This document shows, one piece after another, positions 1 to 64,000 of a stretch of 64,000 nt of DNA. How positions within the stretch are numbered: position 1 is the first letter of the stretch; the number at the start of each line of letters is the position of its first letter. Where the stretch lies: assembly GCF_000428765.1 (NCBI RefSeq), contig NZ_KE386797.1, forward strand, positions 109,449-173,448, read 5' to 3'. Both the position numbers and the translations under genes were made by a program. The notes beneath the pieces are model-generated. The model did not search any database. It worked only from the letters and a program-made list of their open reading frames with translations, and was not told the origin of the DNA. This stretch comes from Brevundimonas aveniformis DSM 17977. GTDB lineage: Bacteria > Pseudomonadota > Alphaproteobacteria > Caulobacterales > Caulobacteraceae.

Positions 1-291
1 ATGCGAGCGAACAACCGGACCGAAGGCGCGCGAACCACCGACGAACTGCGGGGCCCGACGCGAACCGTGACGAGCGCCGCCGGTCCCCTTCTGCTTGTAC
101 ATCTTCTTGCCGGTGCGGCTGTTCTCGTTACGCGTCTGAACCTTGTGGGTTCCGGCGCGGCGCTTGGCCAGCTGCCACACGACACAACGCTGCAGGATGT
201 CCGCGCGGATCTCCTTGATCCCGAAGACGTCGTCGTTCAGCTCGATGTCGCCGGCGGCCTTGCCGTCCAGCTTGGTGACGGAGAGTTTCAT
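1..291 (-). CDS. rplD: 50S ribosomal protein L4 (partial, runs off the left edge)
   Basis: L4 is an early-assembling large-subunit protein whose extended loop lines the peptide exit tunnel; in many bacteria it also represses its own operon. The N-terminal 97 residues are visible, beginning [18 protein letters not shown] and including the RNA-binding stretch around residues 58-75 ([18 protein letters not shown]), which is diagnostic. The ATG shares its A with the rplC stop codon (TGATG at 289-293), so translation is probably coupled. The gene continues beyond position 1, so its C-terminus cannot be judged. Confidence 0.97.
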
Positions 292-1043
292 CAGGCTTCG
301 TCCCCGTTGGTTTCAGCGGCCGGAGCTTCTTCGGCCGGCGTTTCCGCAGCGGCCTTCGGAGCAGCGCCCGACGTCTTGAAGGCACCCGGAACCGGCGCGC
401 CCTCGGGCAGCTTGCCCTTCACGGCGTCGCGGACGTTGACGTAGGTGCCGTCATGGCCGGGGACAGCGCCCTTGACCAGGATCAGGCCACGCTCGGCGTC
501 AACACGAACGATGGTGAGGTTCTGGGTGGTGACAGTCTCGGTCCCGTAGTGACCGGCCATCTTCTTGCCCGGGAAGGTCCGGCCCGGATCCTGGCGGTTA
601 CCCGTCGAACCGTGCGAGCGGTGCGACACCGACACGCCGTGCGTGGCGCGCAGGCCGCCGAAGTTCCAGCGCTTCATGGCCCCGGCGAAACCCTTACCGA
701 TGGTTTCACCCTGGATGTCGACCAGCTGGCCTTCGACGAAGTGGTCAGCAGTCAGCTCGGCACCGACGTCGATGAGGTTGCCCTCGGCGACGCGGAACTC
801 GCGAACGACGCGCTTGGGCTCGACTTCAGCCTTGGCGAAGTTGGCGCGCTCAGCCTTGGTGGTGTTCTTGGCCTTCTTAGAGCCGGCACCGAGCTGAAGC
901 GCGACGTAGCCGTCACGATCCTTGGTGCGCTGACCGACGACCTGGCAGCCATCGAGCGAAAGCACAGTGACGCCGACCTGCTGGCCGTCGTCTGCGAAAA
1001 TGCGGGTCATGCCCACTTTCTTGGCGATCAGACCGGTACGCAT
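291..1043 (-). CDS. rplC: 50S ribosomal protein L3
   Basis: L3 nucleates 50S assembly close to the peptidyl-transferase centre. The 250-residue protein opens [16 protein letters not shown], carries the central loop [19 protein letters not shown] (about residues 124-142) and the conserved [23 protein letters not shown] stretch that reaches toward the active site (only part quoted by family convention). It has an Ala/Glu-rich C-terminal tail of about 35 residues ([20 protein letters not shown]) that is longer than in E. coli but common in Alphaproteobacteria. It lies 4 nt downstream of rpsJ and overlaps rplD by one base, as in the S10 operon. Confidence 0.97.
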
Positions 1044-1047
1044 CGGC

Positions 1048-1359
1048 CTAGCCCCCCAGCTTGATCGAGATGTCGACGCCGGCCGAGAGGTCGAGCTTCA
1101 TCAGCGCGTCGACGGTCTGCGGGGTCGGGTCGATGATGTCCAGCACGCGCTTGTGCGTGCGCATCTCGAACTGCTCGCGCGACTTCTTATCGACGTGCGG
1201 CGAGCGGTTGACGGTGAATTTTTCAATCAGCGTAGGCAGCGGAATCGGGCCGCGCACCTGGGCGCCCGTTCTCTTGGCCGTGTTGACGATCTCGCGCGTG
1301 GAAAAATCCAAGACGCGGTGATCGAAGGCCTTCAGCCTGATGCGGATGCTCTGATCCAT
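1048..1359 (-). CDS. rpsJ: 30S ribosomal protein S10
   Basis: S10 (also the antitermination factor NusE) is the first gene of the S10 operon. The 103-residue sequence contains [14 protein letters not shown] at residues 5-18 and [20 protein letters not shown] in the middle, both hallmark segments. It is followed 4 nt later by rplC. In many alphaproteobacterial genomes tuf directly precedes rpsJ; here the 273 bp upstream (1360-1632) holds no recognisable gene and then a lipoprotein gene on the same strand, so the operon promoter probably lies in 1360-1632, though I could not single out convincing -35/-10 boxes. Confidence 0.97.
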
Positions 1360-1632
1360 ATCGGTTGTGTTCCCAGATGCGGCGGACCGCGTCCTCTAGA
1401 CTTTTCAAAGACCGGAGCCCTCAGGCCGAAGCCCTCAGACACGCTTTCCGCAAAAACGATCGGCCCACGCGGAAGCCGCGAAGGCCGTAGAAATCCCAAG
1501 AAGCTGCAAAGAACAGTGACTTAGGTCGTTCCTGCGAACCGCGTCTGCCCCCGAAGGGACACAGCCGATCCAACAAGAGGCGCGCTTATGCCGTTCGATT
1601 CCGTTTCCGTCAAGCGCGTCCGGCGCGAATTC

Positions 1633-2235
1633 TCACTGCGAACTGGTCCAGCCCATCGGATTGAAATCCTCGTCGCCCGAGACGACGACCAGACGCCTGG
1701 CCGCCGCATCATAGGTCATTTCGATCTCGCAGTCGCCGGGACCGGACTGTCCCTCACAATAGGTGTGATGAACGCGGGCGCGCACCCGACCGTCCCCTTC
1801 AGCCACGACCTCGTTTGCATTGGCGTCAAACACCTGGACCAGCCCGTCGGGCGTTGAGGCGAAGAGGCGGTGGCGACATCCGCCGGTTCCGCACCACTGG
1901 GTGGACCCGGCCTCGGTGTAGTCCAGCAGCCAGTCCTCCCGGCCATCCGGGCTGACGTCGACCAACCGGATCATGTCCTGCGGGGCTTGGTCGATCAGGG
2001 GTGGGCGATTGGTTGGGTTGTTGTCGTCGTCATAGACACGGTTGATGTCGCGCACAGCGATCCAGGTAAGGCCCTCGGGGACTTCGTGTCCTGCCCCGGC
2101 CGCCGCGCCGGCCGACTGCATGGCCTCACCCGCAGCCCGGACGGCTCCGCCGCCGTCTTCGTTGGCATCCGCCGCGCCCGACCCACAGCCGGCGGCGAGC
2201 AGGGCGGCAAGGGCGCAGACAAGACGGCGGGGCAT
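1633..2235 (-). CDS. Putative lipoprotein of unknown function
   Basis: The 200-residue protein starts MPRRLVCALAALLAAGCGSG: a short basic n-region, a hydrophobic core and a lipobox-like LAAGC (Cys17), pointing to lipidation and export to the envelope. The start at 2235 is preferred over one 9 codons upstream because GGAGAA lies 7-8 nt before it and the signal peptide begins directly. The mature part starts with a low-complexity Gly/Ala/Asp segment, then a globular region with paired cysteines (WCGTGGCRHRLF; YCEGQSGPGDCEIEM), suggesting a disulfide-stabilised extracytoplasmic domain. The ending KLVVVSGDEDFNPMGW-like segment resembles other proteobacterial periplasmic proteins, but I do not recognise the family. 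Confidence 0.75.
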   Translation of the reverse strand: MPRRLVCALAALLAAGCGSGAADANEDGGGAVRAAGEAMQSAGAAAGAGHEVPEGLTWIAVRDINRVYDDDNNPTNRPPLIDQAPQDMIRLVDVSPDGREDWLLDYTEAGSTQWCGTGGCRHRLFASTPDGLVQVFDANANEVVAEGDGRVRARVHHTYCEGQSGPGDCEIEMTYDAAARRLVVVSGDEDFNPMGWTSSQ

Positions 2236-2306
2236 GGCAACTTCTCCAACTGACGTCGACAAGGATCGCCAACGCCACCTATCAGGGCAACCCCTCCAGT
2301 CCTGAT

Positions 2307-3179
2307 CTATGATCCGACGTTCAGATCTCCCGAGCCGAGGATTGTCCGATCCACGGCCCCCGTGACACGCCGGACCGTGACATCCCCCGAGCCGACGATC
2401 GACACATCGAGGTTCCCGACCTCGCCCTCAAAGACCACATCGCCGGAGCCGGCCACTGCCACATCCAGCTGAGGTGCTTGTCCACTGCGGACGCGGACCG
2501 TGCCCGACCCACCGATGGCAATATCGGTATTGCCGTTGACGGACATCAGCGACACGTCACCCGATCCTCCAATGGCGACCTCGGCGGCCCCGCTGATGGC
2601 CGCGACAGACGCGCTGCCGGAACCGCCGATGGCAACCTCAGCCGAGCGGGCGGTTCCCGCGCGAACGTCTCCTGACCCGCCTATCGCGATCGACAGCTCG
2701 CCGGACGTATTGGCCACCGACCAGTCCCCACAGCCCCCTGCGCCCAGCTCGGTGCCGGCAGAGCGCCCGATAGCTCCCCAGATGGCGCCTTCGGCATTCA
2801 GGTTCACCTCCATGGGCGTACGGATAACGATCAAGGGGGCGTCAGCCATTTCGATGGTGCCGTGATCGCGGACAGTCACCTGGACCCCCGCCGGCATCTG
2901 GGTCGGGTCCACCACGAAGTCACTGGAACGACAGTTTCCGATCCGACGACGGAGCCCACCCTCGATCAGCACATCGCGGCCCCGCCGACGCACCTCGATG
3001 GCCGGCAGGGTGGAAGAGCCCGCGTCCACCGACACCTGGATATCGGTTCGCTCTTCCGGGATGACCACGACCCGCGCCACCGTATTGCGGATCTGGACCT
3101 CCTGTGCCTGGGCCGCCGAGGCCAGGATTATCGTGGTCGTCAGCGCGCCGAGTGCGACGAAAATGGCGGGTTTGATCAT
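2307..3179 (-). CDS. Secreted GIN-domain (DUF2807-type) beta-helix protein
   Basis: The 290-residue protein has a cleavable signal peptide (MIKPAIFVALGALTTTIILA followed by SAAQA). From about residue 150 onward it is a series of near-repeats of the form (A/V)IGGSG(D/S)(V/A), with at least seven GSGD/GSGS units (for example AIGGSGDVSLMSVNG and VAGSGDVVFEGEVG). This spacing of roughly 20 residues is typical of the DUF2807/head-GIN family, predicted to fold as a parallel beta-helix and often cell-surface or periplasmic. A GGAG ribosome-binding site lies just before the ATG. Function is unknown in the family; adhesion has been proposed. It stands alone between lipoprotein and cupin genes. Confidence 0.8.
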   Translation of the reverse strand: MIKPAIFVALGALTTTIILASAAQAQEVQIRNTVARVVVIPEERTDIQVSVDAGSSTLPAIEVRRRGRDVLIEGGLRRRIGNCRSSDFVVDPTQMPAGVQVTVRDHGTIEMADAPLIVIRTPMEVNLNAEGAIWGAIGRSAGTELGAGGCGDWSVANTSGELSIAIGGSGDVRAGTARSAEVAIGGSGSASVAAISGAAEVAIGGSGDVSLMSVNGNTDIAIGGSGTVRVRSGQAPQLDVAVAGSGDVVFEGEVGNLDVSIVGSGDVTVRRVTGAVDRTILGSGDLNVGS

Positions 3180-3292
3180 GGTGGCTCCCCAGGGTGCGGA
3201 CTGTGTTGCCGAACCCTGGGGGTGCCTGTGCCTCGAGTCACTTTAAATCGAGGTCATGACATCTCTGTCATCTAGGCACCGGCGTGCGGCGG

Positions 3293-4189
3293 TCAGGCCA
3301 GTGAACCGGCCCCGTCAGCCGACCTGGCATCCGGCTCGAAGCTGCGCTCGAAATCCATCAGGCGGCTCTTGACCATGCCGGTGCGCTTCAAGGCCACCGA
3401 GGCGGCCCATCTGGCCGCCAGGCCGGGCGTGGACAGTTGATCGGTGGCTCCCGGCTTGAAGCCGCGCGCGCGCATCGTCCCGTGGGTGAACAGCGCCCCG
3501 TTGCGGAACCGCGACCCCCAGGTCTGGAAATCCATCGACAGCGACACACAGAAGGCCGACAGGTTCTCAACCCGGTGCGGCGCATACAGGGGCCAGGTCA
3601 GGGCCTGCCCCGGCTCCAGATCAACCACCGTCGCATCGGCGTCAAAGGCCTGGCTGTAGGGAATCTCTTCGGTCGTCTGGCGCATGACCACCTGTTCCAT
3701 CGACCGCTCCGGCAGGTGGGCTTCGTCGCCGGGATAGACCCACAAACGCTTGCGGCCCCGCATGTGGAACAGCACCACGCCCGCCGGGTCGAAATGGTAG
3801 GGCACCCGCGCCTTGGGTGATGACAGGATCAACTGCCCGGACAAGGTGGTCGGGCGCAGGCCCGGGTAGCTGGCCTTGATCGGATCAAAGGCCTTCATCA
3901 CCTCGGCCCAGAGCGCCGGATGGCCCGTCTCGACCTCGCGCAGATTGACCCACAGGCGACCCTTCTGGATAGCCTCCAGCAAATCAGCGCCTGACGAAGC
4001 CCCGCGCGCACCTGTCCGCAGGGACACCTGACCGGCATCGTCATAATCATACAGGTTGATGTCGAACAGCTCGGCTGGATAGCGGTCCAGGAGCTCAGCC
4101 AGGGCCGCGTCGGTGACCAGGCCGCTGTCAGCAATGCGATGGTCGAAGACGCGGGGTTCGAAGATCGGACCGGGATAGCGGGTGGTCAT
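3293..4189 (-). CDS. JmjC/cupin-like Fe(II)/2-oxoglutarate-dependent oxygenase candidate
   Basis: The 298-residue protein has a double-stranded beta-helix region with an HxD pair (YHFDPAG, His132/Asp134), followed by FHMRGRKRLWVYPG, and a distal histidine at residue 205 (APHRVENLSAF). That H-x-D...H triad is what Fe(II)/2OG oxygenases of the cupin-8/JmjC class use, so catalysis is plausible; the substrate is unknown. I chose the ATG at 4189 rather than an upstream in-frame start because it sits 1 nt after the stop of the acetyltransferase gene, giving a tight operon and removing an unlikely Arg-rich extension that would overlap that gene. Co-expression suggests that both enzymes act on the same molecule or pathway. 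Confidence 0.75.
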   Translation of the reverse strand: MTTRYPGPIFEPRVFDHRIADSGLVTDAALAELLDRYPAELFDINLYDYDDAGQVSLRTGARGASSGADLLEAIQKGRLWVNLREVETGHPALWAEVMKAFDPIKASYPGLRPTTLSGQLILSSPKARVPYHFDPAGVVLFHMRGRKRLWVYPGDEAHLPERSMEQVVMRQTTEEIPYSQAFDADATVVDLEPGQALTWPLYAPHRVENLSAFCVSLSMDFQTWGSRFRNGALFTHGTMRARGFKPGATDQLSTPGLAARWAASVALKRTGMVKSRLMDFERSFEPDARSADGAGSLA

Positions 4190-4190
4190 T

Positions 4191-5327
4191 TCAAGCAGCC
4201 CCTGATTGGGAATGGGAGGCGAGGCGATCCAGTCCCGCCGCAGCCGATGAGGCCGCGCCTCGCAGTCGCCCCACAGTGGTCGTCTCACACGCTTCGACCA
4301 CCGCCCAGCGTCGGCGCAAGCTGCCCGTCAACGCCTTGGCAGGGCCAACCGAGACACGGTCCAGGGCCGTGTGCGCCATCTTGCGCCAGGCTGACCGGTA
4401 CACGACTTTTTCGGTGACCCAGTCTTCCTTGTTGCAGAAGTACTTCTTGTAGAATTCCCCGGCGAAGCCGAAGTCGAAGACGCTGAAGCCTTCCGGAGCC
4501 TTGAGCCGCATGGTGTCCTGGCTCAGCAAGATCCCCGGCGAGCACCGCGCCGCGTCCGCCGCATAGGACGGGAACCAGAAATGGTAGCGCGAGCCGCCGT
4601 ACAGGCTGAACTCCAGGGCGGCGGGGCGATCCCCCGCCCACAGAATGGCCAGGGCGGCACCGAAATCCGGGCGATCCGCCGCCATCAGTGCCTTGAGCAC
4701 ATCGACCGTCCAGCCGCAGGCAAAGACGTCATGGCGACCGGTACGCTGGTACTGGTCCCGCTTCCAGGCGATCAATTCATCCAGGCGCGCGGGGTCGCGA
4801 ACGTCCACCTCGGTCCACACCTCGCCACCCCGGTCGCGGGCCAGCGAACGCCTTGCCCGCTCTTTGTCCTTGAAGAACTTGGTATGGGACTGCATCCGCT
4901 CGGCGAAATAGGCGTCCCAACCATCGGGCAGGCTGGCCATCAGCACCTGGGCATTCGGCCCGCCGTAGTCCGCCGGCACCCAGCCGTTCACCCTCAGCGT
5001 TTCGGCCTCAAGGAATCCGGGAATAGCAGCCAGCAAGGGGCGCTGCTGGCCGGGGGCCAGGATCAGACCATGATAGTCATTCATCGGAGCCGCCAGCGGC
5101 TGCGCCGCCCGACCCCGCATCTGATACGGGAAAAAGCCGACGATCTGACCGTCGCGATGGAACACCGCCACACGGGCGTCGGGAACGACCTGGCCGGCGA
5201 TCTCCGTAAAGTCGGGCCAGAAGAAGGGCGAGTCATAGGCCTTGTCGGCCGCGACGAAACTGCGCCACACGGCACGCTCGCCATCGCCCAGTTCATCGGC
5301 GCGGATCAGGTCTACCTTGAGATTCAT
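4191..5327 (-). CDS. CelD/BcsL-type (acetyltransf_6) GNAT acyltransferase
   Basis: The 378-residue protein matches the double-GNAT/FemAB-like layout of CelD/BcsL proteins: an N-terminal domain with HRDGQIVGFFPYQMRG (about residues 57-72), a middle region, and a C-terminal domain with PAALEFSLYGGSRYHFWFPS and FGFAGEFYKKYFCNKEDWV. These enzymes transfer acyl or aminoacyl groups and are often found in exopolysaccharide or cell-envelope loci. The gene is followed directly by the JmjC-like cupin gene. Its upstream region carries two copies of a quasi-palindromic motif (5351-5392), so the pair may be under its own repressor. No signal peptide; cytoplasmic. Confidence 0.78.
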   Translation of the reverse strand: MNLKVDLIRADELGDGERAVWRSFVAADKAYDSPFFWPDFTEIAGQVVPDARVAVFHRDGQIVGFFPYQMRGRAAQPLAAPMNDYHGLILAPGQQRPLLAAIPGFLEAETLRVNGWVPADYGGPNAQVLMASLPDGWDAYFAERMQSHTKFFKDKERARRSLARDRGGEVWTEVDVRDPARLDELIAWKRDQYQRTGRHDVFACGWTVDVLKALMAADRPDFGAALAILWAGDRPAALEFSLYGGSRYHFWFPSYAADAARCSPGILLSQDTMRLKAPEGFSVFDFGFAGEFYKKYFCNKEDWVTEKVVYRSAWRKMAHTALDRVSVGPAKALTGSLRRRWAVVEACETTTVGRLRGAASSAAAGLDRLASHSQSGAA

Positions 5328-5350
5328 GGGCCCTTCTCTTTGGGCCCACG

Positions 5351-5392
5351 TTACCGAGTTGGTGTTTCGACACGGTTCACCGAGATGGTGAA
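5351..5392. promoter_or_regulatory. Twin quasi-palindromic motif upstream of the acyltransferase-cupin operon
   Basis: Two related 14-mers, TTACCGAGTTGGTG (5351-5364) and TCACCGAGATGGTG (5377-5390), are offset by 26 bp. The second is the core of a perfect inverted repeat TTCACC-GAGAT-GGTGAA (5376-5392). They sit between the stop of the adenosine deaminase gene and the start of the acyltransferase gene, just upstream of a second palindrome (GGGCCC pair around 5329-5348). The arrangement is like tandem operators for a dimeric repressor; the right-hand palindrome could alternatively be a weak terminator for the deaminase gene, but no U-tract follows on the minus strand. Confidence 0.4.
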
Positions 5393-5399
5393 TGAAAGC

Positions 5400-6932
5400 C
5401 TACCGGTTCACCGCGCGTCTCTCGGTCCAGTCGCGCTCGAACTCAGACAGGGCGATCTCGAACCTCAGCTGTTCAAGGGCCCGCGGGCTGGCGTCGCGCA
5501 AGCGATCACAGGCTTCCGAGGTCCGGCCCGTGGCCAGATAGTCTGCACAGGCTTCAACCGGCTGCGCATAGCGGCCCGGATCGCGCCAGATCCCCTCCCC
5601 CGGCAGGAAGCTGAAGGCCAGGGCGTTGCGCGCGGATGTCACCAGATCCTCGTAGGTCGCGCCGGTGTCCAGAACCGCCCGGGCGTACTCGTTCGACAGG
5701 TCTGATCGCGAGATGCCGGGATCGTCCGTCGTATAGACCACCGGAACCCCGGCCTGCCGCAGCCAGATCACCGGATGATCCTCCCCCTCGACACCCAGAA
5801 TGGTGGCGTTGGACGTCAGATTGACCTCGACCGCGATGCCGTCTGAGGCCATGCGCCCGACCAGGGCGTGGGCGTCCCGCTCATGGGGGACAGCGACCCC
5901 GTGACCGATACGGCGCGCGCCGGCCTGAACCGCCTGTGTGACATGGTCGCTGATCTCGACGGGCGTGGCATAATCCAGGGTCAACTCACCGGCATGGAGC
6001 GATGCCGGAACCCCCCGGTCGCTCAGATGCCGGAACATCTCCATGTGGGCGTCATAGTTGGCTAGGGCATTGGGGTGGTCTTCGGGTGCCACCAGTTGCA
6101 ACCCCACCCACCGCGGGTCCGCCGCGATCAGCGCCTCGCCCAGGGCCAGCTGGCCATAGGTCTGGGCCGGCGGGACCAGCCGATTGGCCTGGATCAGGAA
6201 ACGAACAGCGACCCCGCAGCCGATTGAGCTGCTCCACACATAATCATCGGGCAAGCCGTCGGGCCGGTCGCAGCGCAGCAACTGACGCGCGCGCGTCTGC
6301 ATCTCTTCCGTCTCGGCCATGGCGGCCTGCACCAGGGCCGGCAGGTCGTCCGCCAGGGCCGCGTCCATGGCCGCAAGATCATGCCCGTCACCCGCCGCGG
6401 CACCTGCGTCACGCGAGGCGCGTGACTGCGGCATCCACATCACCTCGACGTAGAGGGTGTTCTGCAACGCCAGGGTGGTCATCAGGTCGGCCAGCATGTC
6501 GCCGCGCCGAAAATCCCGGGTCCAGCCGAACCGGTCGAAGGCCGTGAAAAACTGGTCGTGCCCATTCCGTCCTGCGAACGCAGGCAGGCGCGTCGACAGA
6601 CTGTCCATCATCAGGGATCGCTGATCCGGGGTCAGGGCCGACGCCAGCACCAGATCACCCGCGGGCGTGCACGGGTCGGTCAGCGCCCACCGCACCGTGT
6701 CGACGCACAGCCCGTCTTCGGCCGCCCAGTTAAGATACGTCTCGGCATAGGGCACGCCGGACAGATGGACATGCAGGTCGCCGCCCTTGGGCATGGCCCG
6801 GGTCACAGCCCGAATCTCAGCCCGGCTCATGTCGGAAAAATCGGGACGCAGTTCGACGGCCGGACGAACCTGCCCCCAGGCCGGTGCCACCAGAGCCAGC
6901 CAGGCACCCGCCATAACCGCCAATCGCCGCAT
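5400..6932 (-). CDS. Exported adenosine deaminase-like amidohydrolase
   Basis: The 510-residue protein starts with a signal peptide (MRRLAVMAGAWLALVAPAWG) and then shows the metal-dependent deaminase signature: GGDLHVHLSG (His54 and His56), SLHAGE, RIGHGVAVPHE, and the C-terminal YTTDDPG (Asp pair) that completes the zinc site. These are the adenosine/AMP deaminase family motifs; the size and export signal resemble ADGF/CECR1-type extracellular deaminases, so it probably acts on nucleosides in the periplasm as part of purine salvage. The insertion between residues about 60 and 190 is longer than in cytosolic Add. It is followed by the acyltransferase operon on the same strand after 72 bp. Confidence 0.85.
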   Translation of the reverse strand: MRRLAVMAGAWLALVAPAWGQVRPAVELRPDFSDMSRAEIRAVTRAMPKGGDLHVHLSGVPYAETYLNWAAEDGLCVDTVRWALTDPCTPAGDLVLASALTPDQRSLMMDSLSTRLPAFAGRNGHDQFFTAFDRFGWTRDFRRGDMLADLMTTLALQNTLYVEVMWMPQSRASRDAGAAAGDGHDLAAMDAALADDLPALVQAAMAETEEMQTRARQLLRCDRPDGLPDDYVWSSSIGCGVAVRFLIQANRLVPPAQTYGQLALGEALIAADPRWVGLQLVAPEDHPNALANYDAHMEMFRHLSDRGVPASLHAGELTLDYATPVEISDHVTQAVQAGARRIGHGVAVPHERDAHALVGRMASDGIAVEVNLTSNATILGVEGEDHPVIWLRQAGVPVVYTTDDPGISRSDLSNEYARAVLDTGATYEDLVTSARNALAFSFLPGEGIWRDPGRYAQPVEACADYLATGRTSEACDRLRDASPRALEQLRFEIALSEFERDWTERRAVNR

Positions 6933-7040
6933 TCAGATCTCCCCCAAGCCGAAAGAACCTAGCCCGGTCCTGCTCCGTCGAACAGTCGCCGAATCTGCGG
7001 CCTTGCGCCGGTCCCTGCCCTGCCCGATGTAAGCCTCACC

Positions 7041-8264
7041 ATGGAAAGTCATGCCACGCGCGTCGTCATCATCGGGGCCGGCCACGCCGGCGGCTCGGTC
7101 GCGGGGTTCCTGCGCCAATACGGTTTCGACGGCCCGATCACCCTGATCGGCGACGAGCCGATCCCGCCCTATCAGCGCCCGCCCCTGTCCAAGGCCTGGC
7201 TCAAGGGCGAGGCCGACGCCGACAGCCTGCAACTGAAAGACCCCGCCTGGTGGGCCGACAACGGCTGTGACCTGCGCCTTGGCCAGACCGTCACCGCCAT
7301 CGACCGCGAGGCGAAAACCGTGACGGTCGGCGGCAAGACCATCCCTTACGACGCCCTGGTGCTGGCGACCGGCTCGCGCGCCCGCGCCCTGCCCCTCCCC
7401 GGCGCTGATCTCGACGGCGTCCTGTCCCTGCGCACCGCCGCCGACGCCGAACATCTGAAGGCCCACCTCGGCTCCGGCACGCGCCTCGCCGTCATCGGCG
7501 GCGGCTATGTCGGGCTGGAGGCCGCCGCCTCCGCCATGGCGCTGGGTGGCGCGGCCACCATCATCGAGCGCGAGCCCCGTGTCCTCGCCCGCGTGGCCTC
7601 AGCGCCCGTGTCGGCCTTCTACCAGGCCGCCCACGCCCGGCGCGGCGTCGAGGTCCTGACCAACGCCTCCGTCACCGGCCTCGAAGGCGATGGCGCGGTC
7701 AGCGCCGTGGTCCTGGCCGATGGCCGCCGCATCGCCTGCGACGTCGCCCTCGTCGGCGTCGGGGCCATCGCCAATACTGAGTTGGCGGAAAGCGCCGGCC
7801 TGGACTGCCGCGACGGCGTCCTCGTCGACGCGTCCGCCCGCACCGGCGATCCCGCGATCTGGGCCGTCGGCGACGTTACCCGCCGCCCCGGCGGCCTCTA
7901 CGGCGGCGACATCCGTTTCGAAAGCGTCCCTAACGCTCTGGAACAGGCCAAGCAGGCCGCCTCCGCCATCGCCGGTCGCGATCAGCCACCGCCCGAAGTC
8001 CCCTGGTTCTGGTCCGACCAGTACGATCTCAAGCTCCAGATGGCCGGCCTTGCCACCGACGCCGACCGCCAGATCCTGCGCGGCGACCCCGACAGCGAGC
8101 GTTTCGCCGTCTTCCACCTCAAGGGCGACCTCATCCGCTGTGTCGAGGCCGTCAACGCCCCGCCCGAGTTCATGGCCGGCCGCCTGCTGATCGCCAGACA
8201 GACCCCCATCGACCCCGCCAAACTCGCCGACCCGTCCGTCGGCATGAAGGAGGTCGCGGCCTAG
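7041..8264 (+). CDS. FAD-dependent ferredoxin reductase-type oxidoreductase
   Basis: The 407-residue flavoprotein belongs to the rhodocoxin/putidaredoxin reductase group that passes NAD(P)H electrons to a [2Fe-2S] ferredoxin. Visible motifs are an FAD Rossmann fold (VIIGAGHAGGSVAG, residues 9-22), PYQRPPLSK, LATGSRAR, a second NAD-binding Rossmann fold (AVIGGGYVGLEAA, about 150-162) and the second FAD-binding IWAVGDV with a C-terminal reductase domain (about residues 320-400). No P450 or ferredoxin gene is adjacent; the nearest iron-sulfur protein is the CDGSH protein converging from the other strand 3 nt beyond the stop, so the electron acceptor is unresolved. Confidence 0.88.
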   Translation: MESHATRVVIIGAGHAGGSVAGFLRQYGFDGPITLIGDEPIPPYQRPPLSKAWLKGEADADSLQLKDPAWWADNGCDLRLGQTVTAIDREAKTVTVGGKTIPYDALVLATGSRARALPLPGADLDGVLSLRTAADAEHLKAHLGSGTRLAVIGGGYVGLEAAASAMALGGAATIIEREPRVLARVASAPVSAFYQAAHARRGVEVLTNASVTGLEGDGAVSAVVLADGRRIACDVALVGVGAIANTELAESAGLDCRDGVLVDASARTGDPAIWAVGDVTRRPGGLYGGDIRFESVPNALEQAKQAASAIAGRDQPPPEVPWFWSDQYDLKLQMAGLATDADRQILRGDPDSERFAVFHLKGDLIRCVEAVNAPPEFMAGRLLIARQTPIDPAKLADPSVGMKEVAA

Positions 8265-8267
8265 CCC

Positions 8268-9002
8268 CTATCCCCCCAACCCGTCCTTGAACTTCATCGA
8301 GGCGTGGGTCCCGTCGCAGAACGGCTTGTTCGATGACTGGCCGCACCGGCACAGGGTCTGGCGGTTGCGCACCTCATACCTCTCGCCCGACGCGCTCTGC
8401 ACCCGGATGCCGCCGCGCAACTGCAAGGGGCCACTGATCCCCAGGGCCGTGTCCTCGATCAGCGCCAGCTCGGCGGCCTGCGCCGTCTCGATCGGCTCGC
8501 GCTTGTCCCGGTCCCACACCAGCAGCCGCCCCGACGGGCACTGGTGCGCCATATAGATGGCCAGCTTGTCGTGCGCCTCGCCGCCCTCCATCACCTCGTT
8601 CCAGAACCGGTCGCCGTTGTCGCAGAACCGGCCATAGGCGCAGTATTTCTCATTGTCCGTCAGGCTATAGTCCGGCCCGTCCATCTCGGTGGTGTCGCGC
8701 TGTTGCAGCATCGGCTCCATCGTCGCGGTTTCCGCCAGGTCCACATCCGCCCTCAGATGCGACCCGTCGCAGAACGGCTTGGTTCTGGACATCCCGCACC
8801 GGCACAGCCGCGTCCCGTCCTTGACCTCGAACGCCTGTCCCTGGGTGTAGGACCAGGAATGGCCGGTCTCATTGGGGGTGATCGACTGGACGTGCATCGG
8901 GATCACGCCATGCACGACATAGGGGCCGTTCCTCTGCACCTCGATGAAGACCGTCGGGTCGCTCTCGGTTGAGCCGGTTTGAACCTTGTTCGCGTCCGCC
9001 AT
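8268..9002 (-). CDS. Dual CDGSH iron-sulfur protein
   Basis: The 244-residue protein contains two CDGSH-type [2Fe-2S] motifs of the form CxCx8CDGxH: LCRCGMSRTKPFCDGSH (ligands Cys67, Cys69, Cys78, His82) and LCRCGQSSNKPFCDGTH (Cys218, Cys220, Cys229, His233). Between them lies a region with KYCAYGRFCDNGDRFW typical of longer bacterial members. The family holds redox-active, labile clusters; roles in iron or redox homeostasis are inferred from eukaryotic mitoNEET proteins. The ATG at 9002 is chosen because GGGAGG precedes it by about 6 nt; an in-frame start 11 codons upstream lacks a site. It converges on the ferredoxin reductase gene, which is a possible electron donor. Confidence 0.88.
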   Translation of the reverse strand: MADANKVQTGSTESDPTVFIEVQRNGPYVVHGVIPMHVQSITPNETGHSWSYTQGQAFEVKDGTRLCRCGMSRTKPFCDGSHLRADVDLAETATMEPMLQQRDTTEMDGPDYSLTDNEKYCAYGRFCDNGDRFWNEVMEGGEAHDKLAIYMAHQCPSGRLLVWDRDKREPIETAQAAELALIEDTALGISGPLQLRGGIRVQSASGERYEVRNRQTLCRCGQSSNKPFCDGTHASMKFKDGLGG

Positions 9003-9112
9003 GTTCCCTCCCTGATCAGCATCGCAATCGAGCACGCCTTGATCGGGCCGTCGATAACCCTTGTCGGCCCCAGGCGATCAATCACGCGTGATGGCCTGCG
9101 GTGGCCAGGAGC

Positions 9113-9250
9113 CTAGAACAACACCCGAGGGTTCATCACCCGCTGCGGGTCGAGCGCCTCCCGCACCGCCCGCATCGCCGCCACCTGGACCGGGTCCTTG
9201 TAACGGAGAGCCTCCCCGCTCTTCAGCACGCCCAGGCCGTCATTGACCGA
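9113..9250 (-). pseudogene. 3' fragment of an FAD-linked oxidase gene (truncated copy)
   Basis: The minus-strand frame reads [17 protein letters not shown] through to NPRVLF-stop. It is nearly the same as the last 45 codons of the intact oxidase gene at 10093-11490 (DGLGVLK versus HGLGVLK, and so on). The rest of the gene is absent: homology ends near 9250 and AT-richer DNA begins. The stop codon differs (TAG here, TGA in the intact gene), so the copy diverged or came from a related strain. The nucleotide repeat spans 9115-9250 and 10095-10230, offset 980 bp, with about 125 of 136 positions identical by my alignment. Confidence 0.8.
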
Positions 9251-9336
9251 ATGAATCCTTCTCGGGTACAGCTACATTCCCGCCCCTTGCACTATTTGCG
9301 ATCACTGGGCAGACTTCCTACGCATCTAAATCTTCA

Positions 9337-9588
9337 ATGGGAGCATCAAAGTTGTCCGAAGAGGAATGGGTTCATAAGGGCGTCGCAGAAAATGACGATC
9401 TTACTAATGAAGAAAAGAAGCTGAAACTGACAGACTTTGCTTTGTTCGCGAATACGCGCTGCGGCAAATGCGGCAACATTTGTTGCCGCAACTGCACCGC
9501 GAACGGGAACCCCTATGCATGTTCCGAAACCAGATTCAGGGAATGCCGGCAATGCGGCTGTCCATCCAACATGCACGGTCCAGGCTAA
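9337..9588 (+). CDS. Small cysteine-rich protein (hypothetical)
   Basis: The frame encodes 83 residues: an acidic, lysine-containing N-terminal half (SEEEWVHKGVAENDDLTNEE) and a C-terminal half with ten cysteines in 37 residues, including CGKCGNICCRNC (from about residue 42) and CRQCGCPSN. The CxxC pairs suggest metal binding, perhaps two zinc sites. It lies in DNA visibly lower in GC than its neighbours and inside the segment flanked by the 136-bp direct repeat, consistent with recent transfer. No good Shine-Dalgarno sequence precedes the ATG, so the start and even the reality of the gene are uncertain. I do not recognise the family. Confidence 0.4.
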   Translation: MGASKLSEEEWVHKGVAENDDLTNEEKKLKLTDFALFANTRCGKCGNICCRNCTANGNPYACSETRFRECRQCGCPSNMHGPG

Positions 9589-10092
9589 TTGGATAGCGGC
9601 GACTTGGGGAGAATCGGAACGCAGACACATGGTCCGAGAATAGGGACGCGAAAAGAGGGATGCACACCCAATCTTCGTTCTCCCGAGCCGATCTACGCGC
9701 AGCCCCAACCATTGCGCTGCGTTTTCTCTCCCGCTCGCCCCCTATCCCCACAATTCGCGATCTCTAACCGTTGCCGGCCCAAGGTCGGGTGAGATTTGGC
9801 CCCACCGTCTCCCCGCCGCCCTATCCGCGCCCAGACTCACCGCCGGTCTTTGATATTGTCCGATTGTTCGCACGCCGCGTTTAAGCGGTTCGGGTTGATC
9901 CCGCGCCGTGGGCCGGCGCGACCGTCGGCGCTCCCGCGCCAGGCCATCGCATTTCTCACAATCCGGCGAGAGTGACAGGGCTGGCTCAGCTAAGTATCTG
10001 AATTTCCATAATCCAGGCTGTCGCCTTGTCGCTTTGTCGCTGTGTTTCAACCGCGACACGGCGGGCCGGGCCTCGCCGAAATCCGCCCCTTT
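9589..10092. other. Gene-poor remainder of the repeat-flanked insert
   Basis: This 504-bp stretch has no frame with convincing coding character; the open minus-strand frame at 9742-10059 has an Arg-rich, low-information product and no ribosome-binding site. Composition returns gradually from AT-richer to the GC-rich average. A short run of near-repeats of TTGTCGC is seen near 10017-10040. It may be decayed mobile DNA joining the Cys-rich frame to the intact oxidase gene, but no transposase or integrase remnant was recognised. Confidence 0.5.
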
Positions 10093-11490
10093 TCAGAACA
10101 ACACCCGAGGGTTCATCACCCGCTGCGGGTCGAGCGCCTGCCGCACCGCCCGCATCGCCGCCACCTGGGCCGGGTCCTTGTAACGGAGGGCCTCGTCGGT
10201 CTTCAGCACGCCCAGGCCATGTTCGGCCGAGATGGAGCCTTCGCGGGCGGCAACGCGGTCGTGGACGATCCTCGCCCCCTCGTCGCGCCGCGCGGCGAAG
10301 GCTGTGGGGTCTTCGCCCACCGGCGGCACCACATTGTAGTGCAGATTGCCGTCTCCCAGATGGCCAAAGGTCACCTGGCGGATGCCGGGAAACTCCATTT
10401 GCAAGGCGGCATCGGTCTCGGCGATGAAGTTGGGGATCTCGGTCAGGGGCAGCGAGATATCGTGCTTCCAGCCGCCGCCCGCCGCCTTCTGCGCCGCCGA
10501 CATATCCTCGCGCAGGCGCCAGAACTGGGCCGCCTGCCCCGCCGTCTGGGCCACCGCCGCATCGACGATCAGCCCGGCCTCGAACGCCGCCTCCAGCAGC
10601 CGCTCCATCCCCCGCTCCGCCCCGCCCGGCTCGCCGCTCACCAGCTCGATCAACACAGACCACGGCGTCTCCGTCTCCAGCGGTGCGCGCGTGTCGGGAA
10701 TATGGGCCAGCACCAGCTCCAGCCCCTGCCGGTTCATCAGCTCGAACGCCTCCACGCCCCCGCCGGTCTCGTCCTTGGCCGTGGCCAGGAGCGACAGCGC
10801 CGCCTCGACCGTCTCGACCCCCACGATCGCCGTCGCCCGCGACCGCATCATCGGAAACAGCTTCAGCGCCGCCGCCGTGACCACGCCCAGCGTCCCCTCC
10901 GCCCCGATCAGCAGCTGTTTGAGATCATACCCCGTATTGTCCTTCCGAAGGCGCTTCAGCCCATGGAACACCGACCCGTCCGCCAGCACCGCCTCCAGCC
11001 CCAGCACCAGATCGCGCGTGACCCCGTATCTCAGCACCGCCGTCCCGCCAGCGTTGGTCGAGATCACCCCGCCGATGGTCGCCGTCCCTTCGGCGGCGAG
11101 GCTCAAGGGGAACAGCCGGTCGGCCCCGGCGGCGACCTGTTGCGCCTCCAGCAGGGTCAGGCCCGCCTCGACCACCATCACGTCTTCCAGCGGTTCGATG
11201 CGCCGCACCGCCCGCATCCGTGTCAGGCTCAGCAGGACCTCGCCCTGCGGGATCTGGCCGCCGACCAGGCCGGTGTTGCCCCCCTGTGGCGTGATCGCCA
11301 GCCCATGCTTGGCGCACACCCTGACCGCCGCCGCAACCTGCTCCGTCGACCCCGGCGTCAGCATGATCGGCGTCCGGCCCGACCAGGCCCCGCGCCATTC
11401 CACCAGATGCGGCCCGATGCGCTCAGCATCGTCCGTCCACCCATCGGTTCCGACGGCGGCTTTCAGCTCGGCGAGGGCGGCGCTATCCAT
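10093..11490 (-). CDS. FAD-linked oxidase (GlcD / D-2-hydroxyacid dehydrogenase type)
   Basis: The 465-residue protein has the VAO/PCMH-type FAD-binding domain ([15 protein letters not shown] from about residue 44, [14 protein letters not shown] at 66-79, and [14 protein letters not shown] near 148-161) and a C-terminal FAD-oxidase C domain ending in [20 protein letters not shown] and [12 protein letters not shown]. Members oxidise D-lactate, glycolate or D-2-hydroxyglutarate and pass electrons to the respiratory chain; which substrate applies here cannot be told. It is divergent from a NUDIX gene whose annotated ATG lies only 5 bp away. Its 3' end is duplicated at 9115-9250. Confidence 0.88.
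10095..10230 (-). repeat. 136-bp direct repeat, intact-gene copy
   Basis: This is the partner of 9115-9250 in the same orientation. It covers the last 45 codons of the intact FAD-linked oxidase gene. The first about 124 bp match with six differences, and the last 12 bp are poorly matched, so the homology boundary lies near 9238/10218. The arrangement, a complete gene plus a displaced duplicate of its 3' end, is what integration into a gene's 3' end or a partial gene duplication leaves behind. Confidence 0.8.
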
Positions 11491-11495
11491 GGCCC

Positions 11496-11930
11496 ATGTC
11501 TGACCTTATCCCCGCGCCAAAGGCAATGACGCCCGTTCCCGCCGTCGGCGTGGTCTGTTTTCGCGGCGAGGAGGTGTTGCTGATCCAGCGCGGTCGCCCG
11601 CCCCGCGCCGGCCAGTGGAGCCTGCCCGGCGGTCGCATCGAACCTGGCGAGCGCGCTGTTGACGCCGCCTTGCGCGAACTGCGCGAGGAAACGGGCGTTG
11701 AGGCCGACATCCTCGGCCTGATCGAGGTGGTCGACGGCCTGTTCCCCGACCACCACTATGTCCTCATCGACTATGCCGCGCGGTGGGTGTCCGGCGATCC
11801 GGTCGCGGGCGACGATGCAGCCGAAGCCGCCTTCGTGCCCATCCAGGAAGCCCTGGCGCGGGTCGACTGGTCCGAGACGCGTCGAATTCTCGCAATGGGC
11901 TACCAGAGATTCGCCTCTCACGCGCCCTGA
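11496..11930 (+). CDS. NUDIX hydrolase
   Basis: The 144-residue protein carries a perfect Nudix box Gx5Ex7REx2EExG at residues 46-67 (GRIEPGE, then RELREETG). The preceding [20 protein letters not shown] is the usual beta-strand lead-in. These enzymes hydrolyse nucleoside diphosphates linked to another group; the ADP-ribose/dinucleotide subgroup is the closest by eye, but substrate is not determined. The first ATG leaves only 5 bp to the divergent oxidase start; an internal ATG at 11526 ([10 protein letters not shown]) just before the fold is a plausible alternative that would leave more room for promoters. Confidence 0.88.
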
Positions 11931-11996
11931 GTGGACAGCCCCCCTCGTCGGGGTTCAGGCTGCGCTCAGGACATGGCCGAGCCGGGGGGTGCCGCC

Positions 11997-12344
11997 GTGA
12001 GAAAACGTTACATCGTTTTGGCTCTGGTGGGGGCCGTGTCCGCTTCCTTTGCCGCGGCTGTCATGGCCCGGCCGGTCGGTGAAGTCCGATTTACCATCGA
12101 GAACGGCGGGGGAACCGACCTTCGGGCCTTCAGCCTGTCGCGCCCCACATCAGAGGCCTGGGGCCAGGACCGCCTGGCCGGACAGCGTATCGCGCCCGGT
12201 CAAAGCAGGGTCATCGTCATCCAGCCCAGCCTCGGCGGCTGCCTGTATGACATGAAGGCTACCTTCGCGAGCGGCGACGACGCCCGCCTGTTCGCCGTCG
12301 ATGTCTGCCGTCTGAACGGGGCCGAGATCATCCTTACCGGCTAA
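11997..12344 (+). CDS. Small periplasmic protein of unknown function
   Basis: The 115-residue product begins at a GTG (11997) preceded by a GGGGGG Shine-Dalgarno-like run, which puts a signal peptide at the very start (MRKRYIVLALVGAVSASFAA, cleavage after VMA likely). The mature protein has a WGQDRLAGQRIAPGQS motif, a CLYDMKATF segment and a second cysteine in VDVCRLNG, giving a probable disulfide. This WGxDxL...CxYD...D(V/L)C pattern occurs in small exported alphaproteobacterial proteins, usually annotated hypothetical. An ATG at 11973 is an alternative start adding eight residues. It lies between the NUDIX and M16 peptidase genes on the same strand. Confidence 0.65.
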   Translation: MRKRYIVLALVGAVSASFAAAVMARPVGEVRFTIENGGGTDLRAFSLSRPTSEAWGQDRLAGQRIAPGQSRVIVIQPSLGGCLYDMKATFASGDDARLFAVDVCRLNGAEIILTG

Positions 12345-12414
12345 ACGACCACCCAACGGTTGCATTCGGCAGGTTTCTGGTCAGGCTGGTCTTCAGCAAC
12401 TGATCGAGATTCAA

Positions 12415-15300
12415 ATGCGTCTGACCCAAGCCCTCGCCTCCGCCTCCTTCCTGGTCCTGGCCGCCTGTGCGGGAACCCCCAGCGCCCAGACCATCCAGCC
12501 GCCCGCACAGACGGTACAATCAGAGGCCCCGGCAACGGGCTCGACCGTGCGGGCGTCCCGCACCCAGTGGGCTCAGGCGAACAGCGACATTCCGGCTGAT
12601 CCGGCGATCCGCTTCGGCACCCTGTCGAACGGGATGCGCTACGCCATCATGCACAATGCGACCCCGCCGGGTCAGGCGTCGCTGCGCCTGCGCGTCGACG
12701 CCGGCTCGCTGATGGAGGCCGATGACCAACGCGGCCTGGCTCACTTCATGGAGCACATGGCCTTCAACGGAACGACGAACGTTCCCGAAGGTGAGCTCCT
12801 GCCGATCCTGGAGCGACTGGGACTGGCCTTTGGGCCGGATACCAACGCCTTCACCAGCTTTGACCAGACCGTCTATCAGCTCGATCTGCCACAGACCGAC
12901 ACCGAGACGGTCAGCACCGCGCTGATGATCATGCGTGACATGGTGGGCGGGGCCACCCTGGCCGCCGACGCCATTGATCGTGAACGTGGCATCGTCCTGT
13001 CGGAAGAACGTACCCGCGCCAGCCCGGGGCTGCGGCTGGCTCAGGCCAATTTTGATTTCCTGATGCGGGGTCAGCGCGCGCCCCAGAGGTTCCCGATCGG
13101 CGACACGGACGTATTGTCGAACGCCCCGCGGGATCGGTTCACAGCCTTCTATGACGCCTACTACCGCCCCGAACGCACAACCCTGGTCGCCGTCGGTGAT
13201 TTCGATGTCGAGGCTATGGAGGCCCGCATTCAGGGTCAGTTCTCGGACTGGTCCAACGCCCATCCAAACGGGGCCGAACCCGATCTGGGCGCGGTCGCGC
13301 CACGGACCCCGGAGGCCTTTATCTTCAGCGAGGCCGGCGCGCCCCTGATGATCGAGCTGGCCTGGGTGGCACCGCCCGAGCTCACGCCCGATACCATCGA
13401 GAACCGCCGACGCGAGCTGATCCGGTCGCTCGGCTTCGCGGTGCTCAACCGCCGCCTTCAGCGCCTCGGGCGTCAGGACAACCCAGCCTTTGTCTCGGCC
13501 TCGGCCTCGCGAAGCACCCTGTTCGACAGTCAGGATCAGGTGTCCCTGACCGCCAGCTATCGTCCGGGCGAGTGGCAGCGCGCCCTGGCCATGCTCGACC
13601 AAGAGCGCCGCCGCATTCTCGAGCACGGCATCACCGTCGAAGAACTGACCCGCGAGATCACCGAGTATCGCACCAGCTATGAATCCTATGTCGCAGGGGC
13701 CTCAACCCGAACCACCCCGGCCCTCGCCGACGGCATCGCCAGTTCGGTCAACGATCAGGAGGTCTATTCATCGCCCCAGACCGGCCTGGATCGCTTCAAT
13801 GCCGCGGTCGATGGGCTGACACCGGACAGGGTGATGGCCGAGCTTCGCAGCGGGATGGCCGGCGATGGTCCGCTGGTCTTCGTGTCCTCGCCGACGGCTA
13901 TCGAGGGGGGCACCGACGCCGTCATGGCCGCCCTGGCCGCGTCCCAGGGCGTCGCTGTCGAAGCGGCAGCCCAGACCGAGGGTCATAGCTGGCCCTATAC
14001 CGGGTTCGGGCCGTCAGCACCGGTGGTCGAACAGACCCAGATTGAAGACATCGGCGTCACCTCGCTGCGCTTTGCTAACGGCGTGCGTCTGATCATCAAG
14101 CCGACCGATTTCCGCGACGACGAGGTTCTGGTGGCCGTGAATCTCGACGGCGGACGCCTGACTCTGTCCAACGATCGCGTCCTGCCGGTCTGGGGGGCGT
14201 CCTCGGCCCTGATCGAAGGCGGCCTCGGTCAGATCAGTCGCGAAGACATGGAAGCCGTGCTGGCGTCGAACGTCGTCTCCACCCAGTTCGGCTTGTCGGA
14301 CGACGACTGGACCCTCAGCGGCTCCACGCGGCCGCAGGATCTGACCGTTCAGCTTCAAGCTCTGGCTGCCTATGTGTCTGACCCGGCCTTCCGGCCTCAG
14401 GCGTTTGAACGTGTCCGCACCGCCTATCAGGCCGCCCTGCCCCAGGTTCGCTCGACGCCGTCCGGAGCGTTCGGCCTCGAAGCCTCCGAGCTGATGCACG
14501 GCGGTGATCAACGTTGGGCCGTGCCCTCCCTTGAAGAGGTCGGTGCCGCAAACATCGGGGATCTCGAAGGCATCATCCGGCCCGTCCTCGACCGCGCACC
14601 GATCGAGATCGTCGTCGTCGGCGACGTTGAGGTGGACACGGTCATCCAGGCGGTCGCTGCGACCTTCGGTGGCCTGCCCCAGCGGGCGGCACCTGCCGTC
14701 GCCAACACCGCCGTTCGCTTCCCCGCCGGTGAGCCGCCGGTCGCCCTGACCCATGCGGGTCGCGCCGATCAGGCGTTGGGCTTCATGGCCTGGTCCACCA
14801 CGGACGCAACCTCGGACGTCTACCGGTCGCGTGTGCTGAATGTCCTGGCGGCGGTGTTGCGCCTGCGTCTGGTTGAAGAACTCCGCGAGGGTCAGGCGGT
14901 GACCTACTCGCCGTCGGCCGGGTCGAGCCCGAGCTGGGACATCCCCGGCTATGGCTATCTGTCTGCGGCGATCGAGGCTCCGCCCGAGCGCCTGGACGGC
15001 TTCTTCAGCGACGTCGAGATGATTGCTGCCCAACTGCGTGACACACCCGTTTCGGCCGACGAGCTGGAGCGCGCGCGCCGCCCCATCGTCGAATCGATCC
15101 AGCGGGGCCGGGCCGGCAACGAATACTGGCTGGGCAATCTCTCGGGCATCCAGACCGAGCCGACGCGCCTGAGCGCGATCCGGTCGCTGGTCACTGACTT
15201 CGAGCGGGTTACCCCCGAAGACCTACAGGCGGCGGCGCGTGAGTATCTGACCCCTCAGCGCGTCTGGCGCATCCGCGTCGTTCCCGAAGCGACGGAATAG
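12415..15300 (+). CDS. M16 family zinc metallopeptidase, lipoprotein form
   Basis: The 961-residue protein has a lipobox (LVLAAC, Cys18) and the inverted zinc motif HxxEH (His110-Phe-Met-Glu-His114) with the downstream metal ligand in DRERGIVLSEERT (Glu190), as in pitrilysin/PqqL-like peptidases. It contains the usual tandem pair of M16 halves: an active N-terminal half and an inactive C-terminal half (from about residue 540) in which the HxxEH is lost (ALIEGGLGQISREDMEA). Such enzymes form a clam-shell and cut short or unfolded peptides, here probably in the periplasm. It is transcribed toward a terminator hairpin shared with the convergent gene downstream. Confidence 0.92.
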   Translation: MRLTQALASASFLVLAACAGTPSAQTIQPPAQTVQSEAPATGSTVRASRTQWAQANSDIPADPAIRFGTLSNGMRYAIMHNATPPGQASLRLRVDAGSLMEADDQRGLAHFMEHMAFNGTTNVPEGELLPILERLGLAFGPDTNAFTSFDQTVYQLDLPQTDTETVSTALMIMRDMVGGATLAADAIDRERGIVLSEERTRASPGLRLAQANFDFLMRGQRAPQRFPIGDTDVLSNAPRDRFTAFYDAYYRPERTTLVAVGDFDVEAMEARIQGQFSDWSNAHPNGAEPDLGAVAPRTPEAFIFSEAGAPLMIELAWVAPPELTPDTIENRRRELIRSLGFAVLNRRLQRLGRQDNPAFVSASASRSTLFDSQDQVSLTASYRPGEWQRALAMLDQERRRILEHGITVEELTREITEYRTSYESYVAGASTRTTPALADGIASSVNDQEVYSSPQTGLDRFNAAVDGLTPDRVMAELRSGMAGDGPLVFVSSPTAIEGGTDAVMAALAASQGVAVEAAAQTEGHSWPYTGFGPSAPVVEQTQIEDIGVTSLRFANGVRLIIKPTDFRDDEVLVAVNLDGGRLTLSNDRVLPVWGASSALIEGGLGQISREDMEAVLASNVVSTQFGLSDDDWTLSGSTRPQDLTVQLQALAAYVSDPAFRPQAFERVRTAYQAALPQVRSTPSGAFGLEASELMHGGDQRWAVPSLEEVGAANIGDLEGIIRPVLDRAPIEIVVVGDVEVDTVIQAVAATFGGLPQRAAPAVANTAVRFPAGEPPVALTHAGRADQALGFMAWSTTDATSDVYRSRVLNVLAAVLRLRLVEELREGQAVTYSPSAGSSPSWDIPGYGYLSAAIEAPPERLDGFFSDVEMIAAQLRDTPVSADELERARRPIVESIQRGRAGNEYWLGNLSGIQTEPTRLSAIRSLVTDFERVTPEDLQAAAREYLTPQRVWRIRVVPEATE

Positions 15301-15315
15301 CCCCTGATGAAAAAT

Positions 15316-15343
15316 GACCCCCGGGCCGCAAGGCTCGGGGGTC
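15316..15343 (-). terminator. Intrinsic terminator between convergent genes
   Basis: A 12-bp stem (one G-U pair) closes a GCAA tetraloop: left arm GACCCCCGGGCC, right arm GGCTCGGGGGTC. On the minus strand the stem is followed by ATTTTTC, a proper U-tract, so it should terminate the Pro/Cys-rich protein gene that ends at 15432. On the plus strand the stem lies 15 nt past the peptidase stop but has no U-tract, so it may only stabilise that 3' end. Confidence 0.8.
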
Positions 15344-15431
15344 AAGGCGCTCAGGTTGTCGACGGAGTGCCGACGCCCTTGTTTCTCAAATTCCGCCTGT
15401 CGTCAGGCTGAACGGGGCACGCAGCCTGTGG

Positions 15432-16376
15432 TCAGTGAACCCGGCCACCGACGCCGCCGTCGAACACCAGGCTCATGCCCGAGTACGTCTCAACCACCGT
15501 CTCCTCGCGGTACTCCTCATAGAGCTCCTCGCGGATCATCGTCAGGACGAACTCCCCGGCCCCAAACCGGCGCAGCAGGCTGCGTTCGAAACAGTCGCGT
15601 TCCTGGGTTTGCGGACGACATTCCACCATGCCGCCAGAGCTGTGATACAGAGCCTCGCCGGCGCGGCAGGAAATCGTCTGGCCACCGTCGAAGTTGAACG
15701 CCCCGCCCTCATAATCGGCATAGGTCACCAGCAAGGACGACCCGGCGATGCACCGATACAGCTCACCCTCATAGTCATCGCGAATGTCGCGATCAGGTCG
15801 AATGCGGGAGGCCGGATGCGGCACACTGCGCGCGTCCATGCACACCGCCCGGATCACGACACGGCGTTCCATCCGGCGGCGCTCCTGATACGGCACCCGC
15901 ACCACGCGCGCCGGACCCTGAACCACGACATTGCCCATCATCGTCGGGGCGGCATAGGCCACTGAGTTGCCGCCATAGCCACGGCCATAGCCGATGGTCG
16001 AACGCTCGCCGCGCGACACTGAGAAGCTCTCAACCCGACCCTGGGCCCGGGCCGAGGCGTCGGCCCGTGAGCGACTGTCTAGATCGATATTGATATTGAT
16101 GTCAGGGCGGTCGGGATTGTCACAATCGTCCGGGTCGTCGCAGGGCGGCGGCGGACAGTCATCTTCGCACGGCGGCGGCGGACATCCCGTATCGCATGGG
16201 TCCGGCGGCGGCGGGGGAGGCGGCGGCGGCGGCGGCGGACAACCCGTGTCACAGGGGTCCGGCGGGGGGCAGGTCCCCGGACAGGACTGCTGGGCCGCAG
16301 CCTGGTCGGCCACGGACATCATCGTGACCGCCGCCACGACCGGCAGGCCCCATTTGATCAACAGGCGCAGCGTCAT
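15432..16376 (-). CDS. Secreted Pro/Cys-rich repeat protein
   Basis: The 314-residue protein has a signal peptide ending near AAAQQ (residue 29). It then has a low-complexity stalk of repeated CPPPDPCDTGCPPP-type units with a run of 12 prolines, an acidic DDPDDCDNPDRPD stretch, and from about residue 105 a globular domain with several cysteines (RAVCMDARS, LYRCIAGS, ISCRAGEALYH, VECRPQTQERDCFERSL). The paired Cys/Pro repeats suggest a rigid, disulfide-linked extracellular stem presenting a C-terminal domain. Stem repeats are prone to slippage, so length may vary between strains. Similar proteins are found in Caulobacterales, without a known role. A strong terminator follows. Confidence 0.75.
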   Translation of the reverse strand: MTLRLLIKWGLPVVAAVTMMSVADQAAAQQSCPGTCPPPDPCDTGCPPPPPPPPPPPPDPCDTGCPPPPCEDDCPPPPCDDPDDCDNPDRPDININIDLDSRSRADASARAQGRVESFSVSRGERSTIGYGRGYGGNSVAYAAPTMMGNVVVQGPARVVRVPYQERRRMERRVVIRAVCMDARSVPHPASRIRPDRDIRDDYEGELYRCIAGSSLLVTYADYEGGAFNFDGGQTISCRAGEALYHSSGGMVECRPQTQERDCFERSLLRRFGAGEFVLTMIREELYEEYREETVVETYSGMSLVFDGGVGGRVH

Positions 16377-16518
16377 CGCCGACTCCGTTCTGCTCGGCCT
16401 CGCTCAGGACGCGGGCCGCTCGACTCAGCATTCGACAGGCAAAGCGTTTCCTTTCCGTTAGCCAAACCGGCACGATATCGGCCCGCCCCTTGCGTCGGAC
16501 CCCTGCAAGGAGGCCGAC

Positions 16519-17058
16519 GTGTTTCATCCTGGAACGTCGCGTTTAATCGCTTGCTGGGCCGGCCTTGCCGCCGGAGGGGTGCCCGCGCGTGCCCAGTTCG
16601 ACCCGCTTGCAGTGCACGATCTGTTGCCTCAGATGTTCCTGCTGGCTCGCGAGGGTGACCGCCTGGCCCTGCGGATCGCCGGCGAAAATCTCAGGGATCT
16701 TTTCGCTCGGCCTCTCAAGGGCAGCGATATTTTCCAGCTCTTTGCGCCGACGGCCCAGCCCCTGGCGCGGCGCACGGCCCTGCAAGCCGTCCGCGATGGC
16801 CTTCCCATGGTTCTGGTGTCCACCGGACGCGCCAGAGGCGGCGGTCAGGTGCCGATGGAAGTCGTCCTGGCCCCGCTGCGCGGCGCAGACGGCACCACCG
16901 ACCGCCTGATTGGCATGATCCAACCGACCGCCAGCCTGGTTCTTCTGGACGGCGAGCCCGTCGATGAGGTCACGGTGCGAATGGCCGCCACAGCCGGAAC
17001 CGGCCCGCAGCGTCCCGGACTTCGCCTGGTGGCCATCGACGGCCAGCAGATCGCCTAG
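16519..17058 (+). CDS. PAS_5-type (DUF1457-like) PAS domain protein
   Basis: The 179-residue protein consists almost entirely of one PAS-like fold: [26 protein letters not shown] and [14 protein letters not shown] match the PAS_5 group, which in Alphaproteobacteria is found as small stand-alone proteins. There is no output domain, so it probably signals by protein contact or is a cell-cycle/envelope-associated sensor. It starts at GTG 16519 behind an excellent AAGGAGG site 5 nt upstream. Its TAG stop shares a CTAG palindrome with the stop of the convergent carbonic anhydrase gene. Divergent from the Pro/Cys-rich protein gene across 142 bp. Confidence 0.75.
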
Positions 17059-17582
17059 ATCACCTTCAGATCCCGGGCGTACCGCTTCCAGTTCGCCACA
17101 TAGTGATCCGCCGAGGCCTTGAGGAACATCGCCTCCGTCTGACCCAGCTCGCGGATCACCCGCCCCGGCGCACCGACCACCAGGCTGTTGTCCGGGATCA
17201 CCTTGCCCTCCGGGATCAGGGCGTGCGCCCCGATGATGCAGTTCTTGCCGATGACCGCCCGGTTCAGCACCGTCGCCCCGATGCCGATCAGCGAGCCGTC
17301 GCCGACCGTACACCCATGCAGCATCGCCTTGTGCCCCACCGTCACATCCGCCCCGATGGTCAGGGGCACGCCCTCGTCCGTATGCAGGACCGAGTTGTCC
17401 TGAATATTGGACCGCTCGCCGATGGTGATCGGATCATTGTCCCCACGCACCACCACCCCAAACCAGACACTTGCATCCTTCAACAGAATCACGTCGCCTA
17501 GGACTGTTGCGTTTGGTGCAATCCAGTATTCGCCCTCGAGGGGAAGCTGGGGTTGCTTGTCACCGAGCTGATATATTCCCAT
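17055..17582 (-). CDS. Gamma-carbonic anhydrase family protein
   Basis: The 175-residue protein is a left-handed beta-helix of hexapeptide repeats (for example [48 protein letters not shown]) with the metal-ligand histidines of the family in SVLHTDEG and VGHKAMLHG. Members are trimers; many bacterial copies (YrdA/CaiE type) have weak or no carbonic anhydrase activity, so catalysis is not assured. I prefer ATG 17582; in-frame GTGs lie at 17585 and 17591. The stop overlaps that of the convergent PAS gene by 4 nt. A 6-bp inverted repeat CGTTTC...GAAACG lies upstream, before the structured RNA. Confidence 0.88.
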
Positions 17583-17657
17583 CACATCCACGTTTTATTT
17601 GGCGTTTCATCAGACGAAACGACTTTAACGACCTGTAAACCACGATAGCATCAAAGT

Positions 17658-17810
17658 CATTGAACGATTCGAGGGCCAAGGCCTTCGGGTCCGTAGCCGG
17701 AGCCTACTGCTTCGGCCAGGCGAGGAGAACGGGGTGTTGCGTTCAGTTCGCCGGCGGGGATGCCCGCCGACTGATCCTGGCGTCGAGGCCGATGGCCCTC
17801 GTCCGTTCGA
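17658..17810 (+). ncRNA. Highly structured RNA upstream of phoH (6S-like rod or cis-acting leader)
   Basis: About 150 nt fold into a rod. Closing helix: 17660-17666 pairs with 17804-17810, and the nine bases 17670-17678 pair with 17793-17801. A second helix (17780-17790 side) pairs GGCC and TCG at 17680-17687 with 17784-17790. Hairpin A: GCCGGAGC (17696-17703) with GCTTCGGC (17709-17716). Helix CCAGG (17716-17720) with CCTGG (17776-17780) encloses a purine-rich loop and hairpin B, TCAGT plus CGGCGGG (17743-17747, 17752-17758) with CCCGCCG plus ACTGA (17763-17774). A terminator follows at 17834-17864. Length and rod shape fit an alphaproteobacterial 6S RNA, but I do not see the usual 6S sequence motifs. 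Because phoH starts 18 nt after the terminator, a cis-regulatory leader is the other reading. A TTTAAC...TAGCAT pair near 17631-17658 is a weak promoter candidate. Confidence 0.6.
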
Positions 17811-17833
17811 GTCATTTTCATCCACCTTGTCGA

Positions 17834-17864
17834 GGGCGAGCCACTTCCGGCGTCGCCCTTTTTT
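17834..17864 (+). terminator. Intrinsic terminator just ahead of phoH
   Basis: A hairpin GGGCGA-GCC (17834-17842) pairs with GGC-TCGCCC (17849-17858, one bulged G) around an ACTTCC loop and runs straight into six T residues (17859-17864). It is a textbook rho-independent terminator. The phoH Shine-Dalgarno sequence (GGAG, 17872-17875) begins 8 nt later and the ATG is at 17882, so transcripts that start upstream must read through it to express phoH. Confidence 0.85.
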
Positions 17865-17881
17865 CATGTCTGGAGTCTCAG

Positions 17882-18628
17882 ATGACCAAGCGTGCCGCCA
17901 AGCGTCAGAACCGTGAATCCTATGACGACGGAAAGGTCCGCCGCCTGCCGGTGGATCGCGGCGGCTGGTCGCCGCTGGGCGCCAATGACGAGGCCCGCGA
18001 CCAGGGCTATCTGAAGACGATCAAACCCAAATCCGACGGCCAGGCCAAGCTGCTCGAGGCCATCAACAGCCGCAGCCTGGTCATGGCGCTGGGCCCGGCG
18101 GGCACCGGCAAGACCTATCTGGCCGTGGCCAAGGCGGTCGAGGCGCTCGAGGCCGGCAAGGTCGGTCGCATCGTCCTGTCCCGCCCCGCCGTCGAGGCTG
18201 GAGAATCCATCGGCTTCCTGCCCGGTGCCATGGAGGACAAGCTGGCCCCTTATCTGCGGCCCCTCTACGACGCCCTGTCCGACCGCCTCAGCATGAAGCG
18301 CGTCGGCCACCTGATGGCCGAAGGCCTGATCGAGATCGCCCCCATCGGCTACATGCGCGGCCGCACCCTCAACAACGCCTTCGTCGTGGTCGACGAGGCC
18401 CAGAACTGCACCTACGTCCAGCTCAAGATGCTGCTGACGCGCCTGGGCTGGCACTCCACCATGGTCGTCACCGGCGACCCCCACCAGTCCGACCTCCTGC
18501 CCGGCGTCTCCGGCCTCTCCGACATCGCCGAAAAGCTCGAGGCCGTGCCGGAGATCTCGGTCGTCCGCCTGGCCGAACAGGACATCGTGCGGCATCCGTT
18601 GGTGGCGAGCATGATTGGGGTGCTGTAG
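17882..18628 (+). CDS. PhoH family ATPase
   Basis: The 248-residue protein has Walker A GPAGTGKT (residues 71-78), Walker B NAFVVVDEAQN and the sensor-like VVTGDPHQSDL, the layout of PhoH-type P-loop ATPases related to helicase superfamily 1 cores. The N-terminal 50 residues are basic. PhoH proteins are linked to RNA metabolism and phosphate or stress responses, with biochemical roles still poorly defined. The frame is open for another 74 codons upstream, but those would run through the structured RNA and its terminator; MTKRAAKRQN at 17882 with GGAG 7 nt upstream is the natural start. A 32-bp perfect inverted repeat follows the stop. Confidence 0.88.
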   Translation: MTKRAAKRQNRESYDDGKVRRLPVDRGGWSPLGANDEARDQGYLKTIKPKSDGQAKLLEAINSRSLVMALGPAGTGKTYLAVAKAVEALEAGKVGRIVLSRPAVEAGESIGFLPGAMEDKLAPYLRPLYDALSDRLSMKRVGHLMAEGLIEIAPIGYMRGRTLNNAFVVVDEAQNCTYVQLKMLLTRLGWHSTMVVTGDPHQSDLLPGVSGLSDIAEKLEAVPEISVVRLAEQDIVRHPLVASMIGVL

Positions 18629-18639
18629 GGTCCCTTCTA

Positions 18640-18766
18640 CCGCTCACCCCGGCGAAGGCCGGGGCCCAGATGAAATGACGCCAGCGCATATCCAGTACGA
18701 CCCTGTGCCCTCTCGGCCCTCACCGAGCCATATGATCTGGGCCCCGGCCTTCGCCGGGGTGAGCGG
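18640..18766. repeat. Perfect 32-bp inverted repeat pair downstream of phoH
   Basis: Arms at 18640-18671 and 18735-18766 are exact reverse complements and each is itself built around the short palindrome CCCCGGC-GAAG-GCCGGGG. The 63 bp between them show no coding potential. This core is reminiscent of REP/BIME-type intergenic repeats in GC-rich Alphaproteobacteria. In RNA the whole element would form a very long hairpin and may act as a transcript end or 3' stabiliser for phoH. Confidence 0.75.
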
Positions 18767-18780
18767 AGTAAAGGGCCTCA

Positions 18781-19194
18781 TCAGCCCTGAACCACCCCCA
18801 CGCTCCTGCCCGGCTTCCCGGTCAGATACACCACGACCGAAAACCCGACCTCCACCGCCCCCACGACCAGCGCCAGATTGACCGGCAGGGGCAGCACTGA
18901 GAACGCCGCCGCCGCCCCCAGGGCCGCGAGCGCCCCGCCCAGAAGCCAGTAAACGACGTTGCCGTAGACCGTGCGGAACACGAAGTACCGGACCCCGATC
19001 GCCACGGCCATCGCCGGAAAGGCCAGCTCCGGCGCGACCCGCAGGAAAAACCAGGCCAGCAGGATGCCGGCGAAGAGCGTGAACGTGCTTTCCAGCGCCA
19101 GCCGCGCCAGCGGATTGCCCTTCGCCGCCGGCGGCGCCCGCAACACCAGCCGCGACACCAGCAGCGACGCGGGAAAGATCAGACTCCCGCCCAC
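18781..19194 (-). CDS. Small integral membrane protein (about four TM segments), start uncertain
   Basis: The 137-residue frame encodes hydrophobic stretches near residues 1-18, 35-55 (STFTLFAGILLAWFFLRVA), 78-100 and 103-125, separated by short charged loops, with no recognised family. The listed start is a GTG in the middle of what looks like the first membrane helix (AALFVGGSLIFPASLLV in frame), so the true N-terminus probably lies upstream. Upstream the frame runs directly into a homopolymer of 12 C (G on the coding strand) at 19218-19229, so an indel there would change the frame and could hide the real start. Confidence 0.5.
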   Translation of the reverse strand: MGGSLIFPASLLVSRLVLRAPPAAKGNPLARLALESTFTLFAGILLAWFFLRVAPELAFPAMAVAIGVRYFVFRTVYGNVVYWLLGGALAALGAAAAFSVLPLPVNLALVVGAVEVGFSVVVYLTGKPGRSVGVVQG

Positions 19195-19217
19195 GAACAG
19201 CGCGGCGAACCCGCTCT

Positions 19218-19229
19218 CCCCCCCCCCCC
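19218..19229. repeat. Homopolymeric C12 tract
   Basis: Twelve consecutive C residues lie 24 bp upstream of the listed start of the small membrane protein. Runs this long are rare and mutate by slipped-strand mispairing; they are also a common sequencing or assembly error. In frame, it would encode Gly codons on the minus strand. Confidence 0.9.
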
Positions 19230-19332
19230 GGTCTGGCGGGAGATTAGCGGGCGGGGATGGGGAGGCAAGGAGGATGGGGGGAGGTGGAAAGGGTGTGGGG
19301 CGGTGTTTCCTTTTCCCCGAACATTTATCGAG

Positions 19333-21216
19333 TTAGCCGGTTTGGAGTTTGCCACCAGCTTGCTCGGCACCGCGTGCCGCGCGCGCGCTGATTGCTTCGG
19401 CCTCTTTCCTCATCTTCGACCAAGCAGCCCTCGCGTTCGACCAAGCAGCCCTCGCGCCGTCGTCATCTAGCTCCAACTCCAAATCCTCTTCCAGAAGCTC
19501 TTGCTCTGTCTGACGACATAGTATGATTGACATTTCGGCATCATGAGCCGCTGCGGCGTACTGACCCTTGGCTGCGGCAAGCTCACCCAATGATTCGAGC
19601 GCAACTGCGAAATCGCATCTCACCTCGGCGAGGACCAACCGGATTTTCGCGTCCGCCCCCTCCGCCAGCCCATGCTGAAGCTCGGTAATCGAACTCGCGG
19701 CCTCGATTTGGGCGGCCTGCATATCTCCGGACGCCACAAGAAGTTTTACCAGGTCCGCCCGAGTCCACCCCAGTCCGGCGACACCTGAGTAGTGAAAGTC
19801 CGATTTATTGAGGCGCACCACTTCCGCCTTGGCTTGAACGGCGCGCCACATCGCTTCCATTGCGCCCTTCAGATCACCTTGACCTTTAAGGAATAGGCTA
19901 AGGCGTCTACAAGAGTGCGCCAAACCTCTAAAGGAATTTTCAGACTGGCCGAGCGTTTCGATCTTATAAACCTGAAGATCCACGCACCGCTCGAAATGCG
20001 ATCGCGCTTTTACGAAATCTTCCTTGCGTTCAAACCATTCCCCCAACCGCTCCACAGCGATTATCAAGTCGGCAATGACTTCCCCGTTGTCTGGGGCGAC
20101 TTGCATGGCTCGTTCAAAGACCCTTAAGCTGCTTAGGTCCGCTTCATGGCTCTTCGACAAATCGCCGGCTTCTTCGCTACGTTCGCTCTCATCGCGATAG
20201 GCCTCGCCGAGCGCTTTCAGCACATCGACATCTTCGGGCGACGCTCTGGACAGGTCCTCTAGAATCCGTAGGCGCTCAAACTGCGCGCCGTTGGCGACAC
20301 TCGCCTGACTCGCCCGGTTCGCCACATAGACGAGGTTCGCCAGCCCCTCGGCGCGTTCAGGCGGTGTGCGCGCCGCCGCGATCGCAGCATTTGCGAACGA
20401 TTCTCGCATCGGCCATTCTAGATCGCTCATGCGAGAGAGGCTGATGAATCGGCGCTGTTTCAGTTCCGCCGGTCCTTCGTCCGCCAATACGGCGGCGTGT
20501 TGTATGGCGCTTAAGCGCTCAGCCTCTGTTCTGGAGAGAGCGGCGATCAACCTTTGCAACTCATAATCATCGGGATCGACGGCCGCTGCCGCAGTAAGCG
20601 CGGGCAACCGAAGACTATTGTCGAAACGCCATGCCAACCGTTCGGCGAGGAGAAAGTGCTCGCGTCTATCCGCACCCGTTGATGCCATCAACTGATCGTA
20701 GAGCGACCGAAGTTTTCCTTGGCGGATTGCTTGCCTCAAGGCCCCTCTGTCGAAGCTTTGGACTCCAGCGATCTCTTGCAGCAGACTGACGGTTTCTTCC
20801 TCGGCGTTTTTTTTCGCATCCTCGGAGGCCGCCTCTGGCGCATCGGCCGCCAATTTTTGGGCGATCCGCGCGATGCTTTCCGACAGGTCCGCATCCCGTT
20901 CGGCGGCTTGATCCGCCGCCGAGCGCACGACCTCTTCCGTTCTAGCCGATGCCGCCTCCAGATCGCTGCGGCTCGCCGCCGGTGGCTTCAGGAAGCCGAC
21001 GATGGCGCCCCATGCGCCGATGCCAGCCATGAAAGCCGAGACGAGCATCACGAAGGCATTGATCGGGTCTCGCCCGGCCCAAGTGATCCACGCTCCAATG
21101 TCCGTAACCGGGTCTGGCCCGCGATCAGATGTAAGGGCGTTTGTCAGCAACGCCACGAAGGCCGCTGCCCCGAGCGCGAGCACGACCCACCTGATCAACG
21201 TTTTTGTCATGCGCAC
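19333..21216 (-). CDS. Membrane-anchored TPR protein (hypothetical, accessory-like)
   Basis: The 627-residue protein has two N-terminal membrane segments (IRWVVLALGAAAFVALLTNA at about 8-27, and INAFVMLVSAFMAGIGAWGAI near 52-72), an alpha-helical, probably coiled-coil stretch (about 80-150), and then a long helical repeat region resembling tetratricopeptide repeats (for example EDVDVLKALGEAYRDESERS, EVIADLIIAVERLGEWFERK). Near the C-terminus the unit ARAAWS is duplicated (NARAAWSKM), matching a 21-bp tandem repeat in the DNA. Base composition is visibly less GC-rich than neighbours, which suggests transfer. It resembles effector/sensor scaffolds that sit at the membrane, but no enzymatic domain is seen. 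The poorly conserved repeats make family assignment unsafe. Confidence 0.75.
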   Translation of the reverse strand: MRMTKTLIRWVVLALGAAAFVALLTNALTSDRGPDPVTDIGAWITWAGRDPINAFVMLVSAFMAGIGAWGAIVGFLKPPAASRSDLEAASARTEEVVRSAADQAAERDADLSESIARIAQKLAADAPEAASEDAKKNAEEETVSLLQEIAGVQSFDRGALRQAIRQGKLRSLYDQLMASTGADRREHFLLAERLAWRFDNSLRLPALTAAAAVDPDDYELQRLIAALSRTEAERLSAIQHAAVLADEGPAELKQRRFISLSRMSDLEWPMRESFANAAIAAARTPPERAEGLANLVYVANRASQASVANGAQFERLRILEDLSRASPEDVDVLKALGEAYRDESERSEEAGDLSKSHEADLSSLRVFERAMQVAPDNGEVIADLIIAVERLGEWFERKEDFVKARSHFERCVDLQVYKIETLGQSENSFRGLAHSCRRLSLFLKGQGDLKGAMEAMWRAVQAKAEVVRLNKSDFHYSGVAGLGWTRADLVKLLVASGDMQAAQIEAASSITELQHGLAEGADAKIRLVLAEVRCDFAVALESLGELAAAKGQYAAAAHDAEMSIILCRQTEQELLEEDLELELDDDGARAAWSNARAAWSKMRKEAEAISARAARGAEQAGGKLQTG

Positions 21217-21424
21217 CTCCCAGAGAATCCTGTTCGGGCATATCTAGATAGCTGTCAATTTGCAGAAACTGCGCGGGACTCCGCGCTAATCCCTCCCCAA
21301 AATTCCCCCAACCACCAATCCTCTCTGCCTTCGACAGTGTAATCCCGCCCTTCCCGCACCCTCCAAACCCCCGTCCTCCGGGCCGCCCTTATCCTCGAAG
21401 CTTCAGTAAATTTCAGAGGACCCC

Positions 21425-22099
21425 ATGCAGCCCAAGCCCAGAACCAGCTATCGCCACGTCGGCCTGACGACCTGGCATCTCATCCGCCACGCCTATCTGT
21501 CGGGCGCGTCGGCCCCCACGGTCGCCGCGCGCTACGGCGTGTCGGTCTCGGCCCTGAGGAAGCGCGCCGCCGCCGAGGGCTGGACCAAGCGGGACTGGTG
21601 CCGGTCCCAGTCCCAGCCGCCGTCCACCGCCTGGGACCCGGCGCGCGACGAAAGCGGCGCGGCCCTGGCCGAGGCCGCCGCCCTGCCCGGCGCCGCGGGC
21701 GATCCTCTGGTCCGGCCACCCACCGACGCCGAGGCCGCCTTTGTCCGCAACCTGTGGCCGATCCCGGATCTCAAGGCCGGGGTGTTGGCGCGCAAGGCCC
21801 TGGCTCTTGCCGATCAGGCCCTGCGTCAGGGCCGGGCGCTCGATGCCCGCCGCTTCGCCGATGCGGCGCGCACCATCGCCGATCTCGACGACCTCCTGCC
21901 CTGGATTGAGGACCGGCATGATCCCGACGCTGCCGCCGCGCGCGGTGACATGATGCGCGACTTCATCCAGGAGCACGCCGTCGAACTGGCCCTCCAACTC
22001 CACCGCGGCGAGCCGCTCGATCCCCGGTACGACGTCATGGTCGAACGCTTCCACGCCGGACGCGCCGCAACGGAGGAGAAGGCAGGAGACGATGTCTAG
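21425..22099 (+). CDS. HTH DNA-binding protein (paralogue of 53474-54283)
   Basis: The 224-residue protein has an N-terminal helix-turn-helix-like segment TWHLIRHAYLSGASAPTVAA followed by RYGVSVSALRKRAAAEGWT (residues 16-54), which is close to the N-terminus of the 269-residue protein encoded at 53474. The middle part (about 110-160) also matches it loosely (LALADQALRQGRALDARRFA). The HTH pattern is like that of phage terminase small subunits and transposase-type recognition helices, so it may bind specific DNA sites. It lies alone between the TPR membrane protein and a DUF3147 gene, with no phage genes nearby. No function can be assigned. Confidence 0.7.
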   Translation: MQPKPRTSYRHVGLTTWHLIRHAYLSGASAPTVAARYGVSVSALRKRAAAEGWTKRDWCRSQSQPPSTAWDPARDESGAALAEAAALPGAAGDPLVRPPTDAEAAFVRNLWPIPDLKAGVLARKALALADQALRQGRALDARRFADAARTIADLDDLLPWIEDRHDPDAAAARGDMMRDFIQEHAVELALQLHRGEPLDPRYDVMVERFHAGRAATEEKAGDDV

Positions 22100-22151
22100 G
22101 CACGCGGCGTCGCCGCTCCATCGCGGGGCCGGGCGCTCCACCAGGCGTCGG

Positions 22152-22502
22152 CTAGAGAGCCAGCCCGAACCTCGGCCCCAGCCAGACCATCAACAGATAC
22201 AGCATCACCGTCAAAGCGCATCCGGCCAGCAGCGAGGGGTAGAAACCCAGCCCCCGGTTCAACAGGGCCGGAATCACCAGGAACATCGGAAGCGACGGCA
22301 GGACAAACCAGAAGGTTGCCCCCGCGTGCGCCGCCATACGCTGCGGATCAGCCGTGTCTCGCCACAGCCAGATCATGCCCAGAATCGACACCAACGGCAG
22401 GGAGGCGACCAAGGCCCCCAGGCCCGGGTACCGTTTCGCCAGCTCGGACACCACCGCGATGATGACACCCGACAGAACTGCCTTGATCACCAGATACAGC
22501 AT
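22152..22502 (-). CDS. DUF3147 family membrane protein
   Basis: The 116-residue protein has four hydrophobic segments (VIKAVLSGVIIAVVSELA, LGALVASLPLVSILGMIWLW, FWFVLPSLPMFLVIPALL, SLLAGCALTVMLYLLMVWLG) and the SLPLVSILGMIWLW motif typical of DUF3147. The family is of unknown function; members are inner-membrane proteins. It stands alone on the minus strand, 246 bp from the HAD hydrolase gene. Confidence 0.85.
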   Translation of the reverse strand: MLYLVIKAVLSGVIIAVVSELAKRYPGLGALVASLPLVSILGMIWLWRDTADPQRMAAHAGATFWFVLPSLPMFLVIPALLNRGLGFYPSLLAGCALTVMLYLLMVWLGPRFGLAL

Positions 22503-22748
22503 GGCCCGATCCTAGCGCTTCCTAACGTCGCGCGCACTCGGCGTTTGACCGTGCCAGCACGGTCGGCGACGCAACAGGGATGCGATCCACGGTGGGACCG
22601 AGATACAGGTCGGCCCACGTCCTCGCCGTCTCGCGACCTTGCCTCAAGCGACCTCCCCGTCCCCTTCGCGATGGAGCCGAGACGCGCGTTCATCCCCGCC
22701 CAAACCGTCTACTTTTCAGCTTTTCCGTCCACGGTGGAATTCCACCCC

Positions 22749-23444
22749 TCAGCCGATCCCCTCGACCCAGCCCGGCAGCTCGCTGATGCTCTCCAGCGCA
22801 ACGAACCGCGCCTCGCCGACCGGCGCGTCGGCCAGTTCGTGGGCCCAGGTGATGACGTACGGAATATGCGCCGCCCACGCGCCTGCCGCGATGGCGGGCA
22901 GGACGTCGGACTTCATCGAATTGCCCGCCATCACCGCCTGCTCAGCCCCGGTACCGTGGCGGGCAAAGACGGTGCGATAGGTGTCGACGGTCTTCTCCGA
23001 GACGATCTCGACTCCGGCGAACAGGTCGCCCAGTTCAGAGGCCGCCAGCTTACGCTCCTGATCCATCAGGTCGCCTTTGGTGATCAGCACCAGCCGATAG
23101 CGTTCCGACAGGCGCGCCAGCGCGTCGTCCACGCCCGGCAGCGGCTCGACCGGATGACCCAGCATCTCGCGCCCACACGCCAGGATCTCACGGATGACGC
23201 CCGCCGGCGCGTTGCCGCCGGTCAGCTCCATCGCCGTCTCGATCATCGACAGGGTGAAGCCCTTGATGCCGTAGCCATAGAGCCGAAGATTTCGCTGCTC
23301 GGTCGCCGCCAGGCGCGCTTCGATCACTTCGCGGTCGCCATGCTCGGCCAGCATCTCGGCGAACCGGTCGTGGGTCAGCCGAAAGATCGTCTCATTGTGC
23401 CAGAGGGTATCGTCAGCATCGAGGCCGACGGTGGTGATGGGCAT
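22749..23444 (-). CDS. HAD family hydrolase
   Basis: The 231-residue protein has the four haloacid-dehalogenase motifs: GLDADDTLWHN (nucleophile Asp9, acid Asp11), VLITKGD, the lysine in SEKTVDTYRTV, and GNSMKSDVLPA. The cap between motifs I and II is the alpha-helical C1 type. It is probably a small-molecule phosphatase. I use ATG 23444, since upstream in-frame codons would read into the divergent Rieske gene region and lack the fold. The 93-bp gap to the Rieske gene start must hold two divergent promoters. Confidence 0.85.
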   Translation of the reverse strand: MPITTVGLDADDTLWHNETIFRLTHDRFAEMLAEHGDREVIEARLAATEQRNLRLYGYGIKGFTLSMIETAMELTGGNAPAGVIREILACGREMLGHPVEPLPGVDDALARLSERYRLVLITKGDLMDQERKLAASELGDLFAGVEIVSEKTVDTYRTVFARHGTGAEQAVMAGNSMKSDVLPAIAAGAWAAHIPYVITWAHELADAPVGEARFVALESISELPGWVEGIG

Positions 23445-23537
23445 GGGAGGCTCCGTCAAAACGAGGGGAATAAGGGAGGTCGGCCCCGTCGCCAAGTCCG
23501 CATTGACGCCGCCCGCCACTACGGCCAAGCATCGGCC

Positions 23538-24533
23538 ATGCAGCGCACCCTGCCCGCCCGCCTCTACAGCAACCCGGACGCCTACGCCCGCGAGCGTCAG
23601 GCCGTGTTCGGCAACGCCTGGCTGTTCCTGGGCCATGAGGCCGAGGCCCTCGCCCCCGGCGACTGGATCGCCACGGACATCGCCGGTCATCGCCTGTTCG
23701 CCGTGCGGGGCAAGGACGGGCTATTGCGGGCCTTTCACAACGTCTGTCGTCACCGCGCCGGACCGCTGGTCCAGGGTGAGCGCGGGTCGTGCCCCGGCGA
23801 GCTGACCTGCGCCTATCACGGCTGGCGCTACACCCTCGACGGTCGGCTGCGCTCGGCGGTCGGCTTTGGTCCGGCCGAGGGATTTGATCCGCGCGAGTTT
23901 GGCCTGTTCAGCCTCAAGCTGACGGTGTGGCGCGGCCTGGTCTTCGTCTCTATGGCCGATACCCCGCAAGCCTTCGACACCTTCATCGCCCCGCTGGCAC
24001 GCCTGATCGACGAACGCGGTCTTTGCATCCCAGGCCCCGCCTTGCGCCGCAGCCACCAGATCGCCTGCGACTGGAAGGTCTATGTCGAGAATTATCTGGA
24101 GAGTTACCACATCGCCTCGGTCCATCCTGCCCTGACCCAGGAGCTGGGAGCCGACTATCGCGTGACGGTCGAGGGAGATCTGGTCATTCAGGAGAGCCTG
24201 GCCCAGGGCGACGGCCCGCAAGCCGGCCTATGGGGCTGGCTGTGGCCCAATCTGGCGGTGAACATCTATCGCGACGGGGCCATGATCGAGCGCATGGTCC
24301 CAGAAGGCCCGGGCCGGACCCGGCTGGACTATCTGTTCCTGCGCGACGACGGGCCTGAGGCGTTGAAAGACGCTCTGGAGGCCTCAGATCGGATCACGGC
24401 TGAGGACGCCGATATCTGCATGGCCGTTCAGGCCAATCTGAGCGCGGGGGCCTATGACACCGGCATCCTCAGCCCCACCCACGAGGCGGGCGTGACCTGG
24501 TTCCAGTCACGCATCGCGGAGGTTCATCCATGA
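23538..24533 (+). CDS. Rieske non-heme iron oxygenase, alpha-subunit type
   Basis: The 331-residue protein has a Rieske [2Fe-2S] motif CRH (Cys70, His72) with CAYHGWRY (Cys91, His94), and the mononuclear iron motif ENYLESYHIASVHP (His191, His196) with a late acidic ligand in TAEDADICMA. The length and single-subunit look fit the choline/glycine-betaine/carnitine monooxygenase-like group, not ring hydroxylases with a beta subunit. It overlaps the permease gene by 4 nt (ATGA), so the operon probably imports and oxidises a quaternary or N-methylated amino-acid-like compound; this substrate guess is inference. A reductase partner is not adjacent, but a ferredoxin-reductase-type gene is at 7041. 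Confidence 0.9.
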   Translation: MQRTLPARLYSNPDAYARERQAVFGNAWLFLGHEAEALAPGDWIATDIAGHRLFAVRGKDGLLRAFHNVCRHRAGPLVQGERGSCPGELTCAYHGWRYTLDGRLRSAVGFGPAEGFDPREFGLFSLKLTVWRGLVFVSMADTPQAFDTFIAPLARLIDERGLCIPGPALRRSHQIACDWKVYVENYLESYHIASVHPALTQELGADYRVTVEGDLVIQESLAQGDGPQAGLWGWLWPNLAVNIYRDGAMIERMVPEGPGRTRLDYLFLRDDGPEALKDALEASDRITAEDADICMAVQANLSAGAYDTGILSPTHEAGVTWFQSRIAEVHP

Positions 24534-25819
24534 CCGCCAATGAAAAGAAGATCGGCTGGGGACTCGCGGCACTCCTGGTGACGGGCAACATGATTGGGTC
24601 GGGAGTCTATCTCCTGCCGGCAACCCTGGCACCGATCGGCTCATCGACCCTGATCGGCTGGATCGTGGCCACCATCGGGGCGCTGTTGCTGGCCGGCGTG
24701 TTTGCCGGGCTGGGGCGGCTGCGCCCCCGTGACGACGGGCCCACAGAATACACGGGTCAGAGCCTGGGGCGCTTCTTCGGCTACCAGACCTCGCTGGCCT
24801 ACTGGGCCGGGAACTGGGTCGGCAATGTCGCCATCGCACTGGCCGCAACCGGCTATCTGGCGCACTTCTTTCCGGTTCTGAAGGACCAGTGGCCCGGTGC
24901 CCTTTGCACCATCGGCCTGATCTGGCTGACGACGTTCATCTACATGGCCGGGCCGCGCGCGGTGGCCCGGTTCGGGGGTTTGACCCTGTTGATCGGCCTG
25001 ATCCCGTTGGCCATCGCCATCATCGCCGGAGCCATGGCCTTCGACGCCGAGGTCTTCACCGCATCCTGGAGCCCTGACGGCGCGCCGCTTAGCCAGAGCG
25101 TCCCCGCCTCGATGGCGCTGATCTTCTGGGCCTTTCTCGGGTTCGAGTCGGCCGGGGTGATCGCGCTTCGACTGCGCAATCCCGAGCGCGATGTCGGGCG
25201 GGCGACCTATGCCGGGGTAGCCTTGTCGGCGGTCGTCTACATCGCCGTCACAGCGGCGGTCTTCGGCGTCATTCCGGCCAGCGCCCTGGCCGAATCGACC
25301 AGCCCGTTCGCCGATCTGGCCGTGCGCGTGATCGGAGCGAGCGCCGCCGGCCTGGTGGCCGTCTGCGCCGTGGCCAAGACACTGGGCACCCTCGGAGGCT
25401 GGATGATGCTGACCGGTGAAACGGCCCGCGCCGGGGCCAGTCAGGGCTTCCTGCCGCGCGTGTTCGGTCGGGGTGCCATCACGCCGCCGGCCAATCCGCT
25501 GGTCCATGCCGGCTTGATGACTGTCATCGCCTTGCTCAGTGCCCAGCCCCGCCTGGCCGATCAGTTCGGCCTGTTGATCGGAGCCACGACAGTTCTGTTT
25601 CTGGTGGTCTATTCCCTCTGCGCGGTCGCCCTGATGCGGTTCAGCCGCCGTCCCTGGGACTGGATCTCGGCCCTCGGTGGCCTGGCGTTCAGCATCTGGG
25701 CGGTGGCGATGTCGGGCTGGACCCTTTTGGGCATCGCCATCGGCTTTTTCGTCCTGACGACCCTGATCTGGTTTGCCTTCGGTATCGGTCGATCGCGCCC
25801 TGTGGAGGCCTCTGCATGA
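24530..25819 (+). CDS. APC family amino acid/polyamine permease
   Basis: The 429-residue protein has about 12 membrane helices and the APC superfamily signature in helix 1 (GNMIGSGVYLLPA, about residues 19-31), and FWAFLGFESAGVIALRLRNPER in the middle, as in basic amino acid/polyamine antiporters. It is sandwiched by 4-nt overlaps between the Rieske oxygenase and a DUF805 gene, so uptake or exchange of the oxygenase substrate or product is the likely job. It carries no large soluble extension. Confidence 0.9.
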   Translation: MTANEKKIGWGLAALLVTGNMIGSGVYLLPATLAPIGSSTLIGWIVATIGALLLAGVFAGLGRLRPRDDGPTEYTGQSLGRFFGYQTSLAYWAGNWVGNVAIALAATGYLAHFFPVLKDQWPGALCTIGLIWLTTFIYMAGPRAVARFGGLTLLIGLIPLAIAIIAGAMAFDAEVFTASWSPDGAPLSQSVPASMALIFWAFLGFESAGVIALRLRNPERDVGRATYAGVALSAVVYIAVTAAVFGVIPASALAESTSPFADLAVRVIGASAAGLVAVCAVAKTLGTLGGWMMLTGETARAGASQGFLPRVFGRGAITPPANPLVHAGLMTVIALLSAQPRLADQFGLLIGATTVLFLVVYSLCAVALMRFSRRPWDWISALGGLAFSIWAVAMSGWTLLGIAIGFFVLTTLIWFAFGIGRSRPVEASA

Positions 25820-26205
25820 ACGACATCCTCAACGTCTATCGGCGCTACGTTGAGTTCCAGGGGCGCGCGGGTCGCCGCGAGTACTGGATCTTCTTCGTCT
25901 TCTATCTGGTCACCGCCGGCGTGCTGTCGATCCTCGACAACATGTTCTTCGGTGGGCCGGGTGGCGTTGCCGGGGGACCGGGCTGGTCGGTGACCGACGG
26001 ATTTCAGCCCCTGACCAGCATCTTCGCCCTGATCTCGCTGGTCCCGATGGTCGCCGTGACCATCCGACGCCTGCATGACACCGGCAAGTCCGGCTGGTGG
26101 GCGACGGTCGGCCTGATCCCCCTGATCGGCTGGGTTTGGGCCCTGTTCCTGTGCGCCGCCAAGGGCGAGGAAGGCGCGAACGCCTACGGCGAAGCAGTCT
26201 GGTGA
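25816..26205 (+). CDS. DUF805 family membrane protein
   Basis: The 129-residue protein has the DUF805 signature: RYVEFQGRAGRREYWIFFVF near the N-terminus and VTIRRLHDTGKSGWWATVG (residues about 80-98), with three to four hydrophobic helices. Function of the family is unknown. It overlaps the permease stop codon by 4 nt and ends the operon. Confidence 0.9.
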   Translation: MNDILNVYRRYVEFQGRAGRREYWIFFVFYLVTAGVLSILDNMFFGGPGGVAGGPGWSVTDGFQPLTSIFALISLVPMVAVTIRRLHDTGKSGWWATVGLIPLIGWVWALFLCAAKGEEGANAYGEAVW

Positions 26206-26298
26206 CCGGTCGGGTGCCGCAGCTCCGTTGACCCCCGCCGCCTCTCCCGTTAGTGACGCCGCCGTTTGTCCGCCGGGATTCGGTGTAAGGAGAGCCCC

Positions 26299-27459
26299 AT
26301 GACCGAATTGATCAAAGGCGTGACCGGGGTTCTGGTTCTGGCGGACGGGACGGTGCTGCAGGGCCTCGGCTGCGGGGCCGAGGGCGCGGCCCTGGGCGAG
26401 GTCGTCTTCAACACCGCCATGACCGGCTATCAGGAGATCCTGACCGACCCGTCCTATATGCAGCAAATTCTGGCCTTTACCTTTCCGCACGTCGGCAATG
26501 TCGGCGTGAATGACGAGGACGTCGAACAGGTGGCCGATACCGGCTCGACGACGGCTGCGGTCGGCGCGGTGTTCCGTGATGTCCCAACCGCCCCGGCCAA
26601 CTGGCGCAGTGATGGCGATCTGGACGGCTGGATGAAGCGGCGCAACGTCGTCGGCCTGGCCGGGATCGACACCCGCGCCCTGACCGCCCGCATCCGCGAT
26701 GGCGGCGCACCCCACGGCGTCATCGCTCACAACCCGGCGGGCGTGTTCGACATTCCGGCACTGGTCCAGCAGGCGAAGGCCTGGACCGGCCTGGTCGGCC
26801 TGGACCTGGCCAAGCCCGCCTCGACGCTCCAGGCCTTCGACTGGGATCAGGGGCTTTGGGATTGGCCGGAGGGCTATCCGCGCGTGGATGCCACGGACAA
26901 GTCCGTCGTGGTCATCGACTATGGGGTCAAGCGCAACATCCTGCGCGCCCTGGCCTCGACCGGCGCGAAGATCACTGTGGTGCCGGCGGACACGGCGGCG
27001 GAAGACATCCTGGCCCGCAACCCGGACGGCGTGGTCCTGTCCAACGGCCCGGGCGACCCGGCGGCGACCGGCGACTATGCCGTGCCCGAGATCATCAAGC
27101 TGGTCGACAGCGGCAAGCCGATCTTCGGCATCTGTCTGGGTCACCAGATGCTGGCGATCGCGCTGGGCGCGCGCACCATCAAGATGGATCAGGGCCACCA
27201 CGGGGCCAATCATCCGGTCAAGGATCTGACCACCGGCAAGGTCGAGATCGTGTCGATGAACCACGGCTTCACCGTCGATCGCGACAGCCTGCCCGACACG
27301 GTGCAAGAAACCCACGTCAGCCTGTTCGACGGCACCAACTGCGGCATCGCCCTGAAGGACCGCCCCGTATTCAGCGTTCAACACCACCCGGAGGCCTCGC
27401 CGGGGCCGACGGACAGCCTCTATCTATTTGATCGCTTTGCGAAAATGATGAAAGCCTAG
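26299..27459 (+). CDS. carA: Carbamoyl-phosphate synthase small subunit
   Basis: CarA supplies ammonia from glutamine to CarB for carbamoyl phosphate used in arginine and pyrimidine synthesis. The 386-residue protein has the N-terminal CPSase_sm domain (FNTAMTGYQEILTDPSY) and a class I glutamine amidotransferase domain with the catalytic cysteine in GICLGHQM (Cys279) and the His/Glu pair in QHHPEASPGP. The ATG at 26299 is preceded by TAAGGAGAG. carB is not adjacent, which is common in Alphaproteobacteria. A palindrome with tandem 9-mers follows the stop. Confidence 0.96.
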   Translation: MTELIKGVTGVLVLADGTVLQGLGCGAEGAALGEVVFNTAMTGYQEILTDPSYMQQILAFTFPHVGNVGVNDEDVEQVADTGSTTAAVGAVFRDVPTAPANWRSDGDLDGWMKRRNVVGLAGIDTRALTARIRDGGAPHGVIAHNPAGVFDIPALVQQAKAWTGLVGLDLAKPASTLQAFDWDQGLWDWPEGYPRVDATDKSVVVIDYGVKRNILRALASTGAKITVVPADTAAEDILARNPDGVVLSNGPGDPAATGDYAVPEIIKLVDSGKPIFGICLGHQMLAIALGARTIKMDQGHHGANHPVKDLTTGKVEIVSMNHGFTVDRDSLPDTVQETHVSLFDGTNCGIALKDRPVFSVQHHPEASPGPTDSLYLFDRFAKMMKA

Positions 27460-27476
27460 GTCTATTCGCTGCCAGT

Positions 27477-27522
27477 TTTGCACTGTGAAAACACAGTGCA
27501 AATCGTGCAAATCGTGCAAAAT
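27477..27522. promoter_or_regulatory. Perfect palindrome with three tandem 9-mers after carA
   Basis: An 11-bp perfect inverted repeat (TTTGCACTGTG at 27477-27487, CACAGTGCAAA at 27492-27502) surrounds an AAAA loop. Its right arm then continues as three tandem copies of GTGCAAATC or GTGCAAAAT (27496-27504, 27505-27513, 27514-27522). The stem could terminate carA, but no U-tract follows; the iterated 9-mer is more like a protein-binding array. Confidence 0.5.
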
Positions 27523-27598
27523 CCGGGCGCGGATCGGGACGGTCATTCCGACAGTATCAGGCCGTGAACGACAGCGGGGATGACCTCCTAGGCGGTCT

Positions 27599-27613
27599 TG
27601 GCCCCCTTCTTGC
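27599..27613 (+). promoter_or_regulatory. Predicted sigma54 promoter for flgKL
   Basis: TGGCCC-CCTTC-TTGC has the -24 GG and -12 GC with the required 10 nt between them (27600-27601 and 27612-27613). It lies 135 bp upstream of the flgK ATG. In Caulobacter many late flagellar operons use sigma54 with FlbD, so both the site and its position fit established biology; the assignment is by sequence match alone. Confidence 0.65.
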
Positions 27614-27747
27614 GGTTAACCTTGTCGGGCCCGGTGTCGAGCCTGAAGAAGTGTTACGCCTTTCAAAGACTTGGCGTGTAAATCCGCAGTCAGAACCCGG
27701 CAGAATTCGCCGGGTCGGCGCAAAGCCTGCCGGTACGCGTTCACGCC

Positions 27748-29868
27748 ATGAGCCTGAACCTGATCATGAACACCGCGACGTCGGGCCTGATGACGGCCCA
27801 GACGCAGTTGCGCGTGGTTTCGGACAATGTCTCGAACGTCAACACGCCGGGCTATGTCCGCAAGATCGCCGATCAGGTCGCCTATGCCTCCAATGGAATC
27901 GGGGCCGGCGTTGAGGTTGCGCGTATCCGTCTGGCCACCGACCGTTTCCTTCAGGCCGCCAGCCTGAACGCCGAGGCCGACGCCGGGCGGTACGGGGTCC
28001 GCGCCGAACTCTATGACCGCATCCAGTCCCTGATGGGAGATCCCGGTGGCTCGGGCGGCATTCTGGGTCAGGTCAATTCGCTCTTTTCTGCTTTTTCCAC
28101 TCTGTCCGACAACGCCATCTCGGGGCCCTATCGCCAGCAGGCGCTGAGCCAGACCCAGGTGCTGTTCGACGAGGCGACACGCATCGCCGGCCAGATTCAG
28201 GCGGTCCGCGAAGATGCCGACGCCCGCATTTCCGCCGGGGTCGCTCGGGCCAATGAGCTGCTCAGCCAGATCGAGGCGATGAACGTCGAAATCTCGCGCG
28301 CCTCGGTGGCCGGCGGCGATACGACCGGGGCCGAGGCCGCCCAGGCCAGTCTGATCGACCAACTGTCCGGCATCATGGATATCCGCGTATCGGTGCGTCC
28401 GGTCGGCGGGGTCCAGATCCGCACCGGCACCGGCATGCTGCTGGCCGGCGACGGCCATGCAACGCTGGAGTATCAGCGCGCCGGAGCCGTCAATGCCGAG
28501 ACAGCCTTTGACGACATCTGGCTGACCGAGCCACGCGGGGCCAAACGTTCGCTGCTGGATCATCTGGGCTCAGGAGAGTTGCGCGGCCTCGTCGAGCTGC
28601 GTGATCAGGAAGCTCCCGCCGCCTCTCAACGCCTTTCGGAACTGGTCACTCGCATCGCCGACGAGTTGAACCGCGCGCACAACGCCTCGACCTCGGTTCC
28701 CGCCCCGACCAGTCTGACGGGTCGCAATGTCGGCACCAGCTTCGAAGCTGCGATTGCCGGCTTCTCGGGCACCACCAACGTTGCCGTGACCAATGGTTCG
28801 GGCGCGATCGTCGCCCGGGCCGAAGTCGTCTTCTCCGGTGGCACCATGACGGTCAACGGAACGGCGGCGACGCCGGCCAATTTTCTCAGCGTGCTCAATG
28901 CCGAACTGGGCGGCGCGGCCACCGCGACCTTCAACAATGGTGTCCTGTCGTTCCAGGCGACCAACACGGCCAACGGCGTCGTCATCGCAGACGACCCTGC
29001 CAGTCCGTCCAGCAAGACCGACCGCGGGTTCTCACACTTCTTCGGGCTGAACGACCTGATCCGGTCGGATCGCCCGGCCCTGTATGACACGGGCCTGACA
29101 GCGGCATCGCCCCACGGCTTCACCGCGGGTGAAACCATCAGCTTCCGCTTTGCCGGCGCTTCGGGTGCCCGTCTGCGTGACATTACGGTGCAGATCCCGC
29201 CGGGTGCCACCATGGCCGATCTGGTCAGCGCCCTGAACGATCCCATGACAGGCGTAGGCCGCATGGGGACCTTTGCCCTGGATGCCCAGGGCCGCATGGG
29301 CTTCACACCCCTGCCCGGCTCAAGCGTCAGCTATTCGGTGGTCGGCGACACCACCACCCAGACCACGTCCAGTGTCTCGCTGAGCGAACTGTTCGGCCTG
29401 GGTCGCGGCGTGCGATCCTCGCGGCTGGATGGTTTTTCGGTACGCAGCGATATTCTGGCGCAACCCAGCCGCCTTGCCCTGGCCAGGCTTGATCTGAACG
29501 CCGCCCCCGGCACACCGGCCCTGTCGGCCGGCGACGGTCGTGGTGCGCTGACCCTGGCGGACGCCGGAGAGCGCACAGCCACCTTCGATGCCGCGGGCAG
29601 CGTTGGGGCCTCGTCCATGTCGATCACCCGCTATGTATCGGAATTGGCGGGTGACATTGGTGGGCGCGCTGCCGCCAATCAATCGCGTGCCGACGCGGCA
29701 ACCGCCGTTCGCACCGAGGCCCGCCAGCGTCAGGCGTCCCACGAGGGCGTCAATCTGGATGAGGAACTGGTCAATCTGACCACCTACCAGCAGGCCTTCA
29801 ACGCCTCCGCCCGGATGATCCAGGCGGCCAAGGATCTGTACGACGTCCTTCTTGGGATGGTTCAATGA
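27748..29868 (+). CDS. flgK: Flagellar hook-associated protein 1 (HAP1)
   Basis: FlgK forms the first junction ring between hook and filament. The 706-residue protein has the N-terminal axial-protein motif (TATSGLMTAQTQLRVVSDN followed by VSNVNTPGYVRK) and the C-terminal coiled-coil motif SHEGVNLDEELVNLTTYQQA with AFNASARMIQAAKDLYDVLL, the paired D0/D1 ends that all axial proteins have. The middle (about 320-560) is variable, probably the surface domains. It overlaps flgL by 4 nt and is likely transcribed from the sigma54-type promoter at 27599. No signal peptide, as expected for type III export. Confidence 0.94.
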   Translation: MSLNLIMNTATSGLMTAQTQLRVVSDNVSNVNTPGYVRKIADQVAYASNGIGAGVEVARIRLATDRFLQAASLNAEADAGRYGVRAELYDRIQSLMGDPGGSGGILGQVNSLFSAFSTLSDNAISGPYRQQALSQTQVLFDEATRIAGQIQAVREDADARISAGVARANELLSQIEAMNVEISRASVAGGDTTGAEAAQASLIDQLSGIMDIRVSVRPVGGVQIRTGTGMLLAGDGHATLEYQRAGAVNAETAFDDIWLTEPRGAKRSLLDHLGSGELRGLVELRDQEAPAASQRLSELVTRIADELNRAHNASTSVPAPTSLTGRNVGTSFEAAIAGFSGTTNVAVTNGSGAIVARAEVVFSGGTMTVNGTAATPANFLSVLNAELGGAATATFNNGVLSFQATNTANGVVIADDPASPSSKTDRGFSHFFGLNDLIRSDRPALYDTGLTAASPHGFTAGETISFRFAGASGARLRDITVQIPPGATMADLVSALNDPMTGVGRMGTFALDAQGRMGFTPLPGSSVSYSVVGDTTTQTTSSVSLSELFGLGRGVRSSRLDGFSVRSDILAQPSRLALARLDLNAAPGTPALSAGDGRGALTLADAGERTATFDAAGSVGASSMSITRYVSELAGDIGGRAAANQSRADAATAVRTEARQRQASHEGVNLDEELVNLTTYQQAFNASARMIQAAKDLYDVLLGMVQ

Positions 29869-30791
29869 CCCGCGTAGCGACCAACTCGAACTTCCAGTCG
29901 GCCCTGCTTGACCTCCAGCGCGCCCAGTCGCGTCAGCAGGACGCCCAGAACCGGATCGCCACCGGCAAGGTGGCGACCGACCTCAGCGGCTTCGGGCGCG
30001 GCGCAGAAACCCTGACGGCGCTGAAGGCCGCCGATGCACGGCTCTCCGGCTTCATCGCCACAGGCGAAGCGGTGAAGGCGCGGCTTGACACCCAGGCCCT
30101 CGCCTTCGATCGGCTCATCGAGTCCACCGACATCGCCCGCGAGGCCGTGGCCAATGCCCTGGCAGCCGGCCGTTTTGACGGCCTGATGCTCGAGTTGGAA
30201 GGGGCTTTCCAGTCCGCCCAGGGGGCCCTGAATCTGAAACACCAGGGGGCCTATTTGTTCGCGGGCGCGCGCACGACCGACATGCCGGTCGAGGCGTCCA
30301 CCCTGACGGACCTGGCCGCAGAACCCACGCTGGATGACGTCTTTTCCAACGATCAGCTCGTCTCATCCTCGCGGCTGGACGACACCATGGTGGTGTCCAC
30401 CGGCTTCCTCGCCAACGAAATCGGGGGGCCGCTGATGGAGGTCCTGCGCGCGGTTCAGGCCTATCACACCGGTCCGAATGGCCCGATCACGGGCAGGCTG
30501 GACGACGCCGGAAAGGCGTTCCTGCAACAGCAGCTGGCCGCCTTTGACAGCGCACGCGAGGGCACCGTCCTTGCCAGTGCCCGCAACGGAGCCCTGCAAA
30601 ACCGGGTGGAGGCGCTCCTGACGGCCCAGGAAGCCCAGCAACTCCAGCTCGGGGATCTTATCGGGAACCGCACCGATGCCGACATGTCCCAGGCGGTGAC
30701 CGACCTGAACCTGTCCCAGATTGCCATCCAGGCCAGTGCCCAGGTCATCAACCAGCTTCGTGACGTCAGCTTGTTGAACCTGTTGCGGTAG
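29865..30791 (+). CDS. flgL: Flagellin-like hook-associated protein 3 (HAP3)
   Basis: FlgL is the second hook-filament junction protein. The 308-residue product has a flagellin-like N-terminal helix (RVATNSNFQSALLDLQRAQS, then QNRIATGKVATDLSG) and a C-terminal helix (LNLSQIAIQASAQVINQLRD followed by VSLLNLLR) that pair in the D0/D1 core. ATG overlaps the flgK stop (ATGA). It converges on zapA from the other strand with 41 bp between the stops. Confidence 0.92.
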   Translation: MTRVATNSNFQSALLDLQRAQSRQQDAQNRIATGKVATDLSGFGRGAETLTALKAADARLSGFIATGEAVKARLDTQALAFDRLIESTDIAREAVANALAAGRFDGLMLELEGAFQSAQGALNLKHQGAYLFAGARTTDMPVEASTLTDLAAEPTLDDVFSNDQLVSSSRLDDTMVVSTGFLANEIGGPLMEVLRAVQAYHTGPNGPITGRLDDAGKAFLQQQLAAFDSAREGTVLASARNGALQNRVEALLTAQEAQQLQLGDLIGNRTDADMSQAVTDLNLSQIAIQASAQVINQLRDVSLLNLLR

Positions 30792-30832
30792 ACGCAATCA
30801 ACAGGCTGCCTGGTTTCCCAGCCCAAGCCAAA

Positions 30833-31132
30833 TTAAAGCCCCGCAGCCAGCTTTTCGATCCGCTCAGCCGCCATATTCAGGGCCTCTACGACTGCGGCAT
30901 CGTCCGCCGTCGGCTGAAGCTGAACATTGGACTTGAGGTCCGCGTTCTCGTCCGCCAGCAAAAGGCCGGCCATCAGGAACAGCCGCAGATCCCCAACCTG
31001 GCCGACATCCCCCGCGACCTGGCGGACGTGCTGGTCAAACTGGGCGGCGAGGGCCATGACGCGCCTTTCCTGGCCTTCGGCACAGCCCACCTGATGGGGA
31101 CGACCATTGATCTCGACGGTGACCGTGGCCAT
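30833..31132 (-). CDS. zapA: Cell division protein ZapA
   Basis: ZapA bundles FtsZ protofilaments at midcell. The 99-residue protein has the globular N-terminal VTVEINGRPHQVGCAEGQE motif and a C-terminal helix for tetramer formation, typical of the family (about 100 residues). It sits 2 nt downstream of a small coiled-coil gene, a pairing that recurs in Alphaproteobacteria. In many proteobacteria 6S RNA lies just downstream of zapA; the 41 bp here are too short for it. Confidence 0.9.
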   Translation of the reverse strand: MATVTVEINGRPHQVGCAEGQERRVMALAAQFDQHVRQVAGDVGQVGDLRLFLMAGLLLADENADLKSNVQLQPTADDAAVVEALNMAAERIEKLAAGL

Positions 31133-31134
31133 GC

Positions 31135-31362
31135 CTAGTTCTCCTCGCCGATAGCGTCGCGCAGCGCGCTGGCGGCCTGATCCAGAGCATCCGAGGCCTG
31201 TTGAGCCGCCGCCCGCAACGCCTCGTCCATGGCCGGTGTCGGCCCTGCGAACAGGTCGTCATCACCGACGGCCGCGCGTGCCTTGACGTCACGCGTTCGG
31301 GCCTCCAGCGTCGCCAGAGCCCGGCTCAGCCGGTCGGTCGCTGTGGTCAAATTGTCGGACAT
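31135..31362 (-). CDS. DUF4164-type coiled-coil protein
   Basis: The 75-residue protein is predicted entirely alpha-helical with heptad spacing of Leu/Ala (ATDRLSRALATLEARTRDVK and DEALRAAAQQASDALDQAAS). It lies directly upstream of zapA and is probably co-transcribed with it, so a role with the division apparatus is plausible. This arrangement and length match DUF4164 proteins. It is divergent from tkt across 107 bp. Confidence 0.75.
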   Translation of the reverse strand: MSDNLTTATDRLSRALATLEARTRDVKARAAVGDDDLFAGPTPAMDEALRAAAQQASDALDQAASALRDAIGEEN

Positions 31363-31469
31363 GGGGTGCTCCGTCCGCCTTTTGTCTCGAATCCATATAG
31401 AACCTACGCGCCCTTCGGGGTAAAGCGCCCGCGCCCTTGAAATCTATCTGACCCCGGAGCGACTGCCTC

Positions 31470-33464
31470 ATGGCCGACGCCAGCCCGACCGTATCCAAGC
31501 CATCTCCGGTCCGAATGGCCGACGCCATCCGCGTGCTCGCCATGGACGGGGTCGAGAAGGCCAAGTCGGGCCATCCCGGAATGCCCATGGGCATGGCGGA
31601 TGTTGCCACGGTCCTGTTTTCCCGGTTCCTCAAGTTCGAAGCCGGGCGCCCTGACTGGGCCGACCGGGATCGCTTCATCCTGTCGGCAGGCCACGGCTCG
31701 ATGCTGATCTACGCCCTGCTGCACCTGACCGGGTACAAGGCCGCGACCCGGGACGAACTGGCCAACTTCCGCCAGTGGGGATCACGAACCGCCGGCCATC
31801 CCGAGTTTGGCCATATGTCGGGGGTCGAAGTCACGACGGGCCCGCTGGGGCAGGGCCTGGCCACCTCCGTCGGCTTCGCCATGGCTGAGCGCCACCTTGC
31901 CGCCAAATATGGCGACGGCCTCGTTGACCATCGCACCTGGGTCGTGGCCGGCGACGGCTGTTTGATGGAAGGCGTCTCGCAGGAAGCCATCGCCCTGGCC
32001 GGTCGCCTGAAGCTGTCAAAGCTGACCGTGCTGTGGGACGACAACGAGATCACCATCGACGGCAAGGTATCGCTGTCCGACACCACCAATCAGGCGGCGC
32101 GTTTCAAAGCCGCCGGCTGGGCTGTGAAGGCCATCGACGGCCATGATCACAAGGCCATCGCCGCCGCCCTGCGCTGGGCAACCCGCCAGGACAAGCCGAC
32201 TCTGATCGCCTGCAAGACCCGGATCGGCAAGGGTGCCGCCACCATGGAGGGTAGCCACAAGACCCACGGTGCGGCCCTGGGTGCCGCCGAGATCGCGGCC
32301 ACCCGTCAGGCCCTGGGCTGGACGCATGAGCCGTTCGACCTGCCTGAAGACATCGCAAGGGCCTGGAAGTCCGTCGGTCGCCGGGGCACCAAGCATCGCA
32401 AGGCCTGGGAAGCCCGTCTTGCGGCCTCCGGCCAGGCCACCGAGTTCACCCGCGCGATGAAGGGTGACCTGCCCGCCGACGCCTTCGACAAACTCGAAGC
32501 CGCCATGGCCGAATTGGTCACGACCCAACCCGCCCAGGCCACGCGCCAGTCATCCGGCGCGGCTCTGGATCAGTTGTTTGCCGCCATCCCCGAAATGATC
32601 GGCGGCTCAGCCGATCTGACCGGCTCGAACAACACCTACGTCAAGGGCACGCCGATCTTCGACGCGCCCGACTACGCGGGTCGCTACGTCAACTACGGCA
32701 TCCGTGAGTTCGGCATGGCGGCGGCGATGAATGGTCTGGCCCTGCACGGCGGGGTCATCCCCTATGGCGGCACCTTCATGGTCTTCTCGGACTACAGCCG
32801 TCCGGCCATCCGCCTGGGTGCCCTGATGGGCGTGCGCGCCATCCACGTCCTGACCCACGACTCGATCGGTCTGGGCGAAGACGGCCCAACGCACCAGCCG
32901 GTCGAACACCTGGCGGCCCTGCGCGCCATTCCGAACCTCAACGTCTTCCGCCCGGCCGATACCATCGAGGCGATGGAATGCTGGCAGATCGCCCTGCAAT
33001 CGAAGGCCACGCCCTCGGCCATGGCCCTCTCGCGCCAGAAGACCCCAGCCGTTCGCACCGCAGCCGCACGGGAGAACCTCTCTTCCAGAGGGGCCTATGA
33101 AATCAAGGCCGCCTCGGGCGAAGCCCGCGTCACCCTGTTCGGCACCGGCACGGAGCTGGCGCTGGCGCTCAAGGCCGCCGAAACGCTCGAATCCGAAGGT
33201 GTCCCGACTCGCGTCGTCTCGGTCCCGTGTTTCGAGCTTTTCGAACAGCAGGACGCCCAATACCAGGCCTCGGTTCTCGGGCGTGGCACCGTCCGCGTCG
33301 CTGTCGAGGCCGCCATCCGCCAGGGCTGGGACCGCTTCATCGGTGAGGACGGCGGCTTCGTCGGCATGACCGGCTTCGGGGCGTCGGCTCCGGCTGAGGT
33401 GCTGTACGAGAAGTTCGGCGTCACGGCTGAGGCGGTTGTCGCTGCGGCGAAGGCGCGACTCTGA
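31470..33464 (+). CDS. tkt: Transketolase
   Basis: Transketolase moves two-carbon units between sugar phosphates in the pentose phosphate and Calvin pathways, using thiamine diphosphate. The 664-residue protein shows the cofactor motif [13 protein letters not shown] with the following [11 protein letters not shown] (Asp and Asn metal ligands), the N-terminal [15 protein letters not shown], the central [17 protein letters not shown], and the C-terminal transketolase_C domain. Length is as expected. ATG 31470 follows a GGAG sequence. It is followed by a pair of dispersed inverted repeats at 33467-33605. Confidence 0.96.
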
Positions 33465-33466
33465 TT

Positions 33467-33605
33467 GATCCTCCACCGCGACAGCGGGGGAGGGGGACCA
33501 TCCGAAGGATGGTGGAGCGGGCGACGGCCGACAGGGTGCACGGGGCTTGCCCCCTCCACCGCTTCGCGGTCCCCTCCCCCCGTCGCTTCGCGACATGGGA
33601 GGATA
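33467..33605. repeat. Inverted pair of dispersed CTCC/GGGGGAG repeats
   Basis: Two copies of a GC-rich repeat face each other between tkt and the esterase gene. Shared words are TCCTCC, GGGGGAGGGGGACC and GGTGGAG in the left copy and their reverse complements in the right copy (CCCCTCCACCGC, GCGGTCCCCTCCCCCC, GGGAGGAT). Related copies are at 54314-54363 and 61942-62036. The region is non-coding. Confidence 0.7.
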
Positions 33606-33610
33606 GGAAG

Positions 33611-34489
33611 ATGAAACTCGGCACGCTCCACTCTGACACGGCGATCCGCCGTCTGCTTCTGGCCGTCGCCGCTGTCATGGCCCTGGCGTCTCCGACCCAA
33701 GCCCAGACGATAGCCGACGCCCCGCCTCAGGCCACAGCCGCTATCGGCGAGAACTTCACCCTCGCCAGCCCCCTCATGGGTATGGACCGCGAACTCAACG
33801 TCCTGCTGCCTCAAGGCTACGCCGATCAGCCCGATCGGGTCTGGCCGGTCGTCTATCTGCTGGATGGCGGGCAGACCCAGGACTTCCCCGCCTACGCCAA
33901 CACGGCAGCCGGCCTCATGGCGAATGGCGAGATGGCCGACGTCATCTTCGTCGGCGTCGCCTCCATGGACCGCCAGAATGAGCTGACCTGGCGCTCCACC
34001 GACCGGCGGATCCTTCGCCAATGGCCCAACCACGGCCAATCCGACCGCTTCCGCCGTTTCCTTGAACTTGAGGTGAAGCCGTGGGTCGAGGCCCACTACC
34101 GAACCAGCGGCGACGATGCCGTAATGGGCGAATCCGCGGCCGCCCTCTTCATCGTCGAAACCTTCCTCAACACGCCGGACCTGTTCGACCGGTATCTCGC
34201 GGTCAGCCCGTCAATGTGGTGGGACCACGCTTCGCTCGGTGCAGACGCCGCCGCCCTTCTGGCTGAGCACCCGACTGGCGACCGACAGCTCCTTTTGACC
34301 ATCGGCGACGAGGGCGGAGAGATGCAGGCGGGTCTTGACGCCCTCATCGAAGCGTTGACCGAAGCGCCGCCCGAGGGTCTGCTCTGGACCTACGAGCCGC
34401 GCCACGACCTGACCCATTCCACCATCTTTGCCCAGATGGGCCCGGCCTTCCTGCGCCAGGCCTACCCACCGACGGAACCTGCCCAGTGA
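33611..34489 (+). CDS. Exported alpha/beta-hydrolase (esterase D / Fes-like)
   Basis: The 292-residue protein starts with a signal peptide ([20 protein letters not shown], cleavage near residue 32) and shows the IroE/Fes-type esterase layout: [29 protein letters not shown], the nucleophile elbow MGESAAALF (Ser175) and a C-terminal catalytic histidine in RHDLTHST. Family members hydrolyse esters such as S-formylglutathione or siderophore trilactones; the substrate here is not evident. GGATAGGAAG precedes the ATG. The stop overlaps the purT GTG by a few bases, so translation may be coupled. Confidence 0.82.
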
Positions 34490-35688
34490 CCTCCCCCCGC
34501 CTCGGCACCCCGCTCTCCGACACGGCCGTTCGAGTCATGCTCCTGGGCGCCGGCGAACTCGGCAAGGAAGTGGCCATCGAGCTGCAACGCCTCGGGGCCG
34601 AGGTCATTGCGGTGGACCGCTATCCCAACGCTCCGGCCATGCAGGTCGCGCACCGCAGCCACGTCGTCCCCATGACCGACGCCCAGGTGCTGAACGGCGT
34701 CATCCTGGCCGAGGCCCCGCACATCATCGTGCCCGAGATCGAAGCCATCGCGACCGAAGTCCTGGTGGCGATCGAACAGGCCGGGCTGGCCCGCGTCATC
34801 CCGACCGCCCGCGCCGTGCAGCTGACCATGAACCGTGAGGGCATCCGCCGCCTGGCCGCAGAAGAGTTGGGCCTGCCGACCAGCCCCTACGCCTTCGCCG
34901 GCTCGGAACAAGAACTGGCCGAGGGCGCAGCTTCGGTCGGCTTCCCCTGTTTCGTCAAGCCGGTGATGTCCTCGTCGGGCAAAGGCCAATCCTTTGTCGA
35001 GACGCCCGACCAGATCGCCGACGCCTGGGCCTACGCCCAGTCCGGCGGCCGGGTCGAGACGGCGCGCGTCATCGTCGAGGGCCGGATCGACTTCGACTAT
35101 GAGATCACCCTCCTGACCGTGCGCTCGCTCAGGAACGGCGAGGTCGTCACCGACTTCTGCGACCCCATCGGCCATCGCCAGGACAAGGGCGACTACGTCG
35201 AGAGCTGGCAACCCCAGCCCATGACCGACGCCGCCCTGACAGAAGCACAGCGCATCGCCCGCGCCGTCACCGATGATCTCGCGGGCTTGGGCGTCTTCGG
35301 TGTTGAGCTATTCGTGAAAAGCGATCAGGTCTGGTTCTCGGAGGTCAGCCCGCGCCCGCACGACACCGGCCTGGTCACTCTCGCCACACAGGTCCAGTCC
35401 GAGTTTGCGCTCCACGCCCGCGCCATTCTCGGCCTGCCGGTCGATGTGACCCGCCGCGCCGTCGGGGCCAGCGCCGTCATCTACGGCGGCATCGAGGCGC
35501 ACGGGGTGGCCTATGAGGGCGTGGCCGACGCCCTATCGGTCGCGACCGCCGACCTGCGCCTCTTCGGCAAGCCCGAAGCCTTCCGCCATCGCCGGATGGG
35601 CGTCGCCACCGCCACCGGCAACGACACCGACCAGGCCCGCGAACGCGCGCGAGAAGCCGCCGGCGAAGTCCGCGTGGTGAGCCGATAG
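34486..35688 (+). CDS. purT: Formate-dependent GAR transformylase
   Basis: PurT uses formate and ATP to formylate glycinamide ribonucleotide in purine synthesis. The 400-residue protein has the N-terminal [20 protein letters not shown] fold, the ATP-grasp region with [17 protein letters not shown], and [14 protein letters not shown] near the substrate site, all characteristic. It starts with GTG overlapping the esterase stop (GTGA). The overlap suggests co-transcription with the esterase, which has no obvious functional link. Confidence 0.94.
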
Positions 35689-35690
35689 TT

Positions 35691-35715
35691 CCCTTCCCCC
35701 ACAGGGGGAGAAGGG
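35691..35715. repeat. Short palindromic intergenic repeat
   Basis: CCCTTCCCCC-ACA-GGGGGAGAAGGG forms a near-perfect hairpin just after purT. It matches the outer part of the 59-bp repeats that flank the DUF559 gene (CTTCTCCC...GGGAGAAGG) and a similar hairpin at 38857-38877 after the histidine kinase gene. It may serve as a transcript end. Confidence 0.6.
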
Positions 35716-35731
35716 CGCTTTGGCGTCGGGG

Positions 35732-36490
35732 TTAGTGCGCCCGCTCGGCCTCATCGACGAAGCCATCGTGGTTGGCGTCCAGTTGGTTGAAGTGCTCGCG
35801 CATGGGCGCGACCATTTCCTCGAAGCTCCAGCGACCATCACCATCGGCGTCGATGCCGCCCTCGGCGCTGTGGCGGAAGACCATGACGTGGCGCTCACCG
35901 CCTTCGTCGCCAGGCCCGCCCAGGATGATGCGGCGCTCGCCCCCCTCTGACATCCACTCGCCCGGCCCTTCGTGGACATCCACCGTCTCACCGTCGGGTC
36001 CGCGACGACGGATCACGATGCGGCGTTCGCCGCCCTCACCCTGAGCATCAGCCTCGATATTGATCGTTTCACCCGCCATCGACATCGGCGCACCGTCCGG
36101 GCCGTGGCGACGCACGACGATACGGCGTGACCCGTCCTCTGAGGTCCATTCACCGTCGCCGTTCAGAACGACCTGTTCGCCGTCATCTCCGGTGAACATA
36201 GCCATGGCGGGGCCATGGCCAGGTCCGTGCTCCATACCGCCCATCGCGCCGTGCATCGCCGCCATTTCTTCGCGCGTGACCGTGCCGTTGTGGTCGGCAT
36301 CCATCCGGTCAAACATCTGGGTGTGGCGAGCCATGAAGGCCTCGCGGCTCAGGCCCTCGTCCCCGATCTGCATCGGACCACCCGGCCCGGCCATGACAAC
36401 GACCCGCTCTTCCCGGCGGACGTTTTCCTGAGCCTGAGCGGCGGCGGGAACGAGCGCGAGCAGGCTGGCGGCGGCGAACAGAATTTTCAT
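35732..36490 (-). CDS. Secreted EF-hand protein with repeated GPDG modules
   Basis: The 252-residue protein has a signal peptide (MKILFAAASLLALVPAAAQA) and three EF-hand loops: DADHNGTVTREEM, DADGDGRWSFEEM and DANHDGFVDEAE, so calcium binding outside the cytoplasm is likely. Between the first and second loops lie three related modules of the pattern GEWxSEGGxRRIVxRRxGPDG. The ATG at 36490 is chosen because GGAG precedes it and the signal peptide then begins at once. It is divergent from the two-component genes across 122 bp, which suggests it could be their target. Confidence 0.8.
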   Translation of the reverse strand: MKILFAAASLLALVPAAAQAQENVRREERVVVMAGPGGPMQIGDEGLSREAFMARHTQMFDRMDADHNGTVTREEMAAMHGAMGGMEHGPGHGPAMAMFTGDDGEQVVLNGDGEWTSEDGSRRIVVRRHGPDGAPMSMAGETINIEADAQGEGGERRIVIRRRGPDGETVDVHEGPGEWMSEGGERRIILGGPGDEGGERHVMVFRHSAEGGIDADGDGRWSFEEMVAPMREHFNQLDANHDGFVDEAERAH

Positions 36491-36612
36491 CTCATGTCTC
36501 CTCAAGACCCTCGGGCGATCCCGCCCTGTCCCGGCAGTTTCAACAGGCCTGTCTTGCGCGCATATTTCAGCGGTGAAATCTTTTCGCCAAGCCCTCCGGT
36601 CAGATTGGTCAC

Positions 36613-37326
36613 ATGAAAGCCCCCGCCCCCGCCCAGGCCCGGATCCTGGTTGTCGACGACGACCCCGGCATCCGCGATGTCCTGACCGACTATCTGATCC
36701 GCCAGGGTTTTCAGGCCGAAGGTGCCGCTGATGCGCGTGAAATGGACCGGCTGCTGGCCCGATCCTCTGCCGATATTGTGGTGCTCGATCTGATGATGCC
36801 GGGAGAAGACGGCCTGTCCGTCTGTCGTCGCCTGGCCGAGGATGGACCGCCGGTCATCATGCTGTCAGCCATGGGCGAAGACACGGATCGGATCGTGGGA
36901 CTGGAACTGGGGGCCGCAGACTATCTGCCCAAGCCCTGCAATCCGCGAGAGCTTCTGGCCCGTATCCGCGCCGTCCTGCGTCGGGGCGGCGACCGGCCCC
37001 AAACAGGTGGCCAGGCCGTCTGGCTAGGGGCCTTCAGACTTGATCTGGTTCGGCGCGAATTAACCGACAACCAGGGCTCCATGACCGCCTTGTCATCGGG
37101 TGAATTTCGTCTGTTGCAGGTTTTCGTGGAACGGCCGGGCCGCATCCTGACCCGCGATCAGCTGCTCGACCTCGCCCATGGCCCCACCGCCGAGAGCTTC
37201 GATCGGGCCGTTGACGTTCAGATCAGCCGCCTACGGAAAAAGCTCGACGACGGCACGGGCCGCGACGTCATCGAAACCGTGCGCGGCGAAGGCTATCGCC
37301 TAGCTGTTCAGGTGCGTCCGGCATGA
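36613..37326 (+). CDS. OmpR-family response regulator
   Basis: The 237-residue protein has a receiver domain (VVDDDPGIRDVL, phospho-acceptor Asp59 in VVLDLMMPGEDG, Lys107 in LPKPCNPREL) and a winged-helix output domain with LLQVFVERPGRILTRDQLLD and VDVQISRLRKKL. It overlaps the histidine kinase gene by 4 nt (ATGA), so the two form a two-component system. The neighbouring divergent EF-hand gene is a candidate target. Confidence 0.94.
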   Translation: MKAPAPAQARILVVDDDPGIRDVLTDYLIRQGFQAEGAADAREMDRLLARSSADIVVLDLMMPGEDGLSVCRRLAEDGPPVIMLSAMGEDTDRIVGLELGAADYLPKPCNPRELLARIRAVLRRGGDRPQTGGQAVWLGAFRLDLVRRELTDNQGSMTALSSGEFRLLQVFVERPGRILTRDQLLDLAHGPTAESFDRAVDVQISRLRKKLDDGTGRDVIETVRGEGYRLAVQVRPA

Positions 37327-38855
37327 CGTCGCCGCGTCTGTCGCTCCCGATCTTTGTTCAGATCGCAGCCCTGGTCGCCGTGTCGATTGCCCTGGCCATG
37401 GCCATCTGTTTCGCGGCCATCCTGCACGCTCCGCCGCCGGCGCAGCCGGGTTTTACCATCGACGAAGCCGTTTCGGCACTCGAAGGTCAAACGGTTCGAA
37501 CCGCCGAGGGCCGCTCGCTCAAGCGAACCGTCTCCGATACGGCACCCGTCGCCGCCCAGGCCGATCAGGACCCCCTGGCGCGGGTCATATCCCTGGCCCT
37601 CCAAAGACGCCTCAATCTCGAAGCCGACGCCGTGCGGGTCCGCGTGCCTGTCGTCGACGGAGCCGAACACCGCCGCATTCACAACGAACTGGGGGGCCGC
37701 TGGTCGCCGCAGGACGGAGGCGGAACCCTCTCGCTCGGCCAGCAGCGTCGCACCGAAACCATCATCATCCGGCGGGGACCCGGCGGGCAGCAACCCACAG
37801 ACGCAGCGCCGCCCACCGTACCGCCGCCCGGATCTCGCGTTCAGGTCCTGACGGAAGACATCCGGGGCACCTCAGAAGGCCACGCCCGCCAGCAGATCAC
37901 GGTCTTCACCGAAGAGCTTCGCTTTCCGCCCTTCATTGCCAGCGTCCGCCTGGAGGATGGCCGCTGGGCCACGGTCAGCCCGCCGAGCGGTCTATGGTCG
38001 CCGTGGCATACACGGATGCTGCTGACCTTCCTGGGAACCTTGGCCCTGCTGTTGCCGCTGGCGTGGTTGATGGCCCGACGGCTGGCTCGGCCGATCCGCC
38101 TGTTCGCCCAGGCGGCTGAACGCCTCGGGTCCGATCCCCATGCCCCGCCGCTTGACGTGACCGGGCCGGCTGAGGTCCGCAACGCCGCCCACGCCTTCAA
38201 CGATATGCAGACCCAGCTCAACCGCTATGTCGAGGGCCGGACCCAGATGGTCGCCGCCATTGCCCACGATCTGCGCACACCGCTGACCCGCCTGCGTTTC
38301 CGCGCCGAGCAGGCCGACCCCGAGATCCGCGACCGCATGGCCGAGGACATCGAGCAGATGAACGGCATGATCTCCCAGGCACTATCGTATGTGCGCGGCG
38401 AGACGGTGCGCGAAGACCGCGTCCCGCTCGATCTGTCGGCCCTGGCCGCCTCGGTCGTGCATGACCTCAATGAAGTGGGGGCCGACGCCTCCGTCGAGGC
38501 CAGCCCCGGCGTTCGGGTCATGGGTGAGAGCCTCAACCTGCGCCGCGCCCTGGCCAATCTGGTCGAAAACGCCGTTAAGTTCGCCGGGTCCGCACAGGTC
38601 ACGGTGACGACCGAACCGGGCCTTGGCGTCGTTACGGTTTTCGACACCGGCCCCGGTCTATCGCCCGACGAGCTGGAGACGGTCTTCGAGCCCTTCCACC
38701 GCGGTGAAAAGAGCCGCAACCGTGACACCGGCGGAACCGGCCTCGGCCTCGCCGTCGCGCGCGGCGCCGCCCGTGCCCATGGCGGCGACGTGGTGCTGTT
38801 CAATCGTGACGGGGGTGGGTTGGCGGCGCGGCTGACGCTGCCTCTTTCGCCCTGA
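37323..38855 (+). CDS. Sensor histidine kinase (EnvZ/BaeS-like)
   Basis: The 510-residue protein has two membrane segments (about 9-32 and 236-256) enclosing a periplasmic sensor region of about 200 residues rich in Pro/Gln, then a HAMP linker, the H-box AIAHDLRTPLTRLR (phosphorylated His315), an N-box (RRALANLVENAVKFAG), and G-boxes FDTGPGLSP and GTGLGLAVARG. The order and spacing are those of HPK1-type kinases. Signal unknown; the periplasmic domain has no recognised fold. Paired with the upstream regulator. Confidence 0.94.
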   Translation: MTSPRLSLPIFVQIAALVAVSIALAMAICFAAILHAPPPAQPGFTIDEAVSALEGQTVRTAEGRSLKRTVSDTAPVAAQADQDPLARVISLALQRRLNLEADAVRVRVPVVDGAEHRRIHNELGGRWSPQDGGGTLSLGQQRRTETIIIRRGPGGQQPTDAAPPTVPPPGSRVQVLTEDIRGTSEGHARQQITVFTEELRFPPFIASVRLEDGRWATVSPPSGLWSPWHTRMLLTFLGTLALLLPLAWLMARRLARPIRLFAQAAERLGSDPHAPPLDVTGPAEVRNAAHAFNDMQTQLNRYVEGRTQMVAAIAHDLRTPLTRLRFRAEQADPEIRDRMAEDIEQMNGMISQALSYVRGETVREDRVPLDLSALAASVVHDLNEVGADASVEASPGVRVMGESLNLRRALANLVENAVKFAGSAQVTVTTEPGLGVVTVFDTGPGLSPDELETVFEPFHRGEKSRNRDTGGTGLGLAVARGAARAHGGDVVLFNRDGGGLAARLTLPLSP

Positions 38856-38856
38856 T

Positions 38857-38877
38857 CCCTCTCCCGTGGGGAGAAGG
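38857..38877. repeat. Short palindromic intergenic repeat
   Basis: CCCTCTCCC-GT-GGGGAGAAGG makes a strong hairpin 2 bp after the histidine kinase stop. It is related to the hairpins at 35691-35715 and in the DUF559 flanks. A TTGACC at 38925-38930 with GATACC 17 bp further on is a possible gap promoter, but weak. Confidence 0.5.
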
Positions 38878-39026
38878 CCGCAAGCTCCGCAACATCCCCT
38901 CACCCCGTGTGACCGGACCGGGGGTTGACCAAAACGGGTCTGGCCCCGATACCGCGCCATCCCTATTTCTCGGGTCGCGCCGCGCGCTCCCCCGCGCGCT
39001 CGACCTACGCATCAGGAGCCTCATCT

Positions 39027-40033
<1,007 letters not shown>

Positions 40034-40034
<1 letters not shown>

Positions 40035-40462
40035 TGCTGCCCCGCCTCAGCCCGGTCGGTGAACGTGTCCTTGAGGGCATCATCCTCGCCATGGCCGGGC
40101 TGATGGCGAGCGCGGGCGTGACGTTTGGATGCGCAGTCCGAAACATTGTCGCCGAGCCGGCGGTATTCTTCGCGCAACTCGACGTCTTTGGGGCGGACAG
40201 GGACGCAGCCGTCCGGAATCTTCCCGAGGTCGTCGGCGGGGAGTCCCACGGCATTTTGATGGGGCAAGACCTCGCGAGCCTGAGCTTCACCATCATACCA
40301 GCCGTGTTGATGCTCATCTGGCTCTGGGCTGCCTTCCGCTTCGCCCGAGCTCGGCCCCGCTCCCCGACAACATGGATCATGGTTCTCCTGATGGTGTCGG
40401 CCTTCGTTACGTTCTCAGTGGCGAACTGGCAAATGGCCTATCCCGTGTGCAATCCGGTCTAG
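40034..40462 (+). CDS. Small membrane protein of unknown function
   Basis: The 142-residue protein starts at the TGATG junction with gap. Three hydrophobic segments are seen: GIILAMAGLMASAGVTFGC (about 16-34), IIPAVLMLIWLWAAF (about 88-103) and WIMVLLMVSAFVTFSVANW (about 112-130), with a soluble loop in between. No family is recognised. Direct linkage to gap may mean that the pair are simply co-transcribed. The frame is maintained with no competing gene. Confidence 0.6.
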
Positions 40463-40466
40463 TCTT

Positions 40467-40525
40467 CCTTCTCCCCTTGCGGGAGAAGGTGGGCCGCGAA
40501 GCGGGTCGGATGAGGGGTCGCGCCG
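40467..40525. repeat. Left 59-bp inverted repeat of the DUF559 cassette
   Basis: The repeat begins with the hairpin CTTCTCCC...GGGAGAAGG and ends with GGATGAGGGGTCGCGCCG. Its reverse complement matches 40875-40933 at about 49 of 59 positions, including the last 19 bp exactly. It ends 2 bp before the stop codon of the DUF559 gene. Confidence 0.85.
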
Positions 40526-40527
40526 CC

Positions 40528-40890
40528 CTATCCGCCGTTCGGACCCACCGCCTCCACAATCGCCCCGACGACCTCCCAGTCCCGCAGTTCGATCTGCTGG
40601 TTTTCGAACCTCAAGACGCGAAACCCCTGCGACTTGAGCCAACCGTCCCTAACGGCGTCCCGCTCCGCGTCATGAAACGGCCCGTCCGCTTCGACGATCA
40701 GGCGATGTCGCATGCAGACGAAATCCGCGACATAAGCCCCAATGACAACCTGCCGGCGGAACTTCAGGCCCTCCAGCCGCCGATCTCGCAGGATCGCCCC
40801 GAGCTTCCGCTCCGTCGTTGTCGACTGACGACGCATGCGCTTTGCCAGCTTTTGCAAGCGATCTTCGGACACGTCGGCGCGACCCCTCAT
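40528..40890 (-). CDS. DUF559 / VSR-fold endonuclease
   Basis: The 120-residue protein has the DUF559 pattern: basic N-terminus (LQKLAKRMRRQSTTTERKL), KFRRQVVIGAYVADFVC (Asp56) and HRLIVEADGPFHD (Glu68, Asp69, His73), which match the VSR/very-short-patch repair-like nuclease core. The first codons MRGRADV are encoded by the right inverted repeat, and the stop codon falls 2 bp from the left repeat. DNA cleavage activity is inferred from the fold and is not established for most DUF559 members. Confidence 0.85.
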   Translation of the reverse strand: MRGRADVSEDRLQKLAKRMRRQSTTTERKLGAILRDRRLEGLKFRRQVVIGAYVADFVCMRHRLIVEADGPFHDAERDAVRDGWLKSQGFRVLRFENQQIELRDWEVVGAIVEAVGPNGG

Positions 40891-40933
40891 CCGTCAGGCT
40901 TCGGCTGCCACCTGCTCCCGCAGCGGGAGAAGG
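40875..40933. repeat. Right 59-bp inverted repeat, supplies the DUF559 start codon
   Basis: This is the inverted partner of 40467-40525 (about 83% identity). The ATG of the DUF559 gene (40888-40890 on the minus strand) lies in the perfectly conserved end GGATGAGGGGTCGCGCCG, so any gene placed between such repeats would gain a start codon from them. Confidence 0.85.
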
Positions 40934-41001
40934 ATCAACCGCGGCTTGGCGAACGTCGCTCCGACGGGCACACTGCCCTCAGGTAACCGGGGGGAACCGC
41001 C

Positions 41002-42699
41002 ATGCGCCTGACCATGACTGCCGTCGCTGCTATCGCGATGGCCGCAGCGGCCCCGGCCGTGGCCGACGCGACCGTCGAAGGCTCCCTGATGGACCTCATC
41101 GACAACCCGGTCATCTGCGCCTCGCCGGACGAGGCGGCGGACATCGCCGGCGCCCCCGTCGCCGAAATGGTCATGGTCGAGGGCTTCGGCACGGGCGGCT
41201 TTGCAGTCGACACCACCAACCCGCAAGCCCAGGCGTGGTTCAATCACGGCGTCCGTCTGCGCTGGGCCTTCGAGCACACCGAGTCGGTCCGGGCGTTTCA
41301 GCGGGCGCGTCTTCTGGACCCGTCGTGCGGCATGTGCGCCTGGGGCGAGGCCTGGGCCATGGGGCCGAACCTGAACGGTGGCGGGACCGGCGAGGACACC
41401 CGCCGCGCCGCCCTTCGCATCGCGCGTGAGGCCCGCAGGATGGCCCGCGACGCCGACCCGATCCAGCGGCAAATGATCGACGCCCTGATCCAGCGCTATT
41501 CGGGATGGGAGAGCAGCCGGGCCCGGCGCTTCGCCGAGCGCATGGACCGCATCGCCCGTGACAATCCGGCTGATGTTGCCATCGCCAACATCACGGCCGA
41601 CGCCTTGATGATGCAGGTCGAGCAATGGTGGGACGACGAGGGCCAGGCCACCGATCCGGCGATCACCCGAGCCATGCAGATCCTCGAGGGCACGCTGGCC
41701 CACACGCCCGATGACCCGGGTGCCATCCACCTCTACATCCACCTAACGGAATGGTCCGATGACCCGCAAAGCGCCATTCCCTACGGCGAGCGGCTGGCCG
41801 CCCTGGCACCCGGTGCCAGCCATCTGGTGCACATGCCGTCGCACACCTTCTTCCGGGTCGGGCGCTACCGGGACGCCATGATGTCCAACGTCAACGCCGT
41901 GGCGCTGGATGCCCGCTACGTCGACCTGGCGTCGCCGCCCGGCGGCATTCGCGGTGTGCGTCTGCACGGCCACAACATCCATTTCGGCATGGGCGGGGCC
42001 CTGATGGCCGGCGGGGCGGACGAAGGCCTGCGGCTGGCGGAGCGGTTCCTCAGCATCTACACGCGCCATCCGCGAACCGACGTCGCCTGGGGCCAGGCGA
42101 CGGCCAACAACGCCTACGCCCTTTTCGGTCGCTACGGCTCGGACGAGCAGATCGCGGCCCTGGCTGAACCGCCCGAGAACCGGCCCCTGATGCGGATCGG
42201 CTGGCGCTATGGCCGGGGCGAAGCCGCCGCCCGACGCGGCGATGCCGAGGCGGTGGACCGCGAAGCCGCCGAAATCGCTCGTCTGCGCGCGGCCCTGCCT
42301 CAGAACGCCGATCACACCTTCTCGAGCACCTTCAGCGAGGTCTTCCAGAAGGTGCTGGAGGGCCGCGCCGCCATGATCAGGGGCGACTACCCGGCTGCGA
42401 TCGCGGCCTATGGCCGCGCCGCCGCCCTCCAGGGCGAAGGCGAGGAAGGCGGCGATCCGCCGATCATCTGGTTCCCGACCCGGCGAAGCCTGGCCGCGGC
42501 GCTCCTGGCCTCCGGCGATGCCGCAGGCGCGCGTGACAAGGTTCTCGAACTTCTCGAGGACTGGCCCAGCGATCCCTACAGCTACTTCGTCCTGGCCGAG
42601 GCCTATGCGGCCCTCGGCGAGCAAGAGGCGGCGGCTCGCGCCCGCGCCGCCGGGAGCGTGGAATGGATCGGCGGGACCATGTCGCTCGGCCTGGCGTGA
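41002..42699 (+). CDS. Exported tetratricopeptide-repeat protein
   Basis: The 565-residue protein has a signal peptide (MRLTMTAVAAIAMAAAAPAVA) and a helical repeat structure. The segment AQAWFNHGVRLRWAFEHTES followed by VRAFQRARLLDPSCGMCAWG, and later PGAIHLYIHLTEWSDDPQSA, are typical of a family of secreted TPR-like proteins in Caulobacterales and Sphingomonadales. C-terminal repeats around residues 480-545 (AAALLASGDAAGARDKVLEL) are clearer TPRs. GGGGGG precedes the ATG at 41002. Function unknown; periplasmic scaffold is the best guess. Expressed from its own promoter after the DUF559 cassette. Confidence 0.82.
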   Translation: MRLTMTAVAAIAMAAAAPAVADATVEGSLMDLIDNPVICASPDEAADIAGAPVAEMVMVEGFGTGGFAVDTTNPQAQAWFNHGVRLRWAFEHTESVRAFQRARLLDPSCGMCAWGEAWAMGPNLNGGGTGEDTRRAALRIAREARRMARDADPIQRQMIDALIQRYSGWESSRARRFAERMDRIARDNPADVAIANITADALMMQVEQWWDDEGQATDPAITRAMQILEGTLAHTPDDPGAIHLYIHLTEWSDDPQSAIPYGERLAALAPGASHLVHMPSHTFFRVGRYRDAMMSNVNAVALDARYVDLASPPGGIRGVRLHGHNIHFGMGGALMAGGADEGLRLAERFLSIYTRHPRTDVAWGQATANNAYALFGRYGSDEQIAALAEPPENRPLMRIGWRYGRGEAAARRGDAEAVDREAAEIARLRAALPQNADHTFSSTFSEVFQKVLEGRAAMIRGDYPAAIAAYGRAAALQGEGEEGGDPPIIWFPTRRSLAAALLASGDAAGARDKVLELLEDWPSDPYSYFVLAEAYAALGEQEAAARARAAGSVEWIGGTMSLGLA

Positions 42700-42755
42700 T
42701 CAGCTAGGCCGGCGCGATTCTCAATCCGCGGTGACGTTTCTTCCCCTGCCTTGTC

Positions 42756-42936
42756 ATCCCGCCAAAGCGCGTAGCACGAAGAGCGGGGACGACCCGCTCT
42801 CTAAAGTTGTCATCCCGGGAGCCGCGCAGCGGCTATCCGGGACAAGCGGTCCGCCCGCTGCGCCCTGTTCCGGCAACCCCGCTTCGTCCCCGCGATCCAG
42901 CCTGATCGAACCCTTGTCCCGGACAAGCGCCACGTC
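42756..42936. repeat. REP-like palindrome cluster
   Basis: The 235-bp interval before the thioesterase gene holds several hairpins: AGAGCGGG-GACGA-CCCGCTCT (42780-42800), TTGTC...CCCGG with CCGGGACAA around AGCCGC/GCGGCT (42807-42845), and another TTGTCCCGGACAA near 42914-42926. The recurring words TTGTCATCCCG and TCCGGGACAA mark this as an intergenic repeat cluster and not a gene. Confidence 0.6.
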
Positions 42937-43318
42937 AGGTGTCGCCGAGGCCTAACCGCGCCTTGAACCCCTCCGAGAGAGCCGCCGCCTTGCCTTCCAC
43001 CGCCCGCACATAGGTCATGTCCGCCACGCACAGCACCTCGCCGTCTCGGCGCATCTCGACCTTCAGCACATAGCTCGACGTCCCGATCTTTTCGCACCGC
43101 ACCGACAGATCCAGCACATCATCGAACCGCGCCGAGCCTTTGAAAATCAGGTGGGCGTCCACGACGAAGGTGTGGCCGAATTCATCACGACAGTGGTCCA
43201 TGATCCCGTTGCCGCGCATGAACTCGGTCACGGCGACATCGGCGTACATCAGATAGTTGGCGTTGAAGACGACCTCCTGGCCGTCCACCTCGCCCCAGCG
43301 CACGCGCAGCTCCGTCAT
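42935..43318 (-). CDS. Hot-dog fold acyl-CoA thioesterase (4HBT type)
   Basis: The 127-residue protein matches the 4HBT/YbgC-like group: RVRWGEVDGQEVVFNANYLMY at the N-terminus carries the acidic residue used in catalysis, followed by the central helix AVTEFMRGNG and beta-strands to the end. It probably hydrolyses a fatty or aromatic acyl-CoA. It is 9 nt downstream of a glycine-zipper membrane protein gene and probably in an operon with it. Confidence 0.85.
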   Translation of the reverse strand: MTELRVRWGEVDGQEVVFNANYLMYADVAVTEFMRGNGIMDHCRDEFGHTFVVDAHLIFKGSARFDDVLDLSVRCEKIGTSSYVLKVEMRRDGEVLCVADMTYVRAVEGKAAALSEGFKARLGLGDT

Positions 43319-43327
43319 CCGGCGCGC

Positions 43328-43615
43328 CTAGCTCCCGCCGTCCGCGCCGCCGGCATCGCCACCGTCCGAGGAGTCGTCGGCACGGTCACGCCCGCCGTCA
43401 ACGTGGGGTGCCGCGCCCTCGCCGCCTGACTGCCCGTCGCGCTTTGCTCCGGCCAGGCCCATGCCGGCCACGCCCATGCCGCCGCCGATGGCGACCCCGA
43501 GCGCGATCCCCAGCGCCAGATTGTCCAGGGCCAGCCCCAGGGCCACCCCGATAGCGATACCGGCCCCCATGCCGACCGGCAGGAATGCCGCGCGTCCGTT
43601 CTTTTGCTCGCTCAT
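43328..43615 (-). CDS. Glycine-zipper membrane protein
   Basis: The 95-residue protein has a hydrophobic core with GxxxG-like spacing (PVGMGAGIAIGVALGLALDN, then LALGIALGVAIGGGMGVAGM, residues about 13-57) and a highly charged, glycine/aspartate-rich C-terminal tail (about residues 63-95). This pattern of Gly zipper plus disordered tail suggests a small integral membrane protein that oligomerises. Function unknown. Co-directional with the thioesterase gene, and divergent from trxB across 50 bp. Confidence 0.7.
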   Translation of the reverse strand: MSEQKNGRAAFLPVGMGAGIAIGVALGLALDNLALGIALGVAIGGGMGVAGMGLAGAKRDGQSGGEGAAPHVDGGRDRADDSSDGGDAGGADGGS

Positions 43616-43665
43616 CCGACTGCTCTCCCATCGCGTAACTGAGGAATCGTCCCTAGATTAGCGTC

Positions 43666-44667
43666 ATGTCCGAATCCAGAACCACCCGCGTCGCTATCAT
43701 CGGCTCCGGTCCCGCCGGCTGGACCGCCGCCATCTATGCCGCCCGCGCCATGCTGAAGCCCGTGATCATCGCCGGGCTCCAGCCCGGAGGCCAGCTGACC
43801 ATCACCACCGATGTCGAGAACTATCCCGGCTTCGCCGAGGTCATCCAGGGACCGTGGCTGATGGACCAGATGAAGGCCCAGGCCGAACACGTCGGAACCG
43901 AGATCCTGCACGACATCGTCATCGAGGCCGACCTGTCCCAGCGACCCTTCCGGCTGAAGCTGGATTCCGGGGCTGAGATGCTGGCCGAGACGGTGATCAT
44001 CTCCACCGGGGCCCAGGCCAAGTGGCTTGGTCTGGAGAGCGAGAGCAAATTCCAAGGGTTCGGCGTCTCGGCCTGCGCCACCTGCGACGGCTTCTTCTAT
44101 CGCGGCAAGACGGTCGCCGTGGTCGGCGGCGGCAATACGGCGGTCGAAGAGGCGCTGTTCCTGACCAACTTCGCCGAGAAGGTGATCCTGATCCACCGCC
44201 GCGACGAGCTGCGGGCCGAGAAGATCCTTCAGGAACGCCTGTTCGCCCACCCCAAGGTCAAGGTCATGTGGAACCAGGCCATCGATGAGGTCATCGGTGA
44301 GACGGACCCGCTGGGCGTGACCGGCGTGCGCCTGAAGAACACTGAGAGCGGCGAAACCCAGACCATTGACGTCCACGGCGTCTTCATCGCCATCGGCCAC
44401 GCCCCGGCGTCAGAGCTGTTCAAGGGCCAGTTGGAGATGGACGGCTCGGGTTACCTCAAGGTCGTTCCCGGCAAGACCGAGACCGCCATCCCCGGCGTCT
44501 ACGCCGCCGGCGACGTCACCGACGACGTCTATCGCCAGGCTGTCACCGCCGCCGGCATGGGCTGTATGGCGGCGTTGGAAGCCGCCCGCTTCCTGGCCGA
44601 GCAGGACCACGCCGCCGAGGGCCACCAGATCTCCCACAAACAGGCCGAGAAGATCGGGGTCTGGTGA
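43666..44667 (+). CDS. trxB: Thioredoxin reductase
   Basis: The 333-residue flavoprotein reduces thioredoxin with NADPH. The redox motif CATC lies at residues 137-140 (ACATCDGFFYRG). FAD- and NADPH-binding motifs are IIGSGPAGWTAAIYAAR (residues 11-27) and VAVVGGGNTAVEEA. Length and domain order match bacterial TrxB. It is divergent from the glycine-zipper/thioesterase operon. Confidence 0.95.
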   Translation: MSESRTTRVAIIGSGPAGWTAAIYAARAMLKPVIIAGLQPGGQLTITTDVENYPGFAEVIQGPWLMDQMKAQAEHVGTEILHDIVIEADLSQRPFRLKLDSGAEMLAETVIISTGAQAKWLGLESESKFQGFGVSACATCDGFFYRGKTVAVVGGGNTAVEEALFLTNFAEKVILIHRRDELRAEKILQERLFAHPKVKVMWNQAIDEVIGETDPLGVTGVRLKNTESGETQTIDVHGVFIAIGHAPASELFKGQLEMDGSGYLKVVPGKTETAIPGVYAAGDVTDDVYRQAVTAAGMGCMAALEAARFLAEQDHAAEGHQISHKQAEKIGVW

Positions 44668-44744
44668 TCGCCAGGTTACGGTCAAGCTGTTGAAATACGC
44701 CACATCAGGTGGCAGGTAGGCTCCCGACTAAAAGGGACTGCCGT

Positions 44745-46202
44745 ATGAACCTGGTCTGTAAGACGGTCGCACTCTGCCTTCTGTTGTCGACCATGGGCAG
44801 CCCGGCTTTGGCCCAGTCGCCCGAGACGAACGCACGCATCCAGCGCGTCACCGAGGGCCTGCTGCCCCCAACGCGAGTTGCCGGTCGCGACTACGAGCCC
44901 CAGACCCTCGAAGACCTTATGGCTGAAACGGGCGTTCCGGCCGTCAGTATTGCCGTCATCAATGAAGGCCGGATTGAGTGGACCCGAGCGTGGGGCCTTG
45001 CCGATGCAGCCTCTGGTCAGATCGCAACAACGGACACCCTTTTCCAGGCTGCCTCAATCAGCAAGGCAGTGGTGGCGACGGCGGCACTGGACATGGTCGA
45101 GGACGGGCTACTGTCGCTCGATGCACCAGTCAACGACGCACTTCGCGGCTGGACGATTCCCGAGAACGACCTCACCGAAGGCCATCCCGTCACCTTACGC
45201 CATTTGCTGGCTCATACCTCGGGCCTGACCGTCGGCGGTTTCCCCGGCTATCCCGAGGACGCGCCCGTGCCGAATGTGGAGCAAATCCTTGACGGTGTTC
45301 CGCCCGCAAACACACCTCGAGTTGAGGTCGACCAGACGCCGGGCAGCGCAAGGCGCTACTCGGGTGGGGGCTTTACCGTGCTCCAGCTGCTGATGAGCCA
45401 GCACGAGAACCTGGCCTTTCCCGCCCTTATTCAGACAAGGGTTCTCAGCCCGGCCGGAATGATCGCCAGCGCCTTCGATCAGCCGCTGGCTGAAGACCGA
45501 CGCGCCCTGGCCGCCACCGGTTACGACGACCGAGGAGAGCCAGTGGCCGGACGCTTCCACACTTATCCAGAGTTGGCTGCAGCCGGCTTGTGGACCACGC
45601 CGACCGATCTCGCCCGATGGGTGCTGGCGATAAGCGATGCCTTCAATGGCCGCTCCAACGCCATCCTGGAACGGGAGACAGCGCGCGCCATGCTGACCCG
45701 GGACCCGTGGGGCCAGGGACTAGGCCTCGTCGTCAGGGATGCCCCCGAGTTGGAGTTCAGCCATGGTGGTGCCAACGAAGGCTATCGCGCCCTCGTCGTT
45801 GGCCTACCGGACCGAGGCCAGGGCGTGGTCATCATGACCAATGGCGACAACGGTCAGGTGATCACCAGCGCCGTCGTTCTGGCCGTCGCGGAAGAATACG
45901 GCTGGAGCTGGCGCCAGCCGCGCATGATCACGCCCGTCCCGCTGCCTGCAGAAACCATGGGTGCCTTCGCGGGCCAGTATGACGGCACACCCAACCTTAT
46001 CGTCACAGTCGCAGTCTCTCCCGACGGTGACTCGCTACTGCTCACAGTGGCGGACAATCCGGCACTGGAGTTTATTCCCCAGGGGGACGACGGTTTCATA
46101 GACACCGCTGGAAGGGCTCGTCTGACCTTTGAGAGAGACGAAGACGGGACGGTCACCGCCGCCATTGCCAATGGGCAGCGTCTCCCTCGCCGGCATCCTT
46201 AA
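44745..46202 (+). CDS. Exported serine hydrolase, beta-lactamase class C / penicillin-binding fold
   Basis: The 485-residue protein has a signal peptide (residues 1-23), then the serine beta-lactamase-like fold: the catalytic SxxK at Ser104-Ile-Ser-Lys107 (FQAASISKAVVATA), and LRHLLAHTSGL, typical of the AmpC/esterase EstB group. The tyrosine motif is Tyr-Ser-Gly instead of Tyr-x-Asn and no clear KTG motif follows, so it is more likely a peptidase or esterase than a beta-lactamase. A C-terminal lipocalin-like domain (about 400-485) is present. AAAGGGA precedes the ATG. Its stop shares TTAA with the convergent aldo/keto reductase. Confidence 0.85.
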   Translation: MNLVCKTVALCLLLSTMGSPALAQSPETNARIQRVTEGLLPPTRVAGRDYEPQTLEDLMAETGVPAVSIAVINEGRIEWTRAWGLADAASGQIATTDTLFQAASISKAVVATAALDMVEDGLLSLDAPVNDALRGWTIPENDLTEGHPVTLRHLLAHTSGLTVGGFPGYPEDAPVPNVEQILDGVPPANTPRVEVDQTPGSARRYSGGGFTVLQLLMSQHENLAFPALIQTRVLSPAGMIASAFDQPLAEDRRALAATGYDDRGEPVAGRFHTYPELAAAGLWTTPTDLARWVLAISDAFNGRSNAILERETARAMLTRDPWGQGLGLVVRDAPELEFSHGGANEGYRALVVGLPDRGQGVVIMTNGDNGQVITSAVVLAVAEEYGWSWRQPRMITPVPLPAETMGAFAGQYDGTPNLIVTVAVSPDGDSLLLTVADNPALEFIPQGDDGFIDTAGRARLTFERDEDGTVTAAIANGQRLPRRHP

Positions 46203-47149
46203 GCCTGGCTGGTCTCGGTCAGCTCTGCGATATCCTGGTCGGACAGCTTCACCTCGACCGCCTTCAACGTGTCACTCAGCTGCGACAGCGTGGTGGCGCT
46301 GACGATCGGGGCCGCCACCGCGGGTCGCGTCATCAACCAGGCCAGTGACACCTGGGCCGACGTCGCTTGGTTGCGCTCGGCGACGGCGCGCAAGGTCGCC
46401 AGAATGCGCGAGCCCCGCTCATCGAAGTGGTTCGTCAGGGCCGCCACGCGCGGCGACCCCTGAAGGTCGTCGACCGACCGGTACTTCCCGCTCAGGAAGC
46501 CGGACTCTAGGCTGAAATAGGTGATGGCACTGAGGCCCTTTTCGACCGCCAGGTCCTGGAGCGGGCCTTCAAAGGTCGCCCGGCTGTACAGATTGTAGTG
46601 CGGTTGCACCGTTTGATACGCCGCCAGGCCTTCGCGGGCCGAGATCGCCAGGGCTTCGGCGGTTGCCTCTGCAGAGTGGTTGGACAGGCCCAACGCGCGG
46701 ACCTTGCCGGCCTCAACCAGCCTGTTCAGCGCGCGCAGCGTCTCTTCCTGGGGCGTATTCGGATCAGGCCAGTGCGACTGATACAGGTCGATGTAGTCGG
46801 TCTGGAGCCGGCGCAGGCTGTCCTCGACGGCCTTTTCGATCCAGCCAGGTGACAGGTCATTGTGACCTTGGCCCATGTCCGATCCCACCTTGGTCAGGAT
46901 CAGCACATCGTCGCGGTGCCCGCGCGCCTTCAGCCATTCCCCGATGATGGTTTCGCTTTCTCCGCCCGAGTGGCCGGGTGCCCAGATGGAATAGGCATCG
47001 GCGGTGTCGACGGCGTTGAATCCGGCGTCGACGAAGGCATCAAGCAGTTCGAACGACCGGACCTTGTCGGCGGTCCAGCCAAAGACGTTTCCGCCGAAGA
47101 CCAGCGGGGCGGTGGACAGGCCGCTGTGGCCGAGGGGACGCTTTTGCAT
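46199..47149 (-). CDS. Aldo/keto reductase
   Basis: The 316-residue protein has the (beta/alpha)8 barrel signatures: FNAVDTADAYSIWAPGHSGG (catalytic Asp and Tyr), ILTKVGSDMGQG, DYIDLYQSHWPDPNTP (catalytic His region) and the NADPH-binding PIVSATTLSQL. It reduces carbonyl compounds with NADPH. The ATG at 47149 is preceded by AAAGGAA. The stop codon overlaps the stop of the convergent serine hydrolase by 4 nt. Confidence 0.9.
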   Translation of the reverse strand: MQKRPLGHSGLSTAPLVFGGNVFGWTADKVRSFELLDAFVDAGFNAVDTADAYSIWAPGHSGGESETIIGEWLKARGHRDDVLILTKVGSDMGQGHNDLSPGWIEKAVEDSLRRLQTDYIDLYQSHWPDPNTPQEETLRALNRLVEAGKVRALGLSNHSAEATAEALAISAREGLAAYQTVQPHYNLYSRATFEGPLQDLAVEKGLSAITYFSLESGFLSGKYRSVDDLQGSPRVAALTNHFDERGSRILATLRAVAERNQATSAQVSLAWLMTRPAVAAPIVSATTLSQLSDTLKAVEVKLSDQDIAELTETSQA

Positions 47150-47272
47150 GGTAATTCCTTTTCTCGATGATGGGTCATCGCGCCGGTACAACTCGCAACC
47201 GCTAACTTCGTCGCTTGCAGTTCACGCCCGTCTGCCCCATTTCGGGGCGGCCATCCCCCAGCCCGAGTTCCA

Positions 47273-48478
47273 ATGCCTCACCACGACAGCCTGATCCTGA
47301 TGCTCGTTGCGGGATTTGTTCTGGCGTTCGTGTTCGGCATGGCGGCGGTTCGGCTCAAGCTGTCACCGCTGCTGGGCTATCTGTTGGCCGGTGTGGCCGT
47401 CGGTCCGTTCACGCCCGGCTTCGTGGCCGACGGTGATTTGGCCCCCCAGCTGGCTGAGATCGGTATCATCCTTTTGATGTTCGGCGTGGGGCTGCATTTT
47501 TCGCCCCAGGATCTGATGCGGGTTCGCCGGATTGCCATTCCGGGGGCCCTGGCACAGATCGCTGTTGCAACGGCGCTCGGTTGGGGCGTTGGTCGGCTCA
47601 TGGGGCTGGGCGATGCCGAGGCCCTGCTCCTTGGCTTCTCTCTGTCAGTCGCCTCAACCGTAGTTCTGATCAAGGCGCTGGAACAGCGCGGTCAGATGAA
47701 GTCCGAGGTCGGGGGCATCGCCACCGGCTGGTTGATCGTCGAAGATCTGGTGATCGTCGTCGCCCTCGTCCTGCTGCCGCTGGTGGTGGGGGCATCTGGC
47801 GACACCTTCGATCTGGCGAGCCTTGGCCTCAGTGTCGGCTGGACCCTGCTCAAGGTCGTCGTTTTCATCGCCCTGATGCTGATCGTCGGCGGACGGGTGC
47901 TGCCCTGGGTCCTGACCATGATCGCCCACACCCGTTCGCGCGAGCTGTTCACCCTGGGCGTTTTGGCCATTGCACTGGGCATCGCCTGGATCGCCTATTT
48001 CGTTTTTGGGGCCTCGTTCGCACTCGGAGCGTTCGTGGCCGGCCTGGTGCTCAACGGCTCGCCGCTGGGCCACAGCGCGGCCGAGAAATCCCTGCCGTTG
48101 CGGGACGCCTTTTCCGTCCTTTTCTTCGTCTCGGTCGGGATGCTGTTCGATCCGATGGTGCTGGTGCGCGAGCCCTGGGCCGTGGCGGCGGTGCTGGGCA
48201 TTATCGTCGTCGGCAAGACCCTGGCGGCGCTGGCCATCACCACCCTGTTCAAGCTGGACCGCACATGGAGCCTTACGGTTGCCGCGTCTCTCGCCCAGAT
48301 CGGCGAGTTCTCGTTTATCCTGGCGGGCCTGGGCGTCAGTCTCGGCGTCATGTCGGACGGCACCCACGACCTGATACTGGCCGCCGCCCTGTTGTCGATT
48401 GCGCTAAATCCGGTGGTATTCGCCATCACTGACCGGCTGAGCGCGCGCGCGACGCCCCCGGCAGAGGCCACGTCCTAG
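47273..48478 (+). CDS. CPA2-type cation/proton antiporter (no RCK domain)
   Basis: The 401-residue protein has about 12-13 membrane helices with the Kef/YbaL-like signature (LSPLLGYLLAGVAVGPFTPG, then IGIILLMFGVGLHFSPQDLM; GWLIVEDLVIVVALVLLPLV; ASFALGAFVAGLVLNGSPLG), the hallmarks of monovalent cation:proton antiporter family 2. The usual C-terminal TrkA-N/RCK regulatory domain is absent; the protein ends right after the last helices. It probably exports K+ or Na+ in exchange for protons. Confidence 0.9.
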   Translation: MPHHDSLILMLVAGFVLAFVFGMAAVRLKLSPLLGYLLAGVAVGPFTPGFVADGDLAPQLAEIGIILLMFGVGLHFSPQDLMRVRRIAIPGALAQIAVATALGWGVGRLMGLGDAEALLLGFSLSVASTVVLIKALEQRGQMKSEVGGIATGWLIVEDLVIVVALVLLPLVVGASGDTFDLASLGLSVGWTLLKVVVFIALMLIVGGRVLPWVLTMIAHTRSRELFTLGVLAIALGIAWIAYFVFGASFALGAFVAGLVLNGSPLGHSAAEKSLPLRDAFSVLFFVSVGMLFDPMVLVREPWAVAAVLGIIVVGKTLAALAITTLFKLDRTWSLTVAASLAQIGEFSFILAGLGVSLGVMSDGTHDLILAAALLSIALNPVVFAITDRLSARATPPAEATS

Positions 48479-48741
48479 GGCAGGCTGGCCAGACTGCGGG
48501 CCTGACGAAGGGCGGCGGCCTTGGCCACCACCATCGGACAGGCGGCTTTCCAATAGACGGCATCGTCGTCGCGACGGGCCGCTGCCCGCTCAGCCGCCCG
48601 CAGTCGGCGCGCGGCCGCATTGGCCAGCAGGCGCGCGTGCAGAGCCCGGGCGCTCGGCTCCTCCACGCGCGGTGAACCGGGCGTAGCGACCGCGTCAGCA
48701 GCGACGGGGCGGATGTCAGAGTGGGTGATCGAGATAAACAT
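48475..48741 (-). CDS. Small hypothetical protein
   Basis: The 88-residue frame has an AT-neutral start (MFISITHSDIRPVAADAVAT) and an arginine/alanine-rich helical middle, ending YWKAACPMVVAKAAALRQAR-like residues. GGAAGA lies about 11 nt before the ATG. It overlaps the antiporter stop by 4 nt, and I can see no family. The alternating charge suggests a helix. It lies beside a 364-bp interval that holds the dnaG control region, so it could also be a chance frame. Confidence 0.4.
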   Translation of the reverse strand: MFISITHSDIRPVAADAVATPGSPRVEEPSARALHARLLANAAARRLRAAERAAARRDDDAVYWKAACPMVVAKAAALRQARSLASLP

Positions 48742-49105
48742 GGTCTAGGTCTTCCGCTGGGCTCACGATCTGGCTTTGCCAGACCGGAACGTCAGTTACG
48801 GACGCATCCTGCATCCGTGCATGGTTAACCCCTCAGGCCTGTGGATAGTTCCGTGGTTTGTCGAAATTTAGGCTGATATTCCAGGCAGTTATCTTAACCG
48901 TTCATTAATCATGGTTAACGGGATCGACGCCGACGCGAGCGTCAGTCCCTTGAATTCATGGGTCAGCCATCGCGCGCCCTGAACCGCATCCATGCACAGA
49001 AACATCCACAATCCACGCACCGGTTCGTGCACAATCCGATTCCCTGGTGAACAGCCTCACCCAGCCCTTTGAGAGCGCGGCCATGACCGCCATAGCTGCC
49101 CCAAC
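48742..49105. promoter_or_regulatory. AT-richer dnaG upstream region with CtrA-type box and DnaA-like box
   Basis: A full CtrA consensus TTAA-N7-TTAA is at 48894-48908 (CCGTTCA spacer), and a further TTAA follows 6 bp on (48915-48918). The 10-mer CATGGTTAAC occurs twice (about 48820-48829 and 48910-48919). TGTGGATAG at 48840-48848 differs from a DnaA box by one base, and CATCCACA occurs near 49004-49011. The stretch has no gene. It is the only clearly AT-richer intergenic region on this side and probably carries cell-cycle control of dnaG. Confidence 0.5.
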
Positions 49106-50989
49106 ATGCGCCTCGACGAACGTTTCCTTGATGAGCTGAAGAGCCGACTCCGCCCCTCGGAGGTCATCGGCCGCACCGTCAAGCTCAAGCGTCAGGGCCG
49201 GGAATGGGTGGGCCTCAGCCCCTTCACCAAGGAGAAGTCGCCCTCCTTCTTCGTTAATGATGACAAGCAGTTCTTCCACGACTTCTCGTCGGGCAAGCAT
49301 GGCGACGTCATTACCTTCCTGCAGGAGACAGAGCGCCTGTCCTTCATGGAGGCGGTCGAACGTCTGGCCGCCGAGGCCGGCATGCCCCTGCCCGCCCCCG
49401 ACCCCCAGGCGGCGCGGCGCGAGGAGGCCCGCAAGGGTCTGGAGCATTGGCTGGAGGAAGCCGCCCGCTGGTTCGAAGCCCAGCTTCGTCGCCCCGCCGG
49501 CCAGACCGCCCGTGACTATCTGGTCCGCCGGGCCCTGCCCGAGGACCAATGGGGTCGGTTCCGTCTGGGCTATGCCCCTTCAGGTCGCACCGCCCTGCGC
49601 GATGCCCTGGTTCAGAAGGGAGCCAAACCGCAAGAGCTGGTCGATGCCGGCCTGTTGATCCGTCCCGAGGACGGGGGCCAGCCCTATGACCGCTTCCGCG
49701 ACCGCCTGATCTTCCCGATCACCGATGCGCGGGGGCGTCTGATCAGCTTTGGCGGTCGTGCCCTCGACCCCGAAGCCCGCGCCAAATACCTCAACGGGCC
49801 CGAGACGAGCCTCTTTCACAAGGGCTCGAACCTCTATGGCATGGCCGAGGCCCGAAAGATCCTGGCCCAGGCGAACGCCGATGCCCGCCTCTATGTCGTC
49901 GAAGGCTATATGGACGTCATCGCCGCCCAGCGCGCTGGCCTGGCCGCTGTCGCGCCGATGGGCACGGCCCTGACCGAGGAACAGATGGCGGTGCTGTGGC
50001 GGGTCGCCCCGACGCCGGTGCTCTGTTTTGACGGCGACAACGCCGGACGGCGCGCCGCCATGCGCTCGATCGACCGCGCCCTGCCGCTGCTGAAGCCGGA
50101 CCGGACCTTCGATTTCTGCCTGCTGTCGGGAGGGCTCGACCCTGACGACATCCTGCGCGAGCTGGGTGCGCCCGGATTGAAGAAGGCGCTGGCGCAGACC
50201 ACCCCCTTCTCCGCGCTGCTGTTCGAACGTGAACGTGAAGAGGTCGGCCCCCTCGACACGCCCGAGAAAGAGGCCAGCTTGGTCGCCCGCCTACGCAAGG
50301 CGGCCGCAACCATCGCCGATGCCGAACTGGCCCGGACCTACAAGGACTATCTGGTCAACGCCTTCTATCAGCACGTCAGGCCCAGCGAAGCCGACCGCAA
50401 ACAGGCCAATCGAGTCCAGTACCGGGACCGCCGCGCCCGCGCCGCCGCCGATCTGACTCGCGTCACGCCCGAGGCACGCACGGCTGCGGCGACCCTGTCC
50501 CAGGCCCCGCGCCCGCTGGTGGCCGCTGTGGTAGAGGGCCTCATCGCCCACCCCGAGGTCGTGCGCGAGAAATCCGAGTTGCTCGGCGTCCAGGGCGTCG
50601 GCGACGAGGGCCTGGATCGACTGATCAACGATCTGATCCCTCTCATCGAAGACCTGGGCGACGCCGCCGAGAGCTTGGTGCGAGCCCGCCTGGCGTCCAT
50701 GGGCCATGAAGACACGCTGCGCCGGATCGAACGAACCGCCCCGCTGGCGCACGCCGGCTTCCTGGATCGCACCTTGCCGGAACGCGAGGCCGGGCGCGAT
50801 CTGATCCGCGCTCTGGAACTGGTCCAGCAATCGGTCAGCCTGAGCCGCGCCCTGGAAGAGCTCAAGGGCGATCTGTTCGGCGGAGCCGCGCTCGATTCCG
50901 AGGCCTTTTCCCAGTTGAAGGCCGAACGCGATGCAGCCTCGCGGGCCCTGACCTCCGGCGAGCTCTGGCCCGAGGGGACCCTCCACTAG
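49106..50989 (+). CDS. dnaG: DNA primase
   Basis: DnaG makes RNA primers for DNA replication. The 627-residue protein has the N-terminal zinc-binding-domain fold, the catalytic core with TOPRIM motifs (VVEGYMDVIAAQRAG, and CFDGDNAGRRAA) and a C-terminal DnaB-binding helical region. The zinc ligands are all missing: where most primases have CPFH and CFGCG, this has SPFT (residues 38-41) and DFSSG (59-63), a state found across Alphaproteobacteria. There is no strong Shine-Dalgarno site ahead of the ATG. rpoD follows 400 bp downstream, as in other bacteria. Confidence 0.95.
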   Translation: MRLDERFLDELKSRLRPSEVIGRTVKLKRQGREWVGLSPFTKEKSPSFFVNDDKQFFHDFSSGKHGDVITFLQETERLSFMEAVERLAAEAGMPLPAPDPQAARREEARKGLEHWLEEAARWFEAQLRRPAGQTARDYLVRRALPEDQWGRFRLGYAPSGRTALRDALVQKGAKPQELVDAGLLIRPEDGGQPYDRFRDRLIFPITDARGRLISFGGRALDPEARAKYLNGPETSLFHKGSNLYGMAEARKILAQANADARLYVVEGYMDVIAAQRAGLAAVAPMGTALTEEQMAVLWRVAPTPVLCFDGDNAGRRAAMRSIDRALPLLKPDRTFDFCLLSGGLDPDDILRELGAPGLKKALAQTTPFSALLFEREREEVGPLDTPEKEASLVARLRKAAATIADAELARTYKDYLVNAFYQHVRPSEADRKQANRVQYRDRRARAAADLTRVTPEARTAAATLSQAPRPLVAAVVEGLIAHPEVVREKSELLGVQGVGDEGLDRLINDLIPLIEDLGDAAESLVRARLASMGHEDTLRRIERTAPLAHAGFLDRTLPEREAGRDLIRALELVQQSVSLSRALEELKGDLFGGAALDSEAFSQLKAERDAASRALTSGELWPEGTLH

Positions 50990-51389
50990 CCGCGCGCCCG
51001 CCCAAAGCCTTGACAGACTGGCCCTGGCTCGCCATTTCGGGCTCTTCGGGCCTTTAAGCGTCTATGTGAGCGGTGCGAAGGCGGCGGCGATAGTCCGGCC
51101 GGCCTCTCGAGGGCAAGATTGCCCCCCTCGCCGATGCCAAAGTCCGATGGTCGATGGCCTTTCCCAAGGCCCCGGTGCTGGTGGCGGCGCGGGGCGGTTT
51201 TGTCGTAGCTCGGACGTGCAAATGGCGCGGACCGGATTTGGCAGCCGTTTCCGTTCTTCTGTTCAGAACCGTCGCCCGTCGGGATCGGCTGGATCACATT
51301 CCGTGCGTGCGGAACATCGCTGGGGTCTGACCCGTTGGCGATCCGCATGGCTTTCGCATCACCGGGTCGCGTCCCGGTCGGAGACTTGA
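50990..51389. promoter_or_regulatory. dnaG-rpoD intergenic region with leader hairpins
   Basis: No gene is seen in the 400 bp. It contains a hairpin GGGCAA/TTGCCC inside CGAG/CTCG flanks (about 51107-51131), a 6-bp hairpin ACCGGG-TCGCGT-CCCGGT (51360-51377) directly before the rpoD Shine-Dalgarno sequence (CGGAGA), and a good -35-like TTGACA (51010-51015) with a poor -10 (CATTTC at 51033-51038). The interval is long enough for an rpoD promoter that is independent of dnaG. Confidence 0.4.
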
Positions 51390-53327
51390 ATGACCGCCAA
51401 AGCGGATACCCAGGAGCAGGACCAGACCAACGACGGTCCGCTGCTCGACCTCACCGACGCCGGGGTCAAGAAGTTCATCAAGCAGGCCAAGACCCGCGGC
51501 TACGTCACCATGGACGAGCTGAACAAGGTCATGCCTTCCGAAGAGGTGACCCCCGACCAGATCGAGGACACCCTGGCGATGCTGTCCGAAATGGGCGTCA
51601 ACGTCGTCGAAGCCGAGGAAGACGCGCCCGAAGGCACCGAGGTCGCCAACCGCGAGGAAACCGCCGTCGTCGAGACGGAATCAAAGCCCGCTTATGACCG
51701 CACGGACGACCCCGTGCGCATGTATTTGAGGGAAATGGGCTCAGTCGAGCTGCTCAGCCGCGAGGGCGAGATCGCCATCGCCAAGCGCATCGAGGCGGGC
51801 CGCGACACCATGATCCGCGGCCTGTGTGAATCCGCTCTGACTTTCGAGGCCATCATGGTCTGGCGTCAGGAGCTGGAAGAAGGTCGCATTCTGCTCCGTG
51901 AAGTGATCGACCTCGAAAGCACCTATTCCGGGCCGCCGGTCGACAACTCGGTCCCCCGTCCCGAGGCCGAGGAAGAAGAGCCGGAGCCTGAACCCGAGAA
52001 GACCGAAGACAAGGCCGAGGACGGCGAGGACGAGGACGACGACGACTTCGACGATGGTGCCGGCCTGTCGGTGTCGGCCATGGAGGCCGAGCTGCGCGAC
52101 GGCATCATGGAAATCCTCGACGGCGTGGCGTCGGACTTCGGGGCCTTCCGCAAACTGCAGGACAAGCTGGTCAACGCCCGGCTTGAGGGCAACGACCTGT
52201 CCGACAAGGACCGCAAGGCCTACATCGCCCTGACCACCTCGATTTCGGACAAGCTGAAGTCGCTGACGCTGAACAATGCGCGGATCGAGGCCCTGGTCGA
52301 TCAGCTCTATGCCATCAATCGGCGCCTGATCGGGCTGGAAGGCCGGCTGCTGCGCCTGGCCGACAGCTACGGCATTTCGCGCCCTGAGTTCCTCAAGGCC
52401 TATTTCGGCGCTGAGCTGAACCCGAACTGGACCGACAGCGTCAAGGATCTGGGCGTGCGCTGGACCAAGTTCATGGAGAACGAGGCGGTCGCGGTGGCGA
52501 CCATCCGGGGCGACGTGGCGGCCATCGCCACCGAGGCCGGCCTGCCCATCGAAGACTACCGCCGCACCGTCCAGACGGTGCAGAAGGGCGAGCGCGAAGC
52601 CCGCCAGGCCAAGAAGGAAATGGTTGAGGCCAACTTGCGCCTGGTCATCTCCATCGCCAAGAAATACACCAACCGCGGCCTGCAATTCCTTGATCTTATT
52701 CAGGAAGGAAACATCGGCCTGATGAAGGCGGTCGACAAGTTCGAGTACCGCCGCGGCTACAAGTTCTCGACCTACGCCACCTGGTGGATCCGTCAGGCGA
52801 TCACCCGCTCCATCGCCGACCAGGCCCGCACTATCCGGATTCCGGTGCACATGATCGAGACGATCAACAAGATCGTCCGCACCCAGCGCCAGATGCTGCA
52901 CGAAATCGGCCGCGAGGCGACGCCGGAGGAGCTGGCCGAACGCCTGGCCATGCCGCTGGAGAAGGTGCGCAAGGTCCTCAAGATCGCCAAGGAGCCGATT
53001 TCGCTCGAGACGCCCATCGGCGACGAGGAGGACAGCCACCTGGGTGACTTCATCGAGGACAAGAACGCCATCCTGCCCATCGATGCGGCCATTCAGTCGA
53101 ACCTGCGCGAAACGACGACCCGCGTGCTGGCCAGCCTGACGCCGCGCGAGGAACGCGTGCTCAGAATGCGCTTCGGCATCGGCATGAACACCGACCACAC
53201 CCTCGAAGAGGTCGGCCAGCAGTTCTCGGTCACCCGCGAACGCATCCGCCAGATCGAGGCGAAGGCCCTGCGCAAGCTCAAGCACCCGAGCCGCAGCCGC
53301 AAGCTGCGAAGCTTCCTGGACAGCTGA
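51390..53327 (+). CDS. rpoD: RNA polymerase primary sigma factor
   Basis: The 645-residue protein has region 1.1 ([20 protein letters not shown]), a 1.2 segment ([17 protein letters not shown]), a long acidic insert (about residues 190-225, [20 protein letters not shown]) before the sigma-70 non-essential region, region 2 ([37 protein letters not shown]), region 3, and region 4 with [20 protein letters not shown]. This is the main housekeeping sigma factor. The nested hairpin at 53338-53408 follows. Standard size for an alphaproteobacterial RpoD. Confidence 0.97.
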
Positions 53328-53337
53328 TCCCGGGCCG

Positions 53338-53408
53338 TTTTGTCCCCGTCGGATTTGTCCCTGTTTCGGGGACAGGGCCGGGACAAACAGGGTCGGTCGG
53401 GGGACAAA
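53338..53408. terminator. Nested inverted repeat after rpoD
   Basis: Three nested inverted pairs are built from GTCCC/GGGAC words: outer TTTGTCCCC (about 53339) with GGGGACAAAG (ends about 53408), middle TTTGTCCC with GGGACAAA, and inner GTCCC-TGTTTC-GGGGAC. The RNA would form a strong branched or long hairpin 10 nt after the stop. There is no U-tract, so it may work with Rho or only as a 3' stabiliser. Confidence 0.55.
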
Positions 53409-53473
53409 GCCGTCTTAGCCGCATGCCGGTGGACGACGACCGCGCCTGACGCAGGCGCGGTGCAGAATGAGGC

Positions 53474-54283
53474 ATGAGCAAGCCGCCACGTATCCGCTAT
53501 TTCGCCGGCCCGGCGACCTGGGCGTTGGCGCGGGACGCCTATCTCAGCGGAGAAGGGGCCGCCTCGATCGCGCGGCGGCTAGGCCTGACGGTCAACGGTA
53601 TCCGCAAGCGCGCCGCCCGCCACGGCTGGACCCGGACGCAGCACGCCCGCGCCCTGGCGCGGGAGCGGCGCCCGGATCAGGTGCTGGGCGAGATGCTGGC
53701 CAGGATCGGCCCGGCCCTGCGCGACGGTCGACTGGAGGAGGCCGCCGACCTGGCACGCGCCGCCGAGCGGCTGACGCGGGTGGCCGACGCCGCCGATCGC
53801 ATCCTGCCGCCGACGCCCCAGGAGGAGGCCGACGCGCGCAAGGCCGAGGACGAACGCATCGCGGCCGATCAGGCGCGCTGGGAGGCTGCCGTCTATGAAC
53901 GGGCCGAGCACCTGGCCGACGCCCTGCTGAGCGAGGCGGGTCACGGCATCGGCGAATGCTGGAGCCACGCCGCCTTTCACTGGCGCGCGCGGGTGCTGGG
54001 CCCCAAGGTCGCCCAGGCCGATTTTGCGCGGGCGGTCCACGGCGGCTGGGCGGACCGCTATTACACCCCTGAGGGAGCGCTCAAACCCCTGGCTGAAGCG
54101 GGCCTGCCGGACGGTCTGGGCCGCAGGCAGTTCATGCGACAGACCGGCCAGCTGGACGCCGGCAAGGGTTTGGCGGATTTCCCCTGGCCGCCGGCGTGCG
54201 CTGGGACGGACGGCGACGCGGGCGTGGCGACCCAGGACGCGGCCCTGGTCCGGGCGGGGGCACGGGTGCGGGCGTTGGATTGA
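53474..54283 (+). CDS. HTH DNA-binding protein (paralogue of 21425-22099)
   Basis: The 269-residue protein shares with the 21425 gene an N-terminal segment TWALARDAYLSGEGAASIAR followed by RLGLTVNGIRKRAARHGWTR, which has the look of a helix-turn-helix. The rest is Arg/Ala-rich helix (about 75-160) and a C-terminal region with GHGIGECWSHAAFHWRARVL and VHGGWADRYYTPEGALKPLA. The gene has GAGG before the ATG. I recognise the pair as homologous but cannot name the family; a DNA-binding role is inferred from the HTH-like segment only. Confidence 0.7.
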   Translation: MSKPPRIRYFAGPATWALARDAYLSGEGAASIARRLGLTVNGIRKRAARHGWTRTQHARALARERRPDQVLGEMLARIGPALRDGRLEEAADLARAAERLTRVADAADRILPPTPQEEADARKAEDERIAADQARWEAAVYERAEHLADALLSEAGHGIGECWSHAAFHWRARVLGPKVAQADFARAVHGGWADRYYTPEGALKPLAEAGLPDGLGRRQFMRQTGQLDAGKGLADFPWPPACAGTDGDAGVATQDAALVRAGARVRALD

Positions 54284-54313
54284 GGGGATGCGAGGCGCTG
54301 AGCCCGGCCGCCG

Positions 54314-54363
54314 CCCCCTCCACCGCAAGCGGTCCCCCTCCCCCGTGAAACGGGGGAGGATCA
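54314..54363. repeat. Dispersed palindromic repeat
   Basis: CCCCTCCACCGC-AAGC-GGTCCCCCTC and CCCCGTGAAACGGGGGAGGA together give two adjoining hairpin-forming units. It belongs to the family seen at 33467-33605 and 61942-62036. It lies between the HTH gene and the STAND ATPase gene and has no coding potential. Confidence 0.7.
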
Positions 54364-54459
54364 TCTGGCCGGGAGCGGCCTGACGGGTTCTGACGGCCTC
54401 TTTTCGTGCGGCGCTCGACGCCTAGATAGACTCCACGCATCAAGGGGTTGGAGGCGAGG

Positions 54460-57126
54460 ATGATCAGACCGTCACACGCGCTGCCGCAACGTTCGGCGTC
54501 TGAGGTCTTTACCGACCGCGAGGACGCACGGGCGCGGTTCACGCGGGCGCTGGAGGAGGCGCAAGGGGCGGGGGACTACCGGGTGCTGGTCTGGTACGGG
54601 GTCGGCGGCCAGGGCAAGACCGCCCTTCAGGCTGAATTCGGGCGCATGATCGACCGGGCGCGCGGCAACTGGGTCAATGTCCGCAACCGGCGGCTGGCCT
54701 CGGCCCTGGTCGACCTTGAAAACCCGGCCAATCGCAACCCGGCCCAGGCGCTGCTGTCGTTGCGCCTTCAGCTGGCTGAGCACGGCAACATGCGCTTCCC
54801 GGCCTTTGACCTGGCCTTCGCGCGGTATTTCACCCTGGACCAGCCCGGCAAGGACATTCGCGCCGTCCATCCCGAGCTATTCAAGCGGGGGTCTGAGGTG
54901 CTGGCCGATGTGCTGTCGCTGGCCGACGATGCGGCCAGCCTGATCCCCGGCTATGGCCTGCTGACCAAGTACGGCTCCAAGCTGGCGGCACGGGGGGCTG
55001 AGGCGCTCCAGACCTGGTGGGACCGGCGGGGGCGGACGCTGCTGGTCGGGCTGGATGAACTTTCGATCGATCAACTGGCCGGAGCCCTGCCCAAATACCT
55101 CGGCTACGATCTGTGCGAGGCCATGGCCGCGGCCGACGGCCCGCGCATCGTTATACGGTTTGATACCCACGAGGCCCTGTGGCGCGACCGGGGCCTGCGC
55201 GACGGGCCGGGGGCTCTGCTGGTCGATGACTGGCTGCGGCGCCTGGTTCAGGACACGCCCGGGGCGCTGGTGGTCATCACCGGTCGCGACCGTCTGCGCT
55301 GGGGTGAGATTGATGCGGACTGGGACCAGATTGTCGAACAGCATCTGCTGGGCGGCCTGTCGGACGAAGACGCCGCCTCCTTCCTGGGCAAGGTGGGGGT
55401 CACCGACCCCGAGATCCGCGCCCGCATGATTGCCGCGGCCCGCGGCGATGAGGGCGAGGGCTGTCTTCCCTATTATCTGGATCTGGAACGTGAAACGCAC
55501 GATGCCCTGATCGCGGGCGGCCAGACGCCCGTGGCCGGTCAGTTCGGCGGCGGTCGGGCGGAAATCCTGGCGCGCTTCCTGGCGCACCTGGACCCCGAAA
55601 CTGAGAAGCGCCTGCGTCTGGCCAGCTATCCCGAGACGCTGGATCCGGCCAGCCTGGCCATCCTGTCGAAGGATTTCCTCAAGGAATCCGACACCGAGGG
55701 CTGGAAACGGCTGCTCAGCCGCGCCTTTGTCGAGCACCCGCTCGATGGCCCCCCCACCCTGCACGCCCTGACCCGCACCACACTCCAGGCGTCCGAGCGC
55801 GACGATCACTGGGAGCGGTTCCGCGACATTCACCTGTGGTTCTGGCAAGGGGCGGAAGAGGCCATGTCACCCGCCGGCCAGCCCGTGACCGTCGACGACG
55901 AGCGTAAATTCCTGACCGCCATCAACCACATGGTGGCCCTGGGCAGCGCCCGGTCGCTGGAATGGTCGATGCAACGGCTACAGAGGTTTCGTGACGCGGG
56001 GCGCTCGCGCACCGTCGAGGCTGCGACCAGCCGCCTGATGCCGTTCGCCCGTGACATGTCCGGGCCGGCGTCCGTGGCCGCGCTGCTGGGCTGGCAGGGG
56101 GTGGCCGCCGGTGATCTGGGCCGCCCGACCCAGGCCGAGGCCCTGTTTCGCCAGGCGCTGGATATCTATGCGACGCTGGAAGAGCCGGACGGGGAAAATA
56201 CCCTGAGCTGTCTGGGCAATCTGGCCAGCGTCCTGTCAGACCTGGGCCGAGAGGACGAGGCCGAGGCGCTGTACACGCGCGTCCTAGATCACCAACGCAC
56301 CGCGTTCGGGCCGGACAATCCGCTTACCGCCGTGACGATGAACAATCTGGCGCTCGTCCTCCAGAAGCAGGGTCGTCTGCGCGACGCCGCTGACCTGATG
56401 ACCCAGGCGACCGATATCAGCATGGTCCATGTGGGCCCGACGCATCCGTCAACGGCGATCGGTCAGTCGAATCTGGCCGGAATTCTGAAAGACCTGGGCG
56501 ACTATGATCGCGCCGAGACCCTCATCCGTCAGGCCGGAACGACGCTGGCTGAACAGGTGGGAACCGACCATCCCTACTATTGGCTCGCCGGCGGCGTCGC
56601 GGCGGCCACCGCCATGGGTCGTCGCGACTACGGCGCATCCAAAGCCCTGTTCCTTGAGGTCCGCGACGGCCTGGAGGCCGTTTTTGGCCCGGCCCATCTT
56701 CATGTGACGACCGTTCGCGGTCGCGTGGCGCGGTGTGACTTCTGGCTCGGTGATCCAGCCGGCGCGCGCGAAGGCTATCAGGAGGCGCTGGATCAGTTCG
56801 AGCTCACCGGCCACCCGGACATGCCCATCAAGGCTTTCCTCCTGGCAGGTCTGGCGGCGGTCGATACGGTCGACGGGCGGCTGGATGCGGCCGCAGGCGG
56901 GTTGTCGCGCGCGCGTGAAATCCTGGAACCCTCGACGCCGCCCGCCCATCCGCTCTGGTCGTCGCTGGACCTGATTCAGGCGCGACTGGAGCGCGCCCAG
57001 GGCGATGTCGATACGGCGCGAGAGCGCCTGTTGAGGGCTCGTCAGCGCCTGATCGACGCCGGCACCCTGCCCGGCGAGGAGGCGCGCCTGCACATCGACG
57101 AGGCTCTGGCCGCCCTCGACGGCTAG
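54460..57126 (+). CDS. STAND-type NTPase with C-terminal TPR sensor region
   Basis: The 888-residue protein has a P-loop near its N-terminus (YGVGGQGKTAL, Walker A at residues 47-54), a Walker B-like FDTHEAL (about 233-239, PRIVIRFDTHEALW), and VVITGRDRLRW (sensor/arginine motif, about 271-281), which is the STAND NTPase order. The C-terminal half (about residues 520-880) is made of TPR-like repeats (PTQAEALFRQALDIYATLEE, DEAEALYTRVLDHQRTAFG, RARQRLIDAGTLPGEEARL). There is no TIR, nuclease or other effector domain at the N-terminus. ATG 54460 is favoured, with GGAGG 5 nt upstream. STAND proteins act as ligand-triggered oligomerising switches, some in anti-phage defence. The neighbouring genes include an MmeI-like enzyme. 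Confidence 0.85.
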   Translation: MIRPSHALPQRSASEVFTDREDARARFTRALEEAQGAGDYRVLVWYGVGGQGKTALQAEFGRMIDRARGNWVNVRNRRLASALVDLENPANRNPAQALLSLRLQLAEHGNMRFPAFDLAFARYFTLDQPGKDIRAVHPELFKRGSEVLADVLSLADDAASLIPGYGLLTKYGSKLAARGAEALQTWWDRRGRTLLVGLDELSIDQLAGALPKYLGYDLCEAMAAADGPRIVIRFDTHEALWRDRGLRDGPGALLVDDWLRRLVQDTPGALVVITGRDRLRWGEIDADWDQIVEQHLLGGLSDEDAASFLGKVGVTDPEIRARMIAAARGDEGEGCLPYYLDLERETHDALIAGGQTPVAGQFGGGRAEILARFLAHLDPETEKRLRLASYPETLDPASLAILSKDFLKESDTEGWKRLLSRAFVEHPLDGPPTLHALTRTTLQASERDDHWERFRDIHLWFWQGAEEAMSPAGQPVTVDDERKFLTAINHMVALGSARSLEWSMQRLQRFRDAGRSRTVEAATSRLMPFARDMSGPASVAALLGWQGVAAGDLGRPTQAEALFRQALDIYATLEEPDGENTLSCLGNLASVLSDLGREDEAEALYTRVLDHQRTAFGPDNPLTAVTMNNLALVLQKQGRLRDAADLMTQATDISMVHVGPTHPSTAIGQSNLAGILKDLGDYDRAETLIRQAGTTLAEQVGTDHPYYWLAGGVAAATAMGRRDYGASKALFLEVRDGLEAVFGPAHLHVTTVRGRVARCDFWLGDPAGAREGYQEALDQFELTGHPDMPIKAFLLAGLAAVDTVDGRLDAAAGGLSRAREILEPSTPPAHPLWSSLDLIQARLERAQGDVDTARERLLRARQRLIDAGTLPGEEARLHIDEALAALDG

Positions 57127-58379
57127 AACAGCCCCATCAGCTCCTTGCCGGCCAGGACGCAGAACAGAACCGCCGCCGCCGCCAGCAGGAGGTTCGACAG
57201 CCAGCCATTGCGCCATTCCGGTGCCACGCGCCCCGAGTTCAACAGCCAGATCAGCGTTCCGGCCAGGAACGGCATGAACAGGCTGCCCAGCACGCCGTAG
57301 GCGATGATCAGCGCCACCGGCCGGTCCATGAACAACAACGCCATGGGCGGGAAGGTCAGCCACAGCGCATAGCCCTTGAACGCCGGCCCGCCGTCGACGG
57401 CGATCCCGTCCTCGGCCGCGTCGCCCTTCATGTGCGCCCAGAAGTCCGCGAACATCAGACTGACCCCGTTCCACACCCCGATCAGGGACGAGAAACTCGC
57501 CGCCCAGAAGCCGATCAGGAAGGTCGTGGCCACAGTCCTCCCGAACCGCGCCTCCAGCACCTCGCCCAGGTCCAGCAGGCCCCGGTCGCCGGTCGCCAGC
57601 GCCACCCCGCCGGCGTGCAGCAGCTCGGCCCCGACGATCAGCATGGCCACCACGAACAGGCCAGTCATGGCATAGGCCACGCCGTTGTCGATGCGCATCA
57701 CCGGCATCCACGCCACGCCGCGCCAGCCCTTGGCCCGCAGCCAGTAGCCATAGGCCGCCATGGTGATGGTGCCGCCGACCCCGCCGATCAGCCCCAGCGT
57801 ATAGAAGCCTGAGCCCTCGGGCAGGCTGGGCCACATCCCGGTCATCAGGCGCGGCACGTCCGGGGCCACGATCACCGCCAGCCCGACCACGGTGACGAAC
57901 ATCACCCCGACCAGAGCGGTCATCACCTTTTCAAACAGGCCGTAGCCGCCAAACCAGACCAGCCCCAGGCCCACCAGCCCCGAGCCAATCGCGAACACCT
58001 TGAGGTCCACGCCTGAGAACAGCGCCGCCAGCGGCAGGGCCGAGGCCGACATCGCCGCCGCCCCGTACACGAACCCCCACACCACGACATAGACGGCGAA
58101 ATAGGCCGTCGCCCAGTTCAGCCGCCCGCGCCCCCCGAGGCTGGACCAGCCGTCGAACATCGTCCGGTCCGAGGCCAGGGTCCAGCGCCCCACCCCCTCG
58201 GCCAGCGCCACCTTGATCACCGTCCCGACCACTGCCGCCCACATCAGGACGTAGCCATACTGGGCCCCCGCCACGAGCGTCGCCACCAGATCTCCGGCCC
58301 CCACCCCCGTCGCCGCCGCCACCAGGCCAGGACCGACGAGATGCCAGCGTGGTGGGGGGGATGCGGCGGTGTCGGTCAT
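57123..58379 (-). CDS. Nramp-superfamily transporter lacking canonical metal-site motifs
   Basis: The 418-residue protein has about 11 membrane helices and the Nramp/SLC11-type fold by family resemblance (YVLMWAAVVGTVIKVALAEG, GFYTLGLIGGVGGTITMAAY, GFWAASFSSLIGVWNGVSLM). The helix-1 motif DPGN is replaced by TGVGAG (GVGAGDLVATLVAG) and the helix-6 MPH is also absent (WMPVMRIDN region). Loss of these motifs means that canonical Mn/Fe transport is uncertain; such divergent members have been linked to Mg2+ or other substrates. It starts 4 nt after the MmeI-like gene stop and its own stop overlaps that of the STAND gene. Confidence 0.8.
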   Translation of the reverse strand: MTDTAASPPPRWHLVGPGLVAAATGVGAGDLVATLVAGAQYGYVLMWAAVVGTVIKVALAEGVGRWTLASDRTMFDGWSSLGGRGRLNWATAYFAVYVVVWGFVYGAAAMSASALPLAALFSGVDLKVFAIGSGLVGLGLVWFGGYGLFEKVMTALVGVMFVTVVGLAVIVAPDVPRLMTGMWPSLPEGSGFYTLGLIGGVGGTITMAAYGYWLRAKGWRGVAWMPVMRIDNGVAYAMTGLFVVAMLIVGAELLHAGGVALATGDRGLLDLGEVLEARFGRTVATTFLIGFWAASFSSLIGVWNGVSLMFADFWAHMKGDAAEDGIAVDGGPAFKGYALWLTFPPMALLFMDRPVALIIAYGVLGSLFMPFLAGTLIWLLNSGRVAPEWRNGWLSNLLLAAAAVLFCVLAGKELMGLF

Positions 58380-58383
58380 GGGG

Positions 58384-61300
58384 TCAGGCCACCCGCCGCG
58401 CGGCGAAGGTTCCGTCCTTCAAGGCGCTGATCCAGCCGTAGCGGACCAGGGTGTCGAGCGCCTGGACCACGCGCTGTTCGATCTTCTTGCCGCCGCCCTT
58501 GAAGGCGCGGGCGACGCTGGCGGCGTCCATGGGACGACCGGCGGCCTGCAGCACGCCCAGGATAGCCAGCGGCTGTTCGGCCTTGTCCTTGGGGAACACC
58601 GGCAGGGCCTTGTCGATGGCCACCACCGTCTCACCCAGGTCCAGCTCGCCGGACTTGACCGCCGCCCCCTTGGCAAAGCGCGGGATCTGATAGTCGGGCC
58701 GTAGCCAGCGCACGTGCCCGGCGGCCTCTTCCGCCGCCCGCTCGGCGTTCAGGGCGACCAGCCGCTCCAGGATTTGCTCGTCCCTCAGGTCGTGGGGCCA
58801 GCCATAGGCGTCGAACGTCGCCCGGTCGATCTGGTCGTGCAGGTCCTTCAGGATCAGCACCCGCCCGCGATCCTTGATGTCCTGATCCTTGTCCGACAGG
58901 GCCTCCCCGGCGCGCAGGTTCTCCAGCACATTGTACAGCCCCGTCAGCGTCAGATCGGGATGCTCGGCCTGCACCGTCTTGCGCGTGGCATCCAGCTCTT
59001 CGCCCAGGTCCCGCAGCCGGGCGCGGGTGGCCTCGTCCGGGTCGGGGAAGGGGAAGGGGTCGAAGCAGGACGATTTCACATAAACGGGGTCGTTGCCGTA
59101 ACCCAGCCAGCCGCCCGATGTGATGGCCCAATGCGCGTGAATGCGTGAACTCAGAATGGCCAGAACGCCTGCATCAGCATCTGCAAGCGCAATCAACTTA
59201 TTGTCCGGCAGGATGCTCTCGTCGAGGAACTGGAACACCCGGTGCTTCGCCGTCTCCACGGTGGCGATGTAGCGCGGCAACCCTTCCAGGGCGGGGCGTA
59301 GCTCCCGGCGCGGCTCTCCGAACATCCACCAGTTGTCGCGGTAGCTTGCCCGGTTGTTGACATCGCGTTCCGGCTTCACCGTCTCAATTACGTGCTGATA
59401 CACCTCGGGATAGTCCCGCCGCACCTGTTCGGCACTCAGGCCGAACAGGTCGATCACCATCACCCCGCGCGGATGGGCGGTCAGGTCGCGGCCATTGCGA
59501 TATTGCCGGATGTGGCGCTCCAGGCCGGGGCGGCGGCCCAAACCCAGGTGTTCGGCTTCTTCTGGCGTGACGATGAAGCCAGACCCGTGCAGCTTCACAC
59601 CCGGCGAGCACAGCCCCTCGTTGGCCATGAGGGGGTCGGCCTTGGTGACATCCACCCCCACCGTCAGGTCCGAGTTGATCTTTCCTTCGCTGACCGCGAA
59701 CGTCAGCTCTGGCGCATCGGTATCCAGCCCGGCCTCGGACACCACGCTCCACAGTTCGCCCTCACGTGACCCGGTCTGGCCCACCGTCATGGCGATCCGC
59801 ACCGCCGCGCTGTCTTTCGTCGCCTTGGTCCAGGGGTGGTCGGGGATGGCGAAGATCAGGCTGATGGGTGCCTTGGCGTTCAGGTGCCGCTCCATCACCC
59901 GGCGCTGGAACACCTGGCTGATGGAGTTGGTGGTCACCAGGCCGAACCGACGCAGGCGCGTCTTCTTGCGCGTCAGCAGCTCCGCCGCCCGGTCCCACCA
60001 ATACATGACGAAATCGGCGCTCTCGTTCATGGGCTTGTGCGCCGCCCACAGGGCCTCGGCATAGCCGGGCATCATGCGTGACCGCAGGTCCTTGCCGCCA
60101 ATGAACGGCGGATTTCCCACGATGAACTCCGCCTCCGGCCAGTCCGGTCGCCGGGCATTCGGATAGACCTGCACTGCCGCCCCGTCGCGCATTTCGAACT
60201 GCAGCTCTGGGTATCCGTCCCAGGTCAGCACCGCGTCCTTGTTCTGGATATTGCCGAACGCCTTCAGGATCGGCTCGGCCGGGTGTTCGGAGCGGTTGCG
60301 ATAATGCTGTTGCAGATAGCCGATCCACAGCACCAGCTCGGCAATGGCGGCGGCGCGGACGTTCAGCTCTATGCCCAGGAACTGGTGCGGGTCGACGGTC
60401 TCCAGCCCGATGCTTTCGGTCTGGCCCAGCTCGGCCAGGGTCTCCAGAACGTCGCCCTCCAGCCGCTTCATCAGCTCCAAGGCTACATACAGGAAGTTGC
60501 CGGTGCCGCACGCCGGGTCCAGCACCCGCGTGGTGCACAGCTGATGATGAAAGGCGCGCACGGCCTCGACCGCCGCCTTTTCGTCGCCGCGCGCCCGCGC
60601 ATCCTCGGCCTTGATCTGGGCGGCGTCCCAGTCGGCCCTGAGCGGCTCCATCACCGTGACGTTGACCAGTCGCTCGACATAGGAGCGGGGCGTATAGTGG
60701 GCCCCGAGCTTGCGCCGCTCGCCGGGGTCCAGCGCCTGCTCGACCAGGGTGCCGAAGATGGCCGGTTCGACATAGCGCCAGTCGTGCCGCGACGCGGCCA
60801 AGAGCTCGCCGATCTCCTCGCGCGTCATCGCAAAGGCGCGGGCACCCTTGAACAGATTGCCGTTGAAGTGCCTCAGGTGCGTTCGAAACATCGAATAGAA
60901 CCGGTCGTCCCGGTTCGGCGCATCCATCTTCTTCCACAGCTCGGTCAGCAGCGGCGCAAAGCTGTCCGGCCCATCCAGCGCCTCGGTCAACAGCCTGGTG
61001 AACTCGCCCTTGGGCAACAGGTCCACGTCCTCGGCGAACATGGTGAAGATGCACCGCATCAGGAAATGCGCCACCTCTTCGGGCGGATGGTCCCGCTCCA
61101 TCCGGCGTGACACGGCGGCCAGCCGCTCGGCGATCTCGCGCGTGACCTGGGCGGCCTTGCGCGTGGGGTCCAGGGATTGCGGGTCGGTCCAGATGGCTCG
61201 CAGGCGGTCCTGCACCTCCGGTCGTCTCAGGTCTTCCAGCCTCAGGCGGAACGACTTGCGATCCGGGAAATGGGCGTAGGCCCGCCCCGAGCCGGAAAAA

Positions 61301-61761
61301 TCCGCATAGATCTCGAACACATAGCCGACGTCACAGACGATGATGAACGGCGGGGCCGGATGATCCGCCGGCAGGCGAAAGACATAGTCCTCGGCCTGCT
61401 TGCGAGCGTTGCGCATCATCGTGTCCCACTTGCCCTGGGACGCGGCGGTCGAGGCGGCCTCGGCCTCGGTGAACAGGCGCGGCTGATCGTCCCGGTCCCT
61501 GGCCCGCGACTGCTTGGCCTCCAGAATGAAGGCCCCGCGCTTGTAGAGGTCGATCCGGAGGGTCGAGGCCATGCCCTCGCTCTCGCGCCGTTTGACGCCG
61601 CGCTCAAACACATAGTCGTTGCTGGCCGTGTCATCGGACGCCGGATCGGGCCGGGGCAGGCCCAGGGCGTCGCAAAGCTCAGCCAGAAAGATCTGGTAGT
61701 TCGCCCGTTCCGCGCCGCCGCGCGCGGCCGTCCAGCGGCTGATGAACTGTTCGACGTCCAA
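58384..61761 (-). CDS. MmeI-like type IIG/IIL restriction-modification protein
   Basis: The 1125-residue protein combines a PD-(D/E)xK nuclease motif near the N-terminus (RIDLYKRGAFILEAKQSR, Asp71, Glu81, Lys83) with an adenine methyltransferase core: motif I DPACGTGNF (415-423) and motif IV NPPF (550-553). A target-recognition region follows (about residues 590-900) and a C-terminal helical domain. This is the MmeI-type order, in which one polypeptide both cuts and methylates. I start it at TTG 61761 because GGGAGG lies 6-10 nt upstream and the MmeI N-terminal domain begins directly (DVEQFISRW); a longer frame upstream is Arg-rich and repeat-derived. The Nramp gene follows at 4 nt. Confidence 0.85.
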   Translation of the reverse strand: MDVEQFISRWTAARGGAERANYQIFLAELCDALGLPRPDPASDDTASNDYVFERGVKRRESEGMASTLRIDLYKRGAFILEAKQSRARDRDDQPRLFTEAEAASTAASQGKWDTMMRNARKQAEDYVFRLPADHPAPPFIIVCDVGYVFEIYADFSGSGRAYAHFPDRKSFRLRLEDLRRPEVQDRLRAIWTDPQSLDPTRKAAQVTREIAERLAAVSRRMERDHPPEEVAHFLMRCIFTMFAEDVDLLPKGEFTRLLTEALDGPDSFAPLLTELWKKMDAPNRDDRFYSMFRTHLRHFNGNLFKGARAFAMTREEIGELLAASRHDWRYVEPAIFGTLVEQALDPGERRKLGAHYTPRSYVERLVNVTVMEPLRADWDAAQIKAEDARARGDEKAAVEAVRAFHHQLCTTRVLDPACGTGNFLYVALELMKRLEGDVLETLAELGQTESIGLETVDPHQFLGIELNVRAAAIAELVLWIGYLQQHYRNRSEHPAEPILKAFGNIQNKDAVLTWDGYPELQFEMRDGAAVQVYPNARRPDWPEAEFIVGNPPFIGGKDLRSRMMPGYAEALWAAHKPMNESADFVMYWWDRAAELLTRKKTRLRRFGLVTTNSISQVFQRRVMERHLNAKAPISLIFAIPDHPWTKATKDSAAVRIAMTVGQTGSREGELWSVVSEAGLDTDAPELTFAVSEGKINSDLTVGVDVTKADPLMANEGLCSPGVKLHGSGFIVTPEEAEHLGLGRRPGLERHIRQYRNGRDLTAHPRGVMVIDLFGLSAEQVRRDYPEVYQHVIETVKPERDVNNRASYRDNWWMFGEPRRELRPALEGLPRYIATVETAKHRVFQFLDESILPDNKLIALADADAGVLAILSSRIHAHWAITSGGWLGYGNDPVYVKSSCFDPFPFPDPDEATRARLRDLGEELDATRKTVQAEHPDLTLTGLYNVLENLRAGEALSDKDQDIKDRGRVLILKDLHDQIDRATFDAYGWPHDLRDEQILERLVALNAERAAEEAAGHVRWLRPDYQIPRFAKGAAVKSGELDLGETVVAIDKALPVFPKDKAEQPLAILGVLQAAGRPMDAASVARAFKGGGKKIEQRVVQALDTLVRYGWISALKDGTFAARRVA

Positions 61762-61941
61762 ACCGGGCCTCCCTCCCTGTGCGCACTTGGCCCGCTTCGC
61801 CCCAGCGTTGCAACACCCGTTCGTCCCCGCTTCGAAGCGGGAACCGGTGCCGGCCGATGGGCCTTCCAGGCGGCGAGGGAGGGGGAGCACACCGCGCGTG
61901 ACGTTTGGGGTTCCGACCGAGACAGTGCTCCCGGTCTCGCC

Positions 61942-62036
61942 GCCTCCACCGCAAGCCGTCCCCCCTCCCCCGCTGCGCGGGGAGGATCAGGCAGCGCGGT
62001 GGTCGATGATCCTCCCCGGCTTACGGGCGAGGATCA
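61942..62036. repeat. Dispersed palindromic repeats
   Basis: Unit 1 (CCTCCACCGCAAGC-like with CCCCTCCCCCGC and GCGGGGAGGATCA) is related to the repeats at 33467 and 54314. Unit 2 is a perfect hairpin: TGATCCTC (62007-62014) with GAGGATCA (62029-62036) around CCCGGCTTACGGGC. They lie upstream of the Mpo1-like gene on the divergent side of the MmeI-like gene. Confidence 0.65.
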
Positions 62037-62075
62037 GGCCTCGACAACCGCTGAAATCAGCGCGAACCTGCGGGG

Positions 62076-62405
62076 ATGACCCACGCGCCCTCTCCCGCCT
62101 CCAGTGACCGTTTCAAGAGCTTTTCAGAGTTCTATCCGTACTACATCCACGAGCATTCCAACCAGATCTGTCGGCGCATTCACATCGTCGGCTCGGCGCT
62201 GGTTCTGGTGATCCTGGCGACCGCGATCATCACTCGAAACGCCTGGTGGTTGCTGGCCATGCCGGTTGTCGGTTACGGTTTCGCCTGGGTGGGGCATTTT
62301 GTGTTCGAGAAGAACAGGCCGGCGACCTTCAAATATCCCCTGTGGAGCCTGATGGGGGATTGGCGGATGTTCTTCGAGACGGTGAGCGGCAAGCGCCGCT
62401 TCTAG
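62076..62405 (+). CDS. DUF962/Mpo1-like membrane protein
   Basis: The 109-residue protein has the DUF962 features: a first helix with YPYYIHEHSNQICRRIHIVG (His-rich, putative iron ligands) and VVGYGFAWVGHFVFEKNRPA, and two hydrophobic spans. Yeast Mpo1 is an iron-dependent 2-hydroxy fatty acid dioxygenase; the bacterial relatives may be similar but this is inference. It is followed 9 nt later by a DUF4126 gene on the same strand. Confidence 0.88.
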   Translation: MTHAPSPASSDRFKSFSEFYPYYIHEHSNQICRRIHIVGSALVLVILATAIITRNAWWLLAMPVVGYGFAWVGHFVFEKNRPATFKYPLWSLMGDWRMFFETVSGKRRF

Positions 62406-62414
62406 GAGGCCCTC

Positions 62415-63047
62415 ATGCTTGAGAACCTGCCGGCCAGCCTACCCTCTGGCGATGTGATTCAAACCTGGGTGCTACCCGCGCTGCTGGGCCTGGGCCTGGC
62501 GGCGGCGTCGGGCCTGCGGATCTTCATCCCCATGCTGATGGCAGCCCTGGCGGCCAAGTTCCATCTGTTCGGCATCGAACTGAATGAGAGCATGGCCTGG
62601 ATGACCTCCAACACCGCCATTGCCGCGCTCGGCCTGGCGACGGTGCTCGAGGTGGTGGCCGACAAGATCCCGCTGCTCGACAATGCGCTGCACGCCGTCG
62701 GCATCATCGCACGGCCGATCGCCGGGGCCATTGTCGCCGGCTCGATGTTCGCCGGACTGGACCCGACCGCGGCGGCGGTGGCCGGCATCATCGTCGGGGC
62801 CCCCACGGCGCTGGCCTTCGGTGCGGCGCAAGGGGGGACCCGTGCGGCCTCAACCGCGACCACCGGCGGGATGGCCAACCCGTTCCTGTCCTTTTTCGAA
62901 GACCTGCTCAGCATCGGCACGGTGCTGTTGGCCTTTATCATGCCGGTGCTGATCCCGGTGGCGCTGTTGCTGATCTTCTGGGGCGTCTGGAAGGTCTACC
63001 ACCGCTGGCAGCGGGGCCGCGCCAACGCCATCGAACCGGCGCGTTAG
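62415..63047 (+). CDS. DUF4126 family membrane protein
   Basis: The 210-residue protein has at least four hydrophobic segments (LPALLGLGLAAASGLRIFIP, AIAALGLATVLEVVADKIPL, GIIARPIAGAIVAGSMFAGL and TVLLAFIMPVLIPVALLLIF), and AASGLRIFIPMLMAALAAKF is characteristic of DUF4126. Function is unknown in this family. It lies 9 nt after the DUF962 gene, so the two are probably co-transcribed. Confidence 0.85.
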   Translation: MLENLPASLPSGDVIQTWVLPALLGLGLAAASGLRIFIPMLMAALAAKFHLFGIELNESMAWMTSNTAIAALGLATVLEVVADKIPLLDNALHAVGIIARPIAGAIVAGSMFAGLDPTAAAVAGIIVGAPTALAFGAAQGGTRAASTATTGGMANPFLSFFEDLLSIGTVLLAFIMPVLIPVALLLIFWGVWKVYHRWQRGRANAIEPAR

Positions 63048-63147
63048 TCCCCGAGGCGAGGGAAACTCGCCGCTGGCGCGTAGATAGTTCGGGGGGTCGG
63101 CGCCCCAAGGCGGTCGCCGGCTTCAAATGTCGAGCGCGAGGCTGAAG

Positions 63148-64000
63148 ATGCACGATCACGCCCACACCGCCGCGCCCGAGGGTGCCGGCGGCGAAACCGC
63201 CATTGATCCCGTCTGCGGGATGACGGTGAAGATCACGCCAGAGACGCGCCAGCAGACCTATCGGGGCAAGGTCCGCTACTTCTGTTCCGACAAGTGCGCC
63301 GACCGATTCCGGGCGGACCCCGACTTCTTCGCCTCGGGCCGGGCCCGCAAGGCCATGACCACCGGGCCCAAGACCGCCCAGTGGACCTGCCCGATGCACC
63401 CCGAGATCATCCGCGACGGGCCGGGATCGTGCCCGATCTGCGGCATGGCGCTTGAGCCGCTCGTCCCGACCGACGAGGCCAACCCGGAGCTGGCGGACTT
63501 CACCCGTCGCCTGTGGATCAGCGCCATCGCCGCGGTTCCGCTGATCATCTTGACGATGGGCGAGATGGTCGGCCTGCCGGTGCGCCATTGGATCGGGCCT
63601 CGCCTCGTGCCCTGGATCGAGTTGATCATCGCCACCCCGGTGGTGCTGTGGGCGGCCCTGCCCTTCTTCAAGCGCGGCTGGGATTCGATCGTCCAGCGGT
63701 CGCCCAATATGTGGACGCTGATCTCGCTGGGGGTCGGGGCGGCCTATCTCTATTCCCTCGTGGCGGTCTTTGCCCCCGGCCTGCTGCCGCAGGACTATCG
63801 GACCGACCACGGCGCGGGCACCTATTTCGAGGCGGCGGTGGTCATCGTCGCCCTGGTCTTCGTGGGTCAGGTGCTGGAGCTGAGAGCGCGCGAGCGCACC
63901 GGCGACGCCATCCGCGAGCTGCTCAACCTGGCCCCCAAGACGGCGCGCCGCGTGCTCGAAGACGGCGAGGAGTACGACGCGCCGCTTGAGAACATCCTGC
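63148..64000 (+). CDS. Copper-translocating P-type ATPase with YHS and metal-binding domains (partial, runs off right edge)
   Basis: The 284 visible residues open with a His-rich tip (MHDHAHTA), then a YHS domain (DPVCGMTVKI, CSDKCADRF), then a heavy-metal-binding module (WTCPMHPEIIRD and GPGSCPICGMALEP), and the first membrane helices of a P1B-type ATPase (LWISAIAAVPLIILTMGEMV, PVVLWAALPFFKRGWDSIVQ, MWTLISLGVGAAYLYSLVAV, FEAAVVIVALVFVGQVLELR). The actuator domain begins just before the window ends. The ATG at 63148 is chosen because GAGG lies 7 nt upstream; an upstream in-frame ATG is at 63127. The order YHS plus metal-binding module fits CopB/SilP-like copper/silver exporters. Confidence 0.88.
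   Translation, partial: MHDHAHTAAPEGAGGETAIDPVCGMTVKITPETRQQTYRGKVRYFCSDKCADRFRADPDFFASGRARKAMTTGPKTAQWTCPMHPEIIRDGPGSCPICGMALEPLVPTDEANPELADFTRRLWISAIAAVPLIILTMGEMVGLPVRHWIGPRLVPWIELIIATPVVLWAALPFFKRGWDSIVQRSPNMWTLISLGVGAAYLYSLVAVFAPGLLPQDYRTDHGAGTYFEAAVVIVALVFVGQVLELRARERTGDAIRELLNLAPKTARRVLEDGEEYDAPLENIL

Follow-up and report, generated by a model that had tools for sequence, protein, structure and literature searches.

A DUF559 nuclease gene between inverted hairpin-rich arms in Brevundimonas aveniformis: a candidate for a family of very small mobile elements

The origin of palindromic repeats in bacterial genomes is still an open question beyond those repeats that are linked to RAYT enzymes. 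In Alphaproteobacteria, CGTC repeats predominate and apparently have no dedicated transposase (Di Nocera 2013, PMC3733652). A nuclease gene that recurs inside matched copies of another alphaproteobacterial repeat group would be a concrete and testable candidate for a repeat-spreading enzyme. Such a gene lies in a 64,000-nucleotide stretch of the genome of Brevundimonas aveniformis DSM 17977 (hereafter the window, meaning the whole stretch that was analysed), in which an initial annotation had described a single DUF559 gene filling the space between two inverted 59-bp repeats and had compared the unit with a REP/RAYT system built on a VSR-fold nuclease. The question raised by this locus is whether gene and repeats move together, and whether the nuclease might explain how such repeats spread.

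The described architecture is real (Table 1). The arms of the cassette (40467-40525 and 40875-40933) are identical at 49 of 59 positions (83%), their gene-proximal 19 bp are perfectly matched as had been claimed (19/19, CGGATGAGGGGTCGCGCCG), and the match runs on, more weakly, to 76 nt (60/76). From outside to inside, each arm consists of a 23-bp hairpin (hp1), a linker that contains another hairpin (hp2), and a GGATGAGGGG tail. The inverted-repeat score of this locus was 74, compared with a maximum of 29 among 122 displaced windows of the same geometry at DUF559 loci. The stop codon (TAG, 40528-40530) is 2 bp away from the 59-bp left arm, as described, and falls within the arm if the 76-nt version is taken. 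The statement that the right repeat supplies the ATG and the first seven codons held in part: the ATG is located within the right tail, but the 59-bp arm spans five full codons. The ATG is a putative start, because translation could also begin at a GTG at codon 7, which has GAGGGG upstream of it. A repeat-given ATG is a subfamily trait, since most other flanked loci have their start codon outside the arm. Both solo hairpins reported elsewhere in the window (35691-35715 and 38857-38877) are present but imperfect (10/12 and 8/10 pairs, respectively). When folded as ssDNA, the left arm forms both hairpins, but with a z score of only -1.84, the right arm folds no better than shuffled sequences (z -0.41), and the arms of three other loci gave z scores of -4.82, -2.04, and -2.45. 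An Rfam search of 40300-41100 gave no match, and no intron, intein, or methyltransferase gene was seen beside the DUF559 gene in the stretch read. DUF559 C-termini (e.g., in L022, L031, L039, and L063) often resemble translated repeat because the stop codon is inside or near the downstream arm.

Table 1. Positions of the parts of the cassette in the window and the basis on which each was assigned
Feature	Position	Strand	Basis
Left outer hairpin hp1	40467..40489		Palindrome with 9/11 pairs; ssDNA fold; in related elements, homology stops at the outer edge of the hairpin
Left linker and second hairpin hp2, reading inward	40490..40506	+	ssDNA fold; hp2 stem covaries (119 distinct segments)
Left gene-proximal tail CGGATGAGGGGTCGCGCCG, identical to right tail	40507..40525	+	Arm alignment
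DUF559 Vsr-fold (PD-(D/E)XK-type) nuclease, 120 aa	40528..40890	-	Pfam PF04480, E 8.5e-36; AlphaFold2 pLDDT 91; best solved matches 3hrl, I-Bth0305I, Vsr
ATG start codon from right tail (alternative: GTG 40870-40872)	40888..40890	-	Sequence
Right gene-proximal tail, overlapping codons 1-5	40875..40893	-	Arm alignment
Right linker and second hairpin	40894..40910	-	Arm alignment
Right outer hairpin hp1	40911..40933		Palindrome with 10/11 pairs
Whole unit	40466..40934		Relative G438 lacks the cassette here and has a single hairpin

Both profile and fold place the encoded protein among the DUF559/Vsr-like nucleases. Its predicted structure matched NGO0050 (3hrl, Z 15.0), I-Bth0305I (3r3p, Z 12.7), and Vsr (1cw0, Z 10.1), and the match to 3r3p (rmsd 2.3 over 92 residues) shows the catalytic-domain fold of EDxHD homing endonucleases. 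An alignment of 28 sequences has 13 invariant columns, including D56, E67, D69, and H73, which we take to be catalytic residues. Ratios of dN/dS were between 0.07 and 0.19 in 10 of 11 cassette pairs (the eleventh was saturated and gave no ratio) and between 0.10 and 0.19 in the five pairs that passed the strict filter described below; judging from these ratios, the protein is under selection. A phage or defence origin was considered and rejected: PADLOC and PHROGs gave no match at E 0.01, and tblastn matches were found in 3 of 50,697 phage records. VsrA of C. crescentus, a DUF559 protein with a role in DNA damage biology, has been proposed to serve as a nuclease in mismatch repair (PMC12907096). 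YcjD is among the known PD-(D/E)XK members (PMC1189080), an assignment to the EDxHD homing family exists for one DUF559 gene (PMC9403480), a list of DNA repair genes includes a DUF559 gene of Deinococcus (PMC6712171), and EDxHD/Vsr-like domains are present in phage group II introns (PMC12350094).

The generality of this arrangement was assessed by an arm score, i.e., the best inverted alignment between approximately 235 nt on each side of a DUF559 match, and loci with a score of 40 or more were considered flanked. In Caulobacteraceae, 47 of 72 DUF559 loci were flanked compared with 5 of 385 other genes (Fisher p 8e-40), the latter being taken from 40 longer stretches and the window; the first 32 DUF559 loci alone gave 22 flanked cases versus none in 122 displaced windows. 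Among loci from named genomes, the corresponding numbers were 62 of 80 (7 of these 80 repeat loci of the Caulobacteraceae set) and 4 of 362, and when the two control-bearing sets were combined, 104 of 145 distinct DUF559 loci were flanked versus 9 of 747 other genes. Samples without control genes gave 15 of 28 loci for the class (L099, which is the same as L039, was left out) and 14 of 26 for the phylum (8 of 12 outside Alphaproteobacteria), and all samples merged gave 133 of 199 distinct loci, with L003 counted separately from its tandem neighbour L002. Hairpins on both sides were found at 45 of 72 DUF559 loci versus 8 of 277 control genes. The expectation that matched repeats should also surround DUF559 genes elsewhere is therefore largely borne out, as most DUF559 genes examined and few other genes have them. 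DUF559 genes without such flanks, which had been named as possible counterevidence, do exist (25 of 72 and 18 of 80 loci, about a third), but the majority have matched arms; repeats around unrelated genes, the other counterevidence named, were scored in the sampled DNA at the nine control genes mentioned above, five of which are located less than 200 nt from a DUF559 match and share its repeats. In the family sample, 72 of 274 DUF559 matches from 99 genomes were examined (the best matches plus 40 selected from those listed, all strong except L003), and because the loci examined are strong matches, the overall flanked fraction may be lower. The association of DUF559 genes with matched inverted arms is strongly supported.

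DUF559 matches were detected in 76 of the 99 family genomes (up to 11 copies per genome), in 43 of 115 genomes of the class sample, and in 68 of 200 genomes of the phylum sample, where many weak matches are fragments or stretches within large frames. Flanked loci follow a common plan with very different sequences (CCTTCTCCC...GGATGAGGG, CCCTCTCTC...GGGTGAGAGG, CTCCCCC...GGTGGAGGGGG, and others), and arms outside Caulobacteraceae are often shorter, with one hairpin and a tail. The median element length is 525 bp (range 435-740, 102 elements); G395, possibly a Mesorhizobium genome, contains a 568-bp unit whose 101-bp arms differ at one position. For further copies, ten regions were fetched and nine tested, leaving out L379, in which DUF559 lies within a long protein. 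Matched inverted arms were found in four of them, namely S. meliloti (near-perfect 114-bp arms), Deinococcus, A. lipoferum, and Sphingomonas (between sufB and sufC). The copies of E. coli (ycjD), K. pneumoniae, P. aeruginosa, N. gonorrhoeae, and Synechocystis failed the matched-inverted-arm test, with palindromic repeats being present downstream in E. coli and K. pneumoniae, and such copies may be settled or decayed forms.

Several loci show other arrangements. By eye, the N. gonorrhoeae gene (L374) is flanked by two copies of a roughly 120-bp hairpin repeat in direct rather than inverted orientation. In a Brevundimonas group (L029, L150, L152, L158, and L159, of which L029 and L159 are one locus), the arms are reversed, with tails pointing outward and hairpins adjoining the gene. 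A perfect 119-bp inverted repeat in Thiobacillus (L174) may be an assembly effect. The genome of the window also has a tandem DUF559 pair (C2:13640-14605, L002 and L003), in which one gene has a repeat of another type at its borders (score 34) and its neighbour has no bordering repeat (score 22).

Where a genome has at least two flanked genes, an arm paired best with the downstream arm of its own gene in 23 of 26 cases, and 15 of 38 mismatched arm pairs in such genomes still scored 40 or more; across all flanked Caulobacteraceae loci, the own arm ranked first in 26 of 47. Arm similarity tracks protein similarity (Mantel r 0.41, p 0.001), a correlation that is partly plain homology because the compared stretch takes in some promoter DNA. 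Similar proteins from different genomes have similar arms (median score 96, n=41), and dissimilar proteins within one genome have dissimilar arms (median score 20, n=12). By these comparisons, arm types sort with the nuclease more than with the genome. The hp2 stem varies freely in sequence while its pairing is kept (119 distinct segments): the mean longest stem is 5.06 versus 3.00 in shuffled segments, and 88 of the 119 have five or more consecutive pairs. Among the 41 segments of the 16-nt class, pairs 3-13 and 4-12 occur as 4 and 3 Watson-Crick types, respectively, with 90-93% pairing, a covariation that is not a count of independent events since the segments share descent.

If gene and arms move as a unit, cassettes at unrelated sites should share homology that ends at the arms. 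An unfiltered comparison gave 45 such confined pairs, with the downstream homology edge agreeing in only 10 of 26 pairs. A strict filter, which removes seven repeated loci, contig-end cases (e.g., L194/L196), pairs with shared flanks, and gene-only homology, left 13 pairs with homology into both sides (18 when homology short of an arm is included); in this recount, 49 pairs had shared flanks, 14 were skipped as contig-end cases, and five fell short of an arm. Both members have arms in 10 of the 13, and in all 10 the ends of homology deviate from the outer arm edges by no more than 6 nt on either side. These sharp-edged pairs represent seven loci of one genus (L016, L017, L019, L020, L062, L065, and L066), the window's unit not being among them, and one pair (L017/L066, 87% identical) is found within a single genome. 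The locus with the best match to the window's protein (L134; 81% over 393 nt) has no flanks in common with the window. Neighbouring genes were not used as a control here because they would be biased, the loci having been chosen for DUF559.

Empty sites in relatives, for which the initial annotation had proposed to look, were found both at the window's site and elsewhere. In G438, the same neighbours enclose a single hp1 hairpin instead of the cassette, which may be the scar of recombination between two hairpins. Flanks that lie close together without the unit were also observed for L046 versus L138, L034 versus L056, L195 versus L260 and L273, and L113 versus L308, L309, and L318, and candidates without a clear junction (including L011, L192, L207, L179, and L200) were left out of this count. 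The cleanest empty site, L046/L138, has neither a hairpin nor a target duplication. The hairpin left in G438 suggested that the outer hairpin might be a duplicated target, but this does not apply generally, as the L046/L138 site is hairpin-free. No target-site duplication could be detected in aggregate (longest flank repeat 3.03 nt versus 3.02 nt in mismatched flanks, 102 elements). At L113, an 8-bp direct repeat lies beside the ends, which is probably due to chance or an exception.

In E. coli, ycjD is present in 3365 of 5426 genomes and its sapF flank in 5372. Four sapF regions contain ycjD in three cases and an efflux operon in one (strain 131), and the region was rejected as a clean empty site because the efflux operon is there instead of ycjD. 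Among the individual loci (L385 and L389), strain 131 has efflux genes replacing ycjD behind sapF, and ycjD of ETEC6 is split by IS1. For the S. meliloti unit with 114-bp arms, no empty site was found among the plasmid-collection matches listed; the sizes of three records in that collection (NZ_CP119142.1, NZ_OL790696.1, and CP090106.1) suggest whole chromosomes. Taken as comparative sequence evidence, the sharp edges in one genus and the empty sites in several lineages support mobility as a unit.

Forms without the gene were also observed. Behind gap, where the window's cassette is located, DUF559 was detected in 9 of 70 Brevundimonas genomes (the window's included), and six genomes without a DUF559 match (G441, G058, G083, G426, G452, and G454) have hairpins with tail motifs arranged as inverted pairs, in a survey with two DUF559 probes and one hairpin pattern that may miss divergent forms. 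Only 9-11 bp separate gap and pgk in five Brevundimonas genomes. Across Brevundimonas, this region (40035-41001 in the window, and its orthologues) is highly variable and may hold a DUF559 cassette, a pair without the gene, small genes of unrelated kinds, or next to nothing. Because G452 keeps the stretch that follows the gene in G435 and G097, its gene-less pair looks like, and probably is, an internal deletion of a gene-bearing form. Gene-less inverted pairs with the same kinds of ends thus exist, and at one site they probably arose by deletion. In the window's genome, two inverted hairpin pairs about 137 bp apart were observed (C1:813484-813644 and C4:51428-51586); the first was read and has no DUF559 gene, and the second is known as listed hairpins only.

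A repeat of the type GGGAGAAGGTG...CGGATGAGGG was present in 51 of the 99 family genomes, with up to 108 copies per genome (copies beside genes included), and a reversed control gave none. The window's genome has seven repeats of this type and seven perfect hairpins, and the 40 places listed for G003 comprise 19 inverted pairs 100-106 bp apart and two singles. The number of repeats is correlated with that of DUF559 genes (Spearman 0.63, n=99), as the initial annotation would predict, but mostly between genera; within genera the link is not significant (permutation p=0.10), implying that shared history may explain part of the correlation. Among 33 genomes with 10 or more repeats, 32 have DUF559 and 26 lack PF01797, the RAYT-type gene. 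Four genomes have repeats but no DUF559, and one of these, G081, has 35 repeats. A RAYT as the mobiliser is not supported: no PF01797 gene was found in the window's genome, such genes occur in 13 of the 99 family genomes versus repeats in 51, and their number shows no significant correlation with that of the repeats (Spearman 0.16, 99 genomes).

Other explanations of these observations should be weighed. It is conceivable that REPIN-like dimers move by some other route and that a DUF559 homing-type endonuclease cuts the repeats and is copied into them, which would agree with a homing endonuclease being among the closest solved folds, with gene-less dimers or gene-bearing cassettes of the same hairpin types occupying the gap-pgk region, and with the one hairpin retained in G438. 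However, the hairpin-free empty site L046/L138 implies that the whole unit can occupy repeat-free DNA, and arm type tracks the nuclease more than the genome; we consider such a homing parasite unlikely. The element might instead be moved by another enzyme (a RAYT, another transposase, or host replication), with DUF559 as beneficial cargo such as a Vsr-like repair nuclease. While the activity of C. crescentus VsrA in DNA damage biology (PMC12907096) and the persistence of some armless DUF559 genes, e.g., E. coli ycjD, would suit a passenger, the rarity of flanked genes other than DUF559 in the sampled DNA, more than half of them close to a DUF559 match, and the scarcity of PF01797 relative to the repeats argue against it, and we regard this possibility as quite unlikely.

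A further reading, in which an ordinary nuclease gene of the host simply lies next to hairpins of a terminator-like or RNA-processing kind and neither is mobile, is already strained by the sharp homology edges at arms in unrelated sites, the empty sites, the specificity of ends for their gene, and the excess of two-sided hairpins at DUF559 loci over control genes. The repeats are largely intergenic and could act as RNA hairpins, and about a third of DUF559 genes lack matched arms, both of which speak for this reading; nevertheless, it appears very improbable to us.

We favour, as a rather probable explanation, that this cassette represents a widespread family of tiny mobile elements, which have two inverted hairpin-rich ends and a Vsr-fold DUF559 nuclease as their sole gene and from which REPIN-like dimers are derived. 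The likeness to a REP/RAYT unit suggested by the initial annotation is supported by the matched arms, the empty sites, and the repeat number tracking the DUF559 number, and it is reasonably likely, by analogy, that the unit functions like a REP/RAYT system with an unrelated enzyme. The suggestion that the nuclease explains the spread of the repeats stands in part: repeat number tracks DUF559 and not PF01797, but that the nuclease catalyses the spreading is something we infer, and its role as the driver of movement seems fairly probable. The DUF559 nuclease would recognize the folded ends by structure more than by sequence, as suggested by the second stem, which changes freely while staying paired. 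It might then cleave the DNA at the outer hairpin or close to it, probably in a cruciform or single-stranded state, after which host repair or replication would complete the move without leaving a target duplication; gene-less REPIN-like pairs would be non-autonomous derivatives mobilised in trans. The reversed arm direction in the L150/L152/L158/L159 group runs counter to the mobile-element reading. A more far-reaching possibility is that DUF559 proteins represent a new class of transposition enzymes, each a single protein of Vsr fold (PD-(D/E)XK type), that recognize folded hairpin ends and spread an element of about 525 bp together with REPIN-like dimers, being the source of a large palindromic repeat group in Alphaproteobacteria and beyond; this is offered tentatively, its chances being slightly below even.

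If this is true, the unit would be a mobile element that has a repair-type nuclease as its only cargo and no known transposase or recombinase, and "stray" Vsr-like DUF559 genes (such as vsrA of Caulobacter and ycjD of E. coli) would be mobile-element genes or their descendants. It may also represent a new source of the short palindromic repeats that are common in bacterial genomes. No published link of DUF559 to flanking palindromic repeats was found in titles and abstracts of the open-licence literature, and to our knowledge no mobile-element family is known with a DUF559-type nuclease as its only gene.

RIME repeats of Rhizobium and Box C repeats of E. coli are possible relatives of the repeats described here. 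CGTC-tagged REPs are likewise alphaproteobacterial palindromic repeats that often form inverted dimers and for which a dedicated transposase has not been found (PMC3733652). Identity with them was rejected, as a scan for two CGTC-type motifs within 400 nt gave matches at only 2 of 206 DUF559 loci, the window's not among them; the present repeats form a group apart, and they do not directly answer the question of what mobilises the CGTC repeats, which that paper left open. The unit resembles MITEs and IS elements in its terminal inverted repeats, which bound the mobile segment in 10 of 10 filtered armed pairs (seven loci, one genus), in its occurrence at unrelated sites, and in a probable internal-deletion derivative, whereas it differs in having DUF559 as its sole gene, in lacking a known recombinase, and in showing no detectable target-site duplication across 102 elements. 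With Vsr and the EDxHD homing endonucleases (1cw0; 3r3p, I-Bth0305I), it shares the fold and the invariant acidic and His residues, but its gene is bounded by hairpin repeats. The closest parallel in layout is with REP/REPIN-RAYT systems (TnpA-REP; GTAG REPs), in which one small gene also lies between inverted palindromic repeats, gene-less inverted dimers are numerous, and repeats are intergenic and partly overlap gene ends. Inverted palindromic flanks and gene-less inverted dimers, both features of a REP-RAYT unit (REPtron), are present here, while the gene is a PF04480 nuclease of Vsr fold rather than a Y1/HUH transposase of PF01797. In further contrast to those systems, the best-described ends consist of two hairpins and a GGxTGAGGG-type tail, and a genome may carry several copies, with up to 11 DUF559 genes.
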